Origin: Deltaproteobacteria bacterium
GTDB taxonomy: Bacteria > Desulfobacterota > Binatia > UBA9968
NCBI GenBank assembly: GCA_009692615.1
Contig: SHYW01000006.1
Coordinates: 1 to 64,000, forward strand
DNA length: 64,000 bases
Direction of reading: 5' to 3'
Both the position numbers and the translations under genes were made by a program. Numbering within the stretch: position 1 is the stretch's first letter; every line of letters starts with the position of its first letter. Below the pieces are notes generated by a model, which saw only the letters and a list, made by a program, of their open reading frames with translations, was not told the origin of the DNA and made no database searches. This document shows, piece after piece, positions 1 to 64,000 of this stretch.

Positions 1-848
1 CTGCCGCCGGCGCGCGCGAGCTGCGCGACGTCGACTTACGTTTAGCTCATATGGACAAGCTCGGCATCGACGTCCAAGTGCTGTTCAACACCATGTGGAT
101 CGCCCGGGTCGCCGACAAAGCGGAGGCCGAGATCGCGCTCTGCGGCTCGTGGAACCGCTGGATGGCCGACATGTGGAAGGCCGGCAAAAATCGCCTGCGT
201 TATTCCTGCGTCGTGCCAGCGATGACGCTAAGCGAAGCGGTACAGCAAATGCGCTTCGCCAAGAAGAACGGCGCCGTCGCCGTTAGCTTGCGGCCATTTG
301 AGAATGACCGGCATCTGGTCGATCCCTATTTCTATCCGATCTACGAAGAAGCGATCCGGCTCGATCTCGCCGTCGCCGTGCACATCGCCAACGGCAGCCC
401 GGCACTGATGGAGCAATTCAAACCTCGCTACGACAAGATGGGCGGCTTCGCCCAGTTCCGCGTCCCGACGGTGATCACTTGTTTGTCGGTGATGATGAGC
501 GAGCTGCCAAAAACATTTCCAAAACTGCGTTGGAGCTTCGTCGAAGCGTCGGCGCAATGGGTGCCCTGGGTGGTCAAGGAAGCGACGCGGAGAAGCGGCA
601 GCAAGGGCTTCCCCAAGCTGCCCTTCAAGGATTTCAATATTTACGTCACCACCGAAACCAACGACGACTTCGACTTCGTGCTGCGCTACGCCGGCGAAGA
701 CAATGTCGTCATCGGCACCGACTTCGGCCACACCGACGCGTCGAGCGAAGTCGACGCCATCGATATTTTCCGAGCGAACAAAGAAGTCACCGATCCGGTG
801 AAGAGGAAAATCTTGGACGACAACCCGCGCCGGCTGTACGGCATATGA
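1..848 (+). CDS. Amidohydrolase family TIM-barrel hydrolase, 5' partial
   Basis: Open from the window edge: in the frame of the ATG at 51 the codons back to base 3 contain no stop and read like the usual family lead-in (ELRDVDLRLAHMDKLGIDVQ), so the real start lies outside the window. The protein resembles amidohydrolase-2 (ACMSD-like) metal-dependent hydrolases: a barrel strand with VAVHIANGS, a later VIGTDFGHTD that supplies the conserved metal-binding Asp, and the C-terminal NPRRLYGI seen in this group. Its ending is close to that of the amidohydrolase at 54701-55705 (NPKKLYGI). Hydrolysis or decarboxylation of a cyclic substrate is the family role; the substrate cannot be read. Confidence 0.85.
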   Translation, partial: AAGARELRDVDLRLAHMDKLGIDVQVLFNTMWIARVADKAEAEIALCGSWNRWMADMWKAGKNRLRYSCVVPAMTLSEAVQQMRFAKKNGAVAVSLRPFENDRHLVDPYFYPIYEEAIRLDLAVAVHIANGSPALMEQFKPRYDKMGGFAQFRVPTVITCLSVMMSELPKTFPKLRWSFVEASAQWVPWVVKEATRRSGSKGFPKLPFKDFNIYVTTETNDDFDFVLRYAGEDNVVIGTDFGHTDASSEVDAIDIFRANKEVTDPVKRKILDDNPRRLYGI

Positions 849-874
849 TTTGTTCAGTTAAACATTTTCGAGAT

Positions 875-930
875 CTGTAGCGTGCGCCACGCGCGCCGGC
901 GTGCGAATGGTGCGCGTACGCACCCTACAG
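875..930. repeat. Imperfect intergenic palindrome (CTGTAG...CTACAG)
   Basis: Twelve bases at 875-886 pair with 919-930 with one mismatch; the interior is also GC-rich and partly self-complementary (GTGCGC/GCGCAC). It lies just after the amidohydrolase stop and could form a hairpin, but no T tract follows. It looks like one of several short palindromic repeats scattered between genes here. Confidence 0.5.
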
Positions 931-1013
931 TGAGAACTCGCCCGTTTGACTGGCCAAGGCTGCTAATCAATATTCAGCGGAATTGAAATTTGCTTTCAAA
1001 GGATCGCACCAGC

Positions 1014-2387
1014 ATGCCCAAAGACCTCCGCAGTTTCATCGCCGAGCTGGAAGCCAAACATCCCGAAGAAGTCGCGCGCGTCGCAAAATCGATTTCGCCG
1101 CGCTATGAGATCACCGCGCTGCTCACCCAATTGGAAAAAGCCAAACGGTTCCCGCTGCTCATCTGCGAGAAAGTCGCAGGCGGCGATGCACCGGTGGTGA
1201 TCAACGCGCAAGCGAGCCGCAAACTGATGGCGCTGGCGTTGGATTGCAAGCAAGATGATTTAGCGGCGAGATTCACCGAGCGCCAAGGTAAACCGATCGC
1301 GCCGGTCGAAGTCTCCGACACGCCGGTGCACGAAGTGGTCAAACTCGGCGACGACATCGATTTGGCAAAAATCCCGCTGCTCACCCACTACGATGTCAAC
1401 GCGGCGCCGTATGTAACGGCGGGCATCGTCGTCGCCGCCGATCCCGACAGCGGCGTGAGAAATACCAGCTACAATCGGCTGATGATGGCGGGCAAGCGCG
1501 AGCTGCGCATCTTCATGGCCATCGGCCGCCACCTGTGGACGCTGCACAATAAAATGGAACGGCGCAACGAAGCGCTGCCGATCGCGATTGTCGTCGGTGT
1601 CCATCCGTTGTTTTCACTCGGCGCCCAGGCGTTCACGCCGTCGACGGATGATGAATACGCGGTCATCGGCGGCATGATGAACGAACCATTGCGCGTGGTG
1701 AAAGCCAAGACCGTGCCGATCTTAGTTCCCGCCGACGCGGAACTGATTATTGAAGGAAATATTTTGCCCAACGTCCGCCGCGAAGAAGGACCGTTCGGAG
1801 AATTCACCGGCCACGCGGTGTCGAAGGATGACCGCCCGGTGATCGAAGTGACCGCGATCACCCATCGCAAGAATTATCTTTTCCAAGACGTTCACGCCGG
1901 CTACACCGAGCATAAACTCATGGGCGCCGTGCCGCGCGAGGCGGCGCTGATTCGCGCCGTGCGCCAGACCGTGCCGACGGTGAAAAGCGTCTGTATGCCG
2001 GTGTCGGGCAACTGCCGCTTTCACGCGTATATATCGATTGCCAAGCGCGGCCCTGGCCAAGCGAAGAACGCCATCTGCGCCGCCTTCGCCGCCGACATGT
2101 TGCTCAAACATGTGGTGATCGTCGACGACGACATTGATGTCTTTGACGAAGAACAAGTTCTCTGGGCGGTGTCGAACCGTTTTCAAGCCGACAAAGATTT
2201 GGTCGTCATCGCCAACGCCCAAGGCAGCGAGCTCGATCCCTCCGCCGGCCCCGGCGGCGTCAACGCGAAAATGGGCCTCGATGCAACCAAGCCGTTAACC
2301 GGCTTCGCGCCGGAGCTGCGCGTGCCGGAAGAAGTGATGAAGAAGATTCGCCTGGAAGATTTTCTGCCCAAGTTTAAAAAAATGTAG
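1014..2387 (+). CDS. UbiD family decarboxylase
   Basis: About 457 residues, the usual UbiD length. UbiD enzymes use prenylated FMN to decarboxylate (or carboxylate) aromatic and alpha,beta-unsaturated acids in the cytoplasm. The catalytic triad is visible: an Arg in NTSYNRLM near residue 155 and two Glu five residues apart in EEGPFGEFTGH near residues 257-267, matching the Arg/Glu/Glu set known from Fdc1. The start is the ATG at 1014, with AAAGGA ten bases upstream; an in-frame TTG at 990 is less likely. No UbiX prenyltransferase gene is in the window. A strong hairpin follows the stop codon. The substrate is unknown; the catabolic surroundings suggest an aromatic acid. Confidence 0.92.
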   Translation: MPKDLRSFIAELEAKHPEEVARVAKSISPRYEITALLTQLEKAKRFPLLICEKVAGGDAPVVINAQASRKLMALALDCKQDDLAARFTERQGKPIAPVEVSDTPVHEVVKLGDDIDLAKIPLLTHYDVNAAPYVTAGIVVAADPDSGVRNTSYNRLMMAGKRELRIFMAIGRHLWTLHNKMERRNEALPIAIVVGVHPLFSLGAQAFTPSTDDEYAVIGGMMNEPLRVVKAKTVPILVPADAELIIEGNILPNVRREEGPFGEFTGHAVSKDDRPVIEVTAITHRKNYLFQDVHAGYTEHKLMGAVPREAALIRAVRQTVPTVKSVCMPVSGNCRFHAYISIAKRGPGQAKNAICAAFAADMLLKHVVIVDDDIDVFDEEQVLWAVSNRFQADKDLVVIANAQGSELDPSAGPGGVNAKMGLDATKPLTGFAPELRVPEEVMKKIRLEDFLPKFKKM

Positions 2388-2411
2388 GGGCGACCGGCCG
2401 GTCGCCCTTTT
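2388..2411 (+). terminator. Palindromic terminator after the UbiD gene
   Basis: A perfect 10+10 base palindrome (2388-2397 with 2398-2407, GGGCGACCGG/CCGGTCGCCC) begins directly after the UbiD stop and runs into TTTT. It also matches the GGGGCG-type palindromes at 55837 and 62037, so it may be a dispersed repeat used as a terminator. Confidence 0.65.
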
Positions 2412-2437
2412 GCTCGCATAGCACAACGAGAACTGGC

Positions 2438-3409
2438 CTAACTTAAAGAAAATTTCGTGCCGACACCATTCGCCACCGCCCACCGGTAAGCCCACGCCGC
2501 CGCCACCGTGTCCCAGATCGGCATGCCGATGGATTCGAAGACAACGGTTTCGTTTTCACTGACACGCGCGGGAGTTTTACCGACGATCACGTCGCCCAAC
2601 TCGCCGGCGATCTTTTCCGCCGACCAACTGCCGTCGGCGATCATTGACATATAAGGCTGGCGCGGTGCCTCGCCGCCGAGCAATTCTTCTTTCCACGAAA
2701 CGATCACACGGGAATTCGCCACCGTCTCACGCGGCAATTGGCCGCTGGTAATTGAAATGACTAAAGCGCCCGGCTGAATCCACTGCGGATCAATCACCTG
2801 TGATCGTGAACTTGTCGCCAAACTGACAATCGGCATGTTTTCCACCGCGGCCCGCGCACTGCCCGCCGCTTCGACTTCAATGCCGAGCCACGAACTCATC
2901 TCGCGCGCGAACGACTCACGATGTTCTTTGGTCGAACTGAATATTTTGACTCGTTTCAATGATGGAACCGCACGGGCGATCGCCACCAACTGGCCGCGCG
3001 CTTGCCGGCCGCTGCCGAGGAGGCCCAAGCGATCGGCGCCCTTGGGCGCTAAATATTTGCCCGCCACCCCGCCCGGCGCGCCGGTGCGCCAGATGTTTAA
3101 ATTTTTCCCCGCCACCAGCGCCAGCAAATCGCCGCGCTCGCCGTCGAAGAGCAAGATAAAATACGAATCCTTCGCGCCGCGAAACAGCGCGCTGACGCGC
3201 ATCCCCTGCCCTGCCCCTGGCACGGCGGAAGTCATGATGCGATATTTTTTCTTGCCGTCGAGCAAACTGGTTTCGACGCGGGCTAGACCGGCGTTGGCGC
3301 CGCTACTTTGCGCCCGCAGCGAATCCTCGATCAGCGGCAACAAGTCATCCATGCGCGCTGGCGCGCCATAGAGCGGCGCCAAGTCTTTTTCACTCAAGAT
3401 GATTGGCAT
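2438..3409 (-). CDS. Ornithine cyclodeaminase / mu-crystallin family protein
   Basis: 323 residues, the normal length for this NAD(P)-dependent family (ornithine cyclodeaminase, alanine dehydrogenase, ketimine reductase). The Rossmann motif GLLGSGRQARG is at residues 129-139, and the substrate-side segment with Arg-Thr-Gly-Ala (WRTGAPGGVA) at about 107-116. The start has a clear AGGAGAAG ribosome site just upstream. It is convergent with the UbiD gene and 294 bases from the divergent binding-protein gene at 3704. Members act on amino acids or cyclic imines; which reaction applies here cannot be told from sequence. Confidence 0.88.
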   Translation of the reverse strand: MPIILSEKDLAPLYGAPARMDDLLPLIEDSLRAQSSGANAGLARVETSLLDGKKKYRIMTSAVPGAGQGMRVSALFRGAKDSYFILLFDGERGDLLALVAGKNLNIWRTGAPGGVAGKYLAPKGADRLGLLGSGRQARGQLVAIARAVPSLKRVKIFSSTKEHRESFAREMSSWLGIEVEAAGSARAAVENMPIVSLATSSRSQVIDPQWIQPGALVISITSGQLPRETVANSRVIVSWKEELLGGEAPRQPYMSMIADGSWSAEKIAGELGDVIVGKTPARVSENETVVFESIGMPIWDTVAAAWAYRWAVANGVGTKFSLS

Positions 3410-3529
3410 TCTCTTCTCCTAGCGTTCTCTTACTTCTCGCATACAATTAACGGGTGCCGAAGAACTCGCTGACTGGTCGAAGTCAGTCTCGTCTCAGCAA
3501 ACTGTATTTCATCCATGCCGTCGGTGCAG

Positions 3530-3622
3530 AAATCCCCCTTAGTCCCCCTTTTTCAAAGGGGGAAAGAACTACCGGCGCTGATTGAAAGTCTCCCTTTGTA
3601 AAGGGAGATTTAGAGGGATTTT
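3530..3622. repeat. Intergenic palindromic repeat, CCCCCTTTTTCAAAGGGGG type, copy 1
   Basis: Two adjacent hairpins: CCCCCTTTTTCAAAGGGGG, then CTCCCTTTGTAAAGGGAG, flanked by AAATCCCCCTTAG and TTAGAGGGATTT, so the whole block is also an inverted repeat. The same design recurs at 4769-4860 and 8841-8929. The rest of the 294-base gap (3410-3703) shows no gene. Confidence 0.85.
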
Positions 3623-3703
3623 GGTTTCGCGCCACGGGACTTTAACGCGACGTTATTGTAGTGTCAGATTGTAAACAAGATTGCCTGCGTAAAAGGAGCC
3701 GCC

Positions 3704-4747
3704 ATGAGCACTCTCGACCAACCGCTTCTCATCGCCAACAGCAACTACCACGTCGGTCATCAGGTCGCCATCGCCGTCGCCAAAGAGCAAAACTATTTCA
3801 CCGAAGAAGGACTGAAAGAATTCGACTACGATTCGCGCGGCTTGATCCCCGGCCCCATCGAAAAAGACGGCTTGGCGATGGCGATCAAAAATCACGGCGT
3901 CGACATCGCGCCCGCCGTCGACGTCGAAGCGGCGATCCACCAGCGCGCCAAGGGCGCCGATGTTTACATCGTCGGCGGCTGGCGCTACACGCCGTTTCTC
4001 AAATGGTACGGCGCCAAGCATGTCACCGACATGAGCAAACTGCGCGGCGGCCGTATCGGCATGCGCGAAAAAGAAGGCTTGGTCGAAGTCTTCATCACCG
4101 ACGCCCTGCGCGCCGCCGGCGTCGAACCGTTTAAAGATGTCACCTGGGTCTACGATCCGGTCTTCGGCTACCGCAACAGCCCAGCGCACATGGAAATGTT
4201 GCGCTCGGGCAAGATCGAAGCGATCACTTCGCAGCCGCCCTTCGCCGATCAATTGGAACGGGAAGGCTATCCGATGATTCTCGATCCCAATAAAATCTTT
4301 CCGCGCCGTCCCGGCAAACTCACCGTCGCCACCGGCCAGATGATCGACAAACGCAGGGACGAATTGACCGCGTATTTTCGCGCCATCATTCGTGCCTTCT
4401 GGTTCATGCGCGATGTCACGCACTTCGAATACCTGCGCGAACTCGAAGCGCGGCTGAGAAAAACCAACACCCACAACGAAGACGAGCGCGGCAACGTGGC
4501 GATCGTCACCTCCCCCGACCGCTGCGACAGCTGGGCGCTGCCCATCGACGGCGCGGTCGCGGCCACGGCGATCGAACGCATCGTCGGCGAGATGGTGAAG
4601 TCCGGCAAGCTCGCCACGCCCATCGCCGTCAAAGAAATTCTCCGCGACGACGCGGTGATCGCCGCTTATCGTGACGTGAGCAGGCGCAATGAATTACAGC
4701 CCGCGTTCAACATCGCCTTAGCGGCGCAGGAGAAGTACGGTTTTTAG
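3704..4747 (+). CDS. NMT1/THI5-like substrate-binding protein without signal peptide
   Basis: 347 residues with the SsuA/THI5 (NMT1-like) periplasmic-binding fold: an N-terminal segment with HQVAIAVAKEQNYFTEEGL, a middle DMSKLRGGRIGMREKEG hinge region, and SGKIEAITSQPPFADQLE in the second lobe. Unlike its neighbours it begins MSTLDQPLLIANSNYH, with no hydrophobic signal sequence; AAGGAG lies directly upstream of the ATG, so the start looks right. It may therefore be cytoplasmic, perhaps an enzyme or sensor using the binding fold (as THI5 itself does), or an upstream signal has been lost. No ABC permease or ATPase gene is near. Confidence 0.82.
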   Translation: MSTLDQPLLIANSNYHVGHQVAIAVAKEQNYFTEEGLKEFDYDSRGLIPGPIEKDGLAMAIKNHGVDIAPAVDVEAAIHQRAKGADVYIVGGWRYTPFLKWYGAKHVTDMSKLRGGRIGMREKEGLVEVFITDALRAAGVEPFKDVTWVYDPVFGYRNSPAHMEMLRSGKIEAITSQPPFADQLEREGYPMILDPNKIFPRRPGKLTVATGQMIDKRRDELTAYFRAIIRAFWFMRDVTHFEYLRELEARLRKTNTHNEDERGNVAIVTSPDRCDSWALPIDGAVAATAIERIVGEMVKSGKLATPIAVKEILRDDAVIAAYRDVSRRNELQPAFNIALAAQEKYGF

Positions 4748-4768
4748 CGAAAATAAATTTGTCCGAAC

Positions 4769-4860
4769 ATCCCCCCTTTGAAAAAGGGGGGAATGAGGGG
4801 GGATTTTCTTCTACGCGCAAAATTCAAATCCCCCTCGGTTCCCCTTTTTCAAAGTGGGAA
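4769..4860. repeat. Intergenic palindromic repeat, CCCCCTTTTTCAAAGGGGG type, copy 2
   Basis: Contains CCCCCCTTTGAAAAAGGGGGG followed by GAGGGGGGATTTT, then AAATCCCCCTCGG and CCCCTTTTTCAAAGTGGG. Same two-hairpin layout as 3530-3622. It occupies the gap between two binding-protein genes. Confidence 0.85.
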
Positions 4861-4915
4861 GCAAGAAAAGTCCTGAACTTGAATTGCGCGCAGCGAGACC
4901 GCGCGGAGAATTGAG

Positions 4916-5914
4916 ATGATGGGTACAACCAGATTCATCGAACGATTTGCAACAAAGACCATGATCACGGCATTGGTATGGGCAGCGTTCAATGTTACTG
5001 ATTTCGCCTTCGCCCTCGACACCGTCAATCTGCATATCTCCGCCGGCATCAGTCCCAACGCGCTGCTTTACCGTTTCACCAAGGAGAAAGGGTTCTACCG
5101 CGAAGAAGGCATCGATCTGTTGATGATCCAAGCCGGCATGCTGCCGGGAATTCAAGGACTGGTTGGCGGCAGCTTTCAGTTCAGTCAAATTCTCGGCCAA
5201 GGCGCCGGTGCGATTCTGCGCGGCCTGCCGTTGAAGATTTTAATGGTCTTCGACACCCGCCCGCTCAACTGGCTTTACGCCGCGAAACACATCAAGACGC
5301 TGCAAGATTTAAAAGGCGGCAAGCAGATCGCGGTGTCGAGCTTCGGCGCGGCGATCGATCAAATGACTCGCGAACTTTTGCCCAAGCATGGCATCGATCC
5401 GCAAAAAGATGTCGTGCTGCGCGCCATCGAGCCGACGCCTAACCGGCTCGCCGCGCTAATGACCGGCGCTGTAGACGCCACGGTGTTCAACCAATCCGAT
5501 CGTTTGATCGCCAAGAAGAACGGCTTCAACGAGCTGCTGTTTTATGGCGACGATCTGGAATTCGTCACCGCCGGCGCTGTCACCGCGGAAAAGACCCTGG
5601 CGCAAAACCCCGACATGGTGCGGCGCTTTCTGCGCGCAACACTGCGCGGCTTCCTGTGGCTCAAAGCGAGTGAAAAAGAGGTGGTGCCGCGCTTCGCCGC
5701 CGCCATGAAGATCACCGACAGCGAAGCCGCCGACGTGTATAAATCTGCGCTCAAAGTCATGTCCAGCGACGGCACCATCCCGCGCAGCCTGCAAGAAAAG
5801 ATGATCGCCTTCCAGCGCCGCGCCCTCAAGATCGAACGCGAAGTCGCTCCCGAGCAAGTCTACGATTTCGCCATGATCCGAGCGCTCAATGACGAACTGC
5901 GGCGACCCAAGTAG
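4916..5914 (+). CDS. NMT1/THI5-like ABC substrate-binding protein
   Basis: 332 residues. The N-terminal positive-then-hydrophobic stretch (TMITALVWAAFNVTDFAFA) fits a signal peptide, giving a periplasmic protein. Mature features are typical of the SsuA/NMT1 family: AGISPNALLYRFTKEKGFYREEGIDL, QDLKGGKQIAVSSFG, and LAALMTGAVDATVFNQ. Such proteins bind nitrate, sulfonate, taurine, pyrimidine or unknown aromatic ligands for ABC import. CGGAG lies about eight bases before the ATG. No transporter partner is adjacent; the next gene is an unrelated cell-wall amidase. Confidence 0.85.
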   Translation: MMGTTRFIERFATKTMITALVWAAFNVTDFAFALDTVNLHISAGISPNALLYRFTKEKGFYREEGIDLLMIQAGMLPGIQGLVGGSFQFSQILGQGAGAILRGLPLKILMVFDTRPLNWLYAAKHIKTLQDLKGGKQIAVSSFGAAIDQMTRELLPKHGIDPQKDVVLRAIEPTPNRLAALMTGAVDATVFNQSDRLIAKKNGFNELLFYGDDLEFVTAGAVTAEKTLAQNPDMVRRFLRATLRGFLWLKASEKEVVPRFAAAMKITDSEAADVYKSALKVMSSDGTIPRSLQEKMIAFQRRALKIEREVAPEQVYDFAMIRALNDELRRPK

Positions 5915-6105
5915 GCCGTCGACCGACCGGTGCGTGCCGCGCACCCGACGGGAATTTATTCTCTGTAATCTCTGTGCCTTCTGTGGTTAATTATCTTCTC
6001 CCAACCGACACCTCTATTTCGCGGTTAAAGGTTGACATGGCACACCATCGTCGATAGCTTTCTTTCGGCTGACGGGGTCCGGTTCTCAGATAAATTTAAA
6101 TCATC

Positions 6106-7125
6106 ATGGCGACGGTCGACGAAACCAAGTCACGGCTTATGCGCGGCGTGGTGCAGGCCAACATGGAGGTCCTGCAAGGCGTCAAGCTACGCCGAATTGA
6201 CCGGCGCCGCCGTTTCGTCCTGCCCTGGCTTTTCGCTAGTTTGGCGTTGGCCAGTGGAACCTATTTCATCCGGCCGGGCGCTTGGGACGCGGCCCACCGC
6301 GCGGCGAGCGCCAACAGCGATCACGCCCTGACGAATCCAATGACTGCGCCCATCCCGGCGCTGAACATCGACCAGACGCCGGAGTCGGCAGCTTCCCTCG
6401 ACAATCCGCGCCCCATCGACCGCGGCGCGATTCCGCTATCGGTGCGAAGAATCGTTATCGATCCCGGTCACGGCGGCGAGCCCGGCGCGTTGTCGGAATC
6501 CGGCGTGACGGAAAAAGAGATTACTTTGGATATCGCTCTTCGTTTGCGCCGGCTGATGGCGCAGGAGCCGTTTGAAGTGTTCTTAACCCGCCAAACCGAC
6601 CGTCTCGTGCCCCTCGACAAACGGGTCGCCTTCGCCAACGAAAACAAAGCCGACCTGTTCGTGTCGATTCACGTCAACTGGATGGAGCCGCGCACCATTC
6701 GCGCCTTGGAAACCTATTATGTCGGCCCCAGCGACGATCCCGCCACGCTCAAACTCGCCGGGCGGGAGAATAAAGATTCCGGCTATTCCTTGTCGGACTA
6801 TAAAAAAATTCTCGAAAAGATTTACGTCGACGCGCGCCACGACGAATCGCGAGTGCTGGCCAAAACCATTCAAACCCAGCTCTATCACACGCTCAAGCCG
6901 GCCAATCCGGCGGTGGAAAATCGCGGCGTCAAAAGCGCACCCTTCGTGGTTTTGATCGGCACCCAGATGCCGGCGATCCTGGCGGAGATCGCCTGTCTTT
7001 CGAACGACGATGAAGCGCTGTTATTGACAAAAGAGGCGTATCGCGAAAATATCGCGTTGGCATTGTTTCAAGGGATTCGTGCCTACGCGCGCAACCTCAA
7101 CGGCCCCGGCAAGAAAGGTAATTGA
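6106..7125 (+). CDS. N-acetylmuramoyl-L-alanine amidase (Amidase_3) with N-terminal membrane anchor
   Basis: 339 residues. An N-terminal cytoplasmic part is followed by one membrane segment at about 37-56 (VLPWLFASLALASGTYF), a linker, and a zinc amidase domain from about residue 113. The ligands and catalytic residues are visible: His122 in DPGHGG, Glu138 in EKEITLDI, His189 in VSIHVN and Glu294 in ILAEIACLSN. The enzyme cleaves the amide bond between MurNAc and L-Ala in peptidoglycan, with the catalytic domain in the periplasm. Its stop is three bases from the start of the half-length MamK-like actin gene, so the two are almost certainly co-transcribed. That pairing hints at a cytoskeleton-to-cell-wall link. 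Confidence 0.92.
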   Translation: MATVDETKSRLMRGVVQANMEVLQGVKLRRIDRRRRFVLPWLFASLALASGTYFIRPGAWDAAHRAASANSDHALTNPMTAPIPALNIDQTPESAASLDNPRPIDRGAIPLSVRRIVIDPGHGGEPGALSESGVTEKEITLDIALRLRRLMAQEPFEVFLTRQTDRLVPLDKRVAFANENKADLFVSIHVNWMEPRTIRALETYYVGPSDDPATLKLAGRENKDSGYSLSDYKKILEKIYVDARHDESRVLAKTIQTQLYHTLKPANPAVENRGVKSAPFVVLIGTQMPAILAEIACLSNDDEALLLTKEAYRENIALALFQGIRAYARNLNGPGKKGN

Positions 7126-7128
7126 CTC

Positions 7129-7638
7129 ATGGAAGAATCCAACGAAACGCTTTGCGTCGGCATCGACCTCGGCACATCGCGCAGCTCGATCTCGGCATCC
7201 AACGGCGAGCGCCATGTCATCGATAGCTACGTTGGCTGGCCCTTGGACATGGTGGCGCGCAAGTTGGTCAAAAAGTCGGTGCTGGTCGGCCGCGAAGCGC
7301 TCGACAACCGCTCCATGCTCGATCTGCGCCGGCCGCTGGAACGCGGCGTCATGAAAGAGGGTTCGGAAAAAGATCAGGAAGCGGTGCAGGAAATCCTCCG
7401 TCATCTGATCAACGTCGCCGGCATCAAGCAAAAAAATAAAGGCAAAGCCCGGGTGCGCGCCGTGGTCGGCGTGCCCGCCGAAGCGTTTCGCGCCGCCGAA
7501 GAAATCCACGGCGAGCTCGATAAATCCATGGAAACTCTGCGTCAGACTTTGGACACCATGTTGCCCGCCGCCAGCCAACCGGCGAACAATCGCGGCAAAC
7601 CGATGATCCAGCTCTCCGAACCGGTCAAGCCGAACTGA
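7129..7638 (+). CDS. MamK-like actin fragment, N-terminal subdomain only
   Basis: 169 residues. Residues 9-120 align by eye with the start of the bacterial actin MamK: GIDLGTS (phosphate-1 loop, about 11-17), then VGWPLDMVARKL, VGREAL, RSMLDLRRPLERGV and finally AVVGVPAEAF. Full MamK proteins are about 350 residues; this one ends soon after the first subdomain with a short polar tail (MIQLSEPVKPN). The phosphate-2 and adenosine motifs are absent, so it cannot hydrolyse ATP like a normal actin. No remaining actin sequence follows in any frame before 7679, so it is either a stable small protein or an old truncation. GAAAGG lies ten bases upstream of the ATG, inside the end of the amidase gene. 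Confidence 0.75.
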   Translation: MEESNETLCVGIDLGTSRSSISASNGERHVIDSYVGWPLDMVARKLVKKSVLVGREALDNRSMLDLRRPLERGVMKEGSEKDQEAVQEILRHLINVAGIKQKNKGKARVRAVVGVPAEAFRAAEEIHGELDKSMETLRQTLDTMLPAASQPANNRGKPMIQLSEPVKPN

Positions 7639-7678
7639 AAACCATTCCATAACAACTCGACGACCGGAGGTTATCTCG

Positions 7679-8661
7679 ATGAAACTACTAAAGGGAGGAT
7701 TGGCACTGGCGCTGACGCTGTGGCCGCAATACTTATGGCTGAAGACGTGATCCAAATAGGTCTGTTCAATCAGGACGCGGCGATCATCGCCGCCGACAAA
7801 AAAGGCTTTCTCAAACAGGAAAACATTCGCGTCGAGATCCACACGGTCACCGACTCGCCGACGCTGCTGCGCAACTTGATCACCGGCAAGTACGATTTGA
7901 TTTCGACCAACGCCGACAACGTCATCGCTTGGGCCGAAGGCCAAGGCGAGGACCCACAAAAGAACGACTTCGTGATTTTCCTCGGCGGCAGCCAGGGTGT
8001 CGATCAAAAATTAGTCGTCGCGCCGGGGATCAACGACTACAAAGATCTCAAAGGCAAACTGTTGGCCGCCGACGCCGTCACCACCGGCTACGCCGTGGTC
8101 GCCATGGCGATCTTGAAAAAGTACGGTATCGAGTGGAAACGCGACTACGAAGTGAAATCCTTCGGCAACACCGTCGCCCGCGCCGATGCCATGAGCCGCG
8201 GTGAGGCGGCCGGCGCGATGATGAGCATGGCCGACGACGAAATCAAAAAGCGCAATTTTAAAATCCTCACCGAAGCCAAAGACCACGTCAAACATTACGC
8301 CCGCGGCCTGGGCGCCACGCGGCGCCAATGGGCCAACGCCAACGAAGAGCTGGTCGTGCGCTTCAACCGCGCCATGATCCGCGCCACCGATTGGCTGCAA
8401 GATCCAAAAAACAAAAACGCCGTGATGCAGTTGCTGCTCGTCGAGACCAAAAACAATCAAACCCGCGCCGAAGCGATGTACGACAATACGCTCAGCCCGA
8501 CCATGGGACTGACACCGCGCAGCCGCATCGACATGGAGGGCATCCGCACGATCATCGAGCTGCGCGAAACCGCCGGCCTGATAAAAGCGCCGGTACCGAA
8601 ACCGGAAAAATATGTCGACGAACGTTTTTACCAAAAAGCGCTCGCGACGTTGGCACGGTGA
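7679..8661 (+). pseudogene. NMT1/THI5-like substrate-binding protein, frameshift in signal peptide
   Basis: The ATG at 7679 has a good CGGAGG site and encodes a signal-peptide start (MKLLKGGLALALTL), but that frame stops after 23 codons. The mature protein (EDVIQIGLFNQDAAIIAADKKGFLKQEN onward) continues in another frame, open from upstream of a GTG at 7720. The full interval is 983 bases, one short of a multiple of three, so a single missing base near 7715-7722 would join signal and mature part. The rest is an intact family member (YKDLKGKLLAADA, EEL near 8345, YVDERFYQKAL at the end). It may be a real inactivating deletion or a sequencing or assembly indel; from the GTG a cytosolic 313-residue form could still be made. 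Confidence 0.8.
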
Positions 8662-8701
8662 CCGCGCGGGTTAACGAATCCAGAAACATTGCCGCTCCGT
8701 G

Positions 8702-8836
8702 TAGCAGGGTGCTGAAAAACCACTCGGAGTCCTTCGACAAGCTCAGGACGAACGGTTCGGAGATTGAAATCATTGAGGGAAATCCGTTCATGCTGAGCTT
8801 GTCGAAGCATGTTCCATTTTTTTCAGCACCCTGCTA
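8702..8836. repeat. 135-bp nested palindromic element
   Basis: The ends are a perfect 18-base inverted repeat (8702-8719 with 8819-8836, TAGCAGGGTGCTGAAAAA). Inside is a second perfect 15-base inverted repeat (8732-8746 with 8793-8807, CTTCGACAAGCTCAG), and the centre carries GAACGG/CCGTTC. There is no coding content. It resembles a MITE- or REP-type mobile palindrome. With the next repeat it fills most of the 355-base gap 8662-9016; nothing else is seen there. Confidence 0.85.
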
Positions 8837-8840
8837 GCAG

Positions 8841-8929
8841 AAAATCTCCCCTAGCCCCTCTTTTTCAAAGAGGGGAACCGATTCGAATCTCCCAATCCCC
8901 TTTTTTAAAGGGGGACCAAGGGGGATTTT
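8841..8929. repeat. Intergenic palindromic repeat, CCCCTTTTTCAAAGGGG type, copy 3
   Basis: Contains CCCCTCTTTTTCAAAGAGGGG, then CCCCTTTTTTAAAGGGGG, bounded by AAAATCTCCCC and GGGGGATTTT. Same layout as 3530-3622 and 4769-4860. It directly abuts the 135-bp palindrome. Confidence 0.85.
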
Positions 8930-9016
8930 CCCGCAGGCGAAATTTTTCGCTTGCGCTTTCACCGAGTGTTTAGCTACCTTCAACTCCTCGACCGAACCGA
9001 CAAATGGAAGTTAGCC

Positions 9017-9655
9017 ATGTACGACATCGCCGGCCGAAAAATTCCCAGCACCCTGAGCGAAATCGCCGCGCCGCAGCGTAGCGCCTTGCTCCTATGGGAC
9101 ATGGAATACGGCATCGCTCCCAACGCGTTCAACTACCAAGAAATTTTACCGCGGCTGCAAAAACTCGCGGCGCTCGCGCGCCAGATCGGTGTGCCGGTCT
9201 TTTATTCCGTCCAGCACGGTTTCGATCTCGTCAAGGAAGAAGCCGACGTTTGGGTGCGCGTGCGCATGAAGCGAGCCAAAGCCAGCGATCCCAAGCAGCT
9301 CTTGAACGAAAAAGAAAATCCCCACGACAGCGAAATCGTCGAAGCGCTCAAACCCGCGCCCCAAGACATCGTCTTTCACAAGCGCCGCCCCGACGGCTTT
9401 GTCGGCACCGACTTCGAGCTCATGCTGCGCAGCCGAAATATTAAATCTATCGTCATCGGCGGCGTCGCCACCGAAGGCGGCATCGAAGGCACGGCGCGCA
9501 GCGCGCGCAATCTCGGCTACGACATCGTCGTGCTCAAGGACGGCGTCGGCTCGCGCAGCCGCGAACTGCACGAGATGGCTTTGAAATTGATCGAGCAAAC
9601 CCACTTCGATGTCGCCACCGCGGCTGAGATCGCCGCGATCTGGGAACGTCCATGA
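9017..9655 (+). CDS. Isochorismatase-like hydrolase lacking the usual Cys
   Basis: 212 residues from the ATG at 9017, which has GGAAG six bases upstream; an in-frame upstream codon at 8951 has no such site. The isochorismatase-like fold is clear: catalytic Asp in ALLLWDME, Lys in VFHKRRPDGFVGT, and the loop GGVATEGGIEGTARSA. In cysteine hydrolases of this family the last loop carries the nucleophilic Cys (TxxC); here Gly occupies it. Family members without the Cys exist, including true isochorismatases, so the protein is probably active with another chemistry or substrate. It overlaps the next gene by four bases (ATGA), indicating translational coupling to a binding protein. Confidence 0.85.
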   Translation: MYDIAGRKIPSTLSEIAAPQRSALLLWDMEYGIAPNAFNYQEILPRLQKLAALARQIGVPVFYSVQHGFDLVKEEADVWVRVRMKRAKASDPKQLLNEKENPHDSEIVEALKPAPQDIVFHKRRPDGFVGTDFELMLRSRNIKSIVIGGVATEGGIEGTARSARNLGYDIVVLKDGVGSRSRELHEMALKLIEQTHFDVATAAEIAAIWERP

Positions 9656-10647
9656 ACGCGAAGCCGGTGGTCGTTTGTGCGATCGGGTTATTTCTCGCGA
9701 TAGGCAACGCAATGCCCGCGAAAAGCGCCGACGAAAAAACTCTCGAACTGGCGAAAAAAGAAGGGCGCGTCAGCTTCTACACCTCCATGGGCGCCGACGA
9801 GAGCAAGATGGTCGCCGATGCCTTTCAAGCCAAGTATCCAGCGATCAAAGTCGAGATCACCCGGCTAGGCAGCGAAAAACTCTTGCAGCGCATGCTCAAT
9901 GAATACCGCGCCGGCAGCCATCTGTTCGACACCGTTACCAACAGCGGCATGGAAATCGTCATGCTCGGCAGAGCGAAAATGCTGGCGCGCCATATGACGC
10001 CCGAGTTCTCGTCGTTCATGCCGGAATCCCGCGACGCCAACCTGGGCTGGGCCGACATGTATTCGAACCTGCGTTTGGTAGCCTTCAACACTCGCGCGGT
10101 GACTAAAGACAAAATTCCCCGCCGCTACGAAGATTTATTAGAGCCCCTGTGGAAAGGCCAAATCGGTTTTCCTGAAGGACAGTATTCCTGGTTCGCCACT
10201 ATGCTGAAAATCATGGGCGAGGAGGCCGGCAAAAAATTCTTTCAAGGGCTGGCGCGGCAGAATCTCCACTATCGCAATTCCCAAGTGCTGGTCACCCAGT
10301 TCGTCGCCGCCGGCGAATTTAGTCTCGGCTTCGTTTACGACACCCAAGTGCTGCGTTTCAAAAAACGCGGCGCGCCCATCGATATCGCGCCCATGCCGTT
10401 CATCACCAAGAACATTCACCCTCTCGCCCTCGCCGCCCACGCGCCCCATCCCAACGCCGGCAAAGTTTTTATCGACTACGTGCTCTCGAAAGAAGGCCAG
10501 ACTTTTATCAAGAACATGGGCCGGGTGATTTCACGCAGCGACATCCCGCAGGAAGAATTCGCCAAGACCAAAATGATCTTCGACGATCCGACCATCGTCG
10601 ACCGTCTGCCGAGCGTCATCGAAGACTACAAACGCTATTTAAACTGA
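9652..10647 (+). CDS. Extracellular solute-binding protein, family 1 (iron-type)
   Basis: 331 residues with a signal peptide (VVVCAIGLFLAIGNAMPAKSA). The mature part begins ELAKKEGRVSFYTSMGADESKMVADAFQAKYP, the pattern of Fe3+- and thiamine-type family-1 binding proteins (FutA/AfuA-like). Further marks are WKGQIGFPEGQYSWFATMLKIMG and the C-terminal AHAPHPNAGKVFIDYVLSKEGQ. The start codon overlaps the stop of the isochorismatase-like gene, so the two are translated together. No permease or ATPase follows. The tyrosines that mark iron binders were not checked residue by residue; the ligand could be iron or an organic compound. Confidence 0.87.
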   Translation: MNAKPVVVCAIGLFLAIGNAMPAKSADEKTLELAKKEGRVSFYTSMGADESKMVADAFQAKYPAIKVEITRLGSEKLLQRMLNEYRAGSHLFDTVTNSGMEIVMLGRAKMLARHMTPEFSSFMPESRDANLGWADMYSNLRLVAFNTRAVTKDKIPRRYEDLLEPLWKGQIGFPEGQYSWFATMLKIMGEEAGKKFFQGLARQNLHYRNSQVLVTQFVAAGEFSLGFVYDTQVLRFKKRGAPIDIAPMPFITKNIHPLALAAHAPHPNAGKVFIDYVLSKEGQTFIKNMGRVISRSDIPQEEFAKTKMIFDDPTIVDRLPSVIEDYKRYLN

Positions 10648-10680
10648 CAATTGCGTCGCAAGCGCAACGCTGACGCGAAT

Positions 10681-10785
10681 GTCATCCTGAGCCCCTTCGA
10701 CGCTGCTCAGGATAAACTCCGGCGAAGGATCTCGTCTTCGTCCGTAGCATCCAAGTCGAGATCCTTCGCTCGCGCTCAGGATGAC
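10681..10785. repeat. 105-bp nested palindrome (GTCATCCTGAGC...GCTCAGGATGAC)
   Basis: Perfect 12-base ends (10681-10692 with 10774-10785) enclose a second perfect 12-base inverted repeat (10723-10734 with 10757-10768, CGAAGGATCTCG). The sequence style (CTTCGAC, CTCAGGAT) is related to the interior of the element at 8702-8836. It lies between convergent genes and contains no coding signal. Confidence 0.85.
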
Positions 10786-10816
10786 AGGAAGGAATATACA
10801 ATCGGCAAAATGCGTC

Positions 10817-12181
10817 TTACTTATTTTGTCCGTTGAGCGGTTTAAAACCCGGCGCGATCTTCCAGCCGGGATTATCCGACTGGCCTTTCGCTTCGTAGGC
10901 GCCGATATCTACTTTTGCCGCAGCCCGCGGTCGGCCATTGAAATCGTCGCGCGGCGCAAACTTTACATCGCCGGCACCGAGTAGCGCCGAATTGGCCCGC
11001 GGCCACAGATCGAATGAATCGGAACTTTTGAATGTATTCCCGGCGCGGCCGCCGCCGCGAAACTTTTGGCCATCGAGGTGCACACCGACGAGCGTACCTT
11101 CGACAACATTGGCCCGCACCGTGACGCCAGAGCCGTTCAAGCCGAGAGCGTCAACCGACACACCGCCGGCGCAGTAAAAAGCGTTGTTCGCCAGCACCAT
11201 GTTTTCCGCGCCTTCCCAGCGTAGGTCGAGACACTTGGGATGACCGACCACGGTATTACTGACGATGGTCACGTTGCGCACCCGGCGATTGGCGGTTTGC
11301 GGCGCGGCGGTGATGCCGGTGAGCGAGGAATTGAGAATCAGATTGTTTTGCACCAGCGCGTCGGCGACCACTTGAATGCCCTAGCCGCAATTCCACATAA
11401 CGTTGCGTTCGATAATATTGATGCCGGCGCCGCCGCCGTAAACGAAAATACAAGGATACTGGGTGCCGATGTTGGTGTCGTGAATAACGTTGTCACGCAC
11501 CACGTTGCCAAACGATCCGAGTTTGATTTCGATGCCGTCGTTGCCGCCTTCGCTGGTGCCGCGCAGATGGTGAATATAGTTGCCCTCGATTAGGCTATTG
11601 GTCACCCTGCATTTGCCATCGTGGCAGCCGATATACATGCCTTCGCCCTCGGTTGGTACGGTCGGGTGAAGCCCGGTGTGATGAATATGGTTGCGCCGCA
11701 CCACCAACGCGTCGACATCGCCGGCGTTGACCGCCAGCGCGTTGTTCTGGGTTTCCTCGATCTCGTTGTCTTCCAAGGTAATGTGATGGCCGCGAATGAT
11801 CCGAAAGCCGATGCTGCCGCCGCGAAAGTGCAAACCGCGAATCGTCAGATAAGCCGAGTCGACGATTTCAATATTGTTTTGCGTCGTGTTGCTCTGCGCC
11901 GGCCGAGTGATCAGCGGCCGCGCGCCGGGCGCCGCGCGAATCATGATCGGCTTATCGGCTTCACCTTTCGCTGTGATCGCGCGCCGGCAGGCTTGGGAAT
12001 AAACCCCGTCGTGCAAAATCAGCTCGTCGCCCGGTTTCAACTTATTGGCGAGGTTTTCGAATTCTTCGTCGCAGGAGTCAGAATTGGGCGGATAGATCTC
12101 GAAAGTCTCGCCGTTAACATCGCCACGAAACATGCAAAGCCAAAGGGCCAGCATCAAAAAAGCACAGCAACTTGTATTCAT
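10817..12181 (-). pseudogene. Right-handed beta-helix protein interrupted by an in-frame TAG
   Basis: One reading frame from the ATG at 12181 to 10817 (455 codons) is broken only by a TAG at 11381-11383 (minus strand), between ERNVMWNCG and GIQVVADALVQNN. Both halves are open and share the beta-helix style: alternating short strands rich in Asn and Gly (LEDNEIEETQNNALAVNAG, RRNHIHHTGLH, IEGNYIHHLRG, VRDNVIHD before the stop; VSNTVVGH and VLANNAFYCAGGV after). A signal peptide starts at MNTSCCAFLMLALWLCMF. Family members are secreted polysaccharide-binding or lyase-like proteins. The simplest cause is a point mutation of a Glu or Gln codon; no recoding is implied. Confidence 0.85.
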
Positions 12182-12346
12182 AATCGTGACCCAGATTGTC
12201 GCACGCTTTGACGAAGCTGAAAAGATCGATTGCAACCGCAAGCCCGGCAAGGCTAAAAGACAAGAACGTTGACATTAACTAATGTCGGGGCCGATCACGA
12301 CCGGCCCGCTTTCAGATTGGAACATCTGCTACAGGGAACGAGCGCC

Positions 12347-13378
12347 ATGAAGCTTATCTACGTCACGTTTCTTCTACTGCTAACATTGTCACCATCGGCG
12401 CAGGCCAATCCCTATCTCGCGAAATCAACCGACGCGCCGATACCGATTCGCATCGCCACCTGCGCCCTCACCGGCGGCTTCATCCACATTTACACTGCCC
12501 TCGACAATCGCCTGTTCGACAAATACGGCTTCAAAGTCGAGCATCTGTTCGTGCGCGGCGGCGGCGTCTCCATCGCCGCGTTGGCAACCAACGAGATTCA
12601 GTTTCTTTATTGCACGGCGGATTCGCTGATTCCCAGTCTCGCCGCCGGCGCGGAAGCGAAACTGATCGCCTCGCCGCTGGTCGGTTTGCCCTGGGTGATG
12701 ATCGCGCGCAAGGAGATCAAGCGGCCCGAGGAATTGAAAGGCAAAATCATCGCTTCGACCCGGCCCGGCGGTACGCAGGATTTACTCGCCAGAGCAATCA
12801 TGAAAAAATTCAGCTTCGGCGCCAACGACGTCGCTATACGCCATCTCGGCGGCGCCGGCCAGACCGAAGTCTATAATGCGCTGCTGCAAAACATCGCCCA
12901 TGCGACCTTCGTTACGCCGCCGCTCGACGCCCGCGCCAAACGTGACGGGCTCAATGTGATTTATCAGATGGACGAGCTGAATTTGCCGGCGATCTACAGC
13001 AGCGTTTTCAGCAATTACAAATATCTCAAAGAGCGCCCCGAGGCGGTGCAAAAATTCGTCGCGGCGATCGCCGAAGCCGTTCACTTCGTCGAGAAAAATC
13101 CCGACAAAGCCAAAGCCTCGGTGGGCAAAGCCCTGGCGCTCAAAGATCAAGAGTCGTTGCAATCCGCCTACGACGCCTACGCCAAGCAGATCGTCAACCG
13201 CCGCCTCACTGTGCCGCCAAGTCGCGTCGCCGAGACCATCGAGCTCGCGCGCCAAGCCGGCACTCAGGTGCGGCGCCAAGCGCAGGACACCTACGATAAT
13301 AGCTTCGCCGACAACTTGGAGAAAAGCGGCTGGCTGCGCGAACTATGGGGCGGCGAAATGCCGGGGCGAAAATGGTAA
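12347..13378 (+). CDS. NMT1/THI5-like ABC substrate-binding protein
   Basis: 343 residues from the ATG at 12347, beginning with a clear signal peptide (MKLIYVTFLLLLTLSPSAQA). Family features: IRIATCALTGGFIHIYTALDNRLFDKYG, KRPEELKGKIIASTRPGGTQD, and the C-terminal DNSFADNLEKSGWLREL seen in several binding proteins of this window. It overlaps the next binding-protein gene by seven bases, so two different binders are made from one transcript. No permease or ATPase is linked. An in-frame upstream start at 12269 would place the signal peptide internally and is rejected. Confidence 0.87.
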   Translation: MKLIYVTFLLLLTLSPSAQANPYLAKSTDAPIPIRIATCALTGGFIHIYTALDNRLFDKYGFKVEHLFVRGGGVSIAALATNEIQFLYCTADSLIPSLAAGAEAKLIASPLVGLPWVMIARKEIKRPEELKGKIIASTRPGGTQDLLARAIMKKFSFGANDVAIRHLGGAGQTEVYNALLQNIAHATFVTPPLDARAKRDGLNVIYQMDELNLPAIYSSVFSNYKYLKERPEAVQKFVAAIAEAVHFVEKNPDKAKASVGKALALKDQESLQSAYDAYAKQIVNRRLTVPPSRVAETIELARQAGTQVRRQAQDTYDNSFADNLEKSGWLRELWGGEMPGRKW

Positions 13379-14349
13379 TAACTCAGACTCATGAAATATC
13401 GTTCGTCATGCTTGGAATACTTTTTATTATCGTGGCTCTCAACTTTGGGTTTCTAGCCAATGCCACTGGCGAAGTCGTCCACCTCGGCATCTCGACGCCG
13501 GGCCTCTACGAGATTCCCACCGAGATCGCCCAACGCAAAGGATTTTACCGCGAAGAAAATCTCGACGTGCGCAAAATCGTGATCCGGACTAACTTACATG
13601 TTGCCGCGTTGATCGCCGGCGAACTCGATTACTCGACGGTCAGCGGGCTGATCGGGCGAGCAACCATTCAAGGTTTGCCGGTCAAAGGCGTCATGGGTTG
13701 GTTCGACCGGCCGCTGCATATTTTGATCGCCAAGCCCGGCTTCAAACGGCTCACCGATTTCAAAGGCAAAAGAATCGGCGTCAGCGGCCTGGGCTCGGCA
13801 CCGCATTTCGTTCTGCGCGAAGCCTTGTCGCAAGCGGGAATGAATCCTGATCGCGACATCACGACGCTTGCACTAGGCGGCTCCGGCGAACGGCTCGCCG
13901 CCCTGATCGCCGGCATGGTGGACGCGACACCGCTGGACGTCGCTTACGTCGAGAAAGCCGAAAAGCTCGGCTTGGTTTCGGTGATTTATTTCGGCGATGT
14001 CGTCCACACGCGCCTGGGCGGTTTCGGCGTCTCGCTGGAAAAAATCCGCAAGAATCCAAGCCAAATCGTCCGCGTCATCCGAGGGACGCTGAGAGGCGTC
14101 CGCTTTATTCGTAATAACAAGCAAGAGACTCTCACGCTCATGCACGACTATTTGAAAGTCAGCGCCGACGCCGCGGTGAAAATCCACGACTTCGCCATGC
14201 GCTCCCTCAACGCCGACGGCCTGGTGGCGAAAAACACCATGGACGCGGAAATCCGCTTGGCCAAAGAACAGCTCAAGCTGACCGAAGAAATCAGCAAAGA
14301 AAAAATCATGGACTGGCGCTTCCTCAAGGAAGTGTTGGGCCAGAAGTAA
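13372..14349 (+). CDS. NMT1/THI5-like ABC substrate-binding protein
   Basis: About 325 residues from the ATG at 13372, which overlaps the end of the previous gene. The hydrophobic run VMLGILFIIVALNFGFLANA is a signal peptide or anchor. Family features: GISTPGLYEIPTEIAQRKGFYREENLDV, LTDFKGKRIGVSGLGS, and ERLAALIAGMVDATPLDVAY. It is closest in layout to the protein at 4916-5914 (both have KGFYREE and a final EIS/KEK-type helical end). The tandem arrangement suggests duplication and divergence for different ligands. Start could alternatively be the Met at 13408. Confidence 0.86.
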   Translation: MVITQTHEISFVMLGILFIIVALNFGFLANATGEVVHLGISTPGLYEIPTEIAQRKGFYREENLDVRKIVIRTNLHVAALIAGELDYSTVSGLIGRATIQGLPVKGVMGWFDRPLHILIAKPGFKRLTDFKGKRIGVSGLGSAPHFVLREALSQAGMNPDRDITTLALGGSGERLAALIAGMVDATPLDVAYVEKAEKLGLVSVIYFGDVVHTRLGGFGVSLEKIRKNPSQIVRVIRGTLRGVRFIRNNKQETLTLMHDYLKVSADAAVKIHDFAMRSLNADGLVAKNTMDAEIRLAKEQLKLTEEISKEKIMDWRFLKEVLGQK

Positions 14350-14466
14350 TCGAGTTCACGTGTGATGATTGGTTGAAGTGGCAGGAGCGAAAAATCTTTC
14401 GCCTCTACAGCCGGTCGAATCCAATCGATAATTGCATCTCCATCAGCGCCAGATTATATCCGCACC

Positions 14467-14876
14467 ATGTTTCGCGTAAACACTTTTCTAGGGATATTTC
14501 TATTGGTTATGGGGCAACGCAGGTCAACCGCAACACTGATGCATCTAGTTGCTATCGCAATTGGCTCCAATGCTGCGCCCAAAGCCACCCGGTTTTTATC
14601 CAGCTCGGCCGCGCCAAGGGCGCGCTTTACAAACTGGACGCCGGACCCAATCCGCGCATCGGCATCGTCGTGATGCACAGAGAGTCGAATCATATGAACC
14701 ACGTCGCCTGCGGCGAGTTCGCCAAGCGCGGCTTCCTGGTGCTGTGCATGAACTCACGCTTCGAGAACAGCGAGGCATCGGTGAAATGGGAATCGATCCC
14801 GCTCGACGTCGGCGAAGGCGTCAAGCATCTCGATTTGCTACCCGCATCTGAAGTCAAAATGCTTCGGCTTCGCTAA
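14467..14876 (+). pseudogene. Alpha/beta hydrolase remnant, frameshifted and truncated
   Basis: A signal-like start (MFRVNTFLGIFLLVMGQ) at 14467 runs in one frame to about 14590. The recognisable body continues in another frame: FIQLGRAKGALYKLD, NPRIGIVVMHRESNHMNHVACGEFAKRGFLVLCMNSRFENSE and LDVGEGVKHLDLLP. This looks like the N-terminal part of an alpha/beta hydrolase (dienelactone-hydrolase style), but the nucleophile elbow (G-x-S-x-G) and everything after it are missing. The gene runs straight into the end of the convergent binding-protein gene. The interval is not a multiple of three, consistent with a one-base indel. Confidence 0.6.
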
Positions 14877-14890
14877 CCACGACAATTCGC

Positions 14891-15925
14891 TTACTGCTTC
14901 AACCCCAGCCCCTGCAAAAATCCTGAAGATCGCAATAAATCCGCGAACGAGTTGTTGAAAAAATCTCCCGGCCGCGCCTCTTTGGCGCGGGGAAAATCTT
15001 TTTCGTCGAGATAGCTCAACTGGCTTTGAATCGGTTCGCTGCGCACGGCAAGCGCGCCGTCCCAGTAGAGCGAGAACTGTTCGTAGGTGCCGTCGATGAT
15101 TTTTGCGTCGTCGGTGTCGGTGTATTTAGCGATCGCCTTCTTCGCTATCGCCGGATTTTGTTTTGCCAGCACCGTCGCTTCGGCGGTGGCCTTGAGAAAA
15201 GCGTAGAGCGAATTGGGATAAGCTTTAAGGGTCTTCTCTGTGGTGGCATAGGCGAGATGAAATCCCGGCACGTTGACCTGGGCGATGTCGATCAAGAGGC
15301 TCAGCCCGGCGTCGCGAGCCTTCAGCGTGTTCGGCGCGGACATCGTCCCGGCGGCGACGTTGCCGTTGATCACCGCGGTGAGTATCGCCGGAATCGTTTG
15401 CAGATAAATAAAGCTCACGTCTTTTTCAGAAATCACCGCGGTCTTCTTAATCGCTTCGCGGGTGGCGATTTCAGTCGAGGTCTTGGGCGTCGTTGCCGCG
15501 ATAGTCTTGCCTTTGAGATTGCCCAACGTCTTAACACTTTTGCCGCCCCACAGTTGAAAGACGAACCGTTACAGCGTGCCGCCGATATATTTCACCGTCG
15601 CGCCTTGCAGGCGCGCATTGACCAGCTCCGGTCCGGTGGAAATCACCTCGAGTTCACCCGCCACCAGCGCCTGATGCGCGACCTGGGAGTTGAGAATTTT
15701 CAGCGTCGCATCGAGCCCATGCTTCTTGAACAGCCCGGCTTCCTGCGCCACCCAGAGCGGCGTAAACGCGCCGCTAGGCTGCGTATACGAAAGCGTAAAG
15801 TTGCTCTTTTCAGGTTTGCCGCCGAGCTCGGCTCGCGTAAGCGCGGGAAAGACCGCAGTGAGGAAGGTCGCCAACAGGAAAATTCCGAACTCGCCGCGAT
15901 GCCGATAACGAATTGCAAATAGCAT
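14891..15925 (-). pseudogene. NMT1/THI5-like substrate-binding protein interrupted by an in-frame TAA
   Basis: The ATG at 15925 has GGGAGGG eight bases upstream and opens a signal peptide (GIFLLATFLTAVFPALTRA), followed by FTLSYTQPSGAFTPLWVAQEAGLFKKHGL. The frame is broken once, by TAA at 15569-15571, between KYIGGTL and RFVFQLWGGKSVKTLGNLKGK, and then continues open to 14891, ending with DEKDFPRAKEARPGDFFNNSFADLLRSSGFL. The total is 345 codons, the normal family length. A point mutation of an Asn/Gln/Lys/Tyr-type codon would explain it. Two half proteins would not fold, so the gene is probably dead unless the base is an error. Confidence 0.85.
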
Positions 15926-16039
15926 GAGACCCTCCCTATTGCTGGGTCGATAGCAGATCAACCTCAACGCCGTCAAACGAATTGCTTTCGCATTGCGGTC
16001 AACTGGCGCCGCGTGGTAGACGAAACAGGAGGGAAAATC

Positions 16040-16435
16040 ATGGCCAAGATCAAACATATCGCCATTCGCACCAACGACATCGAAAAGACCGCCTCGTTCT
16101 ACAAAGACGCCTTCGGCTTGGAACAAGTCGGCGTCGGCCAGAGCGGCATCTATCTCACCGACGGCTATCTCAACATCGCGATTCTCAGCATGCGCGGCGT
16201 GGTCGAAGGCGAAACCATGAAGCTGGGCGTTGACCACGTCGGCTTTCAAGTCGACGACGTCGATGCCGTGGTGGCAAAAATTCGCCAACTGGGCGGCAAG
16301 TCGCTCAACGAGCGCAACGAAGTGCAGCACGCCGATCCGTCCAAGCCGCAATCCTATTTCGAAGTCAAATGCGTCGTCGTAGACGATCAAGTGATCGACG
16401 TCTCCAACGCCGGCTGGGTCGGCGCCAGCAAATAA
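16040..16435 (+). CDS. VOC (glyoxalase/bleomycin resistance) family protein
   Basis: 131 residues from the ATG at 16040, preceded by CAGGAGGGA. The single-domain VOC fold is shown by the paired half repeats: IKHIAIRTNDIEKTASFYKDAFGLE at the start and LGVDHVGFQVDDVDAVVAKIRQLG in the middle. Metal-ligand candidates are His6 (KHIAI), His in VDHVGF and Glu in QSYFEVKC. Members are glyoxalases, epimerases, ring-cleavage dioxygenases or antibiotic-binding proteins; the sequence does not decide between them. It precedes an MFS gene on the same strand by 27 bases, so the two may form an operon. Confidence 0.88.
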   Translation: MAKIKHIAIRTNDIEKTASFYKDAFGLEQVGVGQSGIYLTDGYLNIAILSMRGVVEGETMKLGVDHVGFQVDDVDAVVAKIRQLGGKSLNERNEVQHADPSKPQSYFEVKCVVVDDQVIDVSNAGWVGASK

Positions 16436-16462
16436 TTTTCCCGCAGCTTTGGCACCACATCC

Positions 16463-17749
16463 GTGATCCTCGACGATTTTAAGAAACGTATCGCCGGCCT
16501 TTATTACGGCTGGCGCATGATCGGCATCGTCACCGCGCTGCGTATTCTCGGCGGCGGGTTACATCAATACGGTTTCACGGTTTTCTTTCTGCCGCTGACT
16601 CAGGATCTCGGCTTGACGCGCGCGTCCACGTCGCTGGCATTTTCTCTCGCCCGCGCCGAAGGTTCCCTCGCCGCGCCGCTGGTCGGCTACTTGCTCGACC
16701 GTTACGGCCCCAAGCCGCTGATGATCGCGGCGACCACGCTGGCGGGCATCGGCTATATTCTATTTGCGTTTGTGAATAGCTACACGACGTTTCTGATCGT
16801 CTATCTGGGCGTCATTTCGCTCGCCTTCACCGCCGGCTTCGTCCACGCGCCGACGGTGGTCGCCAACAGTTGGTTCATTCAACTGCGCGCCCGCGCCATG
16901 ACGGTGGTCAGCGCCGCGGTGCCGGTGGGCGGCGCGCTGATCACGCCGCTACTCGCCATGGCAGTGAGAAACTTCGGTTGGCGCCCGGCGGCATTTCTCG
17001 CCGGCACACTTTTTCTAATTGCCGGCGTGCCCTGCTGTCTCGGTATCAAGCGCTCGCCGGAAAGTATTGGCATGCACCCTGACGGGTTGCCGCTGGTATC
17101 GGATAAGACTCCAAGCACTTCGAACGAACACAACACCAGCAACAAAATCGATCCGAACATCTCGGCGCGCGACGCCTTTCGCTCGCCAATTTTTTGGAAT
17201 CTGATTTGCGCCATGACCTGCCGCTCGGTGGCGTTCACCACCGTCACGACCCACTTCATTCCGATGATGGTGTGGAAAGGTTTGACTCAAACCGAAGCGT
17301 CGGTGCTGCTTGCCGGCTTCGCCATTTTGAATTTGCCGATTCATTTCCTACTCGGCTGGATCGCCGACTACGTCAACAAACCGAAACTGGTCACCGCCTG
17401 TTTATTCCTTGGCGTCGTCGCCGTGATCCCGATGCTGTTTAGCAAATCCCTTTGGGCATTGTGGTTCTTCGCCGGCCTGTACACCGTGCTCGACGCATCG
17501 ATTCCAATCTATTGGGCTGCCGTCGGCGATTTCTTTGGCAGAAAATCCTTCGGCACGATCCGCGGCAATATGAATCTGTTTTACACTTGGGGCAGCGTGC
17601 TCGGCCCCGTGCTCGCCGGCTACGTCTACGATCGCACGGAGAGCTATGATTTAGTGTTTAGCGGCATCACGATTTCATTGCTGATCTCGACAGCGCTTAC
17701 GTCACTGCTGATCAAGCCATGGGCAAGACTACGGCAAGAAGTTGGCTAG
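16463..17749 (+). CDS. MFS transporter
   Basis: 428 residues starting at GTG 16463, with the typical opening RIAGLYYGWRMIGIVTALR of the monocarboxylate/oxalate-formate-like MFS branch. About twelve membrane segments can be counted. The loop 2-3 signature appears as GYLLDRYGPKPLM, and the second-half equivalent as GWIADYVNKPKLV. A central cytoplasmic loop rich in Ser/Thr/Asn (near residue 210) divides the halves. Probable role: secondary transport of an organic anion, direction unknown. No obvious ribosome site precedes the GTG. Confidence 0.88.
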   Translation: MILDDFKKRIAGLYYGWRMIGIVTALRILGGGLHQYGFTVFFLPLTQDLGLTRASTSLAFSLARAEGSLAAPLVGYLLDRYGPKPLMIAATTLAGIGYILFAFVNSYTTFLIVYLGVISLAFTAGFVHAPTVVANSWFIQLRARAMTVVSAAVPVGGALITPLLAMAVRNFGWRPAAFLAGTLFLIAGVPCCLGIKRSPESIGMHPDGLPLVSDKTPSTSNEHNTSNKIDPNISARDAFRSPIFWNLICAMTCRSVAFTTVTTHFIPMMVWKGLTQTEASVLLAGFAILNLPIHFLLGWIADYVNKPKLVTACLFLGVVAVIPMLFSKSLWALWFFAGLYTVLDASIPIYWAAVGDFFGRKSFGTIRGNMNLFYTWGSVLGPVLAGYVYDRTESYDLVFSGITISLLISTALTSLLIKPWARLRQEVG

Positions 17750-17818
17750 CAAGAAATCGCGCCCGGTTGTTGCATGCGCATTCCATAGGTAAACATGGTA
17801 TTATTCCAGGCAATTCCG

Positions 17819-18049
17819 ATGAGATCTAAAACGACAAAGGCCGAAGCACAAGCTTTTCGAACCCGTTGGGAAATCGTCAATGCCCAAGAGTGTAAGCAAC
17901 TCCGGCGAACATCGATGCGCCGCAAGCTCCAACAATTGAACGAGTTGTCGGCATGGGGAGAATTCTTTGCCCCCAACACTCTCCGGACACGCGAAGTCGA
18001 CTCAGTCCGAAGCAGATGGTCCCAGCTCTATCGTTCGCATCATGGCTAA
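17819..18049 (+). CDS. Small basic protein, partner of nucleotidyltransferase
   Basis: 76 residues if started at the ATG at 17819; an ATG at 17795 in the same frame is possible. Rich in Arg, Glu and Gln (AEAQAFRTRWEIVNAQECKQ, RRTSMRRKLQQLNELSAWGEFF), predicted largely helical, and without a membrane segment. I do not recognise a named family with certainty. Its stop overlaps the start of the nucleotidyltransferase gene by eight bases (ATGGCTAA). This is a common layout of a small protein plus nucleotidyltransferase, as in toxin-antitoxin-like pairs. A role as antitoxin or partner is an inference. Confidence 0.65.
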   Translation: MRSKTTKAEAQAFRTRWEIVNAQECKQLRRTSMRRKLQQLNELSAWGEFFAPNTLRTREVDSVRSRWSQLYRSHHG

Positions 18050-18638
18050 TAAGCCGTTAATCTCTCCTCCGGAGGCAACGCTTCACTCTCTCACCGACTG
18101 GCTAAAGGCGGAGAACGTCCCGGGGCTGATCATCGGCGGCGTTGCGGCATCTCTATTGGGCCGGCCACGCTTCACCCAGGATGTCGACGCACTAATCTCA
18201 CTCGATGAGAAACACTGGGAAAGATTTCTTAGCGCCGGCACGCAATTCGGATTCACTCCACGCATCAGCGATGCAGCGGACTTCGCTCGGAAGGCCCGAG
18301 TTTTCCTGGTGCAGCATCAACCAACGGGAATCCACGTCGATATTGCTTTAGCCGGCTTACCATTCGAGGAAGAAGCCATTCAGCAGGTAAAACTGCGGCG
18401 GATTGGCAAACTGATCCTGCCTCTTCCCACGCCCGAGAACTTGATCATTATGAAAGCTATCGCGCATCGGCCGCAGGACATGGCCGATATCGGCGCTTTG
18501 GCGGATGCCAATCCTAAGCTGGACCATCGGAGAATTCATCGATGGGTCCGAGAATTTTCACGGGCTCTCGACATGCCAGATATTCTCACCGATCTGGAAA
18601 AGATTCTGAGCGACACGCGGAAAAGAAAACCGCGCTAA
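18042..18638 (+). CDS. Nucleotidyltransferase-fold protein (AbiEii/MNT-like)
   Basis: 198 residues from the ATG at 18042, chosen because it overlaps the upstream small gene. The nucleotidyltransferase signature is present: LIIGGVAASLLGRPRFTQDVDALI, with Gly-Gly at the start and the D-x-D metal pair (DVD), and a third acidic candidate in GIHVDIALAG. A C-terminal helical region (LPTPENLIIMKAIAHRPQDMADIGAL) matches the usual AbiEii/DUF6036-like end, where K-x-x-A-x-R-x-x-D contacts the nucleotide. Such proteins transfer nucleotides to RNA or proteins, often as toxins or antitoxins. Convergent with the M19 gene. Confidence 0.78.
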   Translation: MANKPLISPPEATLHSLTDWLKAENVPGLIIGGVAASLLGRPRFTQDVDALISLDEKHWERFLSAGTQFGFTPRISDAADFARKARVFLVQHQPTGIHVDIALAGLPFEEEAIQQVKLRRIGKLILPLPTPENLIIMKAIAHRPQDMADIGALADANPKLDHRRIHRWVREFSRALDMPDILTDLEKILSDTRKRKPR

Positions 18639-18691
18639 TGATTTTTTGCGCGCGCAAGTTTCTTTCGCAGCCGAGAACTCGATATCCTTCC

Positions 18692-19675
18692 CTAGTTATG
18701 CGCCAGGACTTTTCTCAACACCCGCAATAAATTGCCGCCGAGAATTTTGCCGAAGGCGTCGTCGGAATAATTTCGCCGACTGAACTCTGCCGCAAGATTT
18801 TCTCGGTCAAGCAAACCGGCGCCGATCCCTTCACGCCGGACAACCCGGTCGTCGTTCCAGTCCCTTTTCTTTAATTCCGCCGCATAGGTCGGCACATAGG
18901 GTGCGATGCGCAACGTGTCTTTGTACGACCGGTGAAAATCGTCTTGCGCCGCGACGCCGACGTGATCGACGCCGACGAGTTTGACACAGTAGTCGACCCA
19001 ATCGACATATTCGGCGACACTGGTGTTGGCGCGCACGTCTTGGCAGACCACGCCGCCCTTTTTCGCCGCGGCAACGATCAGCGGATCGGGCACGCTGCGC
19101 GGCCGGTTAAAAAGATTACGGCTAGTCGAGTGGCTGAAGATCACCGGCTGCTCCGACACCTCCAACGCTTCGAGCGCGGTGCGGTCGCCAGAGTGAGATA
19201 GATCGATGACGATGCCGAGCTGATTCATGCGCTCGATCGCTCGGCGGCCAAGGGAAGTCAGCCCAGTGTCGACTTCGCAGGCGTGACCGCAGCCGTAGTA
19301 ACTGTTCTCGCTAAAGGCCAACGACAAGCAACGCAGACCGAGATCGTAAAATGCGTCGAGCAAACGCAGGCTGTCGCTCAGCGCTTTGGGATTTTGCAGT
19401 CCAAGCAGCACGCCGACCTTGTCGCGATTCTCCGCTTGATCCAAATCGTTCACGCCGCGTAAAATGTAAGCGCGTGAATGCGCGCGCACGATCGCTTTCA
19501 CGGTCTCGAAACCTTCGATACTCTCCAGCGTATCGTCCCAGGTGAGATTCGCCGTGCAACCGACCACGCGCACGCCTTGAGAGTGCAATCTGTCGAGAAA
19601 CGCGAGCGACAAATCCTCCGGCCACGGCGCGCCGAGACAATTAACGATGCCGTTCTGGTTCTCGAGTAAATTCAC
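18692..19675 (-). CDS. Membrane dipeptidase-like (peptidase M19) protein
   Basis: About 327 residues if started at GTG 19675, which has GGAGGAAG five bases upstream; a longer frame reaching 19819 would overlap the divergent LLM gene and is unlikely. The M19 barrel is recognisable: VGVLLGLQNP, VIDLSHSGDRTALEAL (metal-binding His) and QPVIFSHSTSRNLFNRPRS (second His), then VGVDHVGVAAQDDF. The N-terminal H-x-D metal pair of renal dipeptidases is missing (GIVNCLGAPWPEDLS instead), as in some divergent family members. The substrate may be a D-amino-acid-containing dipeptide, or something else entirely. It has no membrane segment. Confidence 0.82.
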   Translation of the reverse strand: MNLLENQNGIVNCLGAPWPEDLSLAFLDRLHSQGVRVVGCTANLTWDDTLESIEGFETVKAIVRAHSRAYILRGVNDLDQAENRDKVGVLLGLQNPKALSDSLRLLDAFYDLGLRCLSLAFSENSYYGCGHACEVDTGLTSLGRRAIERMNQLGIVIDLSHSGDRTALEALEVSEQPVIFSHSTSRNLFNRPRSVPDPLIVAAAKKGGVVCQDVRANTSVAEYVDWVDYCVKLVGVDHVGVAAQDDFHRSYKDTLRIAPYVPTYAAELKKRDWNDDRVVRREGIGAGLLDRENLAAEFSRRNYSDDAFGKILGGNLLRVLRKVLAHN

Positions 19676-19806
19676 GATCGCTTCCTCCGGCAAAAAAAAT
19701 TTAGATGCCAACTTGACCGGTAATCGAATTTTGGCGCGAGCGCAAGCGCGGGGAAGAAATGCAATTCCTTTGACATCATCGCGCCGGCCATGGTACCCCG
19801 GTCTTA

Positions 19807-20886
19807 ATGGCAACCCCAACGCAAAAGTTCGCCGGTGAAATCGGCATTCACTTTCCCCTGCACGTGCTCAATCGCTACTCCCTGCCCGAGCTCATCGGCC
19901 TCGCCGAGCGCGCTTTGCAAATCATGGGGCCATTCGGTTTCACCCGAGTTTGGACCAACGACAATCTCGAATATCGCAGCGTGCTCGCCAGCTCGGCCGC
20001 GATCTTGGCGCGCTTGCCGGTAAAGCTCGGTACCGCTGTCACGGTTCCGTACTTTCGTAATCCGATTGACGTTGCGATGGCCTTCGCGACGATGTCCGAG
20101 CTTGCCAACGGGCGGGAAATTTCCCTCGGCTTAGGGCCAGGTTCCCGATCCATACTGACGCGTCACGTGGTGCGGACCAAGCCGCTGACGATCATGGCGG
20201 AGTTGGCCGTGTCATTGCGAACACTGTTCGCTGGCGAAACTCTCAATCGCCGCGACATTCCGACCTTGGCCGAATACTTTCATCTAAACTCCGAGCACTA
20301 CGCGCTGCGCTTCAAGACCGCGGCGCCGATTCATCTTTACTACGGGCCGAGTTTGCTCAAACCCGCGGTGCTCGATCTCGTCGCGCGCCATTTTGACGGC
20401 GTCATTCTGCAAACCCTTTATGGCATCGCCGACATGGAAGCGTCGCTGGCGCGTCTCGATTCAGCTCGGTCTGAGTTCGACACGCTCCCGCCGCTGCGCA
20501 AAACGATGTTGCTCAATGCTTCAGTCTCGCGCGACAGCGAAGCCGCGCGCCAACACGCCAAGCGTTTTGTCTCGCACATCGTGTCGGGTTGGCCAGATGA
20601 CGCGCTCGCCGCAAAGGGCATCGATCCCAAGGCGATTCAAGCTGTGCGACAAGCCTACGCGGAAAATCGCGGCATCGACGTCGCTGCGGCGCTGACTCCA
20701 GATGAAGCCGTCGATCGCTTGATTATCGCCGGTACTCCGGAACAGTGCATCGACCGGCTGCGCGAACTATTTTCGCTGGCGGTTCGCCATGGTTTCAGTG
20801 AAATCGCCATCGGTGTGCCACTCGGACCGGACGTTCCCGAAGCGATCGATCTGTGGGGTAAAGAAATTCTTCCGGCGCTGCGTTAA
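19807..20886 (+). CDS. LLM-class flavin-dependent oxidoreductase
   Basis: 359 residues with the bacterial-luciferase-like barrel: GEIGIHFPLHVLNRYSLPEL at the start, FTRVWTNDNLEY, the strand LGTAVTVPYFRNPIDVAMAF, and LANGREISLGLGPGSRSIL in the flavin or F420 phosphate-binding region. The C-terminal IIAGTPEQCIDRLRELF and HGFSEIAIGVPLGP are standard. Members are flavin- or F420-dependent monooxygenases, reductases or dehydrogenases. It is transcribed away from the M19 gene with a 131-base gap and converges on an amidohydrolase. No cofactor-specific feature decides between FMN and F420. Confidence 0.9.
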   Translation: MATPTQKFAGEIGIHFPLHVLNRYSLPELIGLAERALQIMGPFGFTRVWTNDNLEYRSVLASSAAILARLPVKLGTAVTVPYFRNPIDVAMAFATMSELANGREISLGLGPGSRSILTRHVVRTKPLTIMAELAVSLRTLFAGETLNRRDIPTLAEYFHLNSEHYALRFKTAAPIHLYYGPSLLKPAVLDLVARHFDGVILQTLYGIADMEASLARLDSARSEFDTLPPLRKTMLLNASVSRDSEAARQHAKRFVSHIVSGWPDDALAAKGIDPKAIQAVRQAYAENRGIDVAAALTPDEAVDRLIIAGTPEQCIDRLRELFSLAVRHGFSEIAIGVPLGPDVPEAIDLWGKEILPALR

Positions 20887-20905
20887 CGAAACGAGATTCA
20901 AGCAG

Positions 20906-21868
20906 TCAGACAATGCGATAAGCTCGCGCCGCCGAGTCGTGAAACAGCGCCGCCCGTTCGCCGGCCGAGTAGTTCTCGGTGATCCGCTTGAAGGCGTTCC
21001 ACAGATTGACGTAATGGTTGGAAGCTTTTTCCACGGGGAAATTGCTCTCGAACATACAGCGCTCGACGCCGAATCGATCGATGCAATGTTCGAAGTAAGG
21101 CCGCAAGACATGCGTCAACTCTTCGGACGACGGCTTGGCTGTGCGTTCATGCCAATCGTATCCGGAACGCAGCGAGCCGACGCCGCCCAATTTAACCACC
21201 ACATTCGGACAAGTGGCAAGCGCGGCGATTCCTTTGCGCCATTCTCGAAACACTTCGTCCCGTTTGCCGGCGTAGGGACCGACGCCCAACGGCGCGCCAA
21301 TATGGTTGAGAATAATCGTCACCTCGGGAAAAGCGCGCGCCAGATCGGCGACCTCGATTACCTGCGGATGATACACCCACGCTTCAAAACTGAGACCGAG
21401 CTTTTTGAGCCAGGTAAAACCGGCGCGAAACTTTCCATCGGCCAACAATCCCCGCGCCGCTTCATTGCGCAACGCGCCGCTACCATCCCAAGTCGCCGAA
21501 TGACGAATGCCGCGAAAGCGCTTCGGACTGGCGGCGAGATGCGCTTCCAGCACCGGCGCGACGCCGTCGCCCAAAGCCAAGTTTGCGTGACCGACAATAG
21601 CCGCGGCGATGCGAGTGTTGATCGCCGCATCGGCCGCCACGCGCTCGGCGACAGCTTCGAGGAACTCGGTCTCGCCCAGCGGTTTGAATTCCGTCGCGCC
21701 AGCGCGGCGGTAGCCGTAACCGCATTCGACGGCCACGGTGGAAACGATATTGTGGCCGCTACGCAGATCCGCGAGCAAATCGTCGAGCAAATAATCTCGC
21801 GGCGGCCGCTCCCAAAGATGATGATGCGCGTCGCAGATCGGCAAATCAGGTTCTAGCGGTGCTTCCAT
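20906..21868 (-). CDS. Amidohydrolase (TIM-barrel, COG3618-like)
   Basis: 320 residues from the ATG at 21868. Metal-site features: ICDAHHHLWERP at the N terminus (H-x-H), VTIILNHIGAPLG in mid-barrel (His), and MFESNFPVEKAS near the end, where related lactonases have an Asp or Ser. LRSGYDWHERTAKPSSEEL is typical of this group (fuconolactonase / 2-pyrone-4,6-dicarboxylate lactonase relatives). The likely chemistry is hydrolysis of a lactone or cyclic ester. The gene lies 26 bases downstream of an MFS gene, so the pair probably forms a transport-plus-hydrolysis operon. Confidence 0.86.
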   Translation of the reverse strand: MEAPLEPDLPICDAHHHLWERPPRDYLLDDLLADLRSGHNIVSTVAVECGYGYRRAGATEFKPLGETEFLEAVAERVAADAAINTRIAAAIVGHANLALGDGVAPVLEAHLAASPKRFRGIRHSATWDGSGALRNEAARGLLADGKFRAGFTWLKKLGLSFEAWVYHPQVIEVADLARAFPEVTIILNHIGAPLGVGPYAGKRDEVFREWRKGIAALATCPNVVVKLGGVGSLRSGYDWHERTAKPSSEELTHVLRPYFEHCIDRFGVERCMFESNFPVEKASNHYVNLWNAFKRITENYSAGERAALFHDSAARAYRIV

Positions 21869-21894
21869 AAACAACCCATCCGATTTCTGCAACC

Positions 21895-23241
21895 TCAGCG
21901 AATATGCCACGCCTTCGGCAGCGCGAGATGAATCCCCAGCATCGCCAGCGCGCCGGCGCTGCCCATCAGTACCACCGACCACTGAGCGCCGAACAGCGCC
22001 GCTAACGCTCCGATGATCATGCTGCCCAGGGTCATCACCACCTGGCTCATGTGAAACAGCGCAATCGTGCGGCCGCGAAATTCCGGCGGCGAGTAAGTTT
22101 GCAGCACGGTTTGCACCAGCGCATGGGAGCAGACGTTGGCGAAACCGATGACGATCATCACCAACATGGAGAAATGAAACCACGGCGACGCGCCGAACGC
22201 GGCGGCGCCGAGTCCGTAAAGCGCCACGCCGCCGAGCATGATCTTGCCGCGCGGCATGCGATCGCCGAAACCGGTGATCATCACCGCGCTGCCGAGCGCG
22301 CCCACGCCCATGGCGGTCAATAGCAAACTCTGCCCGCTGGCGCCGACCCGCAGTATGTCGCGGGCGAACACCGGCAACAGCGCCGTGAACGGCACGATGA
22401 ACAAAGCGGCGAGCATGGTAATCAAGAGCGCCGTGCGCACGGTTTCATTTTGCCAGCTGAAGCGCCAACCCTCGACGATGCTGCTAGCCAACGACGCGTG
22501 CTGACTCGCATGAGCGCGCGACTTTGCCGCGCCTGATTCAGCACCGCTCAACTGCCAAGTCCAAAAAGTCGCGAGCACGAAAAAAAATGCCTGGGCCGCG
22601 TACGCACCGCCGGTGCCAAATACCGTGATCAGCACCCCCGCCAGCGCCGGGCCGAGGCTGCGCGCGACATTAAAAATCATCGAGCCCAGCCCAATCGCAT
22701 TGGTCAGATGAGTTCGCGGCACGACATCGGCGATAATCGCCGCTCGGGCCGGCTGATGAAACGTCTGAACCACCGCCATGCCGAAAGCCGTGGCATAAAC
22801 ATGCCAAGGTTCGATGGCGCCGGTAACGATCAGTATCGCCAACACGGCGAACATCGCGCCGTCGGCGCACTGGGTAATGAGAATCTGCATCCGGCGCGAA
22901 TAACGATCGGCGACGCTGCCCGCGATGGGCGAGAGAAAAAGAATCGGAATCGCCTGCACGCCGCGGATCATCCCGAGTTGGACGGTCGAATTAGTTAACT
23001 CGTAGATGAGCCAACCGCGCGTCACCTGATCCATCCAAAACGCCATCGAACCGAACACGTGGCCAAACCAGAGCACACGAAAGTCGCGGTAGCGCAGGAC
23101 TTCCACGGCGCGGTGTTGGAACAGGCGATCGGAGAATCGCGCGGTCGTCTGTTCAATCTCAGGCGGCGAATCGCCGGTAGGATCATGATCGGTGGGCAGC
23201 GAGCTCAGAATTTTCTCCAGCGGTCCCGAGGCCGAACCCAT
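21895..23241 (-). CDS. MFS transporter (EntS/MFS_3-like)
   Basis: 448 residues with a soluble N-terminal tail of about 45 residues before FRVLWFGHVFGSMAFWMDQVTRGWLIYELT, the typical first membrane pair of MFS_3 (enterobactin exporter-like) proteins. The motif GSVADRYSRRMQIL between helices 2 and 3 and GDRMPRGKIMLGG in the second half are conserved positions. About twelve membrane segments. Probable proton-driven export of a small molecule. It is upstream of, and likely co-transcribed with, the lactonase-like amidohydrolase. Confidence 0.9.
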   Translation of the reverse strand: MGSASGPLEKILSSLPTDHDPTGDSPPEIEQTTARFSDRLFQHRAVEVLRYRDFRVLWFGHVFGSMAFWMDQVTRGWLIYELTNSTVQLGMIRGVQAIPILFLSPIAGSVADRYSRRMQILITQCADGAMFAVLAILIVTGAIEPWHVYATAFGMAVVQTFHQPARAAIIADVVPRTHLTNAIGLGSMIFNVARSLGPALAGVLITVFGTGGAYAAQAFFFVLATFWTWQLSGAESGAAKSRAHASQHASLASSIVEGWRFSWQNETVRTALLITMLAALFIVPFTALLPVFARDILRVGASGQSLLLTAMGVGALGSAVMITGFGDRMPRGKIMLGGVALYGLGAAAFGASPWFHFSMLVMIVIGFANVCSHALVQTVLQTYSPPEFRGRTIALFHMSQVVMTLGSMIIGALAALFGAQWSVVLMGSAGALAMLGIHLALPKAWHIR

Positions 23242-23300
23242 GGCATCGCCAAGTAGATGCTGTTGGCTATAACACGCGCCGAACGAAAACGTCCAGCGCC

Positions 23301-23335
23301 GACGACGGACGACGGACTACTGACTACTGGATTCT
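23301..23335. repeat. Heptanucleotide repeat run, intergenic
   Basis: Five consecutive 7-base units in phase: GACGACG, GACGACG, GACTACT, GACTACT, GGATTCT. It lies between the divergent MFS and DoxX genes. The 7-base period matches the runs embedded in the two histidine kinase genes. Confidence 0.75.
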
Positions 23336-23406
23336 CTCCGAATAACTTGATCCGCCGCACCATCGGAGCTATCTTGGCCGCACTCGATAATTTTGCCGGG
23401 AGTTTG

Positions 23407-23886
23407 ATGAATCTTCGGGAAAGAACCTATCTGTGGTATCTCGCCGTGCTGCGCCTTTACGTCGGCTACTATTTGCTCCGCCAAGGCGTGCGAAAATTTC
23501 AGCAGGACTTTCCCAAGGGCGATTGGATCGGCCGGCAAATCGGCGACCTCGCCACCCTTGAAACTTTTTCCTGGTACAAAAAACTATTGACCGACTATGT
23601 CGCGCCGCACCATGAACTGATCGGCTATTTAGTCATGATCGGCGAGATCGCCGTCGGCGCTTGCCTGCTGGTCGGACTGTTCAGCCGATTGAGCGCGCTG
23701 GCCGGCCTGTTCATGGTCGGCAATTACTTCTTGGCAATGGGCATCGCCCGCGGCGGCACGCTGCGCACCCAGCAAGAAATTTTTCTCATCGTCCTGGCGA
23801 TTTTCGTCTTGGCCCGGCCCGGACGCACTTTGGGTCTCGACGGTCTGCTATTTCGCGGCGGCGGCAAAGGAAAGGTCGCAAAATGA
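23407..23886 (+). CDS. DoxX family membrane protein
   Basis: 159 residues from the ATG at 23407 (GGGAG just upstream). About four membrane helices, with the DoxX hallmarks YLAVLRLYVGYYLLRQGVRKF at the start, YLVMIGEIAVGACLLVGLFSRLSALAGL in the middle and GRTLGLDGLLF at the end. DoxX proteins are small inner-membrane proteins linked to quinone or thiol redox in some species; the role here is not known. The stop overlaps the ATG of the aldo/keto reductase gene (ATGA), so they are translationally coupled. A longer in-frame start at 23257 has no support. Confidence 0.88.
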   Translation: MNLRERTYLWYLAVLRLYVGYYLLRQGVRKFQQDFPKGDWIGRQIGDLATLETFSWYKKLLTDYVAPHHELIGYLVMIGEIAVGACLLVGLFSRLSALAGLFMVGNYFLAMGIARGGTLRTQQEIFLIVLAIFVLARPGRTLGLDGLLFRGGGKGKVAK

Positions 23887-24992
23887 AAAGTCCTGGTTCG
23901 GCGAGCGCGGCGGGCACGGAGCGCTATCGCCAGCGCTTCAGCGATAAGTTGGCGCCGGAACACTTTCGCCAGGCACAGGAACTCTGGCTTTCCTCCATCG
24001 GCATCGGCACCTATTTGGGCAATCATGACGACGCCACCGATCAAGAGTACCACCAAGCGGTGGTCCACGCCGTCGCGTCGGGCTGCAACGTCATCGACAG
24101 CGCCATCAACTACCGCATGCAAAGAAGCGAGCGCGCCATCGGCACGGCGCTCAAAGAGCTGGCGGCCAAAGCCTACAACCGCGACGAAATCGTCGTCGCT
24201 ACCAAGGGCGGCTTCATTCCCTACGACGGCGCGCCGCCAAAAGATGTAAAGCAATATATCGAAGCGACATTCATCGCCACCGGACTCGCCAGCGCGGAGG
24301 AAATCGTCGGCGCGGTTCATTGCATGACGCCGGCCTACTTGCTCAATCAGCTCGACGCCAGCCGGCGCAATCTCGATCTGGAATGCCTCGACATCTACTA
24401 CGTCCACAATCCGGAAACCCAACTCGGCAAAATCCCCAAAGACAAATTCAACCGCCGACTCAGCGCCGCCTTCGAAGCGTTGGAAGGCGCGGTGGCGGAC
24501 GGTAAGATCGCCATGTACGGCGTGGCGAGCTGGAACGCTTTTCGCGGCGAGCCGAACGCCAAAGATTATTTGTCGCTACCGGAAGTCGTCGGTCTAGCGG
24601 AGCAAGTCGGCGGCAAAGGCCATCATTTCAAAGCGCTGCAGCTGCCGCTCAACTTGGGCATGAGCGAAGCGCTGTCCAACGCCAACCAACCGCTCCACGG
24701 CCATCATCACACGCTGCTCGACACCGCGCAGGAGCTCGGCATCACGGTCATGTGCAGCGCCTCGGTGCTGCAAGGACAGCTGACAAAGAATCTACCGCCG
24801 ATCATCGAAGAAACCTTTACCGGCCTCGAAACCGACGGCCAGCGGGCGCTGCAATTCGTCCGCTCCACGCCCGGCGTCACCACCGCGCTGGTCGGCATGA
24901 AACAGCAAAAGCATGTGGATGAGAATCTGCGCACGGCGAAAATCGCGCCGGCGTCTTGGCAGCAATATTCAAAGCTATTTCAGTCCGAGTAA
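23883..24992 (+). CDS. Aldo/keto reductase family protein
   Basis: 369 residues from the ATG overlapping the DoxX stop. Aldo/keto reductase barrel: GIGTYLGN and NVIDSAINYRMQRSERAIGTAL (catalytic Asp and Tyr), VVATKGGFIPY (catalytic Lys), then IYYVHNPETQ (active-site His). LRTAKIAPASWQ closes the NADPH-binding C terminus. An insertion of about 40 residues after the catalytic Lys (PYDGAPPKDVKQYIEATFIA) is longer than in typical members. NADPH-dependent reduction of a carbonyl compound is the expected reaction; coupling to DoxX suggests a membrane-associated redox role. Confidence 0.9.
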   Translation: MKSPGSASAAGTERYRQRFSDKLAPEHFRQAQELWLSSIGIGTYLGNHDDATDQEYHQAVVHAVASGCNVIDSAINYRMQRSERAIGTALKELAAKAYNRDEIVVATKGGFIPYDGAPPKDVKQYIEATFIATGLASAEEIVGAVHCMTPAYLLNQLDASRRNLDLECLDIYYVHNPETQLGKIPKDKFNRRLSAAFEALEGAVADGKIAMYGVASWNAFRGEPNAKDYLSLPEVVGLAEQVGGKGHHFKALQLPLNLGMSEALSNANQPLHGHHHTLLDTAQELGITVMCSASVLQGQLTKNLPPIIEETFTGLETDGQRALQFVRSTPGVTTALVGMKQQKHVDENLRTAKIAPASWQQYSKLFQSE

Positions 24993-25001
24993 TTGTGCGC
25001 G

Positions 25002-27995
25002 TCAGCGCAGATCGAAGATCGCCGGCTCGCTGGACGCCAAAATTTGCGGCGCACGCACACGCGTAGCCTGCGTCGCCGCGTGGCTCAACACCTTGGCCAA
25101 CTCCTCGACCCGAATCGGTTTGCTCAAGTAGTCGTCCATGCCGACGCCAAGATATTTTTCCCGGTCGCCTTGCAGCGCGTTGGCGGTCAGCGCGATTATC
25201 CACGGGCGCCGGTCGCCGAGCCGCTGACGAATCACGCTGGTCGCTTCGAGCCCGTCCATTTCAGGCATCTGCACGTCCATCAACACCACATCGTAGTGTT
25301 GCCGTTCCACCGCTTCCACCGCTTCCTTGCCGTTAGAGACCACGTCGGCGCGATAACCCATGCGCTCGAGAATTTTGCCGGCGACTTTTTGATTCACCAC
25401 GTTGTCTTCGGCCAATAGAATCCGCAGCGGTTGGCGCGCCGCGATCCCGGGATCAAGGCTCAAGTTGCCATTCACGGCTTCTTTCACCTGAGCGCCAAAT
25501 ACCATCGACAGAGCGTCAAGGAGCCGCGCTTCCCTAACCGGTTTGGTCAACTCGGCGGTAAATAACTGTTTAGCGCCATCGCGCCGCCCCATCGAGCTCA
25601 GTAAGATAAGCGGTAGCTCGCGGTAGTCCGGCAACTCGCGAGTCTTGCTTGCCAGCTCGATCCCGTCCATTCCCGGCATCTGCATGTCGAGGATCGCCAC
25701 GTCGAACTTTTCTTGAGCCTTAAAAAGCTCCAGCGCCGCGCTTCCTGAATCCGCTGAAATCACGATCAAGCCTTCGGACTCCAATTGGCGCTTGAGGATT
25801 TTGCGGTTTACATCGAGATCGTCGACCGCCAGGACACGCTTGCCTTTGAGCGCGGCACGTTGCCCAGTTTTCTGCCGCGCGTCGTGAGCCTTCCCGACAA
25901 CGGTAAAACTAAAAGTCGATCCCTTCCCCGCTTCACTTTCCACCCAGATCCGCCCACCCATCAGCTCGACTAATTGCTTTGAAATCGCCAGTCCCAATCC
26001 CGTGCCGCCGAACTGGCGCGTCGTCGAGGTGTCGACCTGGCTGAACGACTTGAATAGCCGATCCATTCGTTCGGCGGGAATACCAATACCGGTATCGCGA
26101 ACCGAAAATTCGATCTCGACAACGCGATTTTCGTCGGCCGATTCTGACTTCTGACTTCCGACTTCCCCGTTCTCACTTCTGCCTGTTGCCTGCTGCCTAT
26201 TGCCTTCCCCGCACTTGACCTCAATCAGCACCAACCCCTGCTCGGTGAACTTAACCGCGTTGTTGGCCAGATTAACCAGCACCTGGCGCACCCGCGAGAG
26301 ATCGCCGACGATGCCAAACGGCACACTCGGGTCGATGGAGTAGACCAGTTCGATATTTTTCTCCGTCGCTCGCGGCAACACCAGGTCGGCGGTCTCTTCG
26401 ATGCTCTGGCGGATATCGAAGGGCACCTGCTCGACTTCTAGTTTGCCCGCTTCGATTTTGGAGAAATCCAAGATATCGTTGATCAGCGTCAGCAACGCAT
26501 CGCCGCTCGAGCGGATGGTCTCGGTAAAGTCGCGCTGGTCTTTCGTCTGCTCGGTATCGAGTAACAAACCGGTCATGCCAATCACCGCATTCATCGGTGT
26601 GCGGATCTCGTGGCTCATGTTGGCTAAGAATTCCGATTTGGCGCGGGTCGCCACCTCCGCCTTCTCGAGGGCCTCAGCTAGCTCATCAGCTTTTCTCGTC
26701 ACTTGAGCAGCCTGCTGTTCGACCTGCACCTTTACGTCCTGGAGTTCAACCATTTGGATTTGCAGCTGTCGCTCGGCGCTGCATCGTTCGGTGATTTCCC
26801 CTTCCAGCGTTGCATTGAGGTGGACGATCTCTCGGGTACTGGTTTCAACCATCCGCGCAAGAAACCAGGCCATCAAACTCGCGGCGATAATTCCCAGCGC
26901 CGACACACCCATCGACCATGCGCGTTCCGACTCAAAGATACCGACGCGAGTCCGCAGTAATATATCGAGTTCGCCCACCGCAACCTTCCAGTATTCGAAG
27001 CTCGCTTCACGAGCTTCTATCGCCGCTGGCAAGTAAACTGCCGGCGTGACCCCGCCGCCCTCCGTGGCTGCGGCCTGTTGTGTCAGCGCGATAAACTTCT
27101 TCGCGGCGTCTCGATATTTTATCAATGCCGGTCGCAAATTTTTCTGCAGCGTCGGACTGGTGCCATGAAAATTTGCGTCTTCAATAATCGAGGTTTCGGT
27201 GCTCGCGGTAATGCGGTCGAGATCCGACTCTTGCAGCATGGCGGCATGCACCGCCATTTGCATTTGCTCGTCTGGAGTCGCTTTGCCGCGTGAGAGAATT
27301 GCGTAGCCGAACCGAGCGACGCGGGCGAGGCGTTCCTGGGTTTGTGGCAAAACTAAAAGCGTCACATCCATCAGATAGTAGCTATCCAGATCGGGATCCA
27401 ATATCAGATTCGATGTGTCACCGGCATGGTTGATCATCGTCCTCAAATCCCCCGCCAGGTGATCGAATTGTTTGTCGGCATCTGCTCGCCCAAGACCGCC
27501 CTCCGACCAGGCCCGCGCCAGGGCCTGCCACTCACCGTGGAGGTTTTTCACTTGCGCGTGTAGCCGGTTGCGTTTGGCTAATCCCTCTTCGGTAAATTGC
27601 AAGGCAGTTCCCAAGCGACGGTCTTCGTCGATGAGGCGTTGAAAGCTCGCGGCGATGGTTTCTCGTGGGTCCCGGGCCATCGGCGCGTTGGTCGTCACCA
27701 GACTCGTCAATTGGTACCCCTGGATCAGCTGAAGCAGTTCTTCGAGGCGGCGTTGATAGGCGTTACCACGAAGCTCTTGGGTGGCAAAGTCGATGGAGGC
27801 ATTGATGTTAGCAACGATCAGGTACGCCAAGACACCGATCGGCAAGGCGAAGCTCGCCGCCGCGATCAGCAATATCTTTTTGCCGATGCTCACGCGAGTC
27901 TTCGTTGTGGTCCAAAAGCCGCCCTTTCCCGGAGTGAAACCCGACAGATGGGCGGATCGAAGGGCGGGAGGAGTTTTTCTTTCCATCAATGCCAT
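25002..27995 (-). CDS. Hybrid sensor histidine kinase with two receiver domains
   Basis: 997 residues. Order: membrane segment at about 39-58 ([20 protein letters not shown]), periplasmic sensor to about 350, second membrane segment ([19 protein letters not shown]), coiled coil, HisKA with [21 protein letters not shown] (phospho-His), HATPase with [13 protein letters not shown] (N box), DTGIGIP and [11 protein letters not shown] (G boxes), then two receivers ([12 protein letters not shown] and [12 protein letters not shown], phospho-Asp). No clear HAMP domain. The ATPase domain contains an insert of about 25 residues encoded by heptanucleotide repeats (26142-26211). It is the last gene of a four-gene operon with two periplasmic binding proteins and a paralogous kinase. 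No separate output regulator is seen. Confidence 0.93.
26142..26211. repeat. Degenerate heptanucleotide repeat array inside a kinase gene
   Basis: Ten 7-base units in strict phase: TTCTGAC, TTCTGAC, TTCCGAC, TTCCCCG, TTCTCAC, TTCTGCC, TGTTGCC, TGCTGCC, TATTGCC, TTCCCCG (plus strand). On the coding strand it adds the low-complexity stretch [20 protein letters not shown] between the N box and the DTGIGIP motif of the HATPase domain. The reading frame is kept. Confidence 0.85.
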
Positions 27996-28007
27996 CGTGA
28001 TATCCTC

Positions 28008-30863
28008 CTAAAGTGTCCTGAGAGCGTCAGCGTCAGGCATCTTGTCCGCCACGGTGCACTCCACGTTGGCGGCCGCTAAAGTCCTTTGTCCCGCCTGCGC
28101 CAACACCCTGGCCAACTCCGCGACCCGAATCGGTTTGCTCAAGTAGTCGTCCATGCCGACGCCAAGATATTTTTCCCGGTCGCCTTGCAGCGCGTTCGCC
28201 GTCAGCGCGATAATCCACGGGCGCTGATCGCCGAGCCGCTGACGAATCACACTGGTCGCTTCGAGCCCGTCCATTTCAGGCATCTGCACGTCCATCAACA
28301 CCACGTCGTAGTGTTGCCGTTTCACCGCCGCCACCGCTTCTTTGCCGTTGGCGACCACGTCCGGGCGATAACCCATGCGGTCGAGAATCTTGATCGCGAC
28401 CTTCTGGTTCACGACGTTGTCCTCGGCGAGAAGTATTTTTAGCGGAAATCGTTCAGCCAATTTTTGCTCAACTTTGGGCTTGGCCAGTGAAGCGCCATTC
28501 TTCGACGAACCGCCGAGCACTTTCACTAGCACATCGCAGAGCTGTGACGCCTTAACCGGTTTGACCAACACCCGGACAAAGTCATGGTTGGCGAATTCCG
28601 GCCGCGCCGAGGTCAGCATGACCAACGGCAGGGATTCACAGCCTTGGCGCGAGTGGATTCGCGCCGCCAACTCGATACCGTCCATCTCCGGCATCTGCAT
28701 GTCCAACAGCGCGACATCGAATTTTTCGCCGTTCTTAATAAATCTCAACGCATCAGCGCCTGAAGCGGCCGATCTGACGACCATACCCTGAGCTTCGAGT
28801 TGGCGCGTAACGATGGCAAGGTTGATCTCCTGATCGTCCACCGACAAAACCCGTTTTCCAGTCAACTCAGAGCGCTGCTTCTCGACACTTGGAGCCGCGA
28901 CGGCCGTGCCGCGGATGGTAAACGAGAAGGTTGAACCTTTGCCCACTTCGCTCTCGACCCAAATTTTACCGCCCATCAGTTCGACCAGCTGTTTTGAGAT
29001 CGCTAAACCCAAACCCGTGCCGCCATACAGTCGCGTCGTCGAACTATCGACTTGGCTAAAAGATTTGAACAACCGATTCAACCGATCGGCGGGAATACCG
29101 ATACCGGTATCGCGCACCGAAAAAACCACCTCCAGCTCGTCCCCTCCGCCTACCTGGTTTCGGGTTTCGAGTTGCAAGTTTCGAGTTTCAGACTTCGCTC
29201 CAAGATCAGCGCTCACTCCGATGCCATTTTCAATTTTCAATTGTCCATTATCGATTTGTCCGTCTCCGCGCTTCACATCGATAAACACAATGCCCTTCTC
29301 GGTGAACTTCACCGCGTTGTTGACCAGATTGACCACCACCTGGCGCACCCGGGCGAGATCGCCGACAATGCCCCACGGGACACTCGGGTCGATGGAATAA
29401 ATCAGCTCCAGACCTTTCTCGCTAGCCCGTCCAGTAACCAAATCGGCGGCCTCCTCGACGCACTGACGCACATCGAACGGCGCTTGTTCGATGTCGAGTT
29501 GTCCGGCTTCGATCTTGGAAAAATCTAGAATATCATTGATCAGTTCCAGCAACGCGTCGCCGCTCTTGCGGATCGTCTGGGTGAAGTCGCGCTGTTCGTC
29601 GTTGAGCTTGGTATCGAGCAGCAGCCCGGTCATGCCGATCACCGCGTTCATCGGCGTGCGAATCTCGTGGCTCATGTTGGCGAGAAAGTCGCTCTTGGCT
29701 TGGGTTGCCGCTTCGGCCTCGTCTTTGGCCGTCTCCAACTGCTCGCCTTGCTTGACGCTTTCGGAGTAGAGCGTCGTCAGCTCTTGAGTCCGTTCGGCGA
29801 TCTTTTCTTCCAGACCCTGGTACGACTCTTTCAACGTCGCGGCCATGCCGTTGAACTGCTCAGCCAAACTTTCAAGCTCGTCGCCGGTGCGGATATTCAG
29901 TCGATGATCTAAGTTGCCCTCGGCGATCGAACGCGCGCCGGCCGCCAGATCACGCACCGCGCCGGTAATGCGGTTACTAAAAAATGCACTAAAGCCAAAG
30001 GCAACGACGATGCTAAGACCGAGGATCGCGAAGAATGCCCACTTAACCGCCAGCAATTGTCCCAACGCTGTGGCCTCGGGCTCTTCGACGATCACCGTCC
30101 AGCCGAGTTTGGGAATTATCAAACGGCTTTCAATCGTCGCGCCGGAGGCCGCGCTGCGCTGGTTCGCCGCAACATTTAACTTGGCGGTATTCGCCGCCAA
30201 CAAAACCTTTGAATAATCCGGATGAGCGATCAGCCGGCCCTTAGCATCGGCGACGGAAACCACTCCGCTGGTTTCCGCGCTGATATCGGCCACCGCCTCC
30301 CAAAGATTTTTGAGACTCACTCGAGCGATCATCGCGCCGGCGATCTCGGCCGCCGTATAGCGCACCGGCACCGCAACCGTTACGAAGGGTTCCGCGGTAA
30401 ACTCGTACTCCACTGGGCCGTAGAAAACCTTGCCGCGCATCGGTTCGAGAAATATCGGCGCGAATGTGAGATCGACGACTTGCGCCTCTTCATAGACTTG
30501 ATCGCGGGAGACTTGCTCGATCCGTTTGCCGGTGGCGTCTACGAACGAGAGTTGACGAATTTGTGGGTCGAGTTTCATCAACCGGGTCAACGCTTGTCTT
30601 TGCGCGTCGGCCTTGGCTTCCCAAAATCTGCCGATTTCACCGGCGGTCGCAAGACGGCTGGCCCGTTGGTCGACGAACTCAACGATATGCGCGGAGGCGC
30701 GCAGCAACAACTGCTCTTGCCGTTGGCTCACGCCCGCGCGCAAGGTCGGATCGATGCGCCACTGCCAAAGTACCAAGACCGCGACGCCGATCACGGCTAA
30801 ATTGATCAATAGCAAACTAAAGAATTTGGCGCGCAGTGTCGACGCTCGGAGAAGTTTCATCAC
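28008..30863 (-). CDS. Hybrid sensor histidine kinase with dCache-like sensor, HAMP and two receivers
   Basis: 951 residues. Membrane segment at about 15-34, periplasmic dCache-like sensor ([52 protein letters not shown]), second membrane segment near 280, HAMP ([20 protein letters not shown]), HisKA with [21 protein letters not shown], HATPase ([31 protein letters not shown]), and receivers with [11 protein letters not shown] and [11 protein letters not shown]. The ATPase domain carries a repeat-encoded insert at the same site as its neighbour. Its last receiver is nearly identical at DNA level to that of the downstream kinase. Thirty bases separate it from the upstream binding-protein gene. 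Confidence 0.93.
29155..29258. repeat. Two heptanucleotide repeat runs inside a kinase gene
   Basis: First run 29155-29196: TGGTTTC, GGGTTTC, GAGTTGC, AAGTTTC, GAGTTTC, AGACTTC. Second run 29224-29258: CCATTTT, CAATTTT, CAATTGT, CCATTAT, CGATTTG. They encode low-complexity residues ([26 protein letters not shown]) between the N box and DTGIGIP of the HATPase domain, the same position as the insert at 26142-26211 but with different repeat units. Confidence 0.82.
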
Positions 30864-30893
30864 GTCTTTCTTTTACCTGAATCGTCGAACGCC

Positions 30894-31883
30894 TTAGTCG
30901 AATATTTTATCGGCCCGCTCCAAGATTTTTTCAGGAACTTTGAGACCGATCGCTTTGGCGGTGCTACGATTGATCGTGAGCACCAGAGGATACGGCGTCT
31001 CGATCGGGATCTCGGCGGGTTTCACGCCTTTCAAAACTTTAACCACGAGTTTGGCCGCTTGCGCGCCCATCAAATGGAAGTCGGAACCGTAAGAACCCAG
31101 CGCGCCCGCTTTAACCCAAGAGTCCTCGTGAACAACTAAAGGTATACGTTCCATTTTCGCTTTGGCGATCAATCCCTGAATATTCATCCCGATTAGAACG
31201 GACGGAATAGGAAAGATCGCGTCAATGCTCTGCCATCTTTCTGCCAGCAGTTTGCCAAAGTCTTCGGTGCCGACGACGTCTTTGCTTACCAGACGGAAAC
31301 CCATCTTTTTGGCGGGCTCGTTTAAATAGGGCAGCACGACCTTGGCACTGGTTTCATTTATCGAAACGATCACCAAGACCGACTTCGCCCTGGGCGCGAG
31401 GTCCTTTAACAGTTCTAGCCGCTTCGCCGTTAGCAGCGCTGCGTGATTGGATACCCCCGTGACATTGTTGCGCGACGAGGCGAAGCTGTCGACGAGCTGA
31501 GCACGCACCGGATCGCCCACCACGGTAAAGACAATCGGAATCGTTGCGGTGGCTCGTTTGACCGCAGTCGTGTGCGCTGTTGCCACCGTAAAAATCAGAT
31601 CCGGCTTCGCCTCGATCAGTTTTGCCACATGCCCGTCAAGGTTGGCCGTCTCGCCTTTGCTATCCTCGACGATAAAACTCAGATTCTTACCTTCGCGGTA
31701 ACCGAATTTCATCAGCCCCTCGCGCAGTCCGTCCAACACCGGCGCAAAGTTCACTCCCGGCGTCAGCACTCCAATATTCGCCGGCGCCGGCTGCGCGCTC
31801 ACGGGTACCGCGCCGCAGAATCCGATTGCCGCCGCTAACAGGCAAGTCGTGATTGCGATATTTTTCAATTTGCTTGACTCCAT
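30894..31883 (-). CDS. ABC_sub_bind-type periplasmic substrate-binding protein
   Basis: About 329 residues from the ATG at 31883, which has AAGGTG seven bases upstream; the Met at 31898 lacks such a site. Signal peptide: LKNIAITTCLLAAAIGFCGAVPVSAQ. The fold is that of PF04392 proteins (TrpX-like): IGVLTPGVNFAPVLDGLREGLMKFGYREGKNL, AKPDLIFTVATAHTTAVKRAT, IPIVFTVVGDPV, and ALGSYGSDFHLMGAQAAKL with a final LVLTINRSTAKAIGL. In this operon the gene is followed by a histidine kinase rather than by ABC permease genes. It may therefore present ligand to the kinase sensor, as LuxP does for LuxQ; this is inference. Confidence 0.9.
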   Translation of the reverse strand: MESSKLKNIAITTCLLAAAIGFCGAVPVSAQPAPANIGVLTPGVNFAPVLDGLREGLMKFGYREGKNLSFIVEDSKGETANLDGHVAKLIEAKPDLIFTVATAHTTAVKRATATIPIVFTVVGDPVRAQLVDSFASSRNNVTGVSNHAALLTAKRLELLKDLAPRAKSVLVIVSINETSAKVVLPYLNEPAKKMGFRLVSKDVVGTEDFGKLLAERWQSIDAIFPIPSVLIGMNIQGLIAKAKMERIPLVVHEDSWVKAGALGSYGSDFHLMGAQAAKLVVKVLKGVKPAEIPIETPYPLVLTINRSTAKAIGLKVPEKILERADKIFD

Positions 31884-31910
31884 GCTTATCACCTTCATTT
31901 TTGACGATTC

Positions 31911-32897
31911 TTATTCGACAATGCGATCCACGCGGGACATCGCCTCACGGGAAATCCTTGAGCCTAACAATTTGGCGGTCGTCTGATTGATCACGAGCAC
32001 GAGTTTATCCGGCGCCTCCGTGGGAATTTCTGACGGCTTGCCCCCTTTGAGAATCTTGGCCAGCAACCTGGCCGATTGAAGACCGCTCTGGTGAAAATCG
32101 GCGCCGTAGGAAAACAGCGCGCCCCGTTCAGCCATCGTCGTCTCATGGGTTATCATCGGCAGCTTTTCTTGCTTGGACTTTTTGATCAGCATGTCGATAT
32201 GGGTGCTCGCCAGGACCGACGGCACATGGTAGATCGCATCGACAGCGCCGCGGGGGAGAGCTGCCAGAGCTTTCTCGATGTCCTCTCGGCTCGAAACCTC
32301 ACGGCGGACGATTTCAATCCGCAACTTCTCGGCGCTGCTTTCGACGAGCTTGAGGGAATCCAAAGAGATACCGTCCTTCGCCGCAACCAGCGCCAAGATC
32401 CGCTTCACTCCCGGCACCAGCTCCTTGAGAACCTCCAAGCGTTTTCCCGACAGCAGCACGGAATGACTCATGATGCCGGTGGCATTGCTTTTCGAATTGC
32501 CGTAGCCGGTGGTCAAGCCTGACTTCACCGGGTCGCTGACCCAAACAAATACAATCGGCAGCTCGCCAGCCAATTGCTTAACGGCAACCGCATGGGCGGT
32601 GGTCACGGCGAACAACACGCTGGGACGGAACTCAAGAATTTTCTTGATCGGTTCGGCGAGATCGGAGTTCGATCCCTTAGTATCCTGGACCGCGAAGCTC
32701 AGCTCCTTATCCGGGCGGAAACCTAACCGCTCCAGCCCCTCTTTGAGGCCGTCCAGCGCCGGTTCGAAAGTCAGACCGGGCGTCAGCACGCCGATGCGGT
32801 GGGTTTGCGCGATGACGTAGACAGGAACACTGATTCCCGCCGCTGCGATTATGAAATAACCGGCGATTAACCTTCTAATCGGATACGATCTCTTCAT
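31911..32897 (-). CDS. ABC_sub_bind-type periplasmic substrate-binding protein, paralogue
   Basis: About 328 residues from the ATG at 32897, where the signal peptide begins (MKRSYPIRRLIAGYFIIAAAGISVPVYVIAQ); an upstream in-frame start at 33029 would bury it. The mature protein parallels the next gene throughout: IGVLTPGLTFEPALDGLKEGLERLGF, LPIVFVWVSDPVKSG, LFSYGADFHQSGLQSARLLAKILKG, KLVLVINQTTAKLLG. First gene of the operon binder-binder-kinase-kinase, with only 27 bases to the next start. The pair looks like an old tandem duplication. Confidence 0.9.
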   Translation of the reverse strand: MKRSYPIRRLIAGYFIIAAAGISVPVYVIAQTHRIGVLTPGLTFEPALDGLKEGLERLGFRPDKELSFAVQDTKGSNSDLAEPIKKILEFRPSVLFAVTTAHAVAVKQLAGELPIVFVWVSDPVKSGLTTGYGNSKSNATGIMSHSVLLSGKRLEVLKELVPGVKRILALVAAKDGISLDSLKLVESSAEKLRIEIVRREVSSREDIEKALAALPRGAVDAIYHVPSVLASTHIDMLIKKSKQEKLPMITHETTMAERGALFSYGADFHQSGLQSARLLAKILKGGKPSEIPTEAPDKLVLVINQTTAKLLGSRISREAMSRVDRIVE

Positions 32898-33146
32898 AGT
32901 GTCAGGTTCTTTCCAAGCCATCGAACAAGATACATTCAAGTTTATTGATCCATAGATCGGTAAGACTACGTAGGACTTTAGCGCGCCCGATTCCCTCTGA
33001 GCGAATTGGAGGAACCCTAGCGGCAGCACTTGGAATTGTTGGCAGGAAGCTATGGAACAAACGACGCACTGCGGCAGCGCGCGTTGGGATTCGTAGGACA
33101 GAGACGGACGGATGCTCGCTTAAAAATGGAAACGTGATGGATTGAT

Positions 33147-34091
33147 TTAGTTGCCAGTCAGGGTGTCTAAATCGCCGAACAACTTGTCGAGCTTGGCAAG
33201 CGCGGCTTTGGGTAACGGCGGTTTGGTGATCGCGTTTAAGTTTTCATTCAGATGATCCAGATTGCCGGTGCCCGTGAGAACCACATCGACACCTTGCTCA
33301 TGACGGCAAAAACGGTAGGCCGCTTCCGGCAACGTCGCGGCGTCAGTTTCTTTGAGTAAGAAACCCAGCGGGTCGTTCAGTTCGAGTGCATCTTTTGCCA
33401 GGGTACCCTTCTCAACCAGCTCTGCGCACATCTCCATGAGCCGCTTAGTTTGGCTTAAGGCGCGCCGCACGGCGAACATGTCGAGGACCCCGACGCCGGC
33501 TTGCAGCGTCAGCGGAAAAATGTTTTTGCGCGCCGACGGATTGAGCAAACTGAAGCCGACCATCACCACGTCCCAGAGATTTTTTTTGAGACTGTCTTCC
33601 AACATCGTGTGCGCGGTGTCGACGACAAACCCTTCGGTGACGCCGATGAAACGAATCTTGCCCTGCTCCTTCAACCGGCGCATCGGTTCGATCAAACGAT
33701 CTTGCGCGAACTGGTAATCCTTGGGCTCGACGCCGTGCAGATGATAGATGTCGATGTAGTCGGTGCCGAGCAATCTTAAACTCTTCTCGACACCGGCAAA
33801 AATCGCCGCCGCAGGATCGGTATCGTCGGGCTTCGGTAAGGTTATCTTAGTGGAGATCACCACCTGATCCCGCGGCCGTCCGGCGATCGCTTTGCCGACC
33901 ACCCCTTCGGTGCCGTAATTCTGCGCCGTGTCGAGAAAGTTGACGCCGAGATCGAGCGCCTGCTTGATCAAGCGAACCGCATGTTCTTCCGCCCCGGCAT
34001 CGCCGCGCATGCCGAGCCGGCTCGGCCCGCCGCAGCCCAGTCCAGCGACGCTAACTTTCAAACCTGTTCTACCTAAAGTTGTGTATTCCAT
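33147..34091 (-). CDS. Aldo/keto reductase
   Basis: About 314 residues from the ATG at 34091 (a Met two codons earlier is possible); AGGA lies about ten bases upstream. Opening MEYTTLGRTGLKVSVAGLGCGG is typical. Catalytic residues: Asp and Tyr in NFLDTAQNYGTEGVVGKAI, Lys in VVISTKITLP, His in IYHLHGVEP. The C-terminal VDVVLTGTGNLDHLNENL binds NADPH. Reduction of aldehydes or ketones is the family role. It lies downstream of a thioesterase gene, 26 bases away, with a GTAGGGGCG repeat half in the gap. Confidence 0.9.
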   Translation of the reverse strand: MEYTTLGRTGLKVSVAGLGCGGPSRLGMRGDAGAEEHAVRLIKQALDLGVNFLDTAQNYGTEGVVGKAIAGRPRDQVVISTKITLPKPDDTDPAAAIFAGVEKSLRLLGTDYIDIYHLHGVEPKDYQFAQDRLIEPMRRLKEQGKIRFIGVTEGFVVDTAHTMLEDSLKKNLWDVVMVGFSLLNPSARKNIFPLTLQAGVGVLDMFAVRRALSQTKRLMEMCAELVEKGTLAKDALELNDPLGFLLKETDAATLPEAAYRFCRHEQGVDVVLTGTGNLDHLNENLNAITKPPLPKAALAKLDKLFGDLDTLTGN

Positions 34092-34117
34092 CGCCATCGA
34101 TCCTGTAGGGGCGCGAT

Positions 34118-34570
34118 TCACCATTCCACCCGTACGCCCAGCACTTCGCCGGTAGCGCGAATCAGTCCGGCGACGCTCAATGCGCAATCGACCCAAGCCT
34201 TTCGGCCATCCAACTTGGCAATCCGTGCGCGTAAATCAATTTGTTCGTGCAGCGGCGTTGGCTTCAAATAGGAAACATTCAAATTCGCCGTGACGTAACC
34301 GATGCGCGGCGCGCTGCCGATGGCGCGCCCTTCGGCGCGATAGGCGTGGGCGATGGCGAGGTTCAAGCTGTGGCAATCGATTAGCGAAGCGATAATGCCG
34401 CCGTTTAAATTATCCTGGGCGCCGCCGCAGTGATGCGGCTGGGCGCGCCAGGTGGCAACCGCCTCATCGCCGTTCCAAAAACTTTTTAGCTGCAAGCCTT
34501 TCTCATTGGCGGCGCCGCAACCATGGCAATGATGTACCGAGCCTTGATCCTGAAAAGCGAGATCGCTCAC
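34118..34570 (-). CDS. PaaI-type hotdog thioesterase
   Basis: 150 residues. An N-terminal Cys-rich lead (HHCHGCGAANEKGLQL), then the hotdog helix region AQDNLNGGIIASLIDCHSLNLAIAHAY with the Asp used for catalysis, and strands VTANLNVSYLKPTPLHEQIDLRARI. Members hydrolyse acyl-CoA thioesters, often phenylacetyl- or other aromatic acyl-CoA. The stop of the MsrB gene is one base upstream of its start, so the order msrB, thioesterase, aldo/keto reductase looks like one operon. Confidence 0.86.
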   Translation of the reverse strand: MSDLAFQDQGSVHHCHGCGAANEKGLQLKSFWNGDEAVATWRAQPHHCGGAQDNLNGGIIASLIDCHSLNLAIAHAYRAEGRAIGSAPRIGYVTANLNVSYLKPTPLHEQIDLRARIAKLDGRKAWVDCALSVAGLIRATGEVLGVRVEW

Positions 34571-34571
34571 G

Positions 34572-34967
34572 CTATTTGTCTTTTTCGAACTTCAGCGACG
34601 CCGAGTTGATGCAGTAGCGCAGGCTAGTCGGCTTGGGACCGTCGTCGAAAACATGGCCCAAGTGAGCGTCGCACTTGCTGCACAGCGCTTCGACCCGGCG
34701 CATGCCGTAGCTGGTGTCGGTTTCGGTTTCGACGTTGTCGGCCGCCACCGGCGCGTAAAAACTCGGCCAGCCGGTGCCGGAGTCGAACTTGGTCTCCGAA
34801 CTGAACAGTTCGTTGCCGCAGCAAATGCAACGGTAAGTTCCCTTCTCATGATTGTCCCAATACTCGCCCGTGAAAGCGCGCTCGGTGCCCTTCTTCCGCG
34901 CCACAGAAAACTGCTCGTCGGTCAGTTGTTTCTTCCACTCGTCGTCGTTCTTTTTGATTTTGTCCAT
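34572..34967 (-). CDS. msrB: Peptide-methionine (R)-S-oxide reductase MsrB
   Basis: 131 residues, standard length. Zinc ligands Cys47-x-x-Cys50 and Cys96-x-x-Cys99, catalytic Cys119 in [12 protein letters not shown], and the substrate pocket SGTGWPSF (63-70). It reduces the R epimer of methionine sulfoxide in proteins, using thioredoxin. No signal peptide, so cytoplasmic. First gene of a likely three-gene operon with the thioesterase and aldo/keto reductase. Confidence 0.96.
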
Positions 34968-35043
34968 CGTCGGCTCCGATCATATTTATAATTCCGATCA
35001 ATTAAGAGTTAGCGTCGTTGATGTCCCAAGTTCGGATTTGTTC

Positions 35044-35120
35044 TTTCACCACGAAGATCACGAAGGGTTCGCACAATTATTGCCCCGAACTTCGTGCTCT
35101 TCGTGTCCTTCGTGGTGAAA
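35044..35120. repeat. CACGAAG-type intergenic palindrome, copy 1
   Basis: A 13-base perfect inverted repeat (35044-35056 with 35108-35120, TTTCACCACGAAG) encloses further CACGAAG / CTTCGTG units at 8-9 base spacing. Related elements lie at 52086-52165 and 55744-55808. The gap 34968-35159 holds nothing else recognisable. Confidence 0.85.
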
Positions 35121-35159
35121 ACATTTTAACGTTAGACTTGGAATAAGTATTATTACGTC

Positions 35160-35654
35160 TCACCGGCTCTGCATGTTGACAAATTGCAGCGGTATCGGAA
35201 TATCCGCGCCACGCAGCATTTGAATCACCGCCTGCAAATCGTCGATGCTTTTGCCGGTGACGCGCACTTGGCTGTCTTGCATCGCTGCTTGGACTTTGAA
35301 TTTCTTGTCCTTGATCATCTTGACGATGGCGCGGGCGTTGTCGGAGTCGACGCCGTCTTTGATGGCGATCTCGCGCTTGAGCATGCCGAGGGCGGCCGCT
35401 TCCGAACTTTTCGAGTCCAAGCAGCGCCGGTCGACCTTGCGCTTGACCAGATTCTCTATCAGCGTGTCCTGCACCGCGCGCATCTTCATGTCGTCTTCGG
35501 TGGTGACATGAATTTTCTGCTCTTTCTTGTCCAAGCGAATCTCCGTTTTGGAGTTACGAAAATCGTAGCGCGTGAGAATCGTCTTGGTGGTGATGTTAAC
35601 GGCGTTATCCACCTCCTGCATATCGATGCGGCTAACGATATCGAACGACGGCAT
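35160..35654 (-). CDS. YajQ family nucleotide-binding protein
   Basis: 164 residues, the full YajQ length, with the family opening MPSFDIVSRIDMQEVDNAVN, the central KREIAIKDGVDSDNARAIVK and the ending MLRGADIPIPLQFVN. YajQ proteins have two ferredoxin-like subdomains. Some bind cyclic di-GMP and act with transcription factors; others bind RNA or nucleotides. It is 15 bases downstream of the CBS-domain gene and probably shares its transcript. Confidence 0.95.
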   Translation of the reverse strand: MPSFDIVSRIDMQEVDNAVNITTKTILTRYDFRNSKTEIRLDKKEQKIHVTTEDDMKMRAVQDTLIENLVKRKVDRRCLDSKSSEAAALGMLKREIAIKDGVDSDNARAIVKMIKDKKFKVQAAMQDSQVRVTGKSIDDLQAVIQMLRGADIPIPLQFVNMQSR

Positions 35655-35669
35655 GGCGCAAATTTCCTT

Positions 35670-36170
35670 TCAATCTTTTTTCCGACCCGGAGTCGGCTTT
35701 TTCTTTGCCCGTGGCGGCGCGTCACGCTGACCTTTGACGGAGCCGCCGAGAACGAAATCGAGAATATCGCTGCGCGTGATAATTCCCTCAAGTTGTTCGT
35801 CCCGCACCACCGGCAGAGAACCGATGCGATGTTTGCGCAACAGGGCGACGGCCTGAAGCAGCGGCGTCTCGGGCCGGACGATGAATATGTCGCGGGTCAT
35901 GACTTCTTCCACCGTGACCTTTTCAGCGAACTCGTCGATCGCCTCGGTGCGGTCGATCATCATGCTGGTCGGATAAGCGTCGCGGATGTCGCGATCGGTG
36001 ACGATGCCGATCAAACGATCGTCGTCGAGCACCGGCAATTGGTTGATCCGATGCTTGGCCATCAATTGGCGCGCGATGGCGATGCTGTCGAATGTTTCGA
36101 CGGCGAGCACGCCGGTGCTCATCCAATCGGCCACGCAGATCGCTTTGCTCTGGTTTTTTTGCCGGGCCAT
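35670..36170 (-). CDS. CBS-domain pair protein
   Basis: 166 residues with two CBS domains: ADWMSTGVLAVETFDSIAIARQLMAKHRINQLPVLD followed by GIVTDRDIR, and VEEVMTRDIFIVRPETPLLQAVALLRKHRIGSLPVV followed by GIITRSDIL. The tail is basic (KKKPTPGRKKD). CBS pairs bind adenosine nucleotides and regulate partners; this is a stand-alone pair with no attached catalytic domain. Its ATG overlaps the TAA of the upstream TraB/GumN gene by one base (TAATG), showing coupling with that gene before it was frameshifted. Confidence 0.92.
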   Translation of the reverse strand: MARQKNQSKAICVADWMSTGVLAVETFDSIAIARQLMAKHRINQLPVLDDDRLIGIVTDRDIRDAYPTSMMIDRTEAIDEFAEKVTVEEVMTRDIFIVRPETPLLQAVALLRKHRIGSLPVVRDEQLEGIITRSDILDFVLGGSVKGQRDAPPRAKKKPTPGRKKD

Positions 36171-37059
36171 TACTTTTGCTCCATTTTATAGCCGCGTCCT
36201 TTGAGCAACTCAATGAGGCCGTTCTTGCCGACTAAATGGGCCGCGCCCACCACCACCAAAACATCTTCGTCGAGCTTTAAGAAATTTTCGATCTGCGGCA
36301 GCCAATTCCGATTGCGCTGGTCGAGCAGCTTCTCGCGCAGCGCCGGATAATCCGCCATGCTCTCCAAGAATAATTTTTCCGCGGCGACGACATCGCCTTT
36401 GCGCCACGCTCGCACCATGGTATCGACGGTCTTGTCGAACTGCTCCATTTCAGCGAAGGATTGGCGCAACATCATTTCTTGCAGATCCGCCGGTAAACCA
36501 TCCAGGAGTTCGATCTGAAATTCGCCGCTTTCCAAACCGCTCACCGGTTTGCCTGCCAATTTCGCACGCTCGGCCAAAAGGCGGTCCACACCCAAGTTCG
36601 GATCGTAGCCAAGCTTTTGCAACTGCCTAACAATCATGTCATGCCCGCGACCCAAGGTTTGAATGGGCTCAGCATTTTGATTTCGATGCCGAGATCGTTG
36701 GCCCAAACGGTCGCCATTTGCATGGTCTCTGAAGAAACTTTTTGCGACAAAGTCTTGCCATCGAGATTCATGCCCCGTTTGAGCACCAGCTGCTGCATCT
36801 TCTCCGGCCCTTCGTTGAGCAAATCGATCTCGAAGACCAGCCTCTTTGCCTTGGCGATTGTTTCGTCGATGATCGGCTTGAGCGCGCTGTCGGCTTTTCT
36901 AAGTAGATGGATCGAGCCGAGAATGTAGACGCGGTTATTGCCCTCGACCTGCCAAAGAAAGCTTTTTTCCTGGGCGCACAGCGAACCGGCGCACCAGCCG
37001 AATGCCAACAGCAAAAAGATTGCGGTCGACACACGCGGCGGAATGGGCGAGTTCTTCAT
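36170..37059 (-). pseudogene. TraB/GumN family protein, frameshifted
   Basis: The N-terminal part starts at the ATG at 37059 with a signal peptide (AIFLLLAFGWCAGSLCAQ), then SFLWQVEGNNRVYILGSIHLLRKADSAL, the family GS-x-H motif. It stops at 36634 after FKPWVAGMT. The C-terminal part continues immediately in another frame: IVRQLQKLGYDPNLGVDRLLAERAK to LDEDVLVVVGAAHLVGKNGLIELLKGRGYKM (G-x-x-H motif). The span is 890 bases, one short of a multiple of three, so a single-base loss near 36635-36650 joins the parts. The family is thought to be a metal-dependent protease-like fold. Real mutation or sequence error cannot be separated here. Confidence 0.82.
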
Positions 37060-37141
37060 GGGCAATCTCCGAACGACGGTCGACAACGGCGGCGGCAAAA
37101 AACCAAATGGATTGAGGAATTCTAAGGAAGCCGGCAGAGTT

Positions 37142-37474
37142 CTACCACTCAAGACGAACACAAACCTCTTCGCCGCGCTCTTCAATCGGCAACACCGTTA
37201 GCGGCGCGCCGCCCTTGGGCAACGTGCATTCGCCGGATTGCAGATCGAAGCAGTAGCTGTGGTTGTTGCAGCGGATCTGCGTGCCATGATTGAGATTGAC
37301 CAGCTGGCCGGCTTCTTTCAGGTCTGCGTCTTCATGGGGACATTGCCGGGAGAAGCAATAATATTTGCCCTCGACGAACGCCAAGACCACTTGGCGTCCG
37401 CCGAGGTCGACTGCTTTCATGGCACCGGCGGTCAATTCGCCGATGCGCGCGAGGGGAATATAACTGACGCCCAT
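37142..37474 (-). CDS. Rieske [2Fe-2S] ferredoxin-like protein
   Basis: 110 residues with a complete Rieske site: Cys45-x-His47 in SRQCPHEDADL and Cys69-x-x-His72 in RCNNHSYCFDLQSGEC. No signal peptide or membrane anchor, so it is a soluble ferredoxin like those serving oxygenases, or a regulatory redox protein. The start lies three bases downstream of the deacylase gene's stop, so the two are co-transcribed. No oxygenase alpha subunit is in the window. Confidence 0.92.
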   Translation of the reverse strand: MGVSYIPLARIGELTAGAMKAVDLGGRQVVLAFVEGKYYCFSRQCPHEDADLKEAGQLVNLNHGTQIRCNNHSYCFDLQSGECTLPKGGAPLTVLPIEERGEEVCVRLEW

Positions 37475-37477
37475 TAT

Positions 37478-39175
37478 TTACGCCGCCGCCTTATGTTGAC
37501 GATAGAGCGGCCCGCGCATCACCTGGCCAGGTAGATCGCCGGTCATGCGACCCTGATCGTTGATCACCGTGCCGTTGACGATGGTGTAGTGCATGCCGAT
37601 GGATTTCTGCACCATGCGTTTGGTGTTGGCGGGAAAATCATTCGCCCAGGTCGGCTCTTCGGCATGGACCGTCTTGGGGTCGAAGATCGTAATATCGGCG
37701 GCGTAGCCAGGACGCAGCAAGCCGCGGCCTTGCAGGCCGAAGATCGACGCCGGATGAAAAGTCAGCTTGTGAATCGCCTGCTCCAGCGACATCACTTGGC
37801 GCTCGCGCACCCACAATCCGAGAAGAATCGTGCCATAGCCGAAATCCGCGCCGAACAAAACATGGGCGCCGGCGTCGGAAGTGCCGATCAATACGTAAGG
37901 GCTGCGGAGAATCTCGCCCATGGCGTTCCAATCGCCGCCGTTGTTGGCGTTCCAAAAAATCGTTTCGAGATTTTCGTCAAGCGCGAGATCGAGAAAAGCG
38001 TCGATCGGCGCTTGATTGCGCATGGCCGCCATCTCGGCGATGGTCTTGCCTTGGAATTTTTGGTTTTCAGGTTTGAAAACCTTTTCGACTTTCGGGATGT
38101 CCCAGCGTTTGTGATAGTTGGTCAGGCGCAGGTTATCGATCTCGTACTGCAACTTGACCCGCGTGTCGGCATCGGCGAAGGCCTGCTTACGCACTTCCAC
38201 CGGCAGAAACATCAAATTTTTCCAGGTCGGGAACTCGTCGAAGATCTGGCAGTCTTTCAAAGTGAAGTGGCGCACCAGCGGCACCGTGTGGGTCAAGCCG
38301 TAGGCTTGATAGCCGGCCTTGAAGATCGGCTCGACGGCTGCCAACTGTTCGCGCCAGAGATTCGGTTCGGACCAACGATGTTGCAAGCTCTGCCAGAGAA
38401 TCGGCCGCTGCGTTCGCTTCGCCAGTTCATGATACCATTCGAAATGTTCGACCTTGTTGCGGCCGAGAATGGTTTCGATGACGCCGGCGTTGCGCTCGCC
38501 GAGCACGTCGCAGAGAGCAAAAAACTCGTCATCGTCGGCCAAACGGCTCGACACCGGTTTGCCGTCTTCGCGCATATGGCGATCGTTGCGGTTGGTCGAC
38601 ATGCCGAGGGCGCCGCCTTCCATGGCGTCGAGCACCAAGCCCTTCATCTTTTGCACTTCGCCGCCCGTCGCGGTTCTTTCGACGGCTTCTTCACCCATGG
38701 CATGATGGCGCACGGCAATGTGACCGACTAAGCCGCCGACGTTGATGCCGACTTTACCCTCGAAGTTGTCGAGATACTCGCCGTAGCTGTGCCAGTTCCA
38801 CTTCACGCCCTGTTCCAGAGCGATGCGCGGAATCGCTTCGACACGAACGAAACTCTTGACTATGGCATCTTCGATGCCCGACCTGACCGGTGCCAAGGAC
38901 AAACCGCAGTTACCCATCACCACCGAGGTCACGCCATGCTGCGGCTCGCAGGTGCCGTAGGGATCCCAAAGCATCTGCGCGTCGAGATGGGTATGATGAT
39001 CGATGAAGCCGGGCGAAACCGCTAAACCGCCGGCGTCGATCGTCTTCGCCGCGCCATCTTTCACTTTACCGATTTCGACGACTCTGCCGTCCTTGACGGC
39101 GACATCGGCGACGTAAGACGGTAGACCGGAACCGTCGACCACGCGTCCACCGCGAATCACTAGATCATTAGCCAT
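37478..39175 (-). CDS. N-acyl-D-amino-acid deacylase family amidohydrolase
   Basis: 565 residues. Opening LVIRGGRVVDGSGLPSYVADVAVKDGRV is the urease-like beta-sandwich, then GFIDHHTHLDAQMLWDP with the H-x-H metal pair, and VVMGNCGLSLAPV, typical of D-aminoacylases. Further features are the Asp in GTSDAGAHVLFGADFGYG and the end AADITIFDPKTVHAE. The expected reaction is hydrolysis of N-acyl-D-amino acids or related amides. It is the first gene of an operon with the Rieske protein and lies divergent to the trp leader. Confidence 0.9.
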   Translation of the reverse strand: MANDLVIRGGRVVDGSGLPSYVADVAVKDGRVVEIGKVKDGAAKTIDAGGLAVSPGFIDHHTHLDAQMLWDPYGTCEPQHGVTSVVMGNCGLSLAPVRSGIEDAIVKSFVRVEAIPRIALEQGVKWNWHSYGEYLDNFEGKVGINVGGLVGHIAVRHHAMGEEAVERTATGGEVQKMKGLVLDAMEGGALGMSTNRNDRHMREDGKPVSSRLADDDEFFALCDVLGERNAGVIETILGRNKVEHFEWYHELAKRTQRPILWQSLQHRWSEPNLWREQLAAVEPIFKAGYQAYGLTHTVPLVRHFTLKDCQIFDEFPTWKNLMFLPVEVRKQAFADADTRVKLQYEIDNLRLTNYHKRWDIPKVEKVFKPENQKFQGKTIAEMAAMRNQAPIDAFLDLALDENLETIFWNANNGGDWNAMGEILRSPYVLIGTSDAGAHVLFGADFGYGTILLGLWVRERQVMSLEQAIHKLTFHPASIFGLQGRGLLRPGYAADITIFDPKTVHAEEPTWANDFPANTKRMVQKSIGMHYTIVNGTVINDQGRMTGDLPGQVMRGPLYRQHKAAA

Positions 39176-39274
39176 GGGAAACCTCCAATCGATGCTGACG
39201 AGTTTTGTCTCAATTCAACGAACCGGACCCACGATACGACAACTGCCGCCAGACTGTCAAATCGCCCGAGTCGC

Positions 39275-39303
39275 TTGACGCCTCTCCGTGTATCCGGCAA
39301 TAT
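39275..39303 (+). promoter_or_regulatory. Candidate sigma-70 promoter for the trp operon
   Basis: TTGACG at 39275-39280 is followed after 17 bases by CAATAT at 39298-39303. The -35 is good and the -10 weak. The start site would fall next to the leader ATG at 39311, making the leader nearly leaderless, which weakens the call. Confidence 0.3.
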
Positions 39304-39310
39304 GACGGAC

Positions 39311-39391
39311 ATGAACGCTCCATTGGTTCATACCAACTTATTCTTGTGTTGGCGGCGCTGGCAATTCGAACAGTGTCGTCATCATGGCTAA
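39311..39391 (+). CDS. trpL: trp operon leader peptide
   Basis: A 26-codon reading frame, MNAPLVHTNLFLCWRRWQFE and six more residues, with two Trp codons close together (TGG at 39350-39352 and 39359-39361, as W-R-R-W). It ends with TAA at 39389-39391, 76 bases before trpE. An in-frame ATG at 39302 would add three residues; neither start has a strong ribosome site. Its position, its Trp codons and the alternative hairpins around it fit a ribosome-stalling attenuator. Under Trp shortage the ribosome stalls on the Trp codons and trpE is transcribed. Confidence 0.75.
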   Translation: MNAPLVHTNLFLCWRRWQFEQCRHHG

Positions 39392-39451
39392 TTCCCAGCG
39401 CTAATAAAATTAAAATTGGAAAGGGCCATAGGTGCAAAACTTATGGCCCTT
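39355..39451 (+). promoter_or_regulatory. trp attenuator: alternative RNA hairpins
   Basis: Three competing pairings can be drawn. 1:2, GCGCTGG at 39355-39361 (including the second Trp codon) with CCAGCGC at 39395-39401, seven perfect pairs. 2:3 (antiterminator), ATGGCT 39384-39389 with GGCCAT 39424-39429, extended by TTCC 39392-39395 with GGAA 39418-39421. 3:4 (terminator), 39421-39430 with 39442-39451. A ribosome held at the Trp codons covers strand 1, frees strand 2 to pair with 3, and prevents the terminator. Confidence 0.75.
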
Positions 39452-39455
39452 TTTG
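39421..39455 (+). terminator. Attenuator terminator of the trp leader
   Basis: A 10-base perfect stem (AAGGGCCATA 39421-39430 with TATGGCCCTT 39442-39451) and an 11-base loop, followed by TTTTG. It stands 16 bases upstream of the trpE start, too close to serve any other gene. Confidence 0.85.
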
Positions 39456-39467
39456 TTATTGCAAAAA

Positions 39468-40955
39468 ATGATTCAACCGAGCTTTCAAGAATTCCGCAAA
39501 TTGGCCAAGCAAGGCAACTTGATACCGGTCTACCAAGAACTATTGATGGACTTGGAAACCCCGCTATCGTTTTTCAAGCGCCTCGAACGGGACCGCTACT
39601 CATTCTTACTTGAAAGCGTCGAAGGCAGCGAACGCTGGGCGCGCTATTCGTTTCTCGGCACCCAACCGCGGCGCATTTTCAAAGCCCGCGGCGACCAGAT
39701 TGAGATCATCGAGAACGGCAAAGTAAAAAAACTCCAATCGCCGGCGCCGCTGCGCGTGCTCGAAGAACTCATGCAAGGCTACCGGCCGGTGGCGGTGGCC
39801 GGCGTGCCGCCGTTTTTCGGCGGGGCCCTGGGCTACGTCGCCTACGACGCCATTGAGCAGTTTCATGAAATCAAGAACGACAAAAAAGATCCGCTAGGCA
39901 TGCCGGAGATTTTTTTCTTGTTCGTCCAGACTCTGGTCGCCTTCGACAACTTGAAGCACACCATCAAGGTCATCGACAATGTTTTTGTCGAGCCGAAAAC
40001 CGATTTGCGCCGGGCCTACGACGCTTCAGTCAAACGCATCGGCAAAGTCATCTCTAGCCTGCAAAAGAAGCCGCGCGGCATCGAACCGCGCGATTTGAGC
40101 CAAGGCAAAGGGACGCGCAGGTTTCGCTCCAATCTTTCCCAGAACGATTTCAAGAAAGCGGTGGGCCGGGCCAAAGAATATATTAAAGCCGGCGACATCA
40201 TTCAGGCAGTGCTCTGCCAACGGCTCGAAACCGAGACCGACAGCGACCCCTTCGAGATTTATCGCGCCCTGCGTTACGTCAACCCGTCGCCTTACATGTT
40301 CTACTTCGAGCTGGAAGAGTTAAGAATCATCGGTTCGTCGCCGGAAACCATGGTGCGGCTGACGGATAATGTCATCGAGCTCCGTCCCATCGCCGGCACG
40401 CGCAAGCGCGGCGCCACGGCGGAGGAAGAACGGGAACTCGAAGCCGACTTGCTCGCCGATCCCAAGGAGCGCGCCGAACATATCATGCTGGTCGATCTCG
40501 GCCGCAACGATGTCGGCCGGGTCGCCGCCATCGGCAGCGTCGAGGTCAATGAACTGATGGCCATCGAGCGCTACTCCCATGTCATCCACATCGTCTCCAA
40601 CGTGCGCGGCAAATTGGCCGCCGGCAAATCCGCTTTCGACTTATTTGTCTCGGCCTTTCCCGCCGGCACGCTGTCCGGCGCGCCGAAAGTTCGCGCCATG
40701 CAGATCATCAGCGAGCTCGAACCGCAAAAGCGCGCACTTTACGGCGGCGCCATCGGCTATTTCGGTTATAACGGCAATCTCGACACCTGCATCGTCATTC
40801 GCACCATCGTCATGAAAGGCAAAAAGGTTTTTATCAACGCCGGCGCCGGCATCGTCGCCGATTCCGATCCCACGCTGGAGTATCAAGAGACCCTCAACAA
40901 GGCGCGCGCCATGCTCAGAGCCGTCGAGCTCGCCGAACAGTGGAGTAAGCGATGA
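39468..40955 (+). CDS. trpE: Anthranilate synthase component I
   Basis: 495 residues from the ATG at 39468, placed after the leader terminator; an in-frame Met at 39432 would lie inside that hairpin. It makes anthranilate from chorismate with ammonia supplied by TrpG. The feedback site is intact (RYSFLLESVEGSERWARYSFLG, with the LLES Ser), as are the chorismate-site motifs: GSSPETMVRL, RPIAGTRKRG, HIMLVDLGRNDVGRV and FPAGTLSGAPKVRAM. The stop overlaps the trpG start (ATGA), so the subunits are made by coupled translation. Expression is probably controlled by the attenuator just upstream. Confidence 0.96.
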   Translation: MIQPSFQEFRKLAKQGNLIPVYQELLMDLETPLSFFKRLERDRYSFLLESVEGSERWARYSFLGTQPRRIFKARGDQIEIIENGKVKKLQSPAPLRVLEELMQGYRPVAVAGVPPFFGGALGYVAYDAIEQFHEIKNDKKDPLGMPEIFFLFVQTLVAFDNLKHTIKVIDNVFVEPKTDLRRAYDASVKRIGKVISSLQKKPRGIEPRDLSQGKGTRRFRSNLSQNDFKKAVGRAKEYIKAGDIIQAVLCQRLETETDSDPFEIYRALRYVNPSPYMFYFELEELRIIGSSPETMVRLTDNVIELRPIAGTRKRGATAEEERELEADLLADPKERAEHIMLVDLGRNDVGRVAAIGSVEVNELMAIERYSHVIHIVSNVRGKLAAGKSAFDLFVSAFPAGTLSGAPKVRAMQIISELEPQKRALYGGAIGYFGYNGNLDTCIVIRTIVMKGKKVFINAGAGIVADSDPTLEYQETLNKARAMLRAVELAEQWSKR

Positions 40956-41518
40956 TCCTGCTCATCGATAATTACGACTCCTTCACCTACAACCTCTATC
41001 ACTATCTCGGCGAGCTGGGCGCCGAGGTTAGAGTTTATCTAAACGACAAAATCACCCTAGACGAAATCGCAGCGCTACGACCGGAAAAAATCGTCATCTC
41101 GCCCGGCCCCTGCACGCCCAAAGAAGCGGGCATCTCCTGCGCTACGATCGAGCGCTTCGGCGCACGCATTCCGATCCTCGGCGTCTGTTTGGGCCATCAA
41201 TCCATCGGCGCCGCTTACGGCGGCCGGATCGTGCGCGCGCCGTCGATCATGCACGGCAAGCTGTCGAATGTAACCCACGACTCCAAGACCATTTTCCGCG
41301 ACGTAAAAAACCCCTTCGCCGCCATGCGCTATCACTCATTGGTGATCGATCCGAAAACTCTGCCGGCGCAATTAACCGTCAGCGCGCGCAGCGCCGACGG
41401 AGTTATCATGGCGGTGCGGCACAAAAAATTTCCCGTCGAAGGCGTGCAGTTTCATCCTGAGTCGATTCTCGCCGAAGAAGGCAAGAAGCTCTTGAAAAAC
41501 TTTCTCGACAACTTTTAA
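40952..41518 (+). CDS. trpG: Anthranilate synthase component II (glutamine amidotransferase)
   Basis: 188 residues, normal length. Class-I glutaminase with Cys79 in GVCLGHQ, His168 and Glu170 in VQFHPES, and the oxyanion region ISPGPCTPKEAG at 49-60. It releases ammonia from glutamine for TrpE; the same protein may also serve aminodeoxychorismate synthase, as in many bacteria with one such gene. It overlaps trpE by four bases. The rest of the trp pathway (trpD, trpC and so on) does not follow; a tRNA-editing domain gene comes next. Confidence 0.95.
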   Translation: MILLIDNYDSFTYNLYHYLGELGAEVRVYLNDKITLDEIAALRPEKIVISPGPCTPKEAGISCATIERFGARIPILGVCLGHQSIGAAYGGRIVRAPSIMHGKLSNVTHDSKTIFRDVKNPFAAMRYHSLVIDPKTLPAQLTVSARSADGVIMAVRHKKFPVEGVQFHPESILAEEGKKLLKNFLDNF

Positions 41519-41521
41519 CCG

Positions 41522-41941
41522 ATGAAACTGTTGTGCTTCCAAGCCAAGCGCTTTCGCTGGAAAACCCACTCAAAGACGCTGCCTGAAGTCGCGGATCAAG
41601 AAGTCGACCAGGAAGTCGCCGAAGCCGTCATAGTATTCATCCACGCCGAAGCCGCCGACAACGATAGCGAAAGAAGCGCTTCGGTGCTGCGCCAGAGCTT
41701 GAAGCACATCAAATGGCTCGCCAACAAACGCGACCTTAAAAACATCGTGCTTCATTCGTTCACGCATCTTGGCGGCGCCAGCGCCGAACCCACATACGCG
41801 GAGACTTTCATCACGACATTAGATCAACGGCTGCAAGAAACCGGCTACCAAGTTTGGCGCACGCCCTTCGGTTATTTTTGCGAATGGGATTTAAGCGTTT
41901 ACGGCGAAAGCCTCGCCAAGGTGTGGAAAGAAATCCACTGA
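41522..41941 (+). CDS. Stand-alone archaeal-type threonyl-tRNA synthetase editing domain
   Basis: 139 residues resembling the N-terminal editing domain of archaeal ThrRS (DTD-like fold): MKLLCFQAKRFRWK at the start, VVIFIHAEAAD-like strand (AVIVFIHAEAAD), IVLHSFTHLGGASAEP and the conserved TPFGYFCEWDLSVYGESLAK. In archaea the domain clears Ser from tRNA-Thr; free-standing versions also occur. It starts three bases after the trpG stop, so it is probably co-transcribed with trpEG and may respond to the same attenuator. The role of this pairing is unknown. Confidence 0.82.
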   Translation: MKLLCFQAKRFRWKTHSKTLPEVADQEVDQEVAEAVIVFIHAEAADNDSERSASVLRQSLKHIKWLANKRDLKNIVLHSFTHLGGASAEPTYAETFITTLDQRLQETGYQVWRTPFGYFCEWDLSVYGESLAKVWKEIH

Positions 41942-42017
41942 AGTCCGCGGGCTCCTCTCGGTAGCGTTAAGGACTCGCCGAGCGACGGCGAAATCCCCGC
42001 CTACCTCCGGCAAAGCG

Positions 42018-42026
42018 TGTTATACT
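42018..42026 (+). promoter_or_regulatory. Extended -10 promoter candidate
   Basis: TGTTATACT (TG-n-TATACT) lies 32 bases upstream of the SH3b lipoprotein ATG at 42059. No matching -35 is seen, as allowed for extended -10 promoters. Confidence 0.45.
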
Positions 42027-42058
42027 CGCGTTGAGTAAAGATAGTTCGGAGGCGATCG

Positions 42059-42642
42059 ATGTGCCGCGAGCGAAAATCAATTTTCATAAAGCTGATCCTA
42101 TGCGCGATCTTTTTGAGCATAGTTGCCTGCAAGGCCAAGCCTAAAGTTGGCGACATGCGCGGGCTGCCGGATCTCAACGAACAGGCGCGCAACTTCGTCA
42201 CCACTGAAAACACCAAAGTGCGCGCCGGACCGGGACCGCAATTCCGAGTTTTAGCGGATATTCCCAGCGACGCCAAAGTCATCGTCGTCGGCCGCGACGG
42301 CGACTGGCTGTTGATCGTCTCCAAGAAAGGCAACGCGCCTGGCTTCATCGCCATGTCTGGCGTGCGCGCCTGGCAAGGCGACGCGCGCGAAGCTGCCGGC
42401 ATCGTTAGCAGCGAGCGGCATACGGGCGAAGGCAAGTATTTGACCATTTCCGCCACGCCGTTTCCGCCACGCCGTTACGCAGCAGACCGGGATTGCAGTA
42501 TCCGGTGGTCGCCGACCTGACCAAGGGCACCAGCGTCGAAGTTGTCGAAAACGATCACGGCTGGTTACGAATCGAATCGAAAAAAGGCAACAAGCCCGGC
42601 TACATCGACGCCAGCTTCGCCCGCCCGGCGGAAGTTCAGTAA
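42059..42642 (+). pseudogene. SH3b-domain lipoprotein disrupted by a 14-bp tandem duplication
   Basis: Starts at ATG 42059 with GGAGG upstream. A lipoprotein signal with lipobox SIVAC, then a first SH3b domain (FVTTENTKVRAGPGPQFRVLADIP, GDWLLIVSKKGNAPGFI). After KYLTISATP the frame is lost; the second SH3b domain (RPGLQYPVVADLTKGTSVEVVENDHGWLRIESKKG, ending RPAEVQ) continues in another frame to TAA at 42642. The cause is visible: TCCGCCACGCCGTT is present twice in a row (42449-42476). The gene is 584 bases; removing one 14-base copy leaves 570, exactly 190 codons. SH3b lipoproteins bind cell-wall peptides. As it stands, a protein with one SH3b domain and a wrong tail would be made. Confidence 0.9.
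42449..42476. repeat. Exact 14-bp tandem duplication
   Basis: TCCGCCACGCCGTT at 42449-42462 is repeated without gap at 42463-42476. It shifts the reading frame of the SH3b lipoprotein gene, and deletion of either copy restores it. Confidence 0.95.
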
Positions 42643-42661
42643 CCGCCCGACAACAGCGCCA

Positions 42662-43630
42662 TCAAAGTTTCAGCAGCCGCAACGCGGTGCCGCCAAGCAT
42701 ATCTGCTTTGGCGCTTTCGCTGAGCGATAGATTTCGAATTGTCTCCACATAATTTTTTAGCGCCGCCATGCCCTTGCCGGTGTCGGTGTTCACGCCGGTA
42801 AAATCCTGCGGATAATCGCTGGCGAAAACCAAGCGCTCGGGGCGGATGCCTGCGAGAGCGCAGTTGAGCGCGGTAACGCCGCCTTCAAAGCCAGCCATGT
42901 CGAAGAAAACCATGTCGTAATATTCTCCGAAGTTTTTTTTCAGCGAGCCGAAGCGATAACCCTTGGCGACTAAACGGTCTTTCACCGCGGCGATGCCGCC
43001 GCCAAAGTGGGCCATGACGATTTTCAAATCAGGATAGCGGTCGAAAACCCCGCCGGCGATCAAGCGCGTGGTTGCCACGGTCAAATCCACTTCACGGCCG
43101 AGCACCCGCGGCAGATCGTAGTCTTTCAAATGCTCGTAACCGGTGGGCACCAGCGCCGGATGGACGAACAACGGGACATCGAGTTCGCAAAGCAATTCAT
43201 AAAGCGGGAAAAGCTCCGGCGCGTCGAGAGAAAGGCCGTTGACCTGGGATGTGATAGTAACGCCGCGTAAATTTAAATCGACGATCGCCCGGCGCAGTTC
43301 GGCGATGGCCGGCGGCCCTTCCAAGATCGGCGCCTGGGCCAAGCCGACGAAGCGACGCGGATATTTTTTCTCAATCGCGGCAAGATCGTCGTTGATGAAG
43401 CGGCATTCGTCGAGCGGCGCCGACCAGCCGAGCAGACAAGACAAGACTGACATATCGACTCCCGCCTCGGCCATGTCTTGCAGCTGCAAATCCAAATCGT
43501 AGAGCCGCCGATGCATGGTGGTCGCCGGCAGACCGCCTTCCTGAAGCAAGGTATTGCCGGTCTCGGAATAGAGGCCGCGTTTTTTCGCCAATTCGATCGG
43601 AATATAGTGATGCTGAAAATCGACAACCAT
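42662..43630 (-). CDS. ACMSD-like amidohydrolase
   Basis: 322 residues. Opening MVVDFQHHYIPIELAKK carries the H-x-H-like metal site, followed by LPLYELLCELDVPLFVHPALVP (metal His; the first residues read FPLYELL), LKIVMAHFGGGIAAVKDR (His), and RLVFASDYPQDFTG (Asp). This is the pattern of aminocarboxymuconate-semialdehyde decarboxylase and related o-hydroxybenzoate decarboxylases. The metal-dependent reaction is decarboxylation or hydrolysis of a cyclic compound. It lies 16 bases downstream of an MFS gene, so uptake or export and turnover may be linked. Confidence 0.88.
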   Translation of the reverse strand: MVVDFQHHYIPIELAKKRGLYSETGNTLLQEGGLPATTMHRRLYDLDLQLQDMAEAGVDMSVLSCLLGWSAPLDECRFINDDLAAIEKKYPRRFVGLAQAPILEGPPAIAELRRAIVDLNLRGVTITSQVNGLSLDAPELFPLYELLCELDVPLFVHPALVPTGYEHLKDYDLPRVLGREVDLTVATTRLIAGGVFDRYPDLKIVMAHFGGGIAAVKDRLVAKGYRFGSLKKNFGEYYDMVFFDMAGFEGGVTALNCALAGIRPERLVFASDYPQDFTGVNTDTGKGMAALKNYVETIRNLSLSESAKADMLGGTALRLLKL

Positions 43631-43646
43631 GTTTGCTCCTCTTCGC

Positions 43647-45074
43647 TCAATTATTTTTACCGGCGCGCGAGCGCGCCCGCCAAGAAATCACTATGGCTAC
43701 TAGCCCAATCGGCACCAACCACGCAAATGAAAAACGCTGTGCCCCAGCGAACACCGCCTGAGAAGACCAGAGCTTAGGCCCGCCGTCGATTTCCATCAGC
43801 GCCACGACGATGGTCGTGCCGATGGTCCCAGCCGCGGTACCGAAAGAACTCAGCATCGCCGCCAACACGCCGTAATCATTTTGCTCCACCGCGGCGAAGG
43901 CCGATTTCTGATTCGCCGGCGTGAAGCAGCCGATGCCCGCGCCGAGCAGGCCGAGCACCGCGCCGACCACGGCGAAATGGGAATCGACGCCCAAGGCCGC
44001 GTAGCAAGCAATCCCGGCGACGATCAACGCGATGCCGACCGCAGCCACTGACGAAGAATCGAAGCGATCGGCCATGCGGCCGCTCAACGGCGACGCCAAC
44101 GCCGTCGACAGCGGTAAGATCGCCAACAGGAAACCGGCGCCGACGGCGCTGGCACCAAGAACATTTTGCAGGTAAAGCGGCGAGGCCAAGGCGATCGGAT
44201 TGTAGATCATGTGACAGAGAATCAGCGCGACGATGGCCGCGGAAAGGTTCAGGTTGCGAAAGATCGCGACATCTATCAAGGGTTTCTCGGCGCGCAACTC
44301 GATCAAGACAAAGCTCGCCAGGCCGACGGCAGCGACGACAAACCAAGCGAGCACCCAGGGCGAATTCCAACCGAGCCTAGCGCCGAAGCTCAAACCGATC
44401 AATAACGACGGATAGCCGACTAGCAACGTCAGAGACCCCCAGAGGTCGAATTTCTCCGGCCGCCGCTCGCCGCTACCGCGAAAAATTTTTATTACCGCCC
44501 CGGTCACGGCGAAACCGACGATGAAGTTCATCCAGAAGATCCAGGTCCAGTCGCCGAGCTGCAAGAGAAAGCCACCGACGGTCGGTCCGGTCATGCGGCC
44601 CACGGCGATGGCCGAGGCGAAGGTACCGAGCACTTGGCCGCGCCGCTCGGCGGCGAAACTACCGGCAAGCAACGCCGTTGACATCGGCAGCGCCATCGCC
44701 AGTCCCACCGCCATCACCGCTCTGGCGATCAGTAGCCGGGAAAAAGAATTCGCCAGCGCGCCCAAGCCGGCGCCGACGGCGTAGAGTGCCACGCCGATCT
44801 TGTAGAGCCGACGCTGACCGAGGATGGCGCCGGCACGACCGAAACAAAACGACAAACTGGAAATCGTCACCACGCCCATCAAGGTGATCCATTGAATTTC
44901 CGACAAGCTGTTGCCGAACTGTTTTTGCATCGCCGGAAGCGCCACTGCGATGCTGCCGAAGCTGTTGAAAAAGAGAAACGCCGCCAAACAAGTAACCGTA
45001 AGCATCGCCCGTTCTTCGGCGCGTGAAAGCGGTGTGAGATCAAGTTGCGCTGGCGTCGTCATCTGAGTCATCAA
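43647..45074 (-). CDS. MFS transporter, 14-helix DHA2/EmrB type
   Basis: 475 residues; about fourteen membrane helices. Opening ERAMLTVTCLAAFLFFNSFGSIAVALPAMQKQFGNSLSEIQWITLM is characteristic of drug:H+ antiporter-2 proteins, followed by GRAGAILGQRRLYKIGVALYAVG (motif A region) and MGPTVGG-type motif C (VGRMTGPTVGGFLLQLGDW). Likely proton-driven efflux. Upstream of, and probably co-transcribed with, the ACMSD-like hydrolase. Two further Met codons lie near the start (45071, 45062). Confidence 0.88.
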   Translation of the reverse strand: MMTQMTTPAQLDLTPLSRAEERAMLTVTCLAAFLFFNSFGSIAVALPAMQKQFGNSLSEIQWITLMGVVTISSLSFCFGRAGAILGQRRLYKIGVALYAVGAGLGALANSFSRLLIARAVMAVGLAMALPMSTALLAGSFAAERRGQVLGTFASAIAVGRMTGPTVGGFLLQLGDWTWIFWMNFIVGFAVTGAVIKIFRGSGERRPEKFDLWGSLTLLVGYPSLLIGLSFGARLGWNSPWVLAWFVVAAVGLASFVLIELRAEKPLIDVAIFRNLNLSAAIVALILCHMIYNPIALASPLYLQNVLGASAVGAGFLLAILPLSTALASPLSGRMADRFDSSSVAAVGIALIVAGIACYAALGVDSHFAVVGAVLGLLGAGIGCFTPANQKSAFAAVEQNDYGVLAAMLSSFGTAAGTIGTTIVVALMEIDGGPKLWSSQAVFAGAQRFSFAWLVPIGLVAIVISWRARSRAGKNN

Positions 45075-45141
45075 ACGATTTGAGTTTCAATTGGCATACT
45101 CCAAGTCCGCGACGATCTCTAGGTACCAAGGAAATTTCATG

Positions 45142-45197
45142 GTAATTTGCCGTGAATCAAAACATTCCCATAGCGAGTTGCGAGGACGGCAAATTAC
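45142..45197. other. 12-bp perfect inverted repeat in a 315-base gap
   Basis: GTAATTTGCCGT at 45142-45153 matches ACGGCAAATTAC at 45186-45197, with 32 bases between. It lies upstream of the coiled-coil SH3b gene and could be an operator or a hairpin in its leader. The rest of 45075-45389 holds only the sigma-54-like site at 45325. Confidence 0.5.
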
Positions 45198-45324
45198 AAC
45201 TTTTACCTCGACTCACGATTTTGTCCAAAGTCGCGGTTCGAGGTGATCACGATTGCTCTATCGATCGGTGTTGCCGGCTGTCACAACTCGGTATTCCAGG
45301 GCGTAAACGGAAGGGTTTTTTCAC

Positions 45325-45341
45325 TTGGCACAATTCTAGCG
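45325..45341 (+). promoter_or_regulatory. Sigma-54-like promoter candidate
   Basis: TTGGCACAATTCTAGCG has the diagnostic GG-N10-GC spacing (GG 45327-45328, GC 45339-45340) and TGGCAC; the second element is TAGC rather than TTGC. The downstream gene starts at 45390. No sigma-54 activator gene is adjacent. Confidence 0.35.
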
Positions 45342-45389
45342 AAGTTAAAACATCTCAGCCCATGTAATTGGTTATTTAAGGAGTCGGAT

Positions 45390-46967
45390 ATGGAAAGCCT
45401 ATTTATCTGGATCGTAATGATCGCCGGGGCCGCCATCGCAATGTTGGGGGTCTTTCTAGTCGCTTCCGAAAAGGAGCTCAAGAAAAAACGCCAAGAGCTC
45501 GACACCGTGCTCGCCAAATTGGAAGGCGGCACGCCCATGACAGCGGCCGAATCGCCAGCCAGCAGTAGCGGCAATCGCACCGAACTCGTTGAGCTGCGTG
45601 CGCGCAACCAGGAACTCGAACGAAACCTCGCCGCGGCGGCAAGCCATTCGGAGTCGGGCAAATCCAGCGATGAAGAGCTGACGATGGCGCTGCGCAATGT
45701 CGAGATCGCTCAAACCAACGCCCAATGGCTGCAATCGACCAACGAGAAGCTCAAGAACGAACTCGACGATTTGCAAAAACGCTTCGAAACCAATAGCGCG
45801 CAGCATCATGCGGTGCCACAAGCGGCCAATAGTGCCAGCGCGGATGAGCGCCAACGACAGCTCGAAAATGAAGTCGCCGACTTGCAGCAGCAACTGGCCG
45901 ACCAGCGGGCGAAGATCCGCGATGTCGAGAACCTCGAGCACAAGCTTGAGAACGTCGACGCCATCGAGATGAACCACCGAGAAGAGAAACATAGCCTGGA
46001 AGCAAGAATCGCCGAGTTAGAAAAGGAACTGGCGGTGGCAACAATCAACGCCAACGAGTTCGAAACCTTGACCCAGCGCTTGGCGGAGTCGGAACGGTTC
46101 CTACAGTCGCTGCGCGCTGAGCGGCAAAGTTTCGATGAAGAGCTAGCGACTTGGGAAGCGCGCGCCAAGAGCGCCGAGGATGATAGCCGTAGGCTCACCG
46201 CGCTACGCGAACCTTTCGACAAATTGCTCGCCAAACAAGCGTTGCTGGAAGAACAGCAGCGCGAATATCAGCAAGCTTTGGCGGAATTGTCGAAAGTCGT
46301 CGCCAAACCGGAAGTCAGCACATCACCGGTGGCGGGCTTCAATGAATTTCGTGCCGCGCCATTGGCCGAGCTTCAGACAACGACCAACGAGCGCAACTTC
46401 ACCGAGGACGCCGCGATCGCCACATCTGAACAAGTGATCGCCGCGGCGAACAGCGACAAAAAACCGCGCCGCTTGTTCGGTCTATTTCCCGCGGTCATCA
46501 TGGTAGCCGCCGGCGGCACATTAGCAGCCGGGTTATGGCACATGAACAACAGCGGCACCACCGCGCCGGCCAGCGTCACCGCCAGTGCCTTACCGGAACA
46601 TCGGCAACTCAAAGTGGAAGCGCCGCCCGTCGTCGCCGTGGACACCGTCGAAGCTAAAAAAATCGATGAACCCGCCGCCAGCGAGTCGCAGGCCACGCCG
46701 CCCAACGCCGAGCGAAAAGTCGCGCCGGTAAAGCCAATCCAAACCGCGCGCATCGAGGCCAACATATCCGGCACCTATGAAGTCACCCACTCAAGCCGCG
46801 TCTACACCGCGCCCAGCGAACTCTCTCAAGCCATGGGGGAAGTCGAGCCAGGCACTAAAGTCAGCGTGGTGAGCGGTAAGAACGGCTGGTTGGAGATCCA
46901 TTCCAAATATGGTCGGCCGCCCGGCTACATCAGAAAAGATAGCGCTCGGCTCGCCGCCGCCAACTAA
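45390..46967 (+). CDS. Membrane-anchored coiled-coil protein with C-terminal SH3b domain
   Basis: 525 residues from the ATG at 45390, with AAGGAG six bases upstream. Layout: N-terminal membrane helix (FIWIVMIAGAAIAMLGVFLV), a long cytoplasmic coiled coil from about 25 to 305 rich in Glu, Gln, Arg and Leu, a second membrane helix near 370 (FGLFPAVIMVAAGGTLAAGL), a Pro/Ala-rich linker, and an SH3b domain in the last 65 residues (SRVYTAPSELSQAMGEVEPGTKVSVV, NGWLEIHSKYGRPPGYI). The two helices place the coiled coil inside and the SH3b domain in the periplasm. That layout could link an internal scaffold to the cell wall. I do not recognise a named family. Confidence 0.82.
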   Translation: MESLFIWIVMIAGAAIAMLGVFLVASEKELKKKRQELDTVLAKLEGGTPMTAAESPASSSGNRTELVELRARNQELERNLAAAASHSESGKSSDEELTMALRNVEIAQTNAQWLQSTNEKLKNELDDLQKRFETNSAQHHAVPQAANSASADERQRQLENEVADLQQQLADQRAKIRDVENLEHKLENVDAIEMNHREEKHSLEARIAELEKELAVATINANEFETLTQRLAESERFLQSLRAERQSFDEELATWEARAKSAEDDSRRLTALREPFDKLLAKQALLEEQQREYQQALAELSKVVAKPEVSTSPVAGFNEFRAAPLAELQTTTNERNFTEDAAIATSEQVIAAANSDKKPRRLFGLFPAVIMVAAGGTLAAGLWHMNNSGTTAPASVTASALPEHRQLKVEAPPVVAVDTVEAKKIDEPAASESQATPPNAERKVAPVKPIQTARIEANISGTYEVTHSSRVYTAPSELSQAMGEVEPGTKVSVVSGKNGWLEIHSKYGRPPGYIRKDSARLAAAN

Positions 46968-47135
46968 GCCAGCGCTGCTCCGCGTAAAAATAGTCCCGAG
47001 GCGTTTTGTCACCCGACTGTTGAACGCGCCCTGTGTGGTTTTGCAGTGACTGCATTCTTGCCGTGCCAGCGGCGCTTTCATTTTCATGGCGATCTTGTCA
47101 CTGTTCGAGTCATTGGCCGACGATGACCATCGAAT

Positions 47136-48623
47136 ATGACCAAGCAGCCGATCACACTAGAAGCACTGATCCAGCGCGCCACCGCTGGTAAGAAATTCAA
47201 TCGCCACGATCTCTTCCGCCCGTCGTTGAGCTATTACCTCGTGAAAGATCCCTTTTGGCTCTGGTGCGAGCATCATGCGCCCAAAGACGCCGCGGTCGAT
47301 GAAACCACGCGCTACGAAAAGCTCAGAATGCAGCAAGGCCTCGATTACGAAGCGCGCTGGGTCGAGACGAACTTTCCCGACGCCGTCGAAATCAAACCAG
47401 GCTTCGGCTTCGCGGCGCTGAAAAATACCTTGCGCGCTATGCTCGACGGCGCCGCGACGATTTACCAGCCGCAGCTGTGGGATTTGCGCCGCGACAGCTA
47501 CGGCAAAGGCGATCTGTTGATCCGCGACCACTCGGCGCCGTCCGATCTCGGTCCATTTCATTATCGCGTGGTGGAAATCAAAAGATCGGCGGCGCTGCAA
47601 ATTTCTCACATCTTGCAAGCAAGCTTTTACAATCAAAACCTCGCCCTGCTGCAAGGTTATTGTCCGCCGCAAATGATCATCGTGCTCAAAGACAGCAGCG
47701 AAACGGTTGCCTACGATGGCAAAGAAATGGAGATCGACGCGGCGCGCCAACTCTGGCGCTCGCTGCGCGAAGGCAGCGTCGTCCCCGAAGCCAAACGGCC
47801 GCCCAACGCCGCCAGCTCGCCATGGCGGCTCTACGCCAACCAACGGCTGCTGGACGAGAAAGATTTACTGTTGCTGGCGGGCATCCAGAAACGCGAACGC
47901 GAAAAATTGCGCCAGGCGGGCATCCAGAGAGTTGATTGGCTGTGGAATCTACGCCTAGAAGAAATTGTCGAAATCATCGGCGCGCGCCACGGCGAGAGCG
48001 CCTATCACGTCGGCCAAGCTTACAAGCTCGACGCGCCGGTTGTGATGCCGGGCAAGCGGCTCAATATTCCCCGCGCCAAACGCCGGCTCTATTTCGATTT
48101 TGAAACTTCCGACTCGGTTCATCCGAGCGAGCCGCCGCATACTTATCTAATTGGATGTTATGATGCCGGCGGTAATCAATTTGTAAAATTTCTCGCCCGC
48201 GGCGCCGAAGACGAAGAGCGGATATTCGGCGAATTCTTCGATTACATCGGCGACCCGCGCGAGGTTTGTCTTTATCATTGGACCGATTTTGAGATTCACC
48301 AAATGCGCGCTGTTGTGCGCCGCTGGCCGCTGCTCGCCGGCATGATCGAACAAATAATCGACAAATGCGTCGATTTGAAAAGCGCGATTCAGTCGGCCGT
48401 CTACTTGCCGGTGCCAAGCTTCTCGATCAAATCCGTCGCCCCGGCCCTCGGCTTTCACTGGCGCCAAAAAGAGTTCGGCGCCTATCAATCGATGGTTTGT
48501 TACTGGGACTATCTCGACAACGCCGATCTGTTCGCCATCGACCGCGCGCTGATCTACAACGAGGACGACTGCAAGGCCATGTGGCATGTCGATGAGGAAT
48601 TGTCGCGCCGGCTAAAGCTGTAA
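47136..48623 (+). CDS. TM0106-type RecB-like nuclease
   Basis: 495 residues in two parts. The N-terminal PD-(D/E)xK nuclease shows YGKGDLLIRD and YRVVEIKRSAALQISHILQASFYN (the D and E-x-K catalytic set). The C-terminal RNase-H-like exonuclease domain shows RRLYFDFETSDSVHPSEPPHTYLIGCY (D-x-E), LYHWTDFEIHQM and ALIYNEDDCKAMWHV (final acidic site). This arrangement is known from predicted RecB-family nucleases of the TM0106 type, whose role in DNA repair or processing is not established. It sits alone; the next gene is convergent, three bases away. Confidence 0.86.
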   Translation: MTKQPITLEALIQRATAGKKFNRHDLFRPSLSYYLVKDPFWLWCEHHAPKDAAVDETTRYEKLRMQQGLDYEARWVETNFPDAVEIKPGFGFAALKNTLRAMLDGAATIYQPQLWDLRRDSYGKGDLLIRDHSAPSDLGPFHYRVVEIKRSAALQISHILQASFYNQNLALLQGYCPPQMIIVLKDSSETVAYDGKEMEIDAARQLWRSLREGSVVPEAKRPPNAASSPWRLYANQRLLDEKDLLLLAGIQKREREKLRQAGIQRVDWLWNLRLEEIVEIIGARHGESAYHVGQAYKLDAPVVMPGKRLNIPRAKRRLYFDFETSDSVHPSEPPHTYLIGCYDAGGNQFVKFLARGAEDEERIFGEFFDYIGDPREVCLYHWTDFEIHQMRAVVRRWPLLAGMIEQIIDKCVDLKSAIQSAVYLPVPSFSIKSVAPALGFHWRQKEFGAYQSMVCYWDYLDNADLFAIDRALIYNEDDCKAMWHVDEELSRRLKL

Positions 48624-48626
48624 CGG

Positions 48627-50027
48627 CTATGCAGTCAGGAGTTTTGCAACGGCCGACACATCGCGAGCGTTTTCTAAGTGCAAAATAAAATCGATGGCAT
48701 CGTCAACTTGCGCCGGGGCCAAGGGTTGCACGGAATAGCTCGCCATGGAGCGAAAGCTTTCGACCAATTCAGCGGAAGTCACGGGATTTTTCGGATTGCC
48801 CTTGGGATAATCGATGCGCTCGCGGTACGACCTGCCATCGTGGGTGACGATTTCCAATAGCTGCGGCTTGACGTCCAGCGGCCAGTTGTCGAGCTCGGGG
48901 TTGAGAATCGTTTTCACCCGGCTGGCGACATTCAAAATTTCTTCGCTGCGCAATTTGTCGTCGGTGAATTCCGCCAACGAGAGCCGGCCATGCACCAGCG
49001 TCGCCGCCACCGTGTAAGGAATACTGAACTGCGCGTCGACGATCCCTTCGGGGCGATACTTATTCTTTTTATCTGCATCGGTCCAGCCGCCCACCGAGCG
49101 CATATCGCGCGCGCCGATCTGCACGCGCACTTCCGCAATGTCAGCGCAGCCCAGCGAATGTTTGCCGAGTAAACTCAACACGCCGGTCACCGCCGGATGG
49201 GTGTAGCGGCAAGAGGGATACGGCTTCGGTCCAACTTCGACGATCTCGAAGCGCTTGCCCAGTTGATCTAAGATTAACTCGTAATCGCCGTCTTGATTGA
49301 AGAAGAAATTGTAATAGCCGCCTTTGCCCTGAAACAGTTCGCCGGCGCCGGGGAAACCAGCCGAAGCGAGCAATGCCGCCAGCACACCGCTTTGCGCTGC
49401 GAAACCGATGCCCAACCGCTTGGTCAGTGATGGCGAAACCGTGCTGTTCCCGGTGAATGAAACGCGGCAGTAGGCGATGCCCAACGCATTCGCCATAGCG
49501 GCTTCATCGAGACCGAGAATCTTGCCGCAAGTCACCGCGGCGGCGAGCGGACCAAGCGCGATGGCCTGAGCGTGCACCGGCTTAGGATTGGTCGCCAAGC
49601 CAACGCGAATGCCGAAATCGACGCCGACACAAACCGCGGCGATAAAATCTTTGCCGCTGACGCCGCCGATTTTTTCCGCGAGTGCCAGCGCGGCGGGAAC
49701 CGCGGCGACACTCGACTTATAGGCGATGCGGTCGTCGTTGATGTCCAACTCTCGGCTGTGCGCCATCGCGGCATTAACCAGCGCGGCCGATGGCGCGGGC
49801 AACTTCTCGCCGCGCGGCAACACCGAACTCTCCTGCCCCGCGCCGAATGCGCGCACGCCAGCCAGCACTTCTTGAGCGCCCGGCGCGCTCGAACCCGCGA
49901 GCACCGTGCCGAGCGTGTAAAGAATATGCTCCTTGGTTACGCGCAACGAATCGCCGTCGAGAGCGTTATAGTTGACGGTGGCGAAATAGCTGGCTAGTGT
50001 TTTTGTAAGCGTGCCGCTGCCGATCAT
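48627..50027 (-). CDS. MmgE/PrpD family protein
   Basis: 466 residues from the ATG at 50027 (AGGTGA just upstream). Family features: GSGTLTKTLASYFATVNYNAL at the start, AALVNAAMAHSRELDINDDR (the usual N-A-x-x-x-H-x-x-D-x-D region), and KPYPSCRYTHPAVTGVLSLL in the second domain. PrpD is 2-methylcitrate dehydratase; relatives include cis-aconitate decarboxylase and iminodisuccinate epimerase. No other methylcitrate-cycle gene is near, so the substrate is open. It lies 16 bases downstream of two tandem binding-protein genes, suggesting that its substrate is related to their ligand. Confidence 0.9.
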   Translation of the reverse strand: MIGSGTLTKTLASYFATVNYNALDGDSLRVTKEHILYTLGTVLAGSSAPGAQEVLAGVRAFGAGQESSVLPRGEKLPAPSAALVNAAMAHSRELDINDDRIAYKSSVAAVPAALALAEKIGGVSGKDFIAAVCVGVDFGIRVGLATNPKPVHAQAIALGPLAAAVTCGKILGLDEAAMANALGIAYCRVSFTGNSTVSPSLTKRLGIGFAAQSGVLAALLASAGFPGAGELFQGKGGYYNFFFNQDGDYELILDQLGKRFEIVEVGPKPYPSCRYTHPAVTGVLSLLGKHSLGCADIAEVRVQIGARDMRSVGGWTDADKKNKYRPEGIVDAQFSIPYTVAATLVHGRLSLAEFTDDKLRSEEILNVASRVKTILNPELDNWPLDVKPQLLEIVTHDGRSYRERIDYPKGNPKNPVTSAELVESFRSMASYSVQPLAPAQVDDAIDFILHLENARDVSAVAKLLTA

Positions 50028-50043
50028 GATTTCACCTGAGACC

Positions 50044-51036
50044 TCAGCGATACAAGCGATCGATGTAACCCGATTTGTCGAGTTCTTCGAGAAATCGCGT
50101 GTCGACAAAGTCTTTAGGATCGGCGGTTTTAGCCGCCGGAAGCTGGTCGATCAAATCGTTGAGAATAGTTTTAATGCCTTCTAACGAAGGATACGGCTTG
50201 ATCAACGCGACGCGCTTGAGCAGCTGATAGCTCTCTTCCAACTCGCGCTCGTCGTTGAGCCGCATATGACGGTTGATCGCCTTCTTGGCGAGGTCAGGAT
50301 TGCTCCGCATCAGATGAATGGCGTCGACGAACGACTTTACCACCCGTCGTGAAATATCCGGATTCTTAGCGATAAACCGCTGCGTCGTCACCAAACCTGT
50401 ATGTTGGAATGGGATCTTCATTTCTTCTAAATTAGCCAGCACATTCATGCCGGCCTCGACCGCCTTATTGTAACGCGGCGGCTGCAACAAGGTCGCATCC
50501 ACCGACTTGCCGAGCAGCGCCGTCAGCAAAGTCGCTTCGCTGCCGATCTGCACGAAGATCACGTCTTTGTCGGGATGGATGCCGAGCTTGGGCAGCGCCA
50601 AGCGCGCGGCGCGATCGAGGGCGGCGCCGAAACGCGATGTGCCGAACCGTTTGCCTTTGAGATCGGCGGCGCTTTTGATATCGGCGCGCACCACCAGGCG
50701 AAACAGCAAACGGTCGACGAAGCCCAAGACCATGGTGACATCCGCGCCCTGCAAACGCGGCGCCGAAAGTAATGCACCGGTCATCTCGCCGAATGAAATC
50801 TCCCCGGCGATCAACGCCCGCTGCACCAGCGCGCTCTCCAAATAAAGCACCTCGATATCTAAACCGTTGCGCGCGAAAACTTTACCTTCTTGGGCGATCC
50901 ACAGCGGCGCCATGGTCACCGACGGCGCGCCATAGCCGATGCGCAGTTTGTCCGCGGCTGGCGAAGTTGCCGGTGATAAAGTTGTTGCCACGAACAGCAG
51001 CAACAGAAATAATATTGACCTTACAGTCATAACCAT
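50044..51036 (-). CDS. NMT1/THI5-like ABC substrate-binding protein
   Basis: 330 residues with a signal peptide (SILFLLLLFVATTLSPATSPAA). Family features: IGYGAPSVTMAPLWIAQEGKVFARNGLDI, KSAADLKGKRFGTSRFGAALDR, and LLTALLGKSVDATLLQPPRYNKAVEAG. The end TRFLEELDKSGYIDRLYR matches other binders in the window. It is the middle gene of a tight three-gene operon (binder, binder, MmgE/PrpD), four bases or fewer from its upstream neighbour. No permease or ATPase is linked. Confidence 0.88.
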   Translation of the reverse strand: MVMTVRSILFLLLLFVATTLSPATSPAADKLRIGYGAPSVTMAPLWIAQEGKVFARNGLDIEVLYLESALVQRALIAGEISFGEMTGALLSAPRLQGADVTMVLGFVDRLLFRLVVRADIKSAADLKGKRFGTSRFGAALDRAARLALPKLGIHPDKDVIFVQIGSEATLLTALLGKSVDATLLQPPRYNKAVEAGMNVLANLEEMKIPFQHTGLVTTQRFIAKNPDISRRVVKSFVDAIHLMRSNPDLAKKAINRHMRLNDERELEESYQLLKRVALIKPYPSLEGIKTILNDLIDQLPAAKTADPKDFVDTRFLEELDKSGYIDRLYR

Positions 51037-51039
51037 CGA

Positions 51040-52074
51040 CTATCTCTTCGCGCGCTCGACCAGCTCGCGGTAAAAAGCGCTCTGCTTGACCCGGCGCACC
51101 GAGTCTTCGTTCACGACATCTTCGGTTCGAACCGTTTTAACCTTGGGGTTGGTCGTCGCCAATAGCCGCTGCATGTTTCTGATCCCGGTTATCTCCGGAG
51201 TGACGTCCAAGTTGTAGAGCCACTGAAGCGCGTTGTAACCGCTTTCCGCTTCGCGCATGTCCGAGAGGCGCAAATTTTTCATCAGCGATCTGACCACCGT
51301 ATCTTTGCGCGCCGGCGTCTGCACGAACGCCACCGCATCGAGCACGCCGCGCAGGACCGCGTCGGCCACCGCCGGGTTTTGCTTTAAATCCGAATTGCGG
51401 CCGATCAGCGCCAACCCTTGATAAGGAATCGTCGCTTTGCCGAGATCGAGAATCACGCGAAAGCCTTTGGCCTTGAGTCCAGTGCTGAAAGTGTAGCCGA
51501 GATAAGCCGCATCGATAATGCCGTTGGCCAGCGCCTGGGCGATCACCGACTGGTCGCCGCCTATCACCATCACGTTGATCTTGTCGCGGGTCGGTTCCAA
51601 GCCGAAATGTTCCAGCGCCAGCATGGTCTGGGACCAAATACCGCCGCCGATGCTCTGCACGCCGATGCGTTTGCCTTTCAGATCTTCCGGCGAACGAATC
51701 GCCGGCGCGACGACAATATCGCCTTCAGCTTTGTTGACGATGCCGCCGAACATCGCCAGGTCCATGCCGCTCGCGGCCGCGCTCAACACCACGGCGGGAA
51801 TGCTGTAGATCATCTGAATCTCGCCGCTAACCAACGCGGCGATGGTCTGCGGCCCGGTGCGAATGTAGACCAGTTGAACGTCGACTCCCTGTTTGCGAAA
51901 CAAACCTTGCTCGACGCCCAACCACAACGCTTCGACTTTTTCGTTGAAAGCGGCGTGCGCCAAGCGCACCACCGGCAACTCGGCGGCACTCCCCCGCGCG
52001 GGCAAGATACCGAACAAGAAGCCAAGCAATAATAGGTTCTTCAGGCTTTTGTGAGGATAGTGTGCCACGTTCAC
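51040..52074 (-). CDS. NMT1/THI5-like ABC substrate-binding protein
   Basis: 344 residues, GTG start at 52074. Signal peptide LKNLLLLGFLFGILPARGSAA. Then VRLAHAAFNEKVEALWLGVEQGLFRKQGVDV, SPEDLKGKRIGVQSIGGGIW and ALANGIIDAAYLGYTFSTGLKAKG. First gene of the operon with a second binder and MmgE/PrpD. The two binders are clearly related but differ in the ligand-cleft residues, so they may carry different or successive compounds. A CACGAAG palindrome lies upstream at 52086-52165. Confidence 0.88.
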   Translation of the reverse strand: MNVAHYPHKSLKNLLLLGFLFGILPARGSAAELPVVRLAHAAFNEKVEALWLGVEQGLFRKQGVDVQLVYIRTGPQTIAALVSGEIQMIYSIPAVVLSAAASGMDLAMFGGIVNKAEGDIVVAPAIRSPEDLKGKRIGVQSIGGGIWSQTMLALEHFGLEPTRDKINVMVIGGDQSVIAQALANGIIDAAYLGYTFSTGLKAKGFRVILDLGKATIPYQGLALIGRNSDLKQNPAVADAVLRGVLDAVAFVQTPARKDTVVRSLMKNLRLSDMREAESGYNALQWLYNLDVTPEITGIRNMQRLLATTNPKVKTVRTEDVVNEDSVRRVKQSAFYRELVERAKR

Positions 52075-52085
52075 TCTATTTTGTG

Positions 52086-52165
52086 CACCACGAAGAGCAC
52101 GAAGGTCACGAAGGTTTCGGATAATTATGACTCCGAACTTCGTGCTCTTCGTGTCCTTCGTGGTG
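52086..52165. repeat. CACGAAG-type intergenic palindrome, copy 2
   Basis: CACCACGAAG at 52086-52095 pairs with CTTCGTGGTG at 52156-52165. The arms also contain CACGAAG units at 52100-52114 and CTTCGTG units at 52138-52155, so most of the element is a long imperfect hairpin. Confidence 0.85.
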
Positions 52166-52215
52166 AAAACATCTTTACAGTAGTCCCGGAAGAATCCAAT
52201 AAAAAGATAGAATCC

Positions 52216-53622
52216 TCACGCATTCGTATGGCCGTGCACGCAAGCCTTCAAGCCATTTTTCAGCGCGTCGTCGACTCGCGCTTCGTAGTCGACAACTTCA
52301 TTAAGCAGAATAATGTCGTCGTAGGTGCCGTGGCCGCGGCCCATGATGCGGGTCTCGGGGTGGACGCTGTTGTGGGGCGCGATCGGCAGACTGTATTTTT
52401 TCCACGTCGCGTAATAGTTGGCCATCAACTCCAAGTAGAATTCCAACGGGATCATCGGCTGCGCATGACTCGATACGAGATTGGAACCAGGCTCCCGGCG
52501 CCATTGGTTGAGACGCGGAAAGATTCCCCGCTTCATCATGAAATCGAATCCCGAACTGGTCGATTTCACCGCGTCCTTAACGTTGTCAAACCCGTAGGGA
52601 CGCGCCATCTCGACGCCGCTAACGAAGTTCGGCCGCACGTTGGTTTCGCCGAAGACGTCCACCGCATCGACCATCCCTTGCACCCAGTTGTCCCAACCGA
52701 TCCTCCGGTTCTTGCCGGGATTGATCCATTCGAATAATTTGCGGTCCCACACTTCCATATTAGCGTGGTGGCCGTCGACGCCGGCGGCGCGGAAACGTTT
52801 GAGCGCGTCTTTGTCTTTGGCGTTGGTTTGTAAATAAACATGACGACGGTGGCCGCTCCACTTGAGCGCCTCGGCGTATTCGCAATAAAAAGTGTCCTCG
52901 TCTTTGCCGTGCAATGTTTTAGTAATCGTCCCGCCGGTGATCAGGTAATCGATCAGCGGCGTGAAGCCGACTTCGTCAGTCGCGTCCTGTTCGATGGAAC
53001 GCGCCACTTCGACCATGTAGTCCATCGGCTTCACCGGCGGATTGAAGGTGAAGTCTTTCGAATCTTTCATCTGCCGGGCATTGATATTGATATCGCAAAA
53101 GCGGCATTCCTCATCCGGTCCCCAGTATTGGCAATTGCGAAACGCCGTAACGAAGTAACCATAGGCGATGATCTCGTGATATGCCGTGCCGTCTTCGAAC
53201 TTGCGCGTGTAATATTTCAGCGGCGGCGGAAACGCTACGTCGCACAGCTCTTTTCCTTGCAGAAACAACTTCGGCTTGCCATCGACCGCGTCGATCACGT
53301 AAGGCGAATCCGAATTCAAAGTCGTCTGCACCGTCACCGGCCTGAGCCCGTATTGCCCGCCGCGCATCGTGAACCACTCGGTGATCTTGCGATGCTCCTT
53401 GCGCTTCATGTCTTTCATCGGCATCAGATCGTAGGAAAACAGCCGGTAGGATTTCACCAACGCGTCCGACGCCAACTCCAACGCCGCATCGGTGAACCAA
53501 TGGCCATCGCGCAAGAGATCGTGTTTGAGCACGACTTCGCGCGGCATGTCCGAATATTTTTTGAAATACGCTTCCAGCTCGTTCAACGTCCGGCCAGTTT
53601 CACTTTGGGCAACCGCTTCCAT
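52216..53622 (-). CDS. Radical SAM protein with unusual Cx8CxxC cluster motif
   Basis: 468 residues. The candidate iron-sulfur site is NCQYWGPDEECRFCDI: Cys164, Cys173, Cys176, that is C-x8-C-x2-C instead of the usual C-x3-C-x2-C. Radical SAM barrel features follow: LIDYLITGGTITKTLHG (the GGE-like Gly-Gly strand), RRHVYLQTNAKDKDALKRFRAAGVDGHHANMEVWD, and NVRPNFVSGVEMA. The N terminus (about 150 residues) has no recognised domain. The enzyme would cleave SAM to a 5'-deoxyadenosyl radical; the substrate is unknown. Transcribed alone, divergent from the RidA gene. Confidence 0.82.
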   Translation of the reverse strand: MEAVAQSETGRTLNELEAYFKKYSDMPREVVLKHDLLRDGHWFTDAALELASDALVKSYRLFSYDLMPMKDMKRKEHRKITEWFTMRGGQYGLRPVTVQTTLNSDSPYVIDAVDGKPKLFLQGKELCDVAFPPPLKYYTRKFEDGTAYHEIIAYGYFVTAFRNCQYWGPDEECRFCDININARQMKDSKDFTFNPPVKPMDYMVEVARSIEQDATDEVGFTPLIDYLITGGTITKTLHGKDEDTFYCEYAEALKWSGHRRHVYLQTNAKDKDALKRFRAAGVDGHHANMEVWDRKLFEWINPGKNRRIGWDNWVQGMVDAVDVFGETNVRPNFVSGVEMARPYGFDNVKDAVKSTSSGFDFMMKRGIFPRLNQWRREPGSNLVSSHAQPMIPLEFYLELMANYYATWKKYSLPIAPHNSVHPETRIMGRGHGTYDDIILLNEVVDYEARVDDALKNGLKACVHGHTNA

Positions 53623-53755
53623 GGGCGACTCCTTCGTTGGGGTTATAGGTTGGTCCTTCCCATAGCACCGATTTTCCCCCGGCGCCAGCGAACTGGACCA
53701 GCTTGCGGCGCCGTGCTATGAGAAGGGCAACGATACGAATCAAGGAGATTTCGCT

Positions 53756-54136
53756 ATGGCAAAACGCAAAAGCATTCACGTCCCCGGCATGGAACATGGC
53801 GCGCCGATTCCCAATGGCGTAGTCATCGGCAATATGGTTTTTTCCTCGGCCATCGGCGGCAAAGACGCCAAGACTGGAGTGCTCTCGGATAATCCCGACA
53901 AACAGGCCGAAGCGATGTTCCGCAATCTGCGTCTGTTCATGGAAACCGTCGGCGGCAGCGTCGACAACATCGCCTACATGAAAGTCTATTTGAAAGACGA
54001 GAAGTATCGCGACAACGTCAACGGCCCTTGGGAGAAAATGTTTCCCGACGCCCACGACCGCCCCGCCCGCCACGCCCTCAAAGTCGAGCTGCGCGGCAAG
54101 AATTTATTTCAAATCGAAATCACCGCGGTGCTCTAG
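53756..54136 (+). CDS. RidA (YjgF) family protein
   Basis: 126 residues, standard length; AAGGAG lies upstream. VIGNMVFSSAIGGKDAKTGVL, QAEAMFRNLRLFMETVGGSVDNIAYMKVYL and DRPARHALKVELRGKNLFQIEITAVL follow the family plan. The Arg that holds the substrate carboxylate in RidA is probably that in RPARHAL. RidA proteins hydrolyse reactive enamine/imine intermediates. The canonical C-terminal Glu position (QIE) is present. It is followed by a cupin gene on the same strand, 104 bases away. Confidence 0.9.
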   Translation: MAKRKSIHVPGMEHGAPIPNGVVIGNMVFSSAIGGKDAKTGVLSDNPDKQAEAMFRNLRLFMETVGGSVDNIAYMKVYLKDEKYRDNVNGPWEKMFPDAHDRPARHALKVELRGKNLFQIEITAVL

Positions 54137-54240
54137 AAAAAAGAATGGCCACAAAGAACGCAAAAATAAATCCGAACGTAGGGGCGGGTTTCCGCAAACC
54201 GAACAAATTTCAAACTGTAAATAATCAGGAGGACACCCCA

Positions 54241-54630
54241 ATGCCCATCGAAGTCATCGACATGGTCGATTTCGCCCACCAGGAAAAAAAGCGCAAAGAG
54301 ATTTTCAACACGCCGCGCTTCCACGCCTGGATGCACTATTACAAACCCGGACATAAAGACGACATGCATTGCCACAACGCCGACCAGACGTTTTATGTCA
54401 TCGACGGCGAATGCACCATGCGCTTCCCCGACGGCGGCACAGCCGTGCTCAAACCCGGCATGGCCGCGACCATCACCGGCGGCTCGTTCTATCAATTGGA
54501 AAATTGCAACGACAAACCGATGATCATGATGGGCAACCGCTCCGGGCCTTCGGAAAATATTCAGATCATCGATTACGTCACGCGCAAAGATACCCGACAG
54601 AAAGTCCAAGCGGATTTAAACGCGGGATAA
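54241..54630 (+). CDS. Small cupin-domain protein
   Basis: 129 residues from the ATG at 54241, preceded by CAGGAGGACACCCC. Single cupin fold: motif 1 YKPGHKDDMHCHNADQTFYVIDGECTMRF (two His and a Gln/Glu position), motif 2 LKPGMAATITGGSFYQLEN. In motif 1 the metal-ligand Glu is replaced by Asp-Gln, and motif 2 lacks the usual His (YQLEN instead of H-x-x-x-N), so metal binding is uncertain. It may be an isomerase, dioxygenase relative or binding protein. A hairpin follows at 54644-54671. Confidence 0.85.
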   Translation: MPIEVIDMVDFAHQEKKRKEIFNTPRFHAWMHYYKPGHKDDMHCHNADQTFYVIDGECTMRFPDGGTAVLKPGMAATITGGSFYQLENCNDKPMIMMGNRSGPSENIQIIDYVTRKDTRQKVQADLNAG

Positions 54631-54643
54631 TCGAAAAATGTTT

Positions 54644-54671
54644 GCCGGGGTGCGGCATGCTGTACCCCGGC
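54644..54671. terminator. Hairpin between convergent genes
   Basis: GCCGGGGT at 54644-54651 pairs with ACCCCGGC at 54664-54671; the loop contains GCATGC. Preceded by AAAAATGTTT, so on the minus strand the hairpin is followed by AAACATTTTT, a weak T-rich tail. Possible bidirectional terminator for the cupin and amidohydrolase genes. Confidence 0.45.
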
Positions 54672-54700
54672 GGTTTCCGTAACCCGGCACGCCAGAGATT

Positions 54701-55705
54701 CTAAATCCCATACAGCTTCTTCGGATTGTCGTAACTAATTTTCCGCTTCGACGCGTCCGAAATATCGTCGCGGTCGAGAAACTCCTGCACGGCTTTTTTC
54801 ATGCTGACGATACCTTCGTGGGGAAAATCCGACGCCCAGAACAGACACTCATCGCCGAGCAACTCTAAATCGCGCCCGGTCGTCATCTCTTCGCCGCACT
54901 GAAAATATATTTGTCCGCGCTCGATCAGTTTTGCCGGTGGCAATGCTTCGCCCATGCGGTTGCCCATCTTGCTCATCAGATAGGGAACCCAGCCGCAGCC
55001 GGCTTCTAAGAAAGCAATTTTTAAATCCGGCAGCCGGCCGAGAATTCCTGAGAACATGAAGTTGGTGAACTGGCGCATCTGCGGCCAGACATGGGCCAAG
55101 GTCGCCGCCTCGCCGCGGTACATGAACAGATCGTTGTTGCGCAAGGAATTCTGCGAATGCACCGCCAGCATGCAGCCCAGCCGATTGGCCTCTTCGTAGA
55201 CCGGATGAAACTCCGGATGACCCAGCGGCCGTGGCAAACCGTCCGCCGGCAGCACCGCGCCGACCATGCCGAGATCTTTGACGACGCGGCGCAGCTCGGC
55301 AACGGCGGCGGGAACGTCTTGCATCGGCAAAATCGCCATGCCTTTCATGCGCGGCTCGTGGCGCAGAAAACGATCGTAAAGATAATCGTTGTAGGCCTTG
55401 CTCAAATCGACAGCGAAATCGGCCATGCCGACCTGGCCGATATGCATCCAGCGCGTCGGATAAATCACCGCCGCTTCGAGCTGGCCGATATCCAAAGCCT
55501 GTTGCCAGTCTTGCAGCGAGGGAATCAAGAACGACGCGCCGATCCCCTCGCGCCCCGCCTGGCGGTGCCAGCCATGATGCGGCAGCAGCGGGAAATACAT
55601 CACCGCCTCGCGCCGCGCCTTGTAATAGTCCGGTAGATATTCGTAGACATCGCTCTCGACCTCGCGGATATGCCCGTCAGCATCGATCATCTTCCAGTCA
55701 GCCAT
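54701..55705 (-). CDS. Amidohydrolase family TIM-barrel hydrolase
   Basis: 334 residues. MIDADGHIREVESDVYEYLP at the start (the H-x-H site is reduced to D-G-H), GCMLAVHSQNSLRN (metal His), GRLPDLKIAFLEAGCGWVPYLM, and CLFWASDFPHEG (metal Asp), ending in SYDNPKKLYGI. The same plan and ending as the partial gene at 1-848, so the two are paralogues. Likely a metal-dependent hydrolase or decarboxylase of a cyclic acid. Convergent with the cupin gene. Confidence 0.88.
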   Translation of the reverse strand: MADWKMIDADGHIREVESDVYEYLPDYYKARREAVMYFPLLPHHGWHRQAGREGIGASFLIPSLQDWQQALDIGQLEAAVIYPTRWMHIGQVGMADFAVDLSKAYNDYLYDRFLRHEPRMKGMAILPMQDVPAAVAELRRVVKDLGMVGAVLPADGLPRPLGHPEFHPVYEEANRLGCMLAVHSQNSLRNNDLFMYRGEAATLAHVWPQMRQFTNFMFSGILGRLPDLKIAFLEAGCGWVPYLMSKMGNRMGEALPPAKLIERGQIYFQCGEEMTTGRDLELLGDECLFWASDFPHEGIVSMKKAVQEFLDRDDISDASKRKISYDNPKKLYGI

Positions 55706-55743
55706 AAAGTCTCCTTCTTGAGCACAACTAGATCACGGAACTT

Positions 55744-55808
55744 TTCACCACGAAGGCACGAAGGGTTTGGATGATCAGAACTCCGAGCTTCGTGTCCTTC
55801 GTGGTGAA
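55744..55808. repeat. CACGAAG-type intergenic palindrome, copy 3
   Basis: TTCACCACGAAG at 55744-55755 pairs with CTTCGTGGTGAA at 55797-55808. A half-element of related type (TTTGCGTCCTTTGCGTTCTTTGC) follows near 55874-55897. Together with the next repeat it fills the 212-base gap. Confidence 0.85.
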
Positions 55809-55836
55809 GATGTCGGTTACGTCTCCGCGCAAAAGA

Positions 55837-55855
55837 GGGCGTATGCCATACGCCC
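55837..55855. repeat. GGGCG-type short palindrome
   Basis: GGGCGTATG at 55837-55845 pairs with CATACGCCC at 55847-55855, followed by CTGCA. Same style as the palindromes at 2388 and 62037 (G-rich arm, variable centre, C-rich arm). Confidence 0.7.
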
Positions 55856-55917
55856 CTGCAAACTGGGTTCCTCTTTGCGTCCTTTGCGTTCTTTGCAGCT
55901 AATTTTCCGAATCCGAC

Positions 55918-56670
55918 TCAGCCATCGGCGATCATCTCGCCGAACTTGCCGCAGAACTCGCCGATGGCGCCGTTATGAACGAAGTCGGCCATGTCGTCCA
56001 ACGGCCCTTCTTCCCGATTGATGATCGCCAACAGCGCGCCGTTGCGTTTCGCCACCACCGGGAATGACGCCGCCGGCTGCACTTGCAGCGACGAGCCCAT
56101 GACGATGAAAATCTCCGCTTGCTCGGTCCACTCCTGCGCCACGCGCATCGCCTGCTCGGGCATCGCCTGGCCAAAAGAAACCGTCGCCGATTTAAGAATG
56201 CCATCACAGCTGTCACACTTCGGCGAGGAAAAATCGCCGACCAGTCGATTGATGATCGGCTCGGGCTCGAACTCCCTGGCGCAGTTCAAGCAAACGATCT
56301 TCCGGTTCGAACCATGTAACTCGACGATCTTACCGTCCGGCACGCCGGCGATGCTGTGCAAACCGTCGACATTCTGCGTGATCAGACCGACGAGCTTTTC
56401 TTTCACGCTCAGCGACTGCACGAAGTAGTGACCGACGTTGGGCTTGGCGTTTTTGTATTGCTCCCAGCCGTCGAGCCGCCGCTTCCAGGCTTCGATGCGC
56501 GCGGCTTCGCTCGTCAGGTATTCTTGAAACGTCACCGGCCGATAGCGCGTCCAAATTCCACCGGGGCTGCGGAAGTCCGGGATGCCGGATTCCGTACTGA
56601 TACACGCGCCGGTAAAAACTACGATCCGATCGTTGCCGCGAATCTTTGCGGCGAACTCATCGAGCTTCAT
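55918..56670 (-). CDS. cobB: NAD-dependent protein deacylase (sirtuin)
   Basis: 250 residues. NAD-binding loop FTGACISTESGIPDFRSPGG at 19-38 (the second Gly of the usual GAG is Cys23), QNVDGLHSIAG at 99-109, catalytic His119 in LHGSNRK, and four zinc Cys: 127, 130, 152, 155. VMGSSLQVQPAASFP binds NAD. It removes acyl groups from lysines, producing nicotinamide and O-acyl-ADP-ribose. The ATG at 56670 has no clear ribosome site; a longer frame upstream has no family similarity. An MFS gene lies 47 bases upstream on the same strand. Confidence 0.93.
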   Translation of the reverse strand: MKLDEFAAKIRGNDRIVVFTGACISTESGIPDFRSPGGIWTRYRPVTFQEYLTSEAARIEAWKRRLDGWEQYKNAKPNVGHYFVQSLSVKEKLVGLITQNVDGLHSIAGVPDGKIVELHGSNRKIVCLNCAREFEPEPIINRLVGDFSSPKCDSCDGILKSATVSFGQAMPEQAMRVAQEWTEQAEIFIVMGSSLQVQPAASFPVVAKRNGALLAIINREEGPLDDMADFVHNGAIGEFCGKFGEMIADG

Positions 56671-56717
56671 GGTAAAACAATTTATAGAACAGCCAATGTG
56701 CCGCTTACAACCGAAAA

Positions 56718-57935
56718 CTAATGGCCGCCTTTGGCCGACGCCGGCAACTTGAGCGACATCGCAAGTACGCCAGCAGCAGTAATTAACAGACCGGTAAGGG
56801 TGAATCCCAAAGCGAACAGTTTGGCATCGCCCATCATGCCGATAAACGTCGGGATCGCGCCGCCACCGATCAGATAGCCAAAAGGAATCGTGAAGCCGAC
56901 GGCGAGATTGCGCGCCTGAGGCGGCGCCAAAACCGCCAGCGCGGCAAATCCGGCTGGGAAAAACCAAACAGCCAGCGCCGGTTGAACGATCACCGCGGCG
57001 CTCATCCAAGAGTCCGCGACCAAACCGAGTAGCAACGTCAAAAGACCGGTGACGATCAAACTCACCACCATGGTGAGCTTGGGGCCGAGGCGGTCAGAAG
57101 TCCAGCCACCGAGCATGCCGAACAGCGGCCCGTAGGAGCGCGACAACGCTGTCAGCGTGTTCGCCCAACTCGCGTCCAAATGACGGTCGTTGACGAGATA
57201 CAGCGGCAGCATGGCATAGATCCCCACCGTCGAACTCACGCCCATGCCGAAGAGTATCAACATGATCCAAAACGCCGGCGTGCGCACGAGCGCGGCGAAG
57301 GCGTTGGACGCCGGCGATTCGCCGGAGAAGCGGCCGCCCTGTCCGTAGCGATGATAAGCGACCGTGATCAGCACGGAGGCGCAGCCCAACACCGCCAACG
57401 CCGCGCGCCATGTCGAATGGCGAAGAAATAGTTCAGCGACAAACGGACCGGTGAAAAATGCTAGATTGGGCGCCAGCTCATGAATCGCGATCGCTTTGCC
57501 CCAGTGGCGCTGGTCGACCAGCGCGGTGATCGTCGCGATGGCCGACGGCATGTACAGCCCCGCGGCCAACCCCAAGGCATACAATCCCAAACGCATGACC
57601 GACAAACTGCTCGACGCCGAAAGCAGAAACAGCGCCAGACCGACGCCGGTGCCGGAAATGACAACCGTTTGCCGATGACTCGTACGCGACGAGAGAAATC
57701 CCGAACCGAGCAAACCGGAAAGATAGCCTGCGGAGATCAGGAAGAAAAAAAAGCCCGCTTGGCCGTGACCGATCGCCAACTCATTTTCGATCGTCGGCAA
57801 GAGCGGCGACAGAATCACCCGCGAGATGAAATTGAGCAGAAAGATCGCCGTGAGAAAGAACACCGGCCCGACCTGGCGTGCGAATGACGCGCCCGTCGGG
57901 TAATCGATTTCTGCGCCTGCGCTTTTATTCGCCAT
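56718..57935 (-). CDS. MFS transporter
   Basis: 405 residues, about twelve helices. VGPVFFLTAIFLLNFISRVILSPLLPTIENELAIGHGQAGFFFFLI opens like nitrate/oxalate-type or general anion MFS carriers; then GSGFLSSRTSHRQTVVI (motif A position) and MLGGWTSDRLGPKLTMVV in the second half. Substrate unknown. Possibly co-transcribed with the sirtuin gene. It is divergent from the binding-protein gene at 58038, with a 102-base gap. Confidence 0.88.
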   Translation of the reverse strand: MANKSAGAEIDYPTGASFARQVGPVFFLTAIFLLNFISRVILSPLLPTIENELAIGHGQAGFFFFLISAGYLSGLLGSGFLSSRTSHRQTVVISGTGVGLALFLLSASSSLSVMRLGLYALGLAAGLYMPSAIATITALVDQRHWGKAIAIHELAPNLAFFTGPFVAELFLRHSTWRAALAVLGCASVLITVAYHRYGQGGRFSGESPASNAFAALVRTPAFWIMLILFGMGVSSTVGIYAMLPLYLVNDRHLDASWANTLTALSRSYGPLFGMLGGWTSDRLGPKLTMVVSLIVTGLLTLLLGLVADSWMSAAVIVQPALAVWFFPAGFAALAVLAPPQARNLAVGFTIPFGYLIGGGAIPTFIGMMGDAKLFALGFTLTGLLITAAGVLAMSLKLPASAKGGH

Positions 57936-58037
57936 CGTCTTTGAGGTATCTTCGCGTTGAATAAATCCGACTCACATTGTCTACAATGCGCTGGTAAAAG
58001 AAGCCAACGCTAGATAGTGACGGCTCTTGGAGGATTC

Positions 58038-59030
58038 ATGCTCCGCAGAAAAATCGCGCCGATGACGCTATTCCTGATTGTCGGCTTGCTGACACGCGCG
58101 GCGTTTAGCGCCACACCGCAAACGTCCCTGCGCTTGCTCTACCCGAGCTTCGCCGGCAGCTGGGCGACCGCGTGGATCGCCAAAGAAGCGGGCTATTTCA
58201 ACGCGGAAGGATTGGATGTCGAAATGATTCGCGTCGGCGGCAGCACGCGCATGGTTGCCGCTTTGCTGGGCGGCAGCGCGCCGATCATTCAGGCCGGCGC
58301 TTCCGCGGCATTGGCGGCGACGGCGGCCGGCAGCGACGTGGTGATCATCGGCTCCACCGGCACGGTCTCGCCCTTTCGACTAATCGCCCGCCCGGAGATC
58401 AAGCAACCCGCCGACTTGAAAGGCAAAAAAGCCGGCATCACCACCTTCGGTTCCACCTCGGATCAGATGGTTCGCATCGCGCTGAAAAAATTCAATCTCG
58501 AACCGAACAAGGACGTAGCGATGCTGACCTTCGGCGCCCAACCGGAAGCGTTCGCGGCGTTGATGAACGGCATCGTCCAAGTGGCGGCGCTGAGCTATCC
58601 CCTTTATCCCAAAGCCATCAAAGTCGGCATGCGCGAGCTGGTCAACTTCGGCGACCTCGGCGTCGAGGATATCAACGGCACGGTGATCACGACGCGCGCT
58701 TTTCTGACCCAGCATCGCGACACGGCGCTGCGTTTTCTCCGCGCCTTCACCCGCGGCATACAGCGCTATCGGGCCGATAAGGAATTCAGCAAAAAAGTCT
58801 TGGCCAAATACGGCAAGATCACCGACGAGGAAATTTTAGAAGGCACCTGGCAAGACTACGCGCCGACACTGCAGAAAAGTCCGCGCCCGTCGCTGAGCGG
58901 AGTGCAATATTTGATCGAGAACCAGTTCTCGGGCAAGAAACCGCTGCCCAAAGTCGAACAGTTCGTCGACAGCTCGCTCGCCGAACAACTGGAAAAGAGC
59001 GGCTTTGTCGACGCGCTTTATAAACAATGA
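58038..59030 (+). CDS. NMT1/THI5-like ABC substrate-binding protein
   Basis: 330 residues from the ATG at 58038, with TTGGAGGA upstream. Signal peptide KIAPMTLFLIVGLLTRAAFSA. Family features: LLYPSFAGSWATAWIAKEAGYFNAEGLDVEMI, QPADLKGKKAGITTFGSTSDQ and EAFAALMNGIVQVAALSYPLYP. The end DSSLAEQLEKSGFVDALYK is shared with the binders at 12347 and 50044. A single gene followed by a palindromic repeat and then an amidohydrolase; no ABC partners. Confidence 0.88.
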   Translation: MLRRKIAPMTLFLIVGLLTRAAFSATPQTSLRLLYPSFAGSWATAWIAKEAGYFNAEGLDVEMIRVGGSTRMVAALLGGSAPIIQAGASAALAATAAGSDVVIIGSTGTVSPFRLIARPEIKQPADLKGKKAGITTFGSTSDQMVRIALKKFNLEPNKDVAMLTFGAQPEAFAALMNGIVQVAALSYPLYPKAIKVGMRELVNFGDLGVEDINGTVITTRAFLTQHRDTALRFLRAFTRGIQRYRADKEFSKKVLAKYGKITDEEILEGTWQDYAPTLQKSPRPSLSGVQYLIENQFSGKKPLPKVEQFVDSSLAEQLEKSGFVDALYKQ

Positions 59031-59040
59031 TTCGGAAGAT

Positions 59041-59145
59041 TCTCTCGCAAAGGCGCAAAGACGCAAAGTTCGGATGAGAAGAATAATTCTTTTTCAAATG
59101 TTTTTCATTTTCCGAACTTTGCGAGATTGGCGCCTTTGCGAGAGA
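59041..59145. repeat. CGCAAAG-type intergenic palindrome
   Basis: TCTCTCGCAAAGGCGC at 59041-59056 is a perfect 16-base inverted repeat of 59130-59145. The left arm continues GCAAAGACGCAAAGTTCGG, answered by CCGAACTTTGCG in the right arm. Arms are built from CGCAAAG units at about eight-base spacing. Confidence 0.88.
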
Positions 59146-59196
59146 TATTCTTAGATTCTGTAGAACAATAAATGATTCAAGCTTGGAGACCCCTTG

Positions 59197-60894
59197 ATGA
59201 AAGATTCTAATCGTAACCGATTGCTGGCCGTCGCCCTGGTGCTCGTGTTGAGCGCCCTGTTAGCTGCGCCAAGTCTAGCGCAAATAATTACACCGTTGGT
59301 GATTCAAGGCGGCACGCTGATCGACGCCACCGGGCGCGAGCCGATTCGGGACGCGATCATTGTCGTCGAAGGCGAACGGATCAAAGCCGTCGGCAAGCGC
59401 GGCGAGATCGCGATTCCACGCGGCGCGAAGATCATCGACGCCAAAGGCAAAACAATTTTGCCGGGATTTATCGACGGCCATTGCCATCTGCTCGACTTCA
59501 TCGGCGAAATCTATCTCCACCTGGGCATCACATCCTGCCCCGATATCACTCAGAACGATGACGAGTGGACCCTGGCGCAAAAGAACGGCACCAATCTTGG
59601 TAAGATTCGCGGCCCGCGCATCTGGTCCACCGGCGGCCGTTTAGTCGGCCCGCCGCCCGCCTGGGCGCTGCGCGGCGAGCGCGGTTATTTAGTGAAAACG
59701 CCCGAAGAAGCGCGTGAAGTCGTGCGCAAGAAAAAAGCCGCCGGCATCGAGATAATCAAATTCAATGAATATGTCGCGCCCGAAGTCATCAAAGCCGGCG
59801 CTGAAGAGGCGAACCGCTTGGGCATGCCGATCACTTGCCACTGCCTCGATGTATTTCTCGCCGCGGAAAATAATTTCGCCGGCGTCGAACACCACTGGGG
59901 CATGGGTATGACCACCATCGGCGATTTGAAGAAACGCTGGGAAGTGCATGAGCAGCGCATGACCGGCAAGATCAACACCGCCGATCTTTCTTATTTTTAT
60001 GAGACGGAAAATTTCGACAAGGTTGTCAAAGCCGCGGTCGATAAAAATATTTCCTGGAGCCCGACCATCGCCACTTGGTACCGCCCGCTGTCGCCCAGCG
60101 TGGCGCGCTTCAAAGAGCGCGAGCTGTCGATCCTCGATCACAAAAATGCCGGCTACCTGCCGCGCGTCCTGCGCGAACAAGCGCTCGGCCAATATGAACG
60201 CTACGCCAAGTTCGCGCCGGAGCGTCTGGCGCGGGCGCAGGAAGGCTACAAGAAACTCGAAGACTTGATGCGCCGCTATGTCAAAGCCGGCGGCTTGATT
60301 CGCGCCGGCTCCGATCCGAACAATGGCTTGCCCGGCCTCGGCGTGCACCAGGAAATGGTCATGTTCGTCGAAGCCGGCTTGACGCCCATGCAGGCGCTCC
60401 AAGCCGGCACGATCAACGTCGCCAAAGCCTTTCGCAAAGATAAAGACTACGGCACCGTCGAAGCCGGCAAAGTCGCCGACATTATCGTCATCGACGGCGA
60501 CCCGCTGAAAGACATCTGGGCCGTGCAAAACGTCAAGCAGGTGATACTCGGCGGCAAGATCGTCGACCGCGAGTTCCACGCTAACTATAAGAATCCGATT
60601 CCCGCCATCCGCGCGTGGCGTTCCACGCCGCAGGAAATTGACGTTACCCCGCGCGCGCTCACCCAAGGCGCAGGCGGCACCGTCAAAGTCACGGCTCGGC
60701 GCGGCTTCGACAAATTTCACAAGGTAATGTTCAACGGCAAAGAGATCGAAACCCGCTTTGTCAGCGCGAGCGAACTCGAAGCCATCGTGCCAGCGCAACT
60801 GACCAAAAAGATCGGCACCTATCCGATAACGGTAGTCGGCCAAGGCGACTCCGCGTCGCGCTCCGCGCCGGCGTATTTTATCGTTACATACTAA
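59197..60894 (+). CDS. Amidohydrolase (imidazolonepropionase/prolidase-like) with C-terminal IPT/TIG-like domain
   Basis: About 565 residues from the ATG at 59197 (GGAGA upstream). Signal peptide LLAVALVLVLSALLAAPSLA, so exported. Metal site: GFIDGHCHLLD (H-x-H), EIIKFNEYV (Lys position), ITCHCLDVF and GVEHHWGMG (His), RAGSDPNNGLPG (Asp). VADIIVIDGDPLKDI closes the amidohydrolase unit near residue 445. The last 85 residues form an Ig-like IPT/TIG-type domain (VTPRALTQGAGGTVKVTARRG, GTYPITVVGQG). Secreted hydrolase of an amide or cyclic compound, perhaps surface-held by the Ig-like domain. Sixteen bases precede the next binding-protein gene, suggesting an operon. Confidence 0.88.
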   Translation: MKDSNRNRLLAVALVLVLSALLAAPSLAQIITPLVIQGGTLIDATGREPIRDAIIVVEGERIKAVGKRGEIAIPRGAKIIDAKGKTILPGFIDGHCHLLDFIGEIYLHLGITSCPDITQNDDEWTLAQKNGTNLGKIRGPRIWSTGGRLVGPPPAWALRGERGYLVKTPEEAREVVRKKKAAGIEIIKFNEYVAPEVIKAGAEEANRLGMPITCHCLDVFLAAENNFAGVEHHWGMGMTTIGDLKKRWEVHEQRMTGKINTADLSYFYETENFDKVVKAAVDKNISWSPTIATWYRPLSPSVARFKERELSILDHKNAGYLPRVLREQALGQYERYAKFAPERLARAQEGYKKLEDLMRRYVKAGGLIRAGSDPNNGLPGLGVHQEMVMFVEAGLTPMQALQAGTINVAKAFRKDKDYGTVEAGKVADIIVIDGDPLKDIWAVQNVKQVILGGKIVDREFHANYKNPIPAIRAWRSTPQEIDVTPRALTQGAGGTVKVTARRGFDKFHKVMFNGKEIETRFVSASELEAIVPAQLTKKIGTYPITVVGQGDSASRSAPAYFIVTY

Positions 60895-60909
60895 CCGTAG
60901 GATCACTCA

Positions 60910-62004
60910 ATGACGGATTTTTCCAGTTCAACTGTTGTAGCCGTCCCCCTCCTTTCTCACACCCTCCCCCTAAGACGGGGGAGGGTAAGGGTAGGGGTGT
61001 TCAAAGCCACCGCGGCAATTCTGATCACACTCGCGGCAATTTCATTATTCAACAAAAACGCCGCAGCCCAATCCGCAACCCTCCGCGTAATCTTTTACCC
61101 GCCTTGGAACATCAGCAAGCTACCCATGTACATGGCGCGCGACGCCGGAATCTTCGAACGCAATGGCTTAAAAATAACCTGGACCAATCCCGGCTCCAAC
61201 GAAAAACTGTTAGCCGCGCTGAAAAACGGCGCTGCCGACATCGCCGTCGTTAGCGCCAACCACGTCGCCCAGAACAACGCATCCGGCGGCCCGACAATGT
61301 TGCTGGTCGGCAACACCGGTTATAATTACTCAGCATTTTTCGCCGACTCAACGATCAAGAGCGCCGCCGATCTCAAAGGTAAAAAGATCGGCACCGGCGA
61401 GCCCGGCAGCACGCCGGATCAGCTCACACGTCTGGCGCTGCGCAAGCTCGGCATCGATGCCGGCAAAGACGTGACGCTGATTCCCTTCGACGAAGGCAGA
61501 AACACCGACCGGGTGAAAGCTCTGCTCGGTGGTACGGTGGCGGGAATGATGATTACCGCGGAGACAATGTACGATCTGGAAAAAACCGGCGAGATCAAAA
61601 AGCTCAACCGCCTCACCGACCACAAGCAGCTCAAAATATACGCCGGCGGCGGCGCCGACTACGCGATCTCCGCCACACTGTTAAAAAATCGCCGGGACGA
61701 TGCGAAAAGATTCATGAGCGCGATTTGCGAAGGCATCGCGCTCACGCGCAAAGAAAAAGCCAAAGCACTAGAATTCGTCGCAAAGACGGGCCGAAACATG
61801 GACGCCGCCGGCATTGAATATCTCTACCGGCTCTACACCGCCGACGTGATTCCCGCGCGGCCGCATTTGAAACCGGAAGGCATCGAGCTGGCGATTCAGA
61901 TGACCTCGGCCATGTTTCCGAGCAGCCGAAACTTGAACGCGACGGAGCTAACCGATGCGACGTTAGTCCCCGAGTTGGAAAATGAAGGCCGCTGTAATTT
62001 TTAG
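60910..62004 (+). CDS. NMT1/THI5-like ABC substrate-binding protein
   Basis: 364 residues from the ATG at 60910 (AGGA eight bases upstream). The hydrophobic signal (ATAAILITLAAISLF) only begins after about 32 residues, because a palindromic repeat (60962-60985) is embedded in the 5' coding part; a GTG at 60997 would give a normal-length signal peptide. Mature features: VIFYPPWNISKLPMYMARDAGIFERNGLKI, KSAADLKGKKIGTGEPGSTPD and VKALLGGTVAGMMITAETMYDLE. Probably co-transcribed with the exported amidohydrolase, so it may bind that enzyme's product. No permease or ATPase follows. Confidence 0.87.
   Translation: MTDFSSSTVVAVPLLSHTLPLRRGRVRVGVFKATAAILITLAAISLFNKNAAAQSATLRVIFYPPWNISKLPMYMARDAGIFERNGLKITWTNPGSNEKLLAALKNGAADIAVVSANHVAQNNASGGPTMLLVGNTGYNYSAFFADSTIKSAADLKGKKIGTGEPGSTPDQLTRLALRKLGIDAGKDVTLIPFDEGRNTDRVKALLGGTVAGMMITAETMYDLEKTGEIKKLNRLTDHKQLKIYAGGGADYAISATLLKNRRDDAKRFMSAICEGIALTRKEKAKALEFVAKTGRNMDAAGIEYLYRLYTADVIPARPHLKPEGIELAIQMTSAMFPSSRNLNATELTDATLVPELENEGRCNF
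60962..60985. repeat. Palindromic repeat inside the 5' end of a coding region
   Basis: CCCTCCCCC at 60962-60970 pairs with GGGGGAGGG at 60977-60985 (loop TAAGAC). Flanking TTTCTCACA and TAAGGGTAGGGGTG extend the imperfect symmetry. It encodes the Leu/Arg-rich stretch before the signal peptide. Confidence 0.75.
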
Positions 62005-62036
62005 CGAACGAATTCTATTTCGCCGTCCTCATGTAG

Positions 62037-62056
62037 GGGCGCAGCATGCTGCGCCC
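62037..62056. repeat. GGGCG-type perfect palindrome
   Basis: GGGCGCAGCA/TGCTGCGCCC is a perfect 20-base palindrome, preceded by ATGTAG. It lies between convergent genes 33 bases after the binding-protein stop and could form a terminator stem, but a T tract is lacking. Confidence 0.75.
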
Positions 62057-62086
62057 TCCCCGTTTCCGTTACGCCTTTGCGCGCAA

Positions 62087-63280
62087 TCATCCAATGCGCC
62101 GCGCCAGTTCTTGAATCTGATCCATGGTCTCTTTCAACCCCGGCGCATATTGGCGCGGCACGCACTCGCCGCAGATTTCGTTGGCCAGCTGGCTGATCGA
62201 GCGCAGAGCGGAATCGAGCATGGCCGAGCGCGTGTCAGGCAAGGCCGCGCCCACTTCAACCAACGCCTGCAAGCAAATGATCAGATTGGAGAGCAGCGAC
62301 TCCATCATCTCTTCATCCGGCATCACCTGGCAACGATAGAGCAGATCGTGCACCGCCTGTAACTCGCCGCGAAACATTCGCACGGTGCTTTCCAAGCGAC
62401 GCAAAACCAAATCCGGTAACACGCCCTGCTCGGCTTGTAGTTGCTGCACCACGCCGAGATCGGAGAAGACCAAATGTAAATTGGTACGCACGCGGTTCAA
62501 GCGGTCTTCGAAAGTCGTGCGGTGAATCTGCTCGGTCAGCTCCTCTTGGCGGCGGGAAACCAATTTGGAAATGACGCAGCCGAAAATCAGCAAGCCTGCG
62601 GCGCCTTCGACGATCGCGAAGATGCGCAGCGCGCCGGTGGGAATCACATCGCCATAACCGATCGACAACGCCGTGACGAAACTGAAATACATCGCCGTGC
62701 CGAGACCATTGAGATCCGGTTTGACCGCAACGTTGCCAGCTTGAAGTCTCCAGCCCATGCCGATGCCGGCAAGCCAGTAAATCAAACCGAATACCATGAT
62801 CATGCCGAGCCAGATACCGACGAGAGTCTCAAGCGACAAGTTGGCGACGACTTCCAACCACGAGAGCCGACGCGAGACTAACGGTGACGCGACCGAGCCG
62901 ATGGGAGTCGACACCGGCAGCACATCCTGTTCCACCTCAGCGCCACTCTCGGTCCAATCCGCCATGCCGCCAACGTAATAACGCAAGTGGGTGTAACCCT
63001 TTTTTTCGAGCAAGCTCACGGCTTGCTTGCCCAACGGTCAGGTCGGACCGGCGCAATGAATCGCAACCTCCAGCGCCAAATTGGAAAGCAGCCGCGGCGC
63101 TTTAAGCTCGATGTCGGCAAGCGGCAGATTGATGGAACCGGGAATATGGCCGGCTCTGAACGAATCCACCGGCATGACATTGACCAGCGCCAAGGCGCGA
63201 TCCTGCAAGCGCGCAAGTATTTCCTCGCGCGAGATCGTCGAATACTCGTGAATCGGTTCTTGAATTTGCGGCTTCGCCAT
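62087..63280 (-). CDS. Rhodanese-potassium channel fusion, candidate selenoprotein (in-frame TGA)
   Basis: A 397-residue product if the TGA at 63038-63040 (minus strand) is read as an amino acid. Residues 1-110 are a rhodanese domain: LARLQDRALALVNVMPVDSF, GHIPGSINLPLADIEL, then the active loop IHCAGPT-TGA-PLGKQAVSLLEKKGYTHLRYY and GGMADW. The Cys after the strand is kept; the TGA falls on the second Cys of the C-x4-C loop common in this subgroup. Then two membrane helices around a pore (helix near 150; TALSIGYGDVIP filter; helix AIVEGAAGLLIFGCVIS) and a helical cytoplasmic domain of about 180 residues. Everything after the TGA keeps the same frame with no other defect. A hairpin suited to Sec insertion follows. 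The alternative is a TGC/TGT/TGG-to-TGA mutation or base error. Confidence 0.75.
63009..63040 (-). promoter_or_regulatory. SECIS-like hairpin downstream of the in-frame TGA
   Basis: On the coding strand the TGA (63040-63038) is followed, after ten bases, by AGCAAGC (63027-63021), loop CGTGA (63020-63016) and GCTTGCT (63015-63009): seven perfect pairs with a five-base loop beginning 17 bases after the TGA and carrying G at loop position 2. Bacterial SECIS elements sit at about this distance with a G in the first two loop positions. A second register, GGGCAAGC with GCTTGCTC, competes and is equally long. Confidence 0.5.
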
Positions 63281-63355
63281 CGAATGAGACTTTGCTTATT
63301 AAAAAAGTATCAACCCCGTTTAGATGCTCACCGTGGGGAAAAAGTTGCAGTCTCT

Positions 63356-64000
63356 TTACACACTCCCCCACACATCTCGCGCAACGTTGACGATGAGCGT
63401 CAACTTGGCGATTTGATCCGCCACGGTCAGCTTGTTGCCCAACACCGTACTGGAGAATCCGCACTGCGGCGCAATGCCGATCTGGTCGAGGGGCGCGACT
63501 TTGGCCGCTTCGTCGATGCGCCGCTTGAGGTCGTCGGCATTTTCCAACGCACCGGTTTTGGTCGTCACCAAGCCGAGCATGATACGCTTGCCCTTGGGCA
63601 GGTAGCGCAGCGGCGCGAAGTTGCCGGCGCGCGGCGAATCGAATTCGAGGAAGTAGCCGTCGACCTTCAACTCGTTGAACAATACTTCCGCAACCGGATC
63701 GTAGCCGCCTTCGGCTACCCATGCGCTGGCGAAGTTGCCACGGCACAGATGCGTATAGACCAGCATGTTGGCAGGGCGGTCCTTGATGCAGTCATTGATC
63801 AGATGGGCGTAGAGCGACGGCAGCTGGTCCGGATCTTCACCGATTTTCTTGGCGCCCTCGCGCATCTTGGGATCGCACAGATACGCCAGGTTGGTGTCGT
63901 CGATCTGCAAGTAGGTGCAGCCGGCCGCCGCCAGGGCTTGGATCTCCTCGCGATAAACCCGCGCCAGGTCAATGAAGAACTGTCCCATCTCCGGATACGC
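63356..64000 (-). CDS. Cobalamin-independent methionine synthase-like protein, partial
   Basis: The gene runs off the window; the frame is open to base 64000 (AYPEMGQFF...). The visible 214 residues are the C-terminal half of a MetE-type (UROD/MetE-like) barrel: AAGCTYLQIDDTNLAYL, MLVYTHLCRGNFASAW with the metal-binding H-x-C, VDGYFLEFDSPRAGNFAPL, LGLVTTKTGALENADDLKRRI, and GIAPQCGFSSTVLGN with the zinc Cys. Stand-alone C-terminal-type proteins of this family transfer methyl groups to homocysteine or other thiols, often from unusual donors. The gene ends 75 bases upstream of the rhodanese-channel start, on the same strand. Confidence 0.88.
   Translation of the reverse strand, partial: AYPEMGQFFIDLARVYREEIQALAAAGCTYLQIDDTNLAYLCDPKMREGAKKIGEDPDQLPSLYAHLINDCIKDRPANMLVYTHLCRGNFASAWVAEGGYDPVAEVLFNELKVDGYFLEFDSPRAGNFAPLRYLPKGKRIMLGLVTTKTGALENADDLKRRIDEAAKVAPLDQIGIAPQCGFSSTVLGNKLTVADQIAKLTLIVNVARDVWGSV

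Follow-up and report, generated by a model that had tools for sequence, protein, structure and literature searches.

Organization of the gene

The gene described here, from an uncultured bacterium of soil type, lies on the reverse strand of the window, i.e. the whole 64,000-nt stretch of DNA that was analysed. The frame from 63280 to 62087 is open over 397 residues except for a single internal TGA at codon 81 (63040-63038). The original prediction had placed this one interruption inside the active loop of a rhodanese domain; indeed, the loop reads CAGPT[TGA]PLG, which gives C76-A-G-P-T-U81 with the TGA read as selenocysteine (Sec). Ordinary ORF calling cuts the gene into an 80-aa and a 315-aa ORF, and because annotation splits it at the UGA in this way it is easily missed. 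The features of the gene are listed in Table 1.

Table 1 Features of the rhodanese-channel gene and its predicted product
Feature	Position	Strand	Remarks
Whole predicted selenoprotein gene	62087..63280	(-)	ATG 63280, UGA(Sec) codon 81, stop TGA 62089-62087; 397 residues
N-terminal rhodanese domain, residues 18-111	62948..63229	(-)	Pfam PF00581, 46.2 bits, cut-off 22.2
Cys76, first active-loop residue (catalytic-Cys position of rhodaneses)	63053..63055	(-)	C in 24/24 covering orthologues
In-frame TGA, predicted selenocysteine codon 81, sixth active-loop residue	63038..63040	(-)	TGA in 25/25 orthologues; Cys in ArsR-rhodanese paralogues
Predicted bacterial SECIS hairpin	63009..63027	(-)	7-bp stem, 5-nt loop CGUGA (63020-63016), loop G invariant, 17 nt after UGA
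First membrane helix M1, residues 150-174; short helix 141-146 before	62759..62833	(-)	AF2 model
Pore helix and selectivity filter S-I-G-Y-G-D	62648..62713	(-)	Filter 62665-62648 = residues 206-211; KcsA, KirBac/Kir pore similarity
Second membrane helix M2, about residues 218-243, running on into long cytoplasmic helix	62552..62629	(-)	
C-terminal all-helical cytoplasmic domain, residues about 245-397	62090..62548	(-)	
Conserved C-x2-C, Cys370 and Cys373 (I-C-G-E-C-V-P), near C-terminus	62162..62173	(-)	23/23 complete orthologues

The Pfam match over the cut-off and the active-loop Cys76 assign the N-terminal domain to the rhodanese superfamily, and the rhodanese part of the AF2 model resembles experimentally solved rhodanese structures (e.g. 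6mxv, E 1.1e-6). Ion_trans_2 (PF07885) is found at residues 161-242 with 48.3 bits (cut-off 22.5), which together with the GYG filter points to a two-helix K+ channel, as had been claimed from the intact SIGYGD motif. Within the filter (S206-D211) G208, G210 and D211 are invariant among the orthologues, and a GFGD variant occurs in L007 and L071. The C-terminal helical domain belongs to no Pfam family and matches no PDB entry with confidence, and Pfam reveals neither an RCK nor a Kir cytoplasmic domain in the protein. The individual domains are good in the AF2 monomer (pLDDT 84.9), but its pTM of 0.46 gives no reliable placement of the rhodanese relative to the pore. In the two-helix channel fold both termini are cytoplasmic, so that the rhodanese domain and the helical tail are expected inside the cell beside the gate.

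Conservation of the in-frame TGA

A search of GTDB contigs and whole genomes yielded 25 distinct orthologues of the full fusion with the same architecture, 19 of them in the class of the host (from 148 genomes) and six, reached via L007, in a second group that is listed under Acidobacteria. They are 41-80% identical to the window protein (19-row alignment). All of them carry TGA at exactly codon 81, and none of the 25 has Cys, TAA or TAG there. Likewise, 1,633 (overlapping) genome searches and one GTDB contig scan, which bound the sensitivity for distant Cys-form fusions, revealed no full-length fusion with Cys in this position.

For most pairs of orthologues dS is about 0.5-2.9, and dN/dS is mostly about 0.1-0.3 both before and after the TGA, which indicates purifying selection on both sides of this codon. 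Since the TGA was kept in 25 of 25 orthologues across such synonymous distances, its conservation is far beyond chance. A conserved in-frame UGA flanked by coding selection on either side is what characterizes a bacterial selenoprotein gene. Furthermore, the same TGA occurs in many separate assemblies, so that a read-level check of the codon is hardly necessary. A nonsense change, named as the main rival in the original prediction, is excluded by the 25 conserved TGAs. Elsewhere in the window, a TAG at 11383 (-) divides another frame into 297 and 187 codons; the codon usage of this frame is good, and it is likely a broken gene, which is in line with the earlier remark on TAG and TAA interruptions of other genes.

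The hairpin downstream of the TGA

Bacterial SECIS elements are described as stems of 4-16 bp with a loop of 3-9 nt, and a distance of 16-37 nt between UGA and loop; a G is required at one of the first two bases of the loop, and the base after it is usually G or U (PMC13188914). The hairpin of the window agrees with this description in its 7-bp stem, its loop of 5 nt and its distance of 17 nt from the UGA to the loop; the seven perfect pairs, the CGUGA loop and the SECIS spacing had been predicted, and the comparison of orthologues revealed conservation with covariation as well. All 25 sequences have G as the second base of the loop, followed by U or G. The register of the hairpin (at least 4 consecutive pairs) is kept in 24 of 25 sequences; in the exception, L012, a shifted 5-bp stem with the loop GGA is possible, as read from the sequence.

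Synonymous identity at the stem third positions reaches 0.95, 0.90, 0.85 and 0.90 (codons 4, 5, 8 and 9 after the UGA) and is 0.41, 0.53 and 0.31 at codons 6, 7 and 10, which lie in the loop or outside the hairpin. The gene mean elsewhere is 0.44 for 4-fold and 0.57 for 2-fold sites. By this measure the third positions of the stem are frozen and those of the loop free. In the 25-sequence alignment 92% of the stem cells are paired, compared to 26-44% when the stem is slid. Covariation over the 7-bp stem of the 25 sequences was 0.159 vs. 0.125 ± 0.007 in shuffled alignments, a value reached by 1 of 500 shuffles, and two double changes (C-G to A-U, G-C to A-U) are found in the stem. With an eighth pair included (19 sequences) covariation was not above that of the shuffles. 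Ten Cys-form rhodaneses from related genomes form on average 3.1 of 8 pairs in register vs. 6.6 of 8 in the Sec forms, and the SECIS hairpin is thus absent from the Cys paralogues. The motif Q-A-V-x-L-L is present in the Sec forms and absent from the Cys forms, which suggests that the SECIS element shapes the protein.

Taken by itself, the fold of the window sequence is only mildly unusual (z = -1.68), with a mildly low energy compared to shuffles or synonymous recoding; the SECIS assignment therefore rests on the comparative evidence. The single sequence also allows an overlapping alternative with a 9-nt loop (GCAAGCAAGC is a partial repeat). The Rfam model SECIS_1 was rejected as a detector, as it gave no match in any control genome.

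Selenocysteine machinery in the host and in other carriers

The host genome (G000, 98.7% complete) contains a cluster of selD (1609-2535), selB (2873-4756) and selA (4831-6162) on contig C70 and a tRNA-Sec at C142:8045-8135 (74.9 bits). The complete set of selA, selB, selC and selD, which the original prediction had proposed to look for, is thus encoded by the host, as expected for a bacterial selenoprotein. The host SelD (L102, on C70) itself carries an in-frame TGA (E-V-K-A-A-G-U-A-A-K-L), which we take to be the usual Sec site of SelD. With a TGA at this site, UGA is very probably read as Sec at other places in the host genome as well. The Sec motif of SelD is given as UxxK (PMC13188914).

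A strong selA match was obtained in 24 of the 25 carriers of the fusion gene. In G002 (L005/L079), a 670-contig MAG that carries the TGA gene, selA and tRNA-Sec were not detected, probably because of missing contigs. As 165 of 193 genomes of the host's class have a selA match, co-occurrence with the Sec machinery says little on its own. On the conservation of the TGA, the hairpin and the machinery taken together, codon 81 is almost certainly a selenocysteine codon.

Comparison with known selenoproteins and channels

A 2026 inventory lists 119 prokaryotic selenoprotein families, among them five rhodanese forms (UxxS, UxxG twice, CxU and UxxxxU), and includes several transporters and neither the term 'channel' nor 'potassium' (PMC13188914). 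The deep-Sep paper mentions neither rhodanese nor channel. No NCBIfam 2026 model was over its cut-off for the window protein, and the literature searched contained neither a fusion of a rhodanese with a potassium channel nor a selenoprotein that is a channel. To our knowledge selenocysteine is restricted almost entirely to redox enzymes and a few transporters, and we know of no Sec-containing ion channel outside bacteria either. The channel-rhodanese fusions seem to form a selenoprotein family that has not been described before and, within the sources checked, would be the first ion channels whose own polypeptide contains selenocysteine. Such a protein would extend the use of selenocysteine to ion flux and signalling. 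The position of the Sec would also be new, because a sixth loop residue paired with a Cys at the catalytic position (C-x4-U) is absent from the 119-family inventory.

Among known selenoproteins the rhodanese part is best matched by TsoB (NF045694; 'rhodanese form 5', UxxxxU), with 21.8 bits compared to a cut-off of 805. In both proteins a Sec ends the six-residue rhodanese loop and a membrane part is joined to it, and Sec81 appears to relate in position to the second Sec of TsoB. However, TsoB has two Sec residues (U-x4-U) and a DsbD-like part, whereas the window protein combines C-x4-U with a K+ channel; membership of TsoB was rejected because the score is far below the cut-off and comes from the rhodanese part only, a single Sec is present and a DsbD domain is missing. 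Forms 1-4 are likewise bacterial and rhodanese-like, but their Sec motifs are UxxS, UxxG or CxU and no channel is listed for them (PMC13188914). The CxU model rhodanese_LYCAU (NF041203, cut-off 115) was rejected as well, with no match at E ≤ 1 and a different motif.

The pore shares the M1-pore-M2 arrangement and the T/S-x-G-Y-G-D filter with KcsA, KirBac/Kir and KvLm, whereas the N-terminal Sec rhodanese and the helical C-x2-C tail are additions of the window protein. KefB and KefC, the glutathione-gated K+ efflux systems, resemble it in working logic only, as thiol or electrophile chemistry would control K+ flux (PMC10224563); their architecture is unrelated, and no antiporter or nucleotide-binding domain was detected in the window protein.

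The rhodanese domain is of the C-x-G-P-x-C kind. Related proteins had been expected to carry a second Cys at the TGA position, and ArsR-family regulators of the same class do so: their C-terminal rhodanese has the loop C-R-G-P-Y-C, with the second Cys aligned with Sec81, and Cys homologues thus exist within the domain family. These ArsR/SmtB regulators share the rhodanese subtype and a sensor-like fusion with the channel protein, but they contain Cys in place of Sec, lack the SECIS hairpin and have a DNA-binding domain as output. In plasmid records no full-length homologue was present; there were only partial matches, and among the matches listed most of the annotated ones are ArsR/SmtB regulators. 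A tree of rhodanese domains groups most channel rhodaneses together; it is compatible with more than one origin of these domains and cannot settle a single one.

A possible function of the fusion protein

We consider a single-gene redox- or sulfane-sulfur-sensing Sec-rhodanese K+ channel the best explanation of the gene, with a probability of roughly 0.6. In this reading a cytoplasmic rhodanese domain precedes a K+ channel of the two-helix, tetrameric type, whose tail is helical and cytoplasmic as well. On the comparative evidence UGA codon 81 is almost certainly decoded as selenocysteine through the hairpin directly after it, so that the channel would be made only with selenium and the Sec machinery available. 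Cys76, at the nucleophile position, and Sec81 may form a reversible selenenylsulfide or (per)sulfide, cycling with the selenol/thiol state, and the pair may in this way respond to cytoplasmic oxidants, electrophiles or sulfane sulfur. The state of the rhodanese domain, which adjoins the helix leading into M1, could open or close the K+ pore, and the C-terminal C-x2-C (C370/C373) may act as a partner that resolves or relays the oxidation. The scheme would follow a KefB/C-like logic, from thiol chemistry to K+ flux, with other parts. The chances that the Cys76/Sec81 sensor has a gating role are evenly divided. The odds are likewise about even for the wider statement that these proteins are a family of K+ channels that depend on selenium and are gated by redox state or sulfane sulfur, with the C-x4-U loop as gate sensor, occurring in at least two deep bacterial groups and representing the first known Sec-bearing channel. 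The fusion offers a simple test system, with one gene, one Sec and a measurable current.

The Cys-bearing relatives are ArsR-type regulators, so that this type of rhodanese is already found in sensor-like fusions, and by analogy this would favour sensing over catalysis. The same fusions, to a DNA-binding regulator on the one hand and to a pore on the other, suit a sensor better than an enzyme or scaffold at the membrane, a role that is distinctly less probable than sensing and nevertheless has to be taken seriously. The Sec rhodanese would then transfer sulfur or selenium or reduce peroxides there, and the fusion would bring it to the membrane or couple it indirectly to ion flux, not gate the pore. 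The active-site Cys is retained, most known Sec residues are catalytic (PMC13188914) and in TsoB a rhodanese is linked with a membrane part of the DsbD-like kind, but the window protein has no DsbD-like electron-transfer domain. The sensing channel is itself weakened by L072:1459-2364 (+) from G307, where the same channel and C-terminal C-x2-C domain occur without any rhodanese, which indicates that the pore can exist without the sensor; only selA fragments were found in this genome. Crude ORF calls gave no conserved operon partner and no sulfur or redox gene beside the channel gene outside the genus, and the gene context thus points to no particular physiological signal.

The remaining explanations concern the UGA itself. 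It might be a selenium-supply switch, with the channel produced only in selenium-replete cells and the chemistry of the residue secondary; the Sec precedes the entire pore in the chain, and termination at the UGA would therefore abolish the channel. This is improbable, because a mere switch needs neither a position in the active loop, where relatives have Cys, nor an invariant partner Cys. More improbable still is a true stop, which would mean that two adjacent genes are maintained, one for the 80-aa piece and one for a 315-aa channel. A TTG start is present two codons past the TGA, but the 80-aa piece would end inside the active loop without part of the rhodanese fold, and the next 30 residues complete this fold and are under selection. 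The unbroken frame in 25 of 25 orthologues and the constraint on the SECIS stem also speak against a stop. A nonsense mutation, pseudogene or sequencing error could be supported by the other TAG-broken frame of the window, as judged by its codon usage, but is refuted, because 25 orthologues in many assemblies share the TGA and are under purifying selection.

Other rhodaneses with a putative C-x4-U loop

An NCBIfam model over its cut-off was not obtained for the L074 protein. It and the L075 protein (both around the match at 1501) are stand-alone rhodaneses of ~120 aa with the loops C-A-S-P-T-U and C-A-G-P-T-U, respectively, from genomes with selA. A further candidate C-x4-U selenoprotein, L028:1126-2505 (+), is an apparently exported triple-rhodanese protein with an in-frame TGA in C-E-G-P-R-U. 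These three loci suggest that C-x4-U may be a wider Sec motif among rhodaneses.
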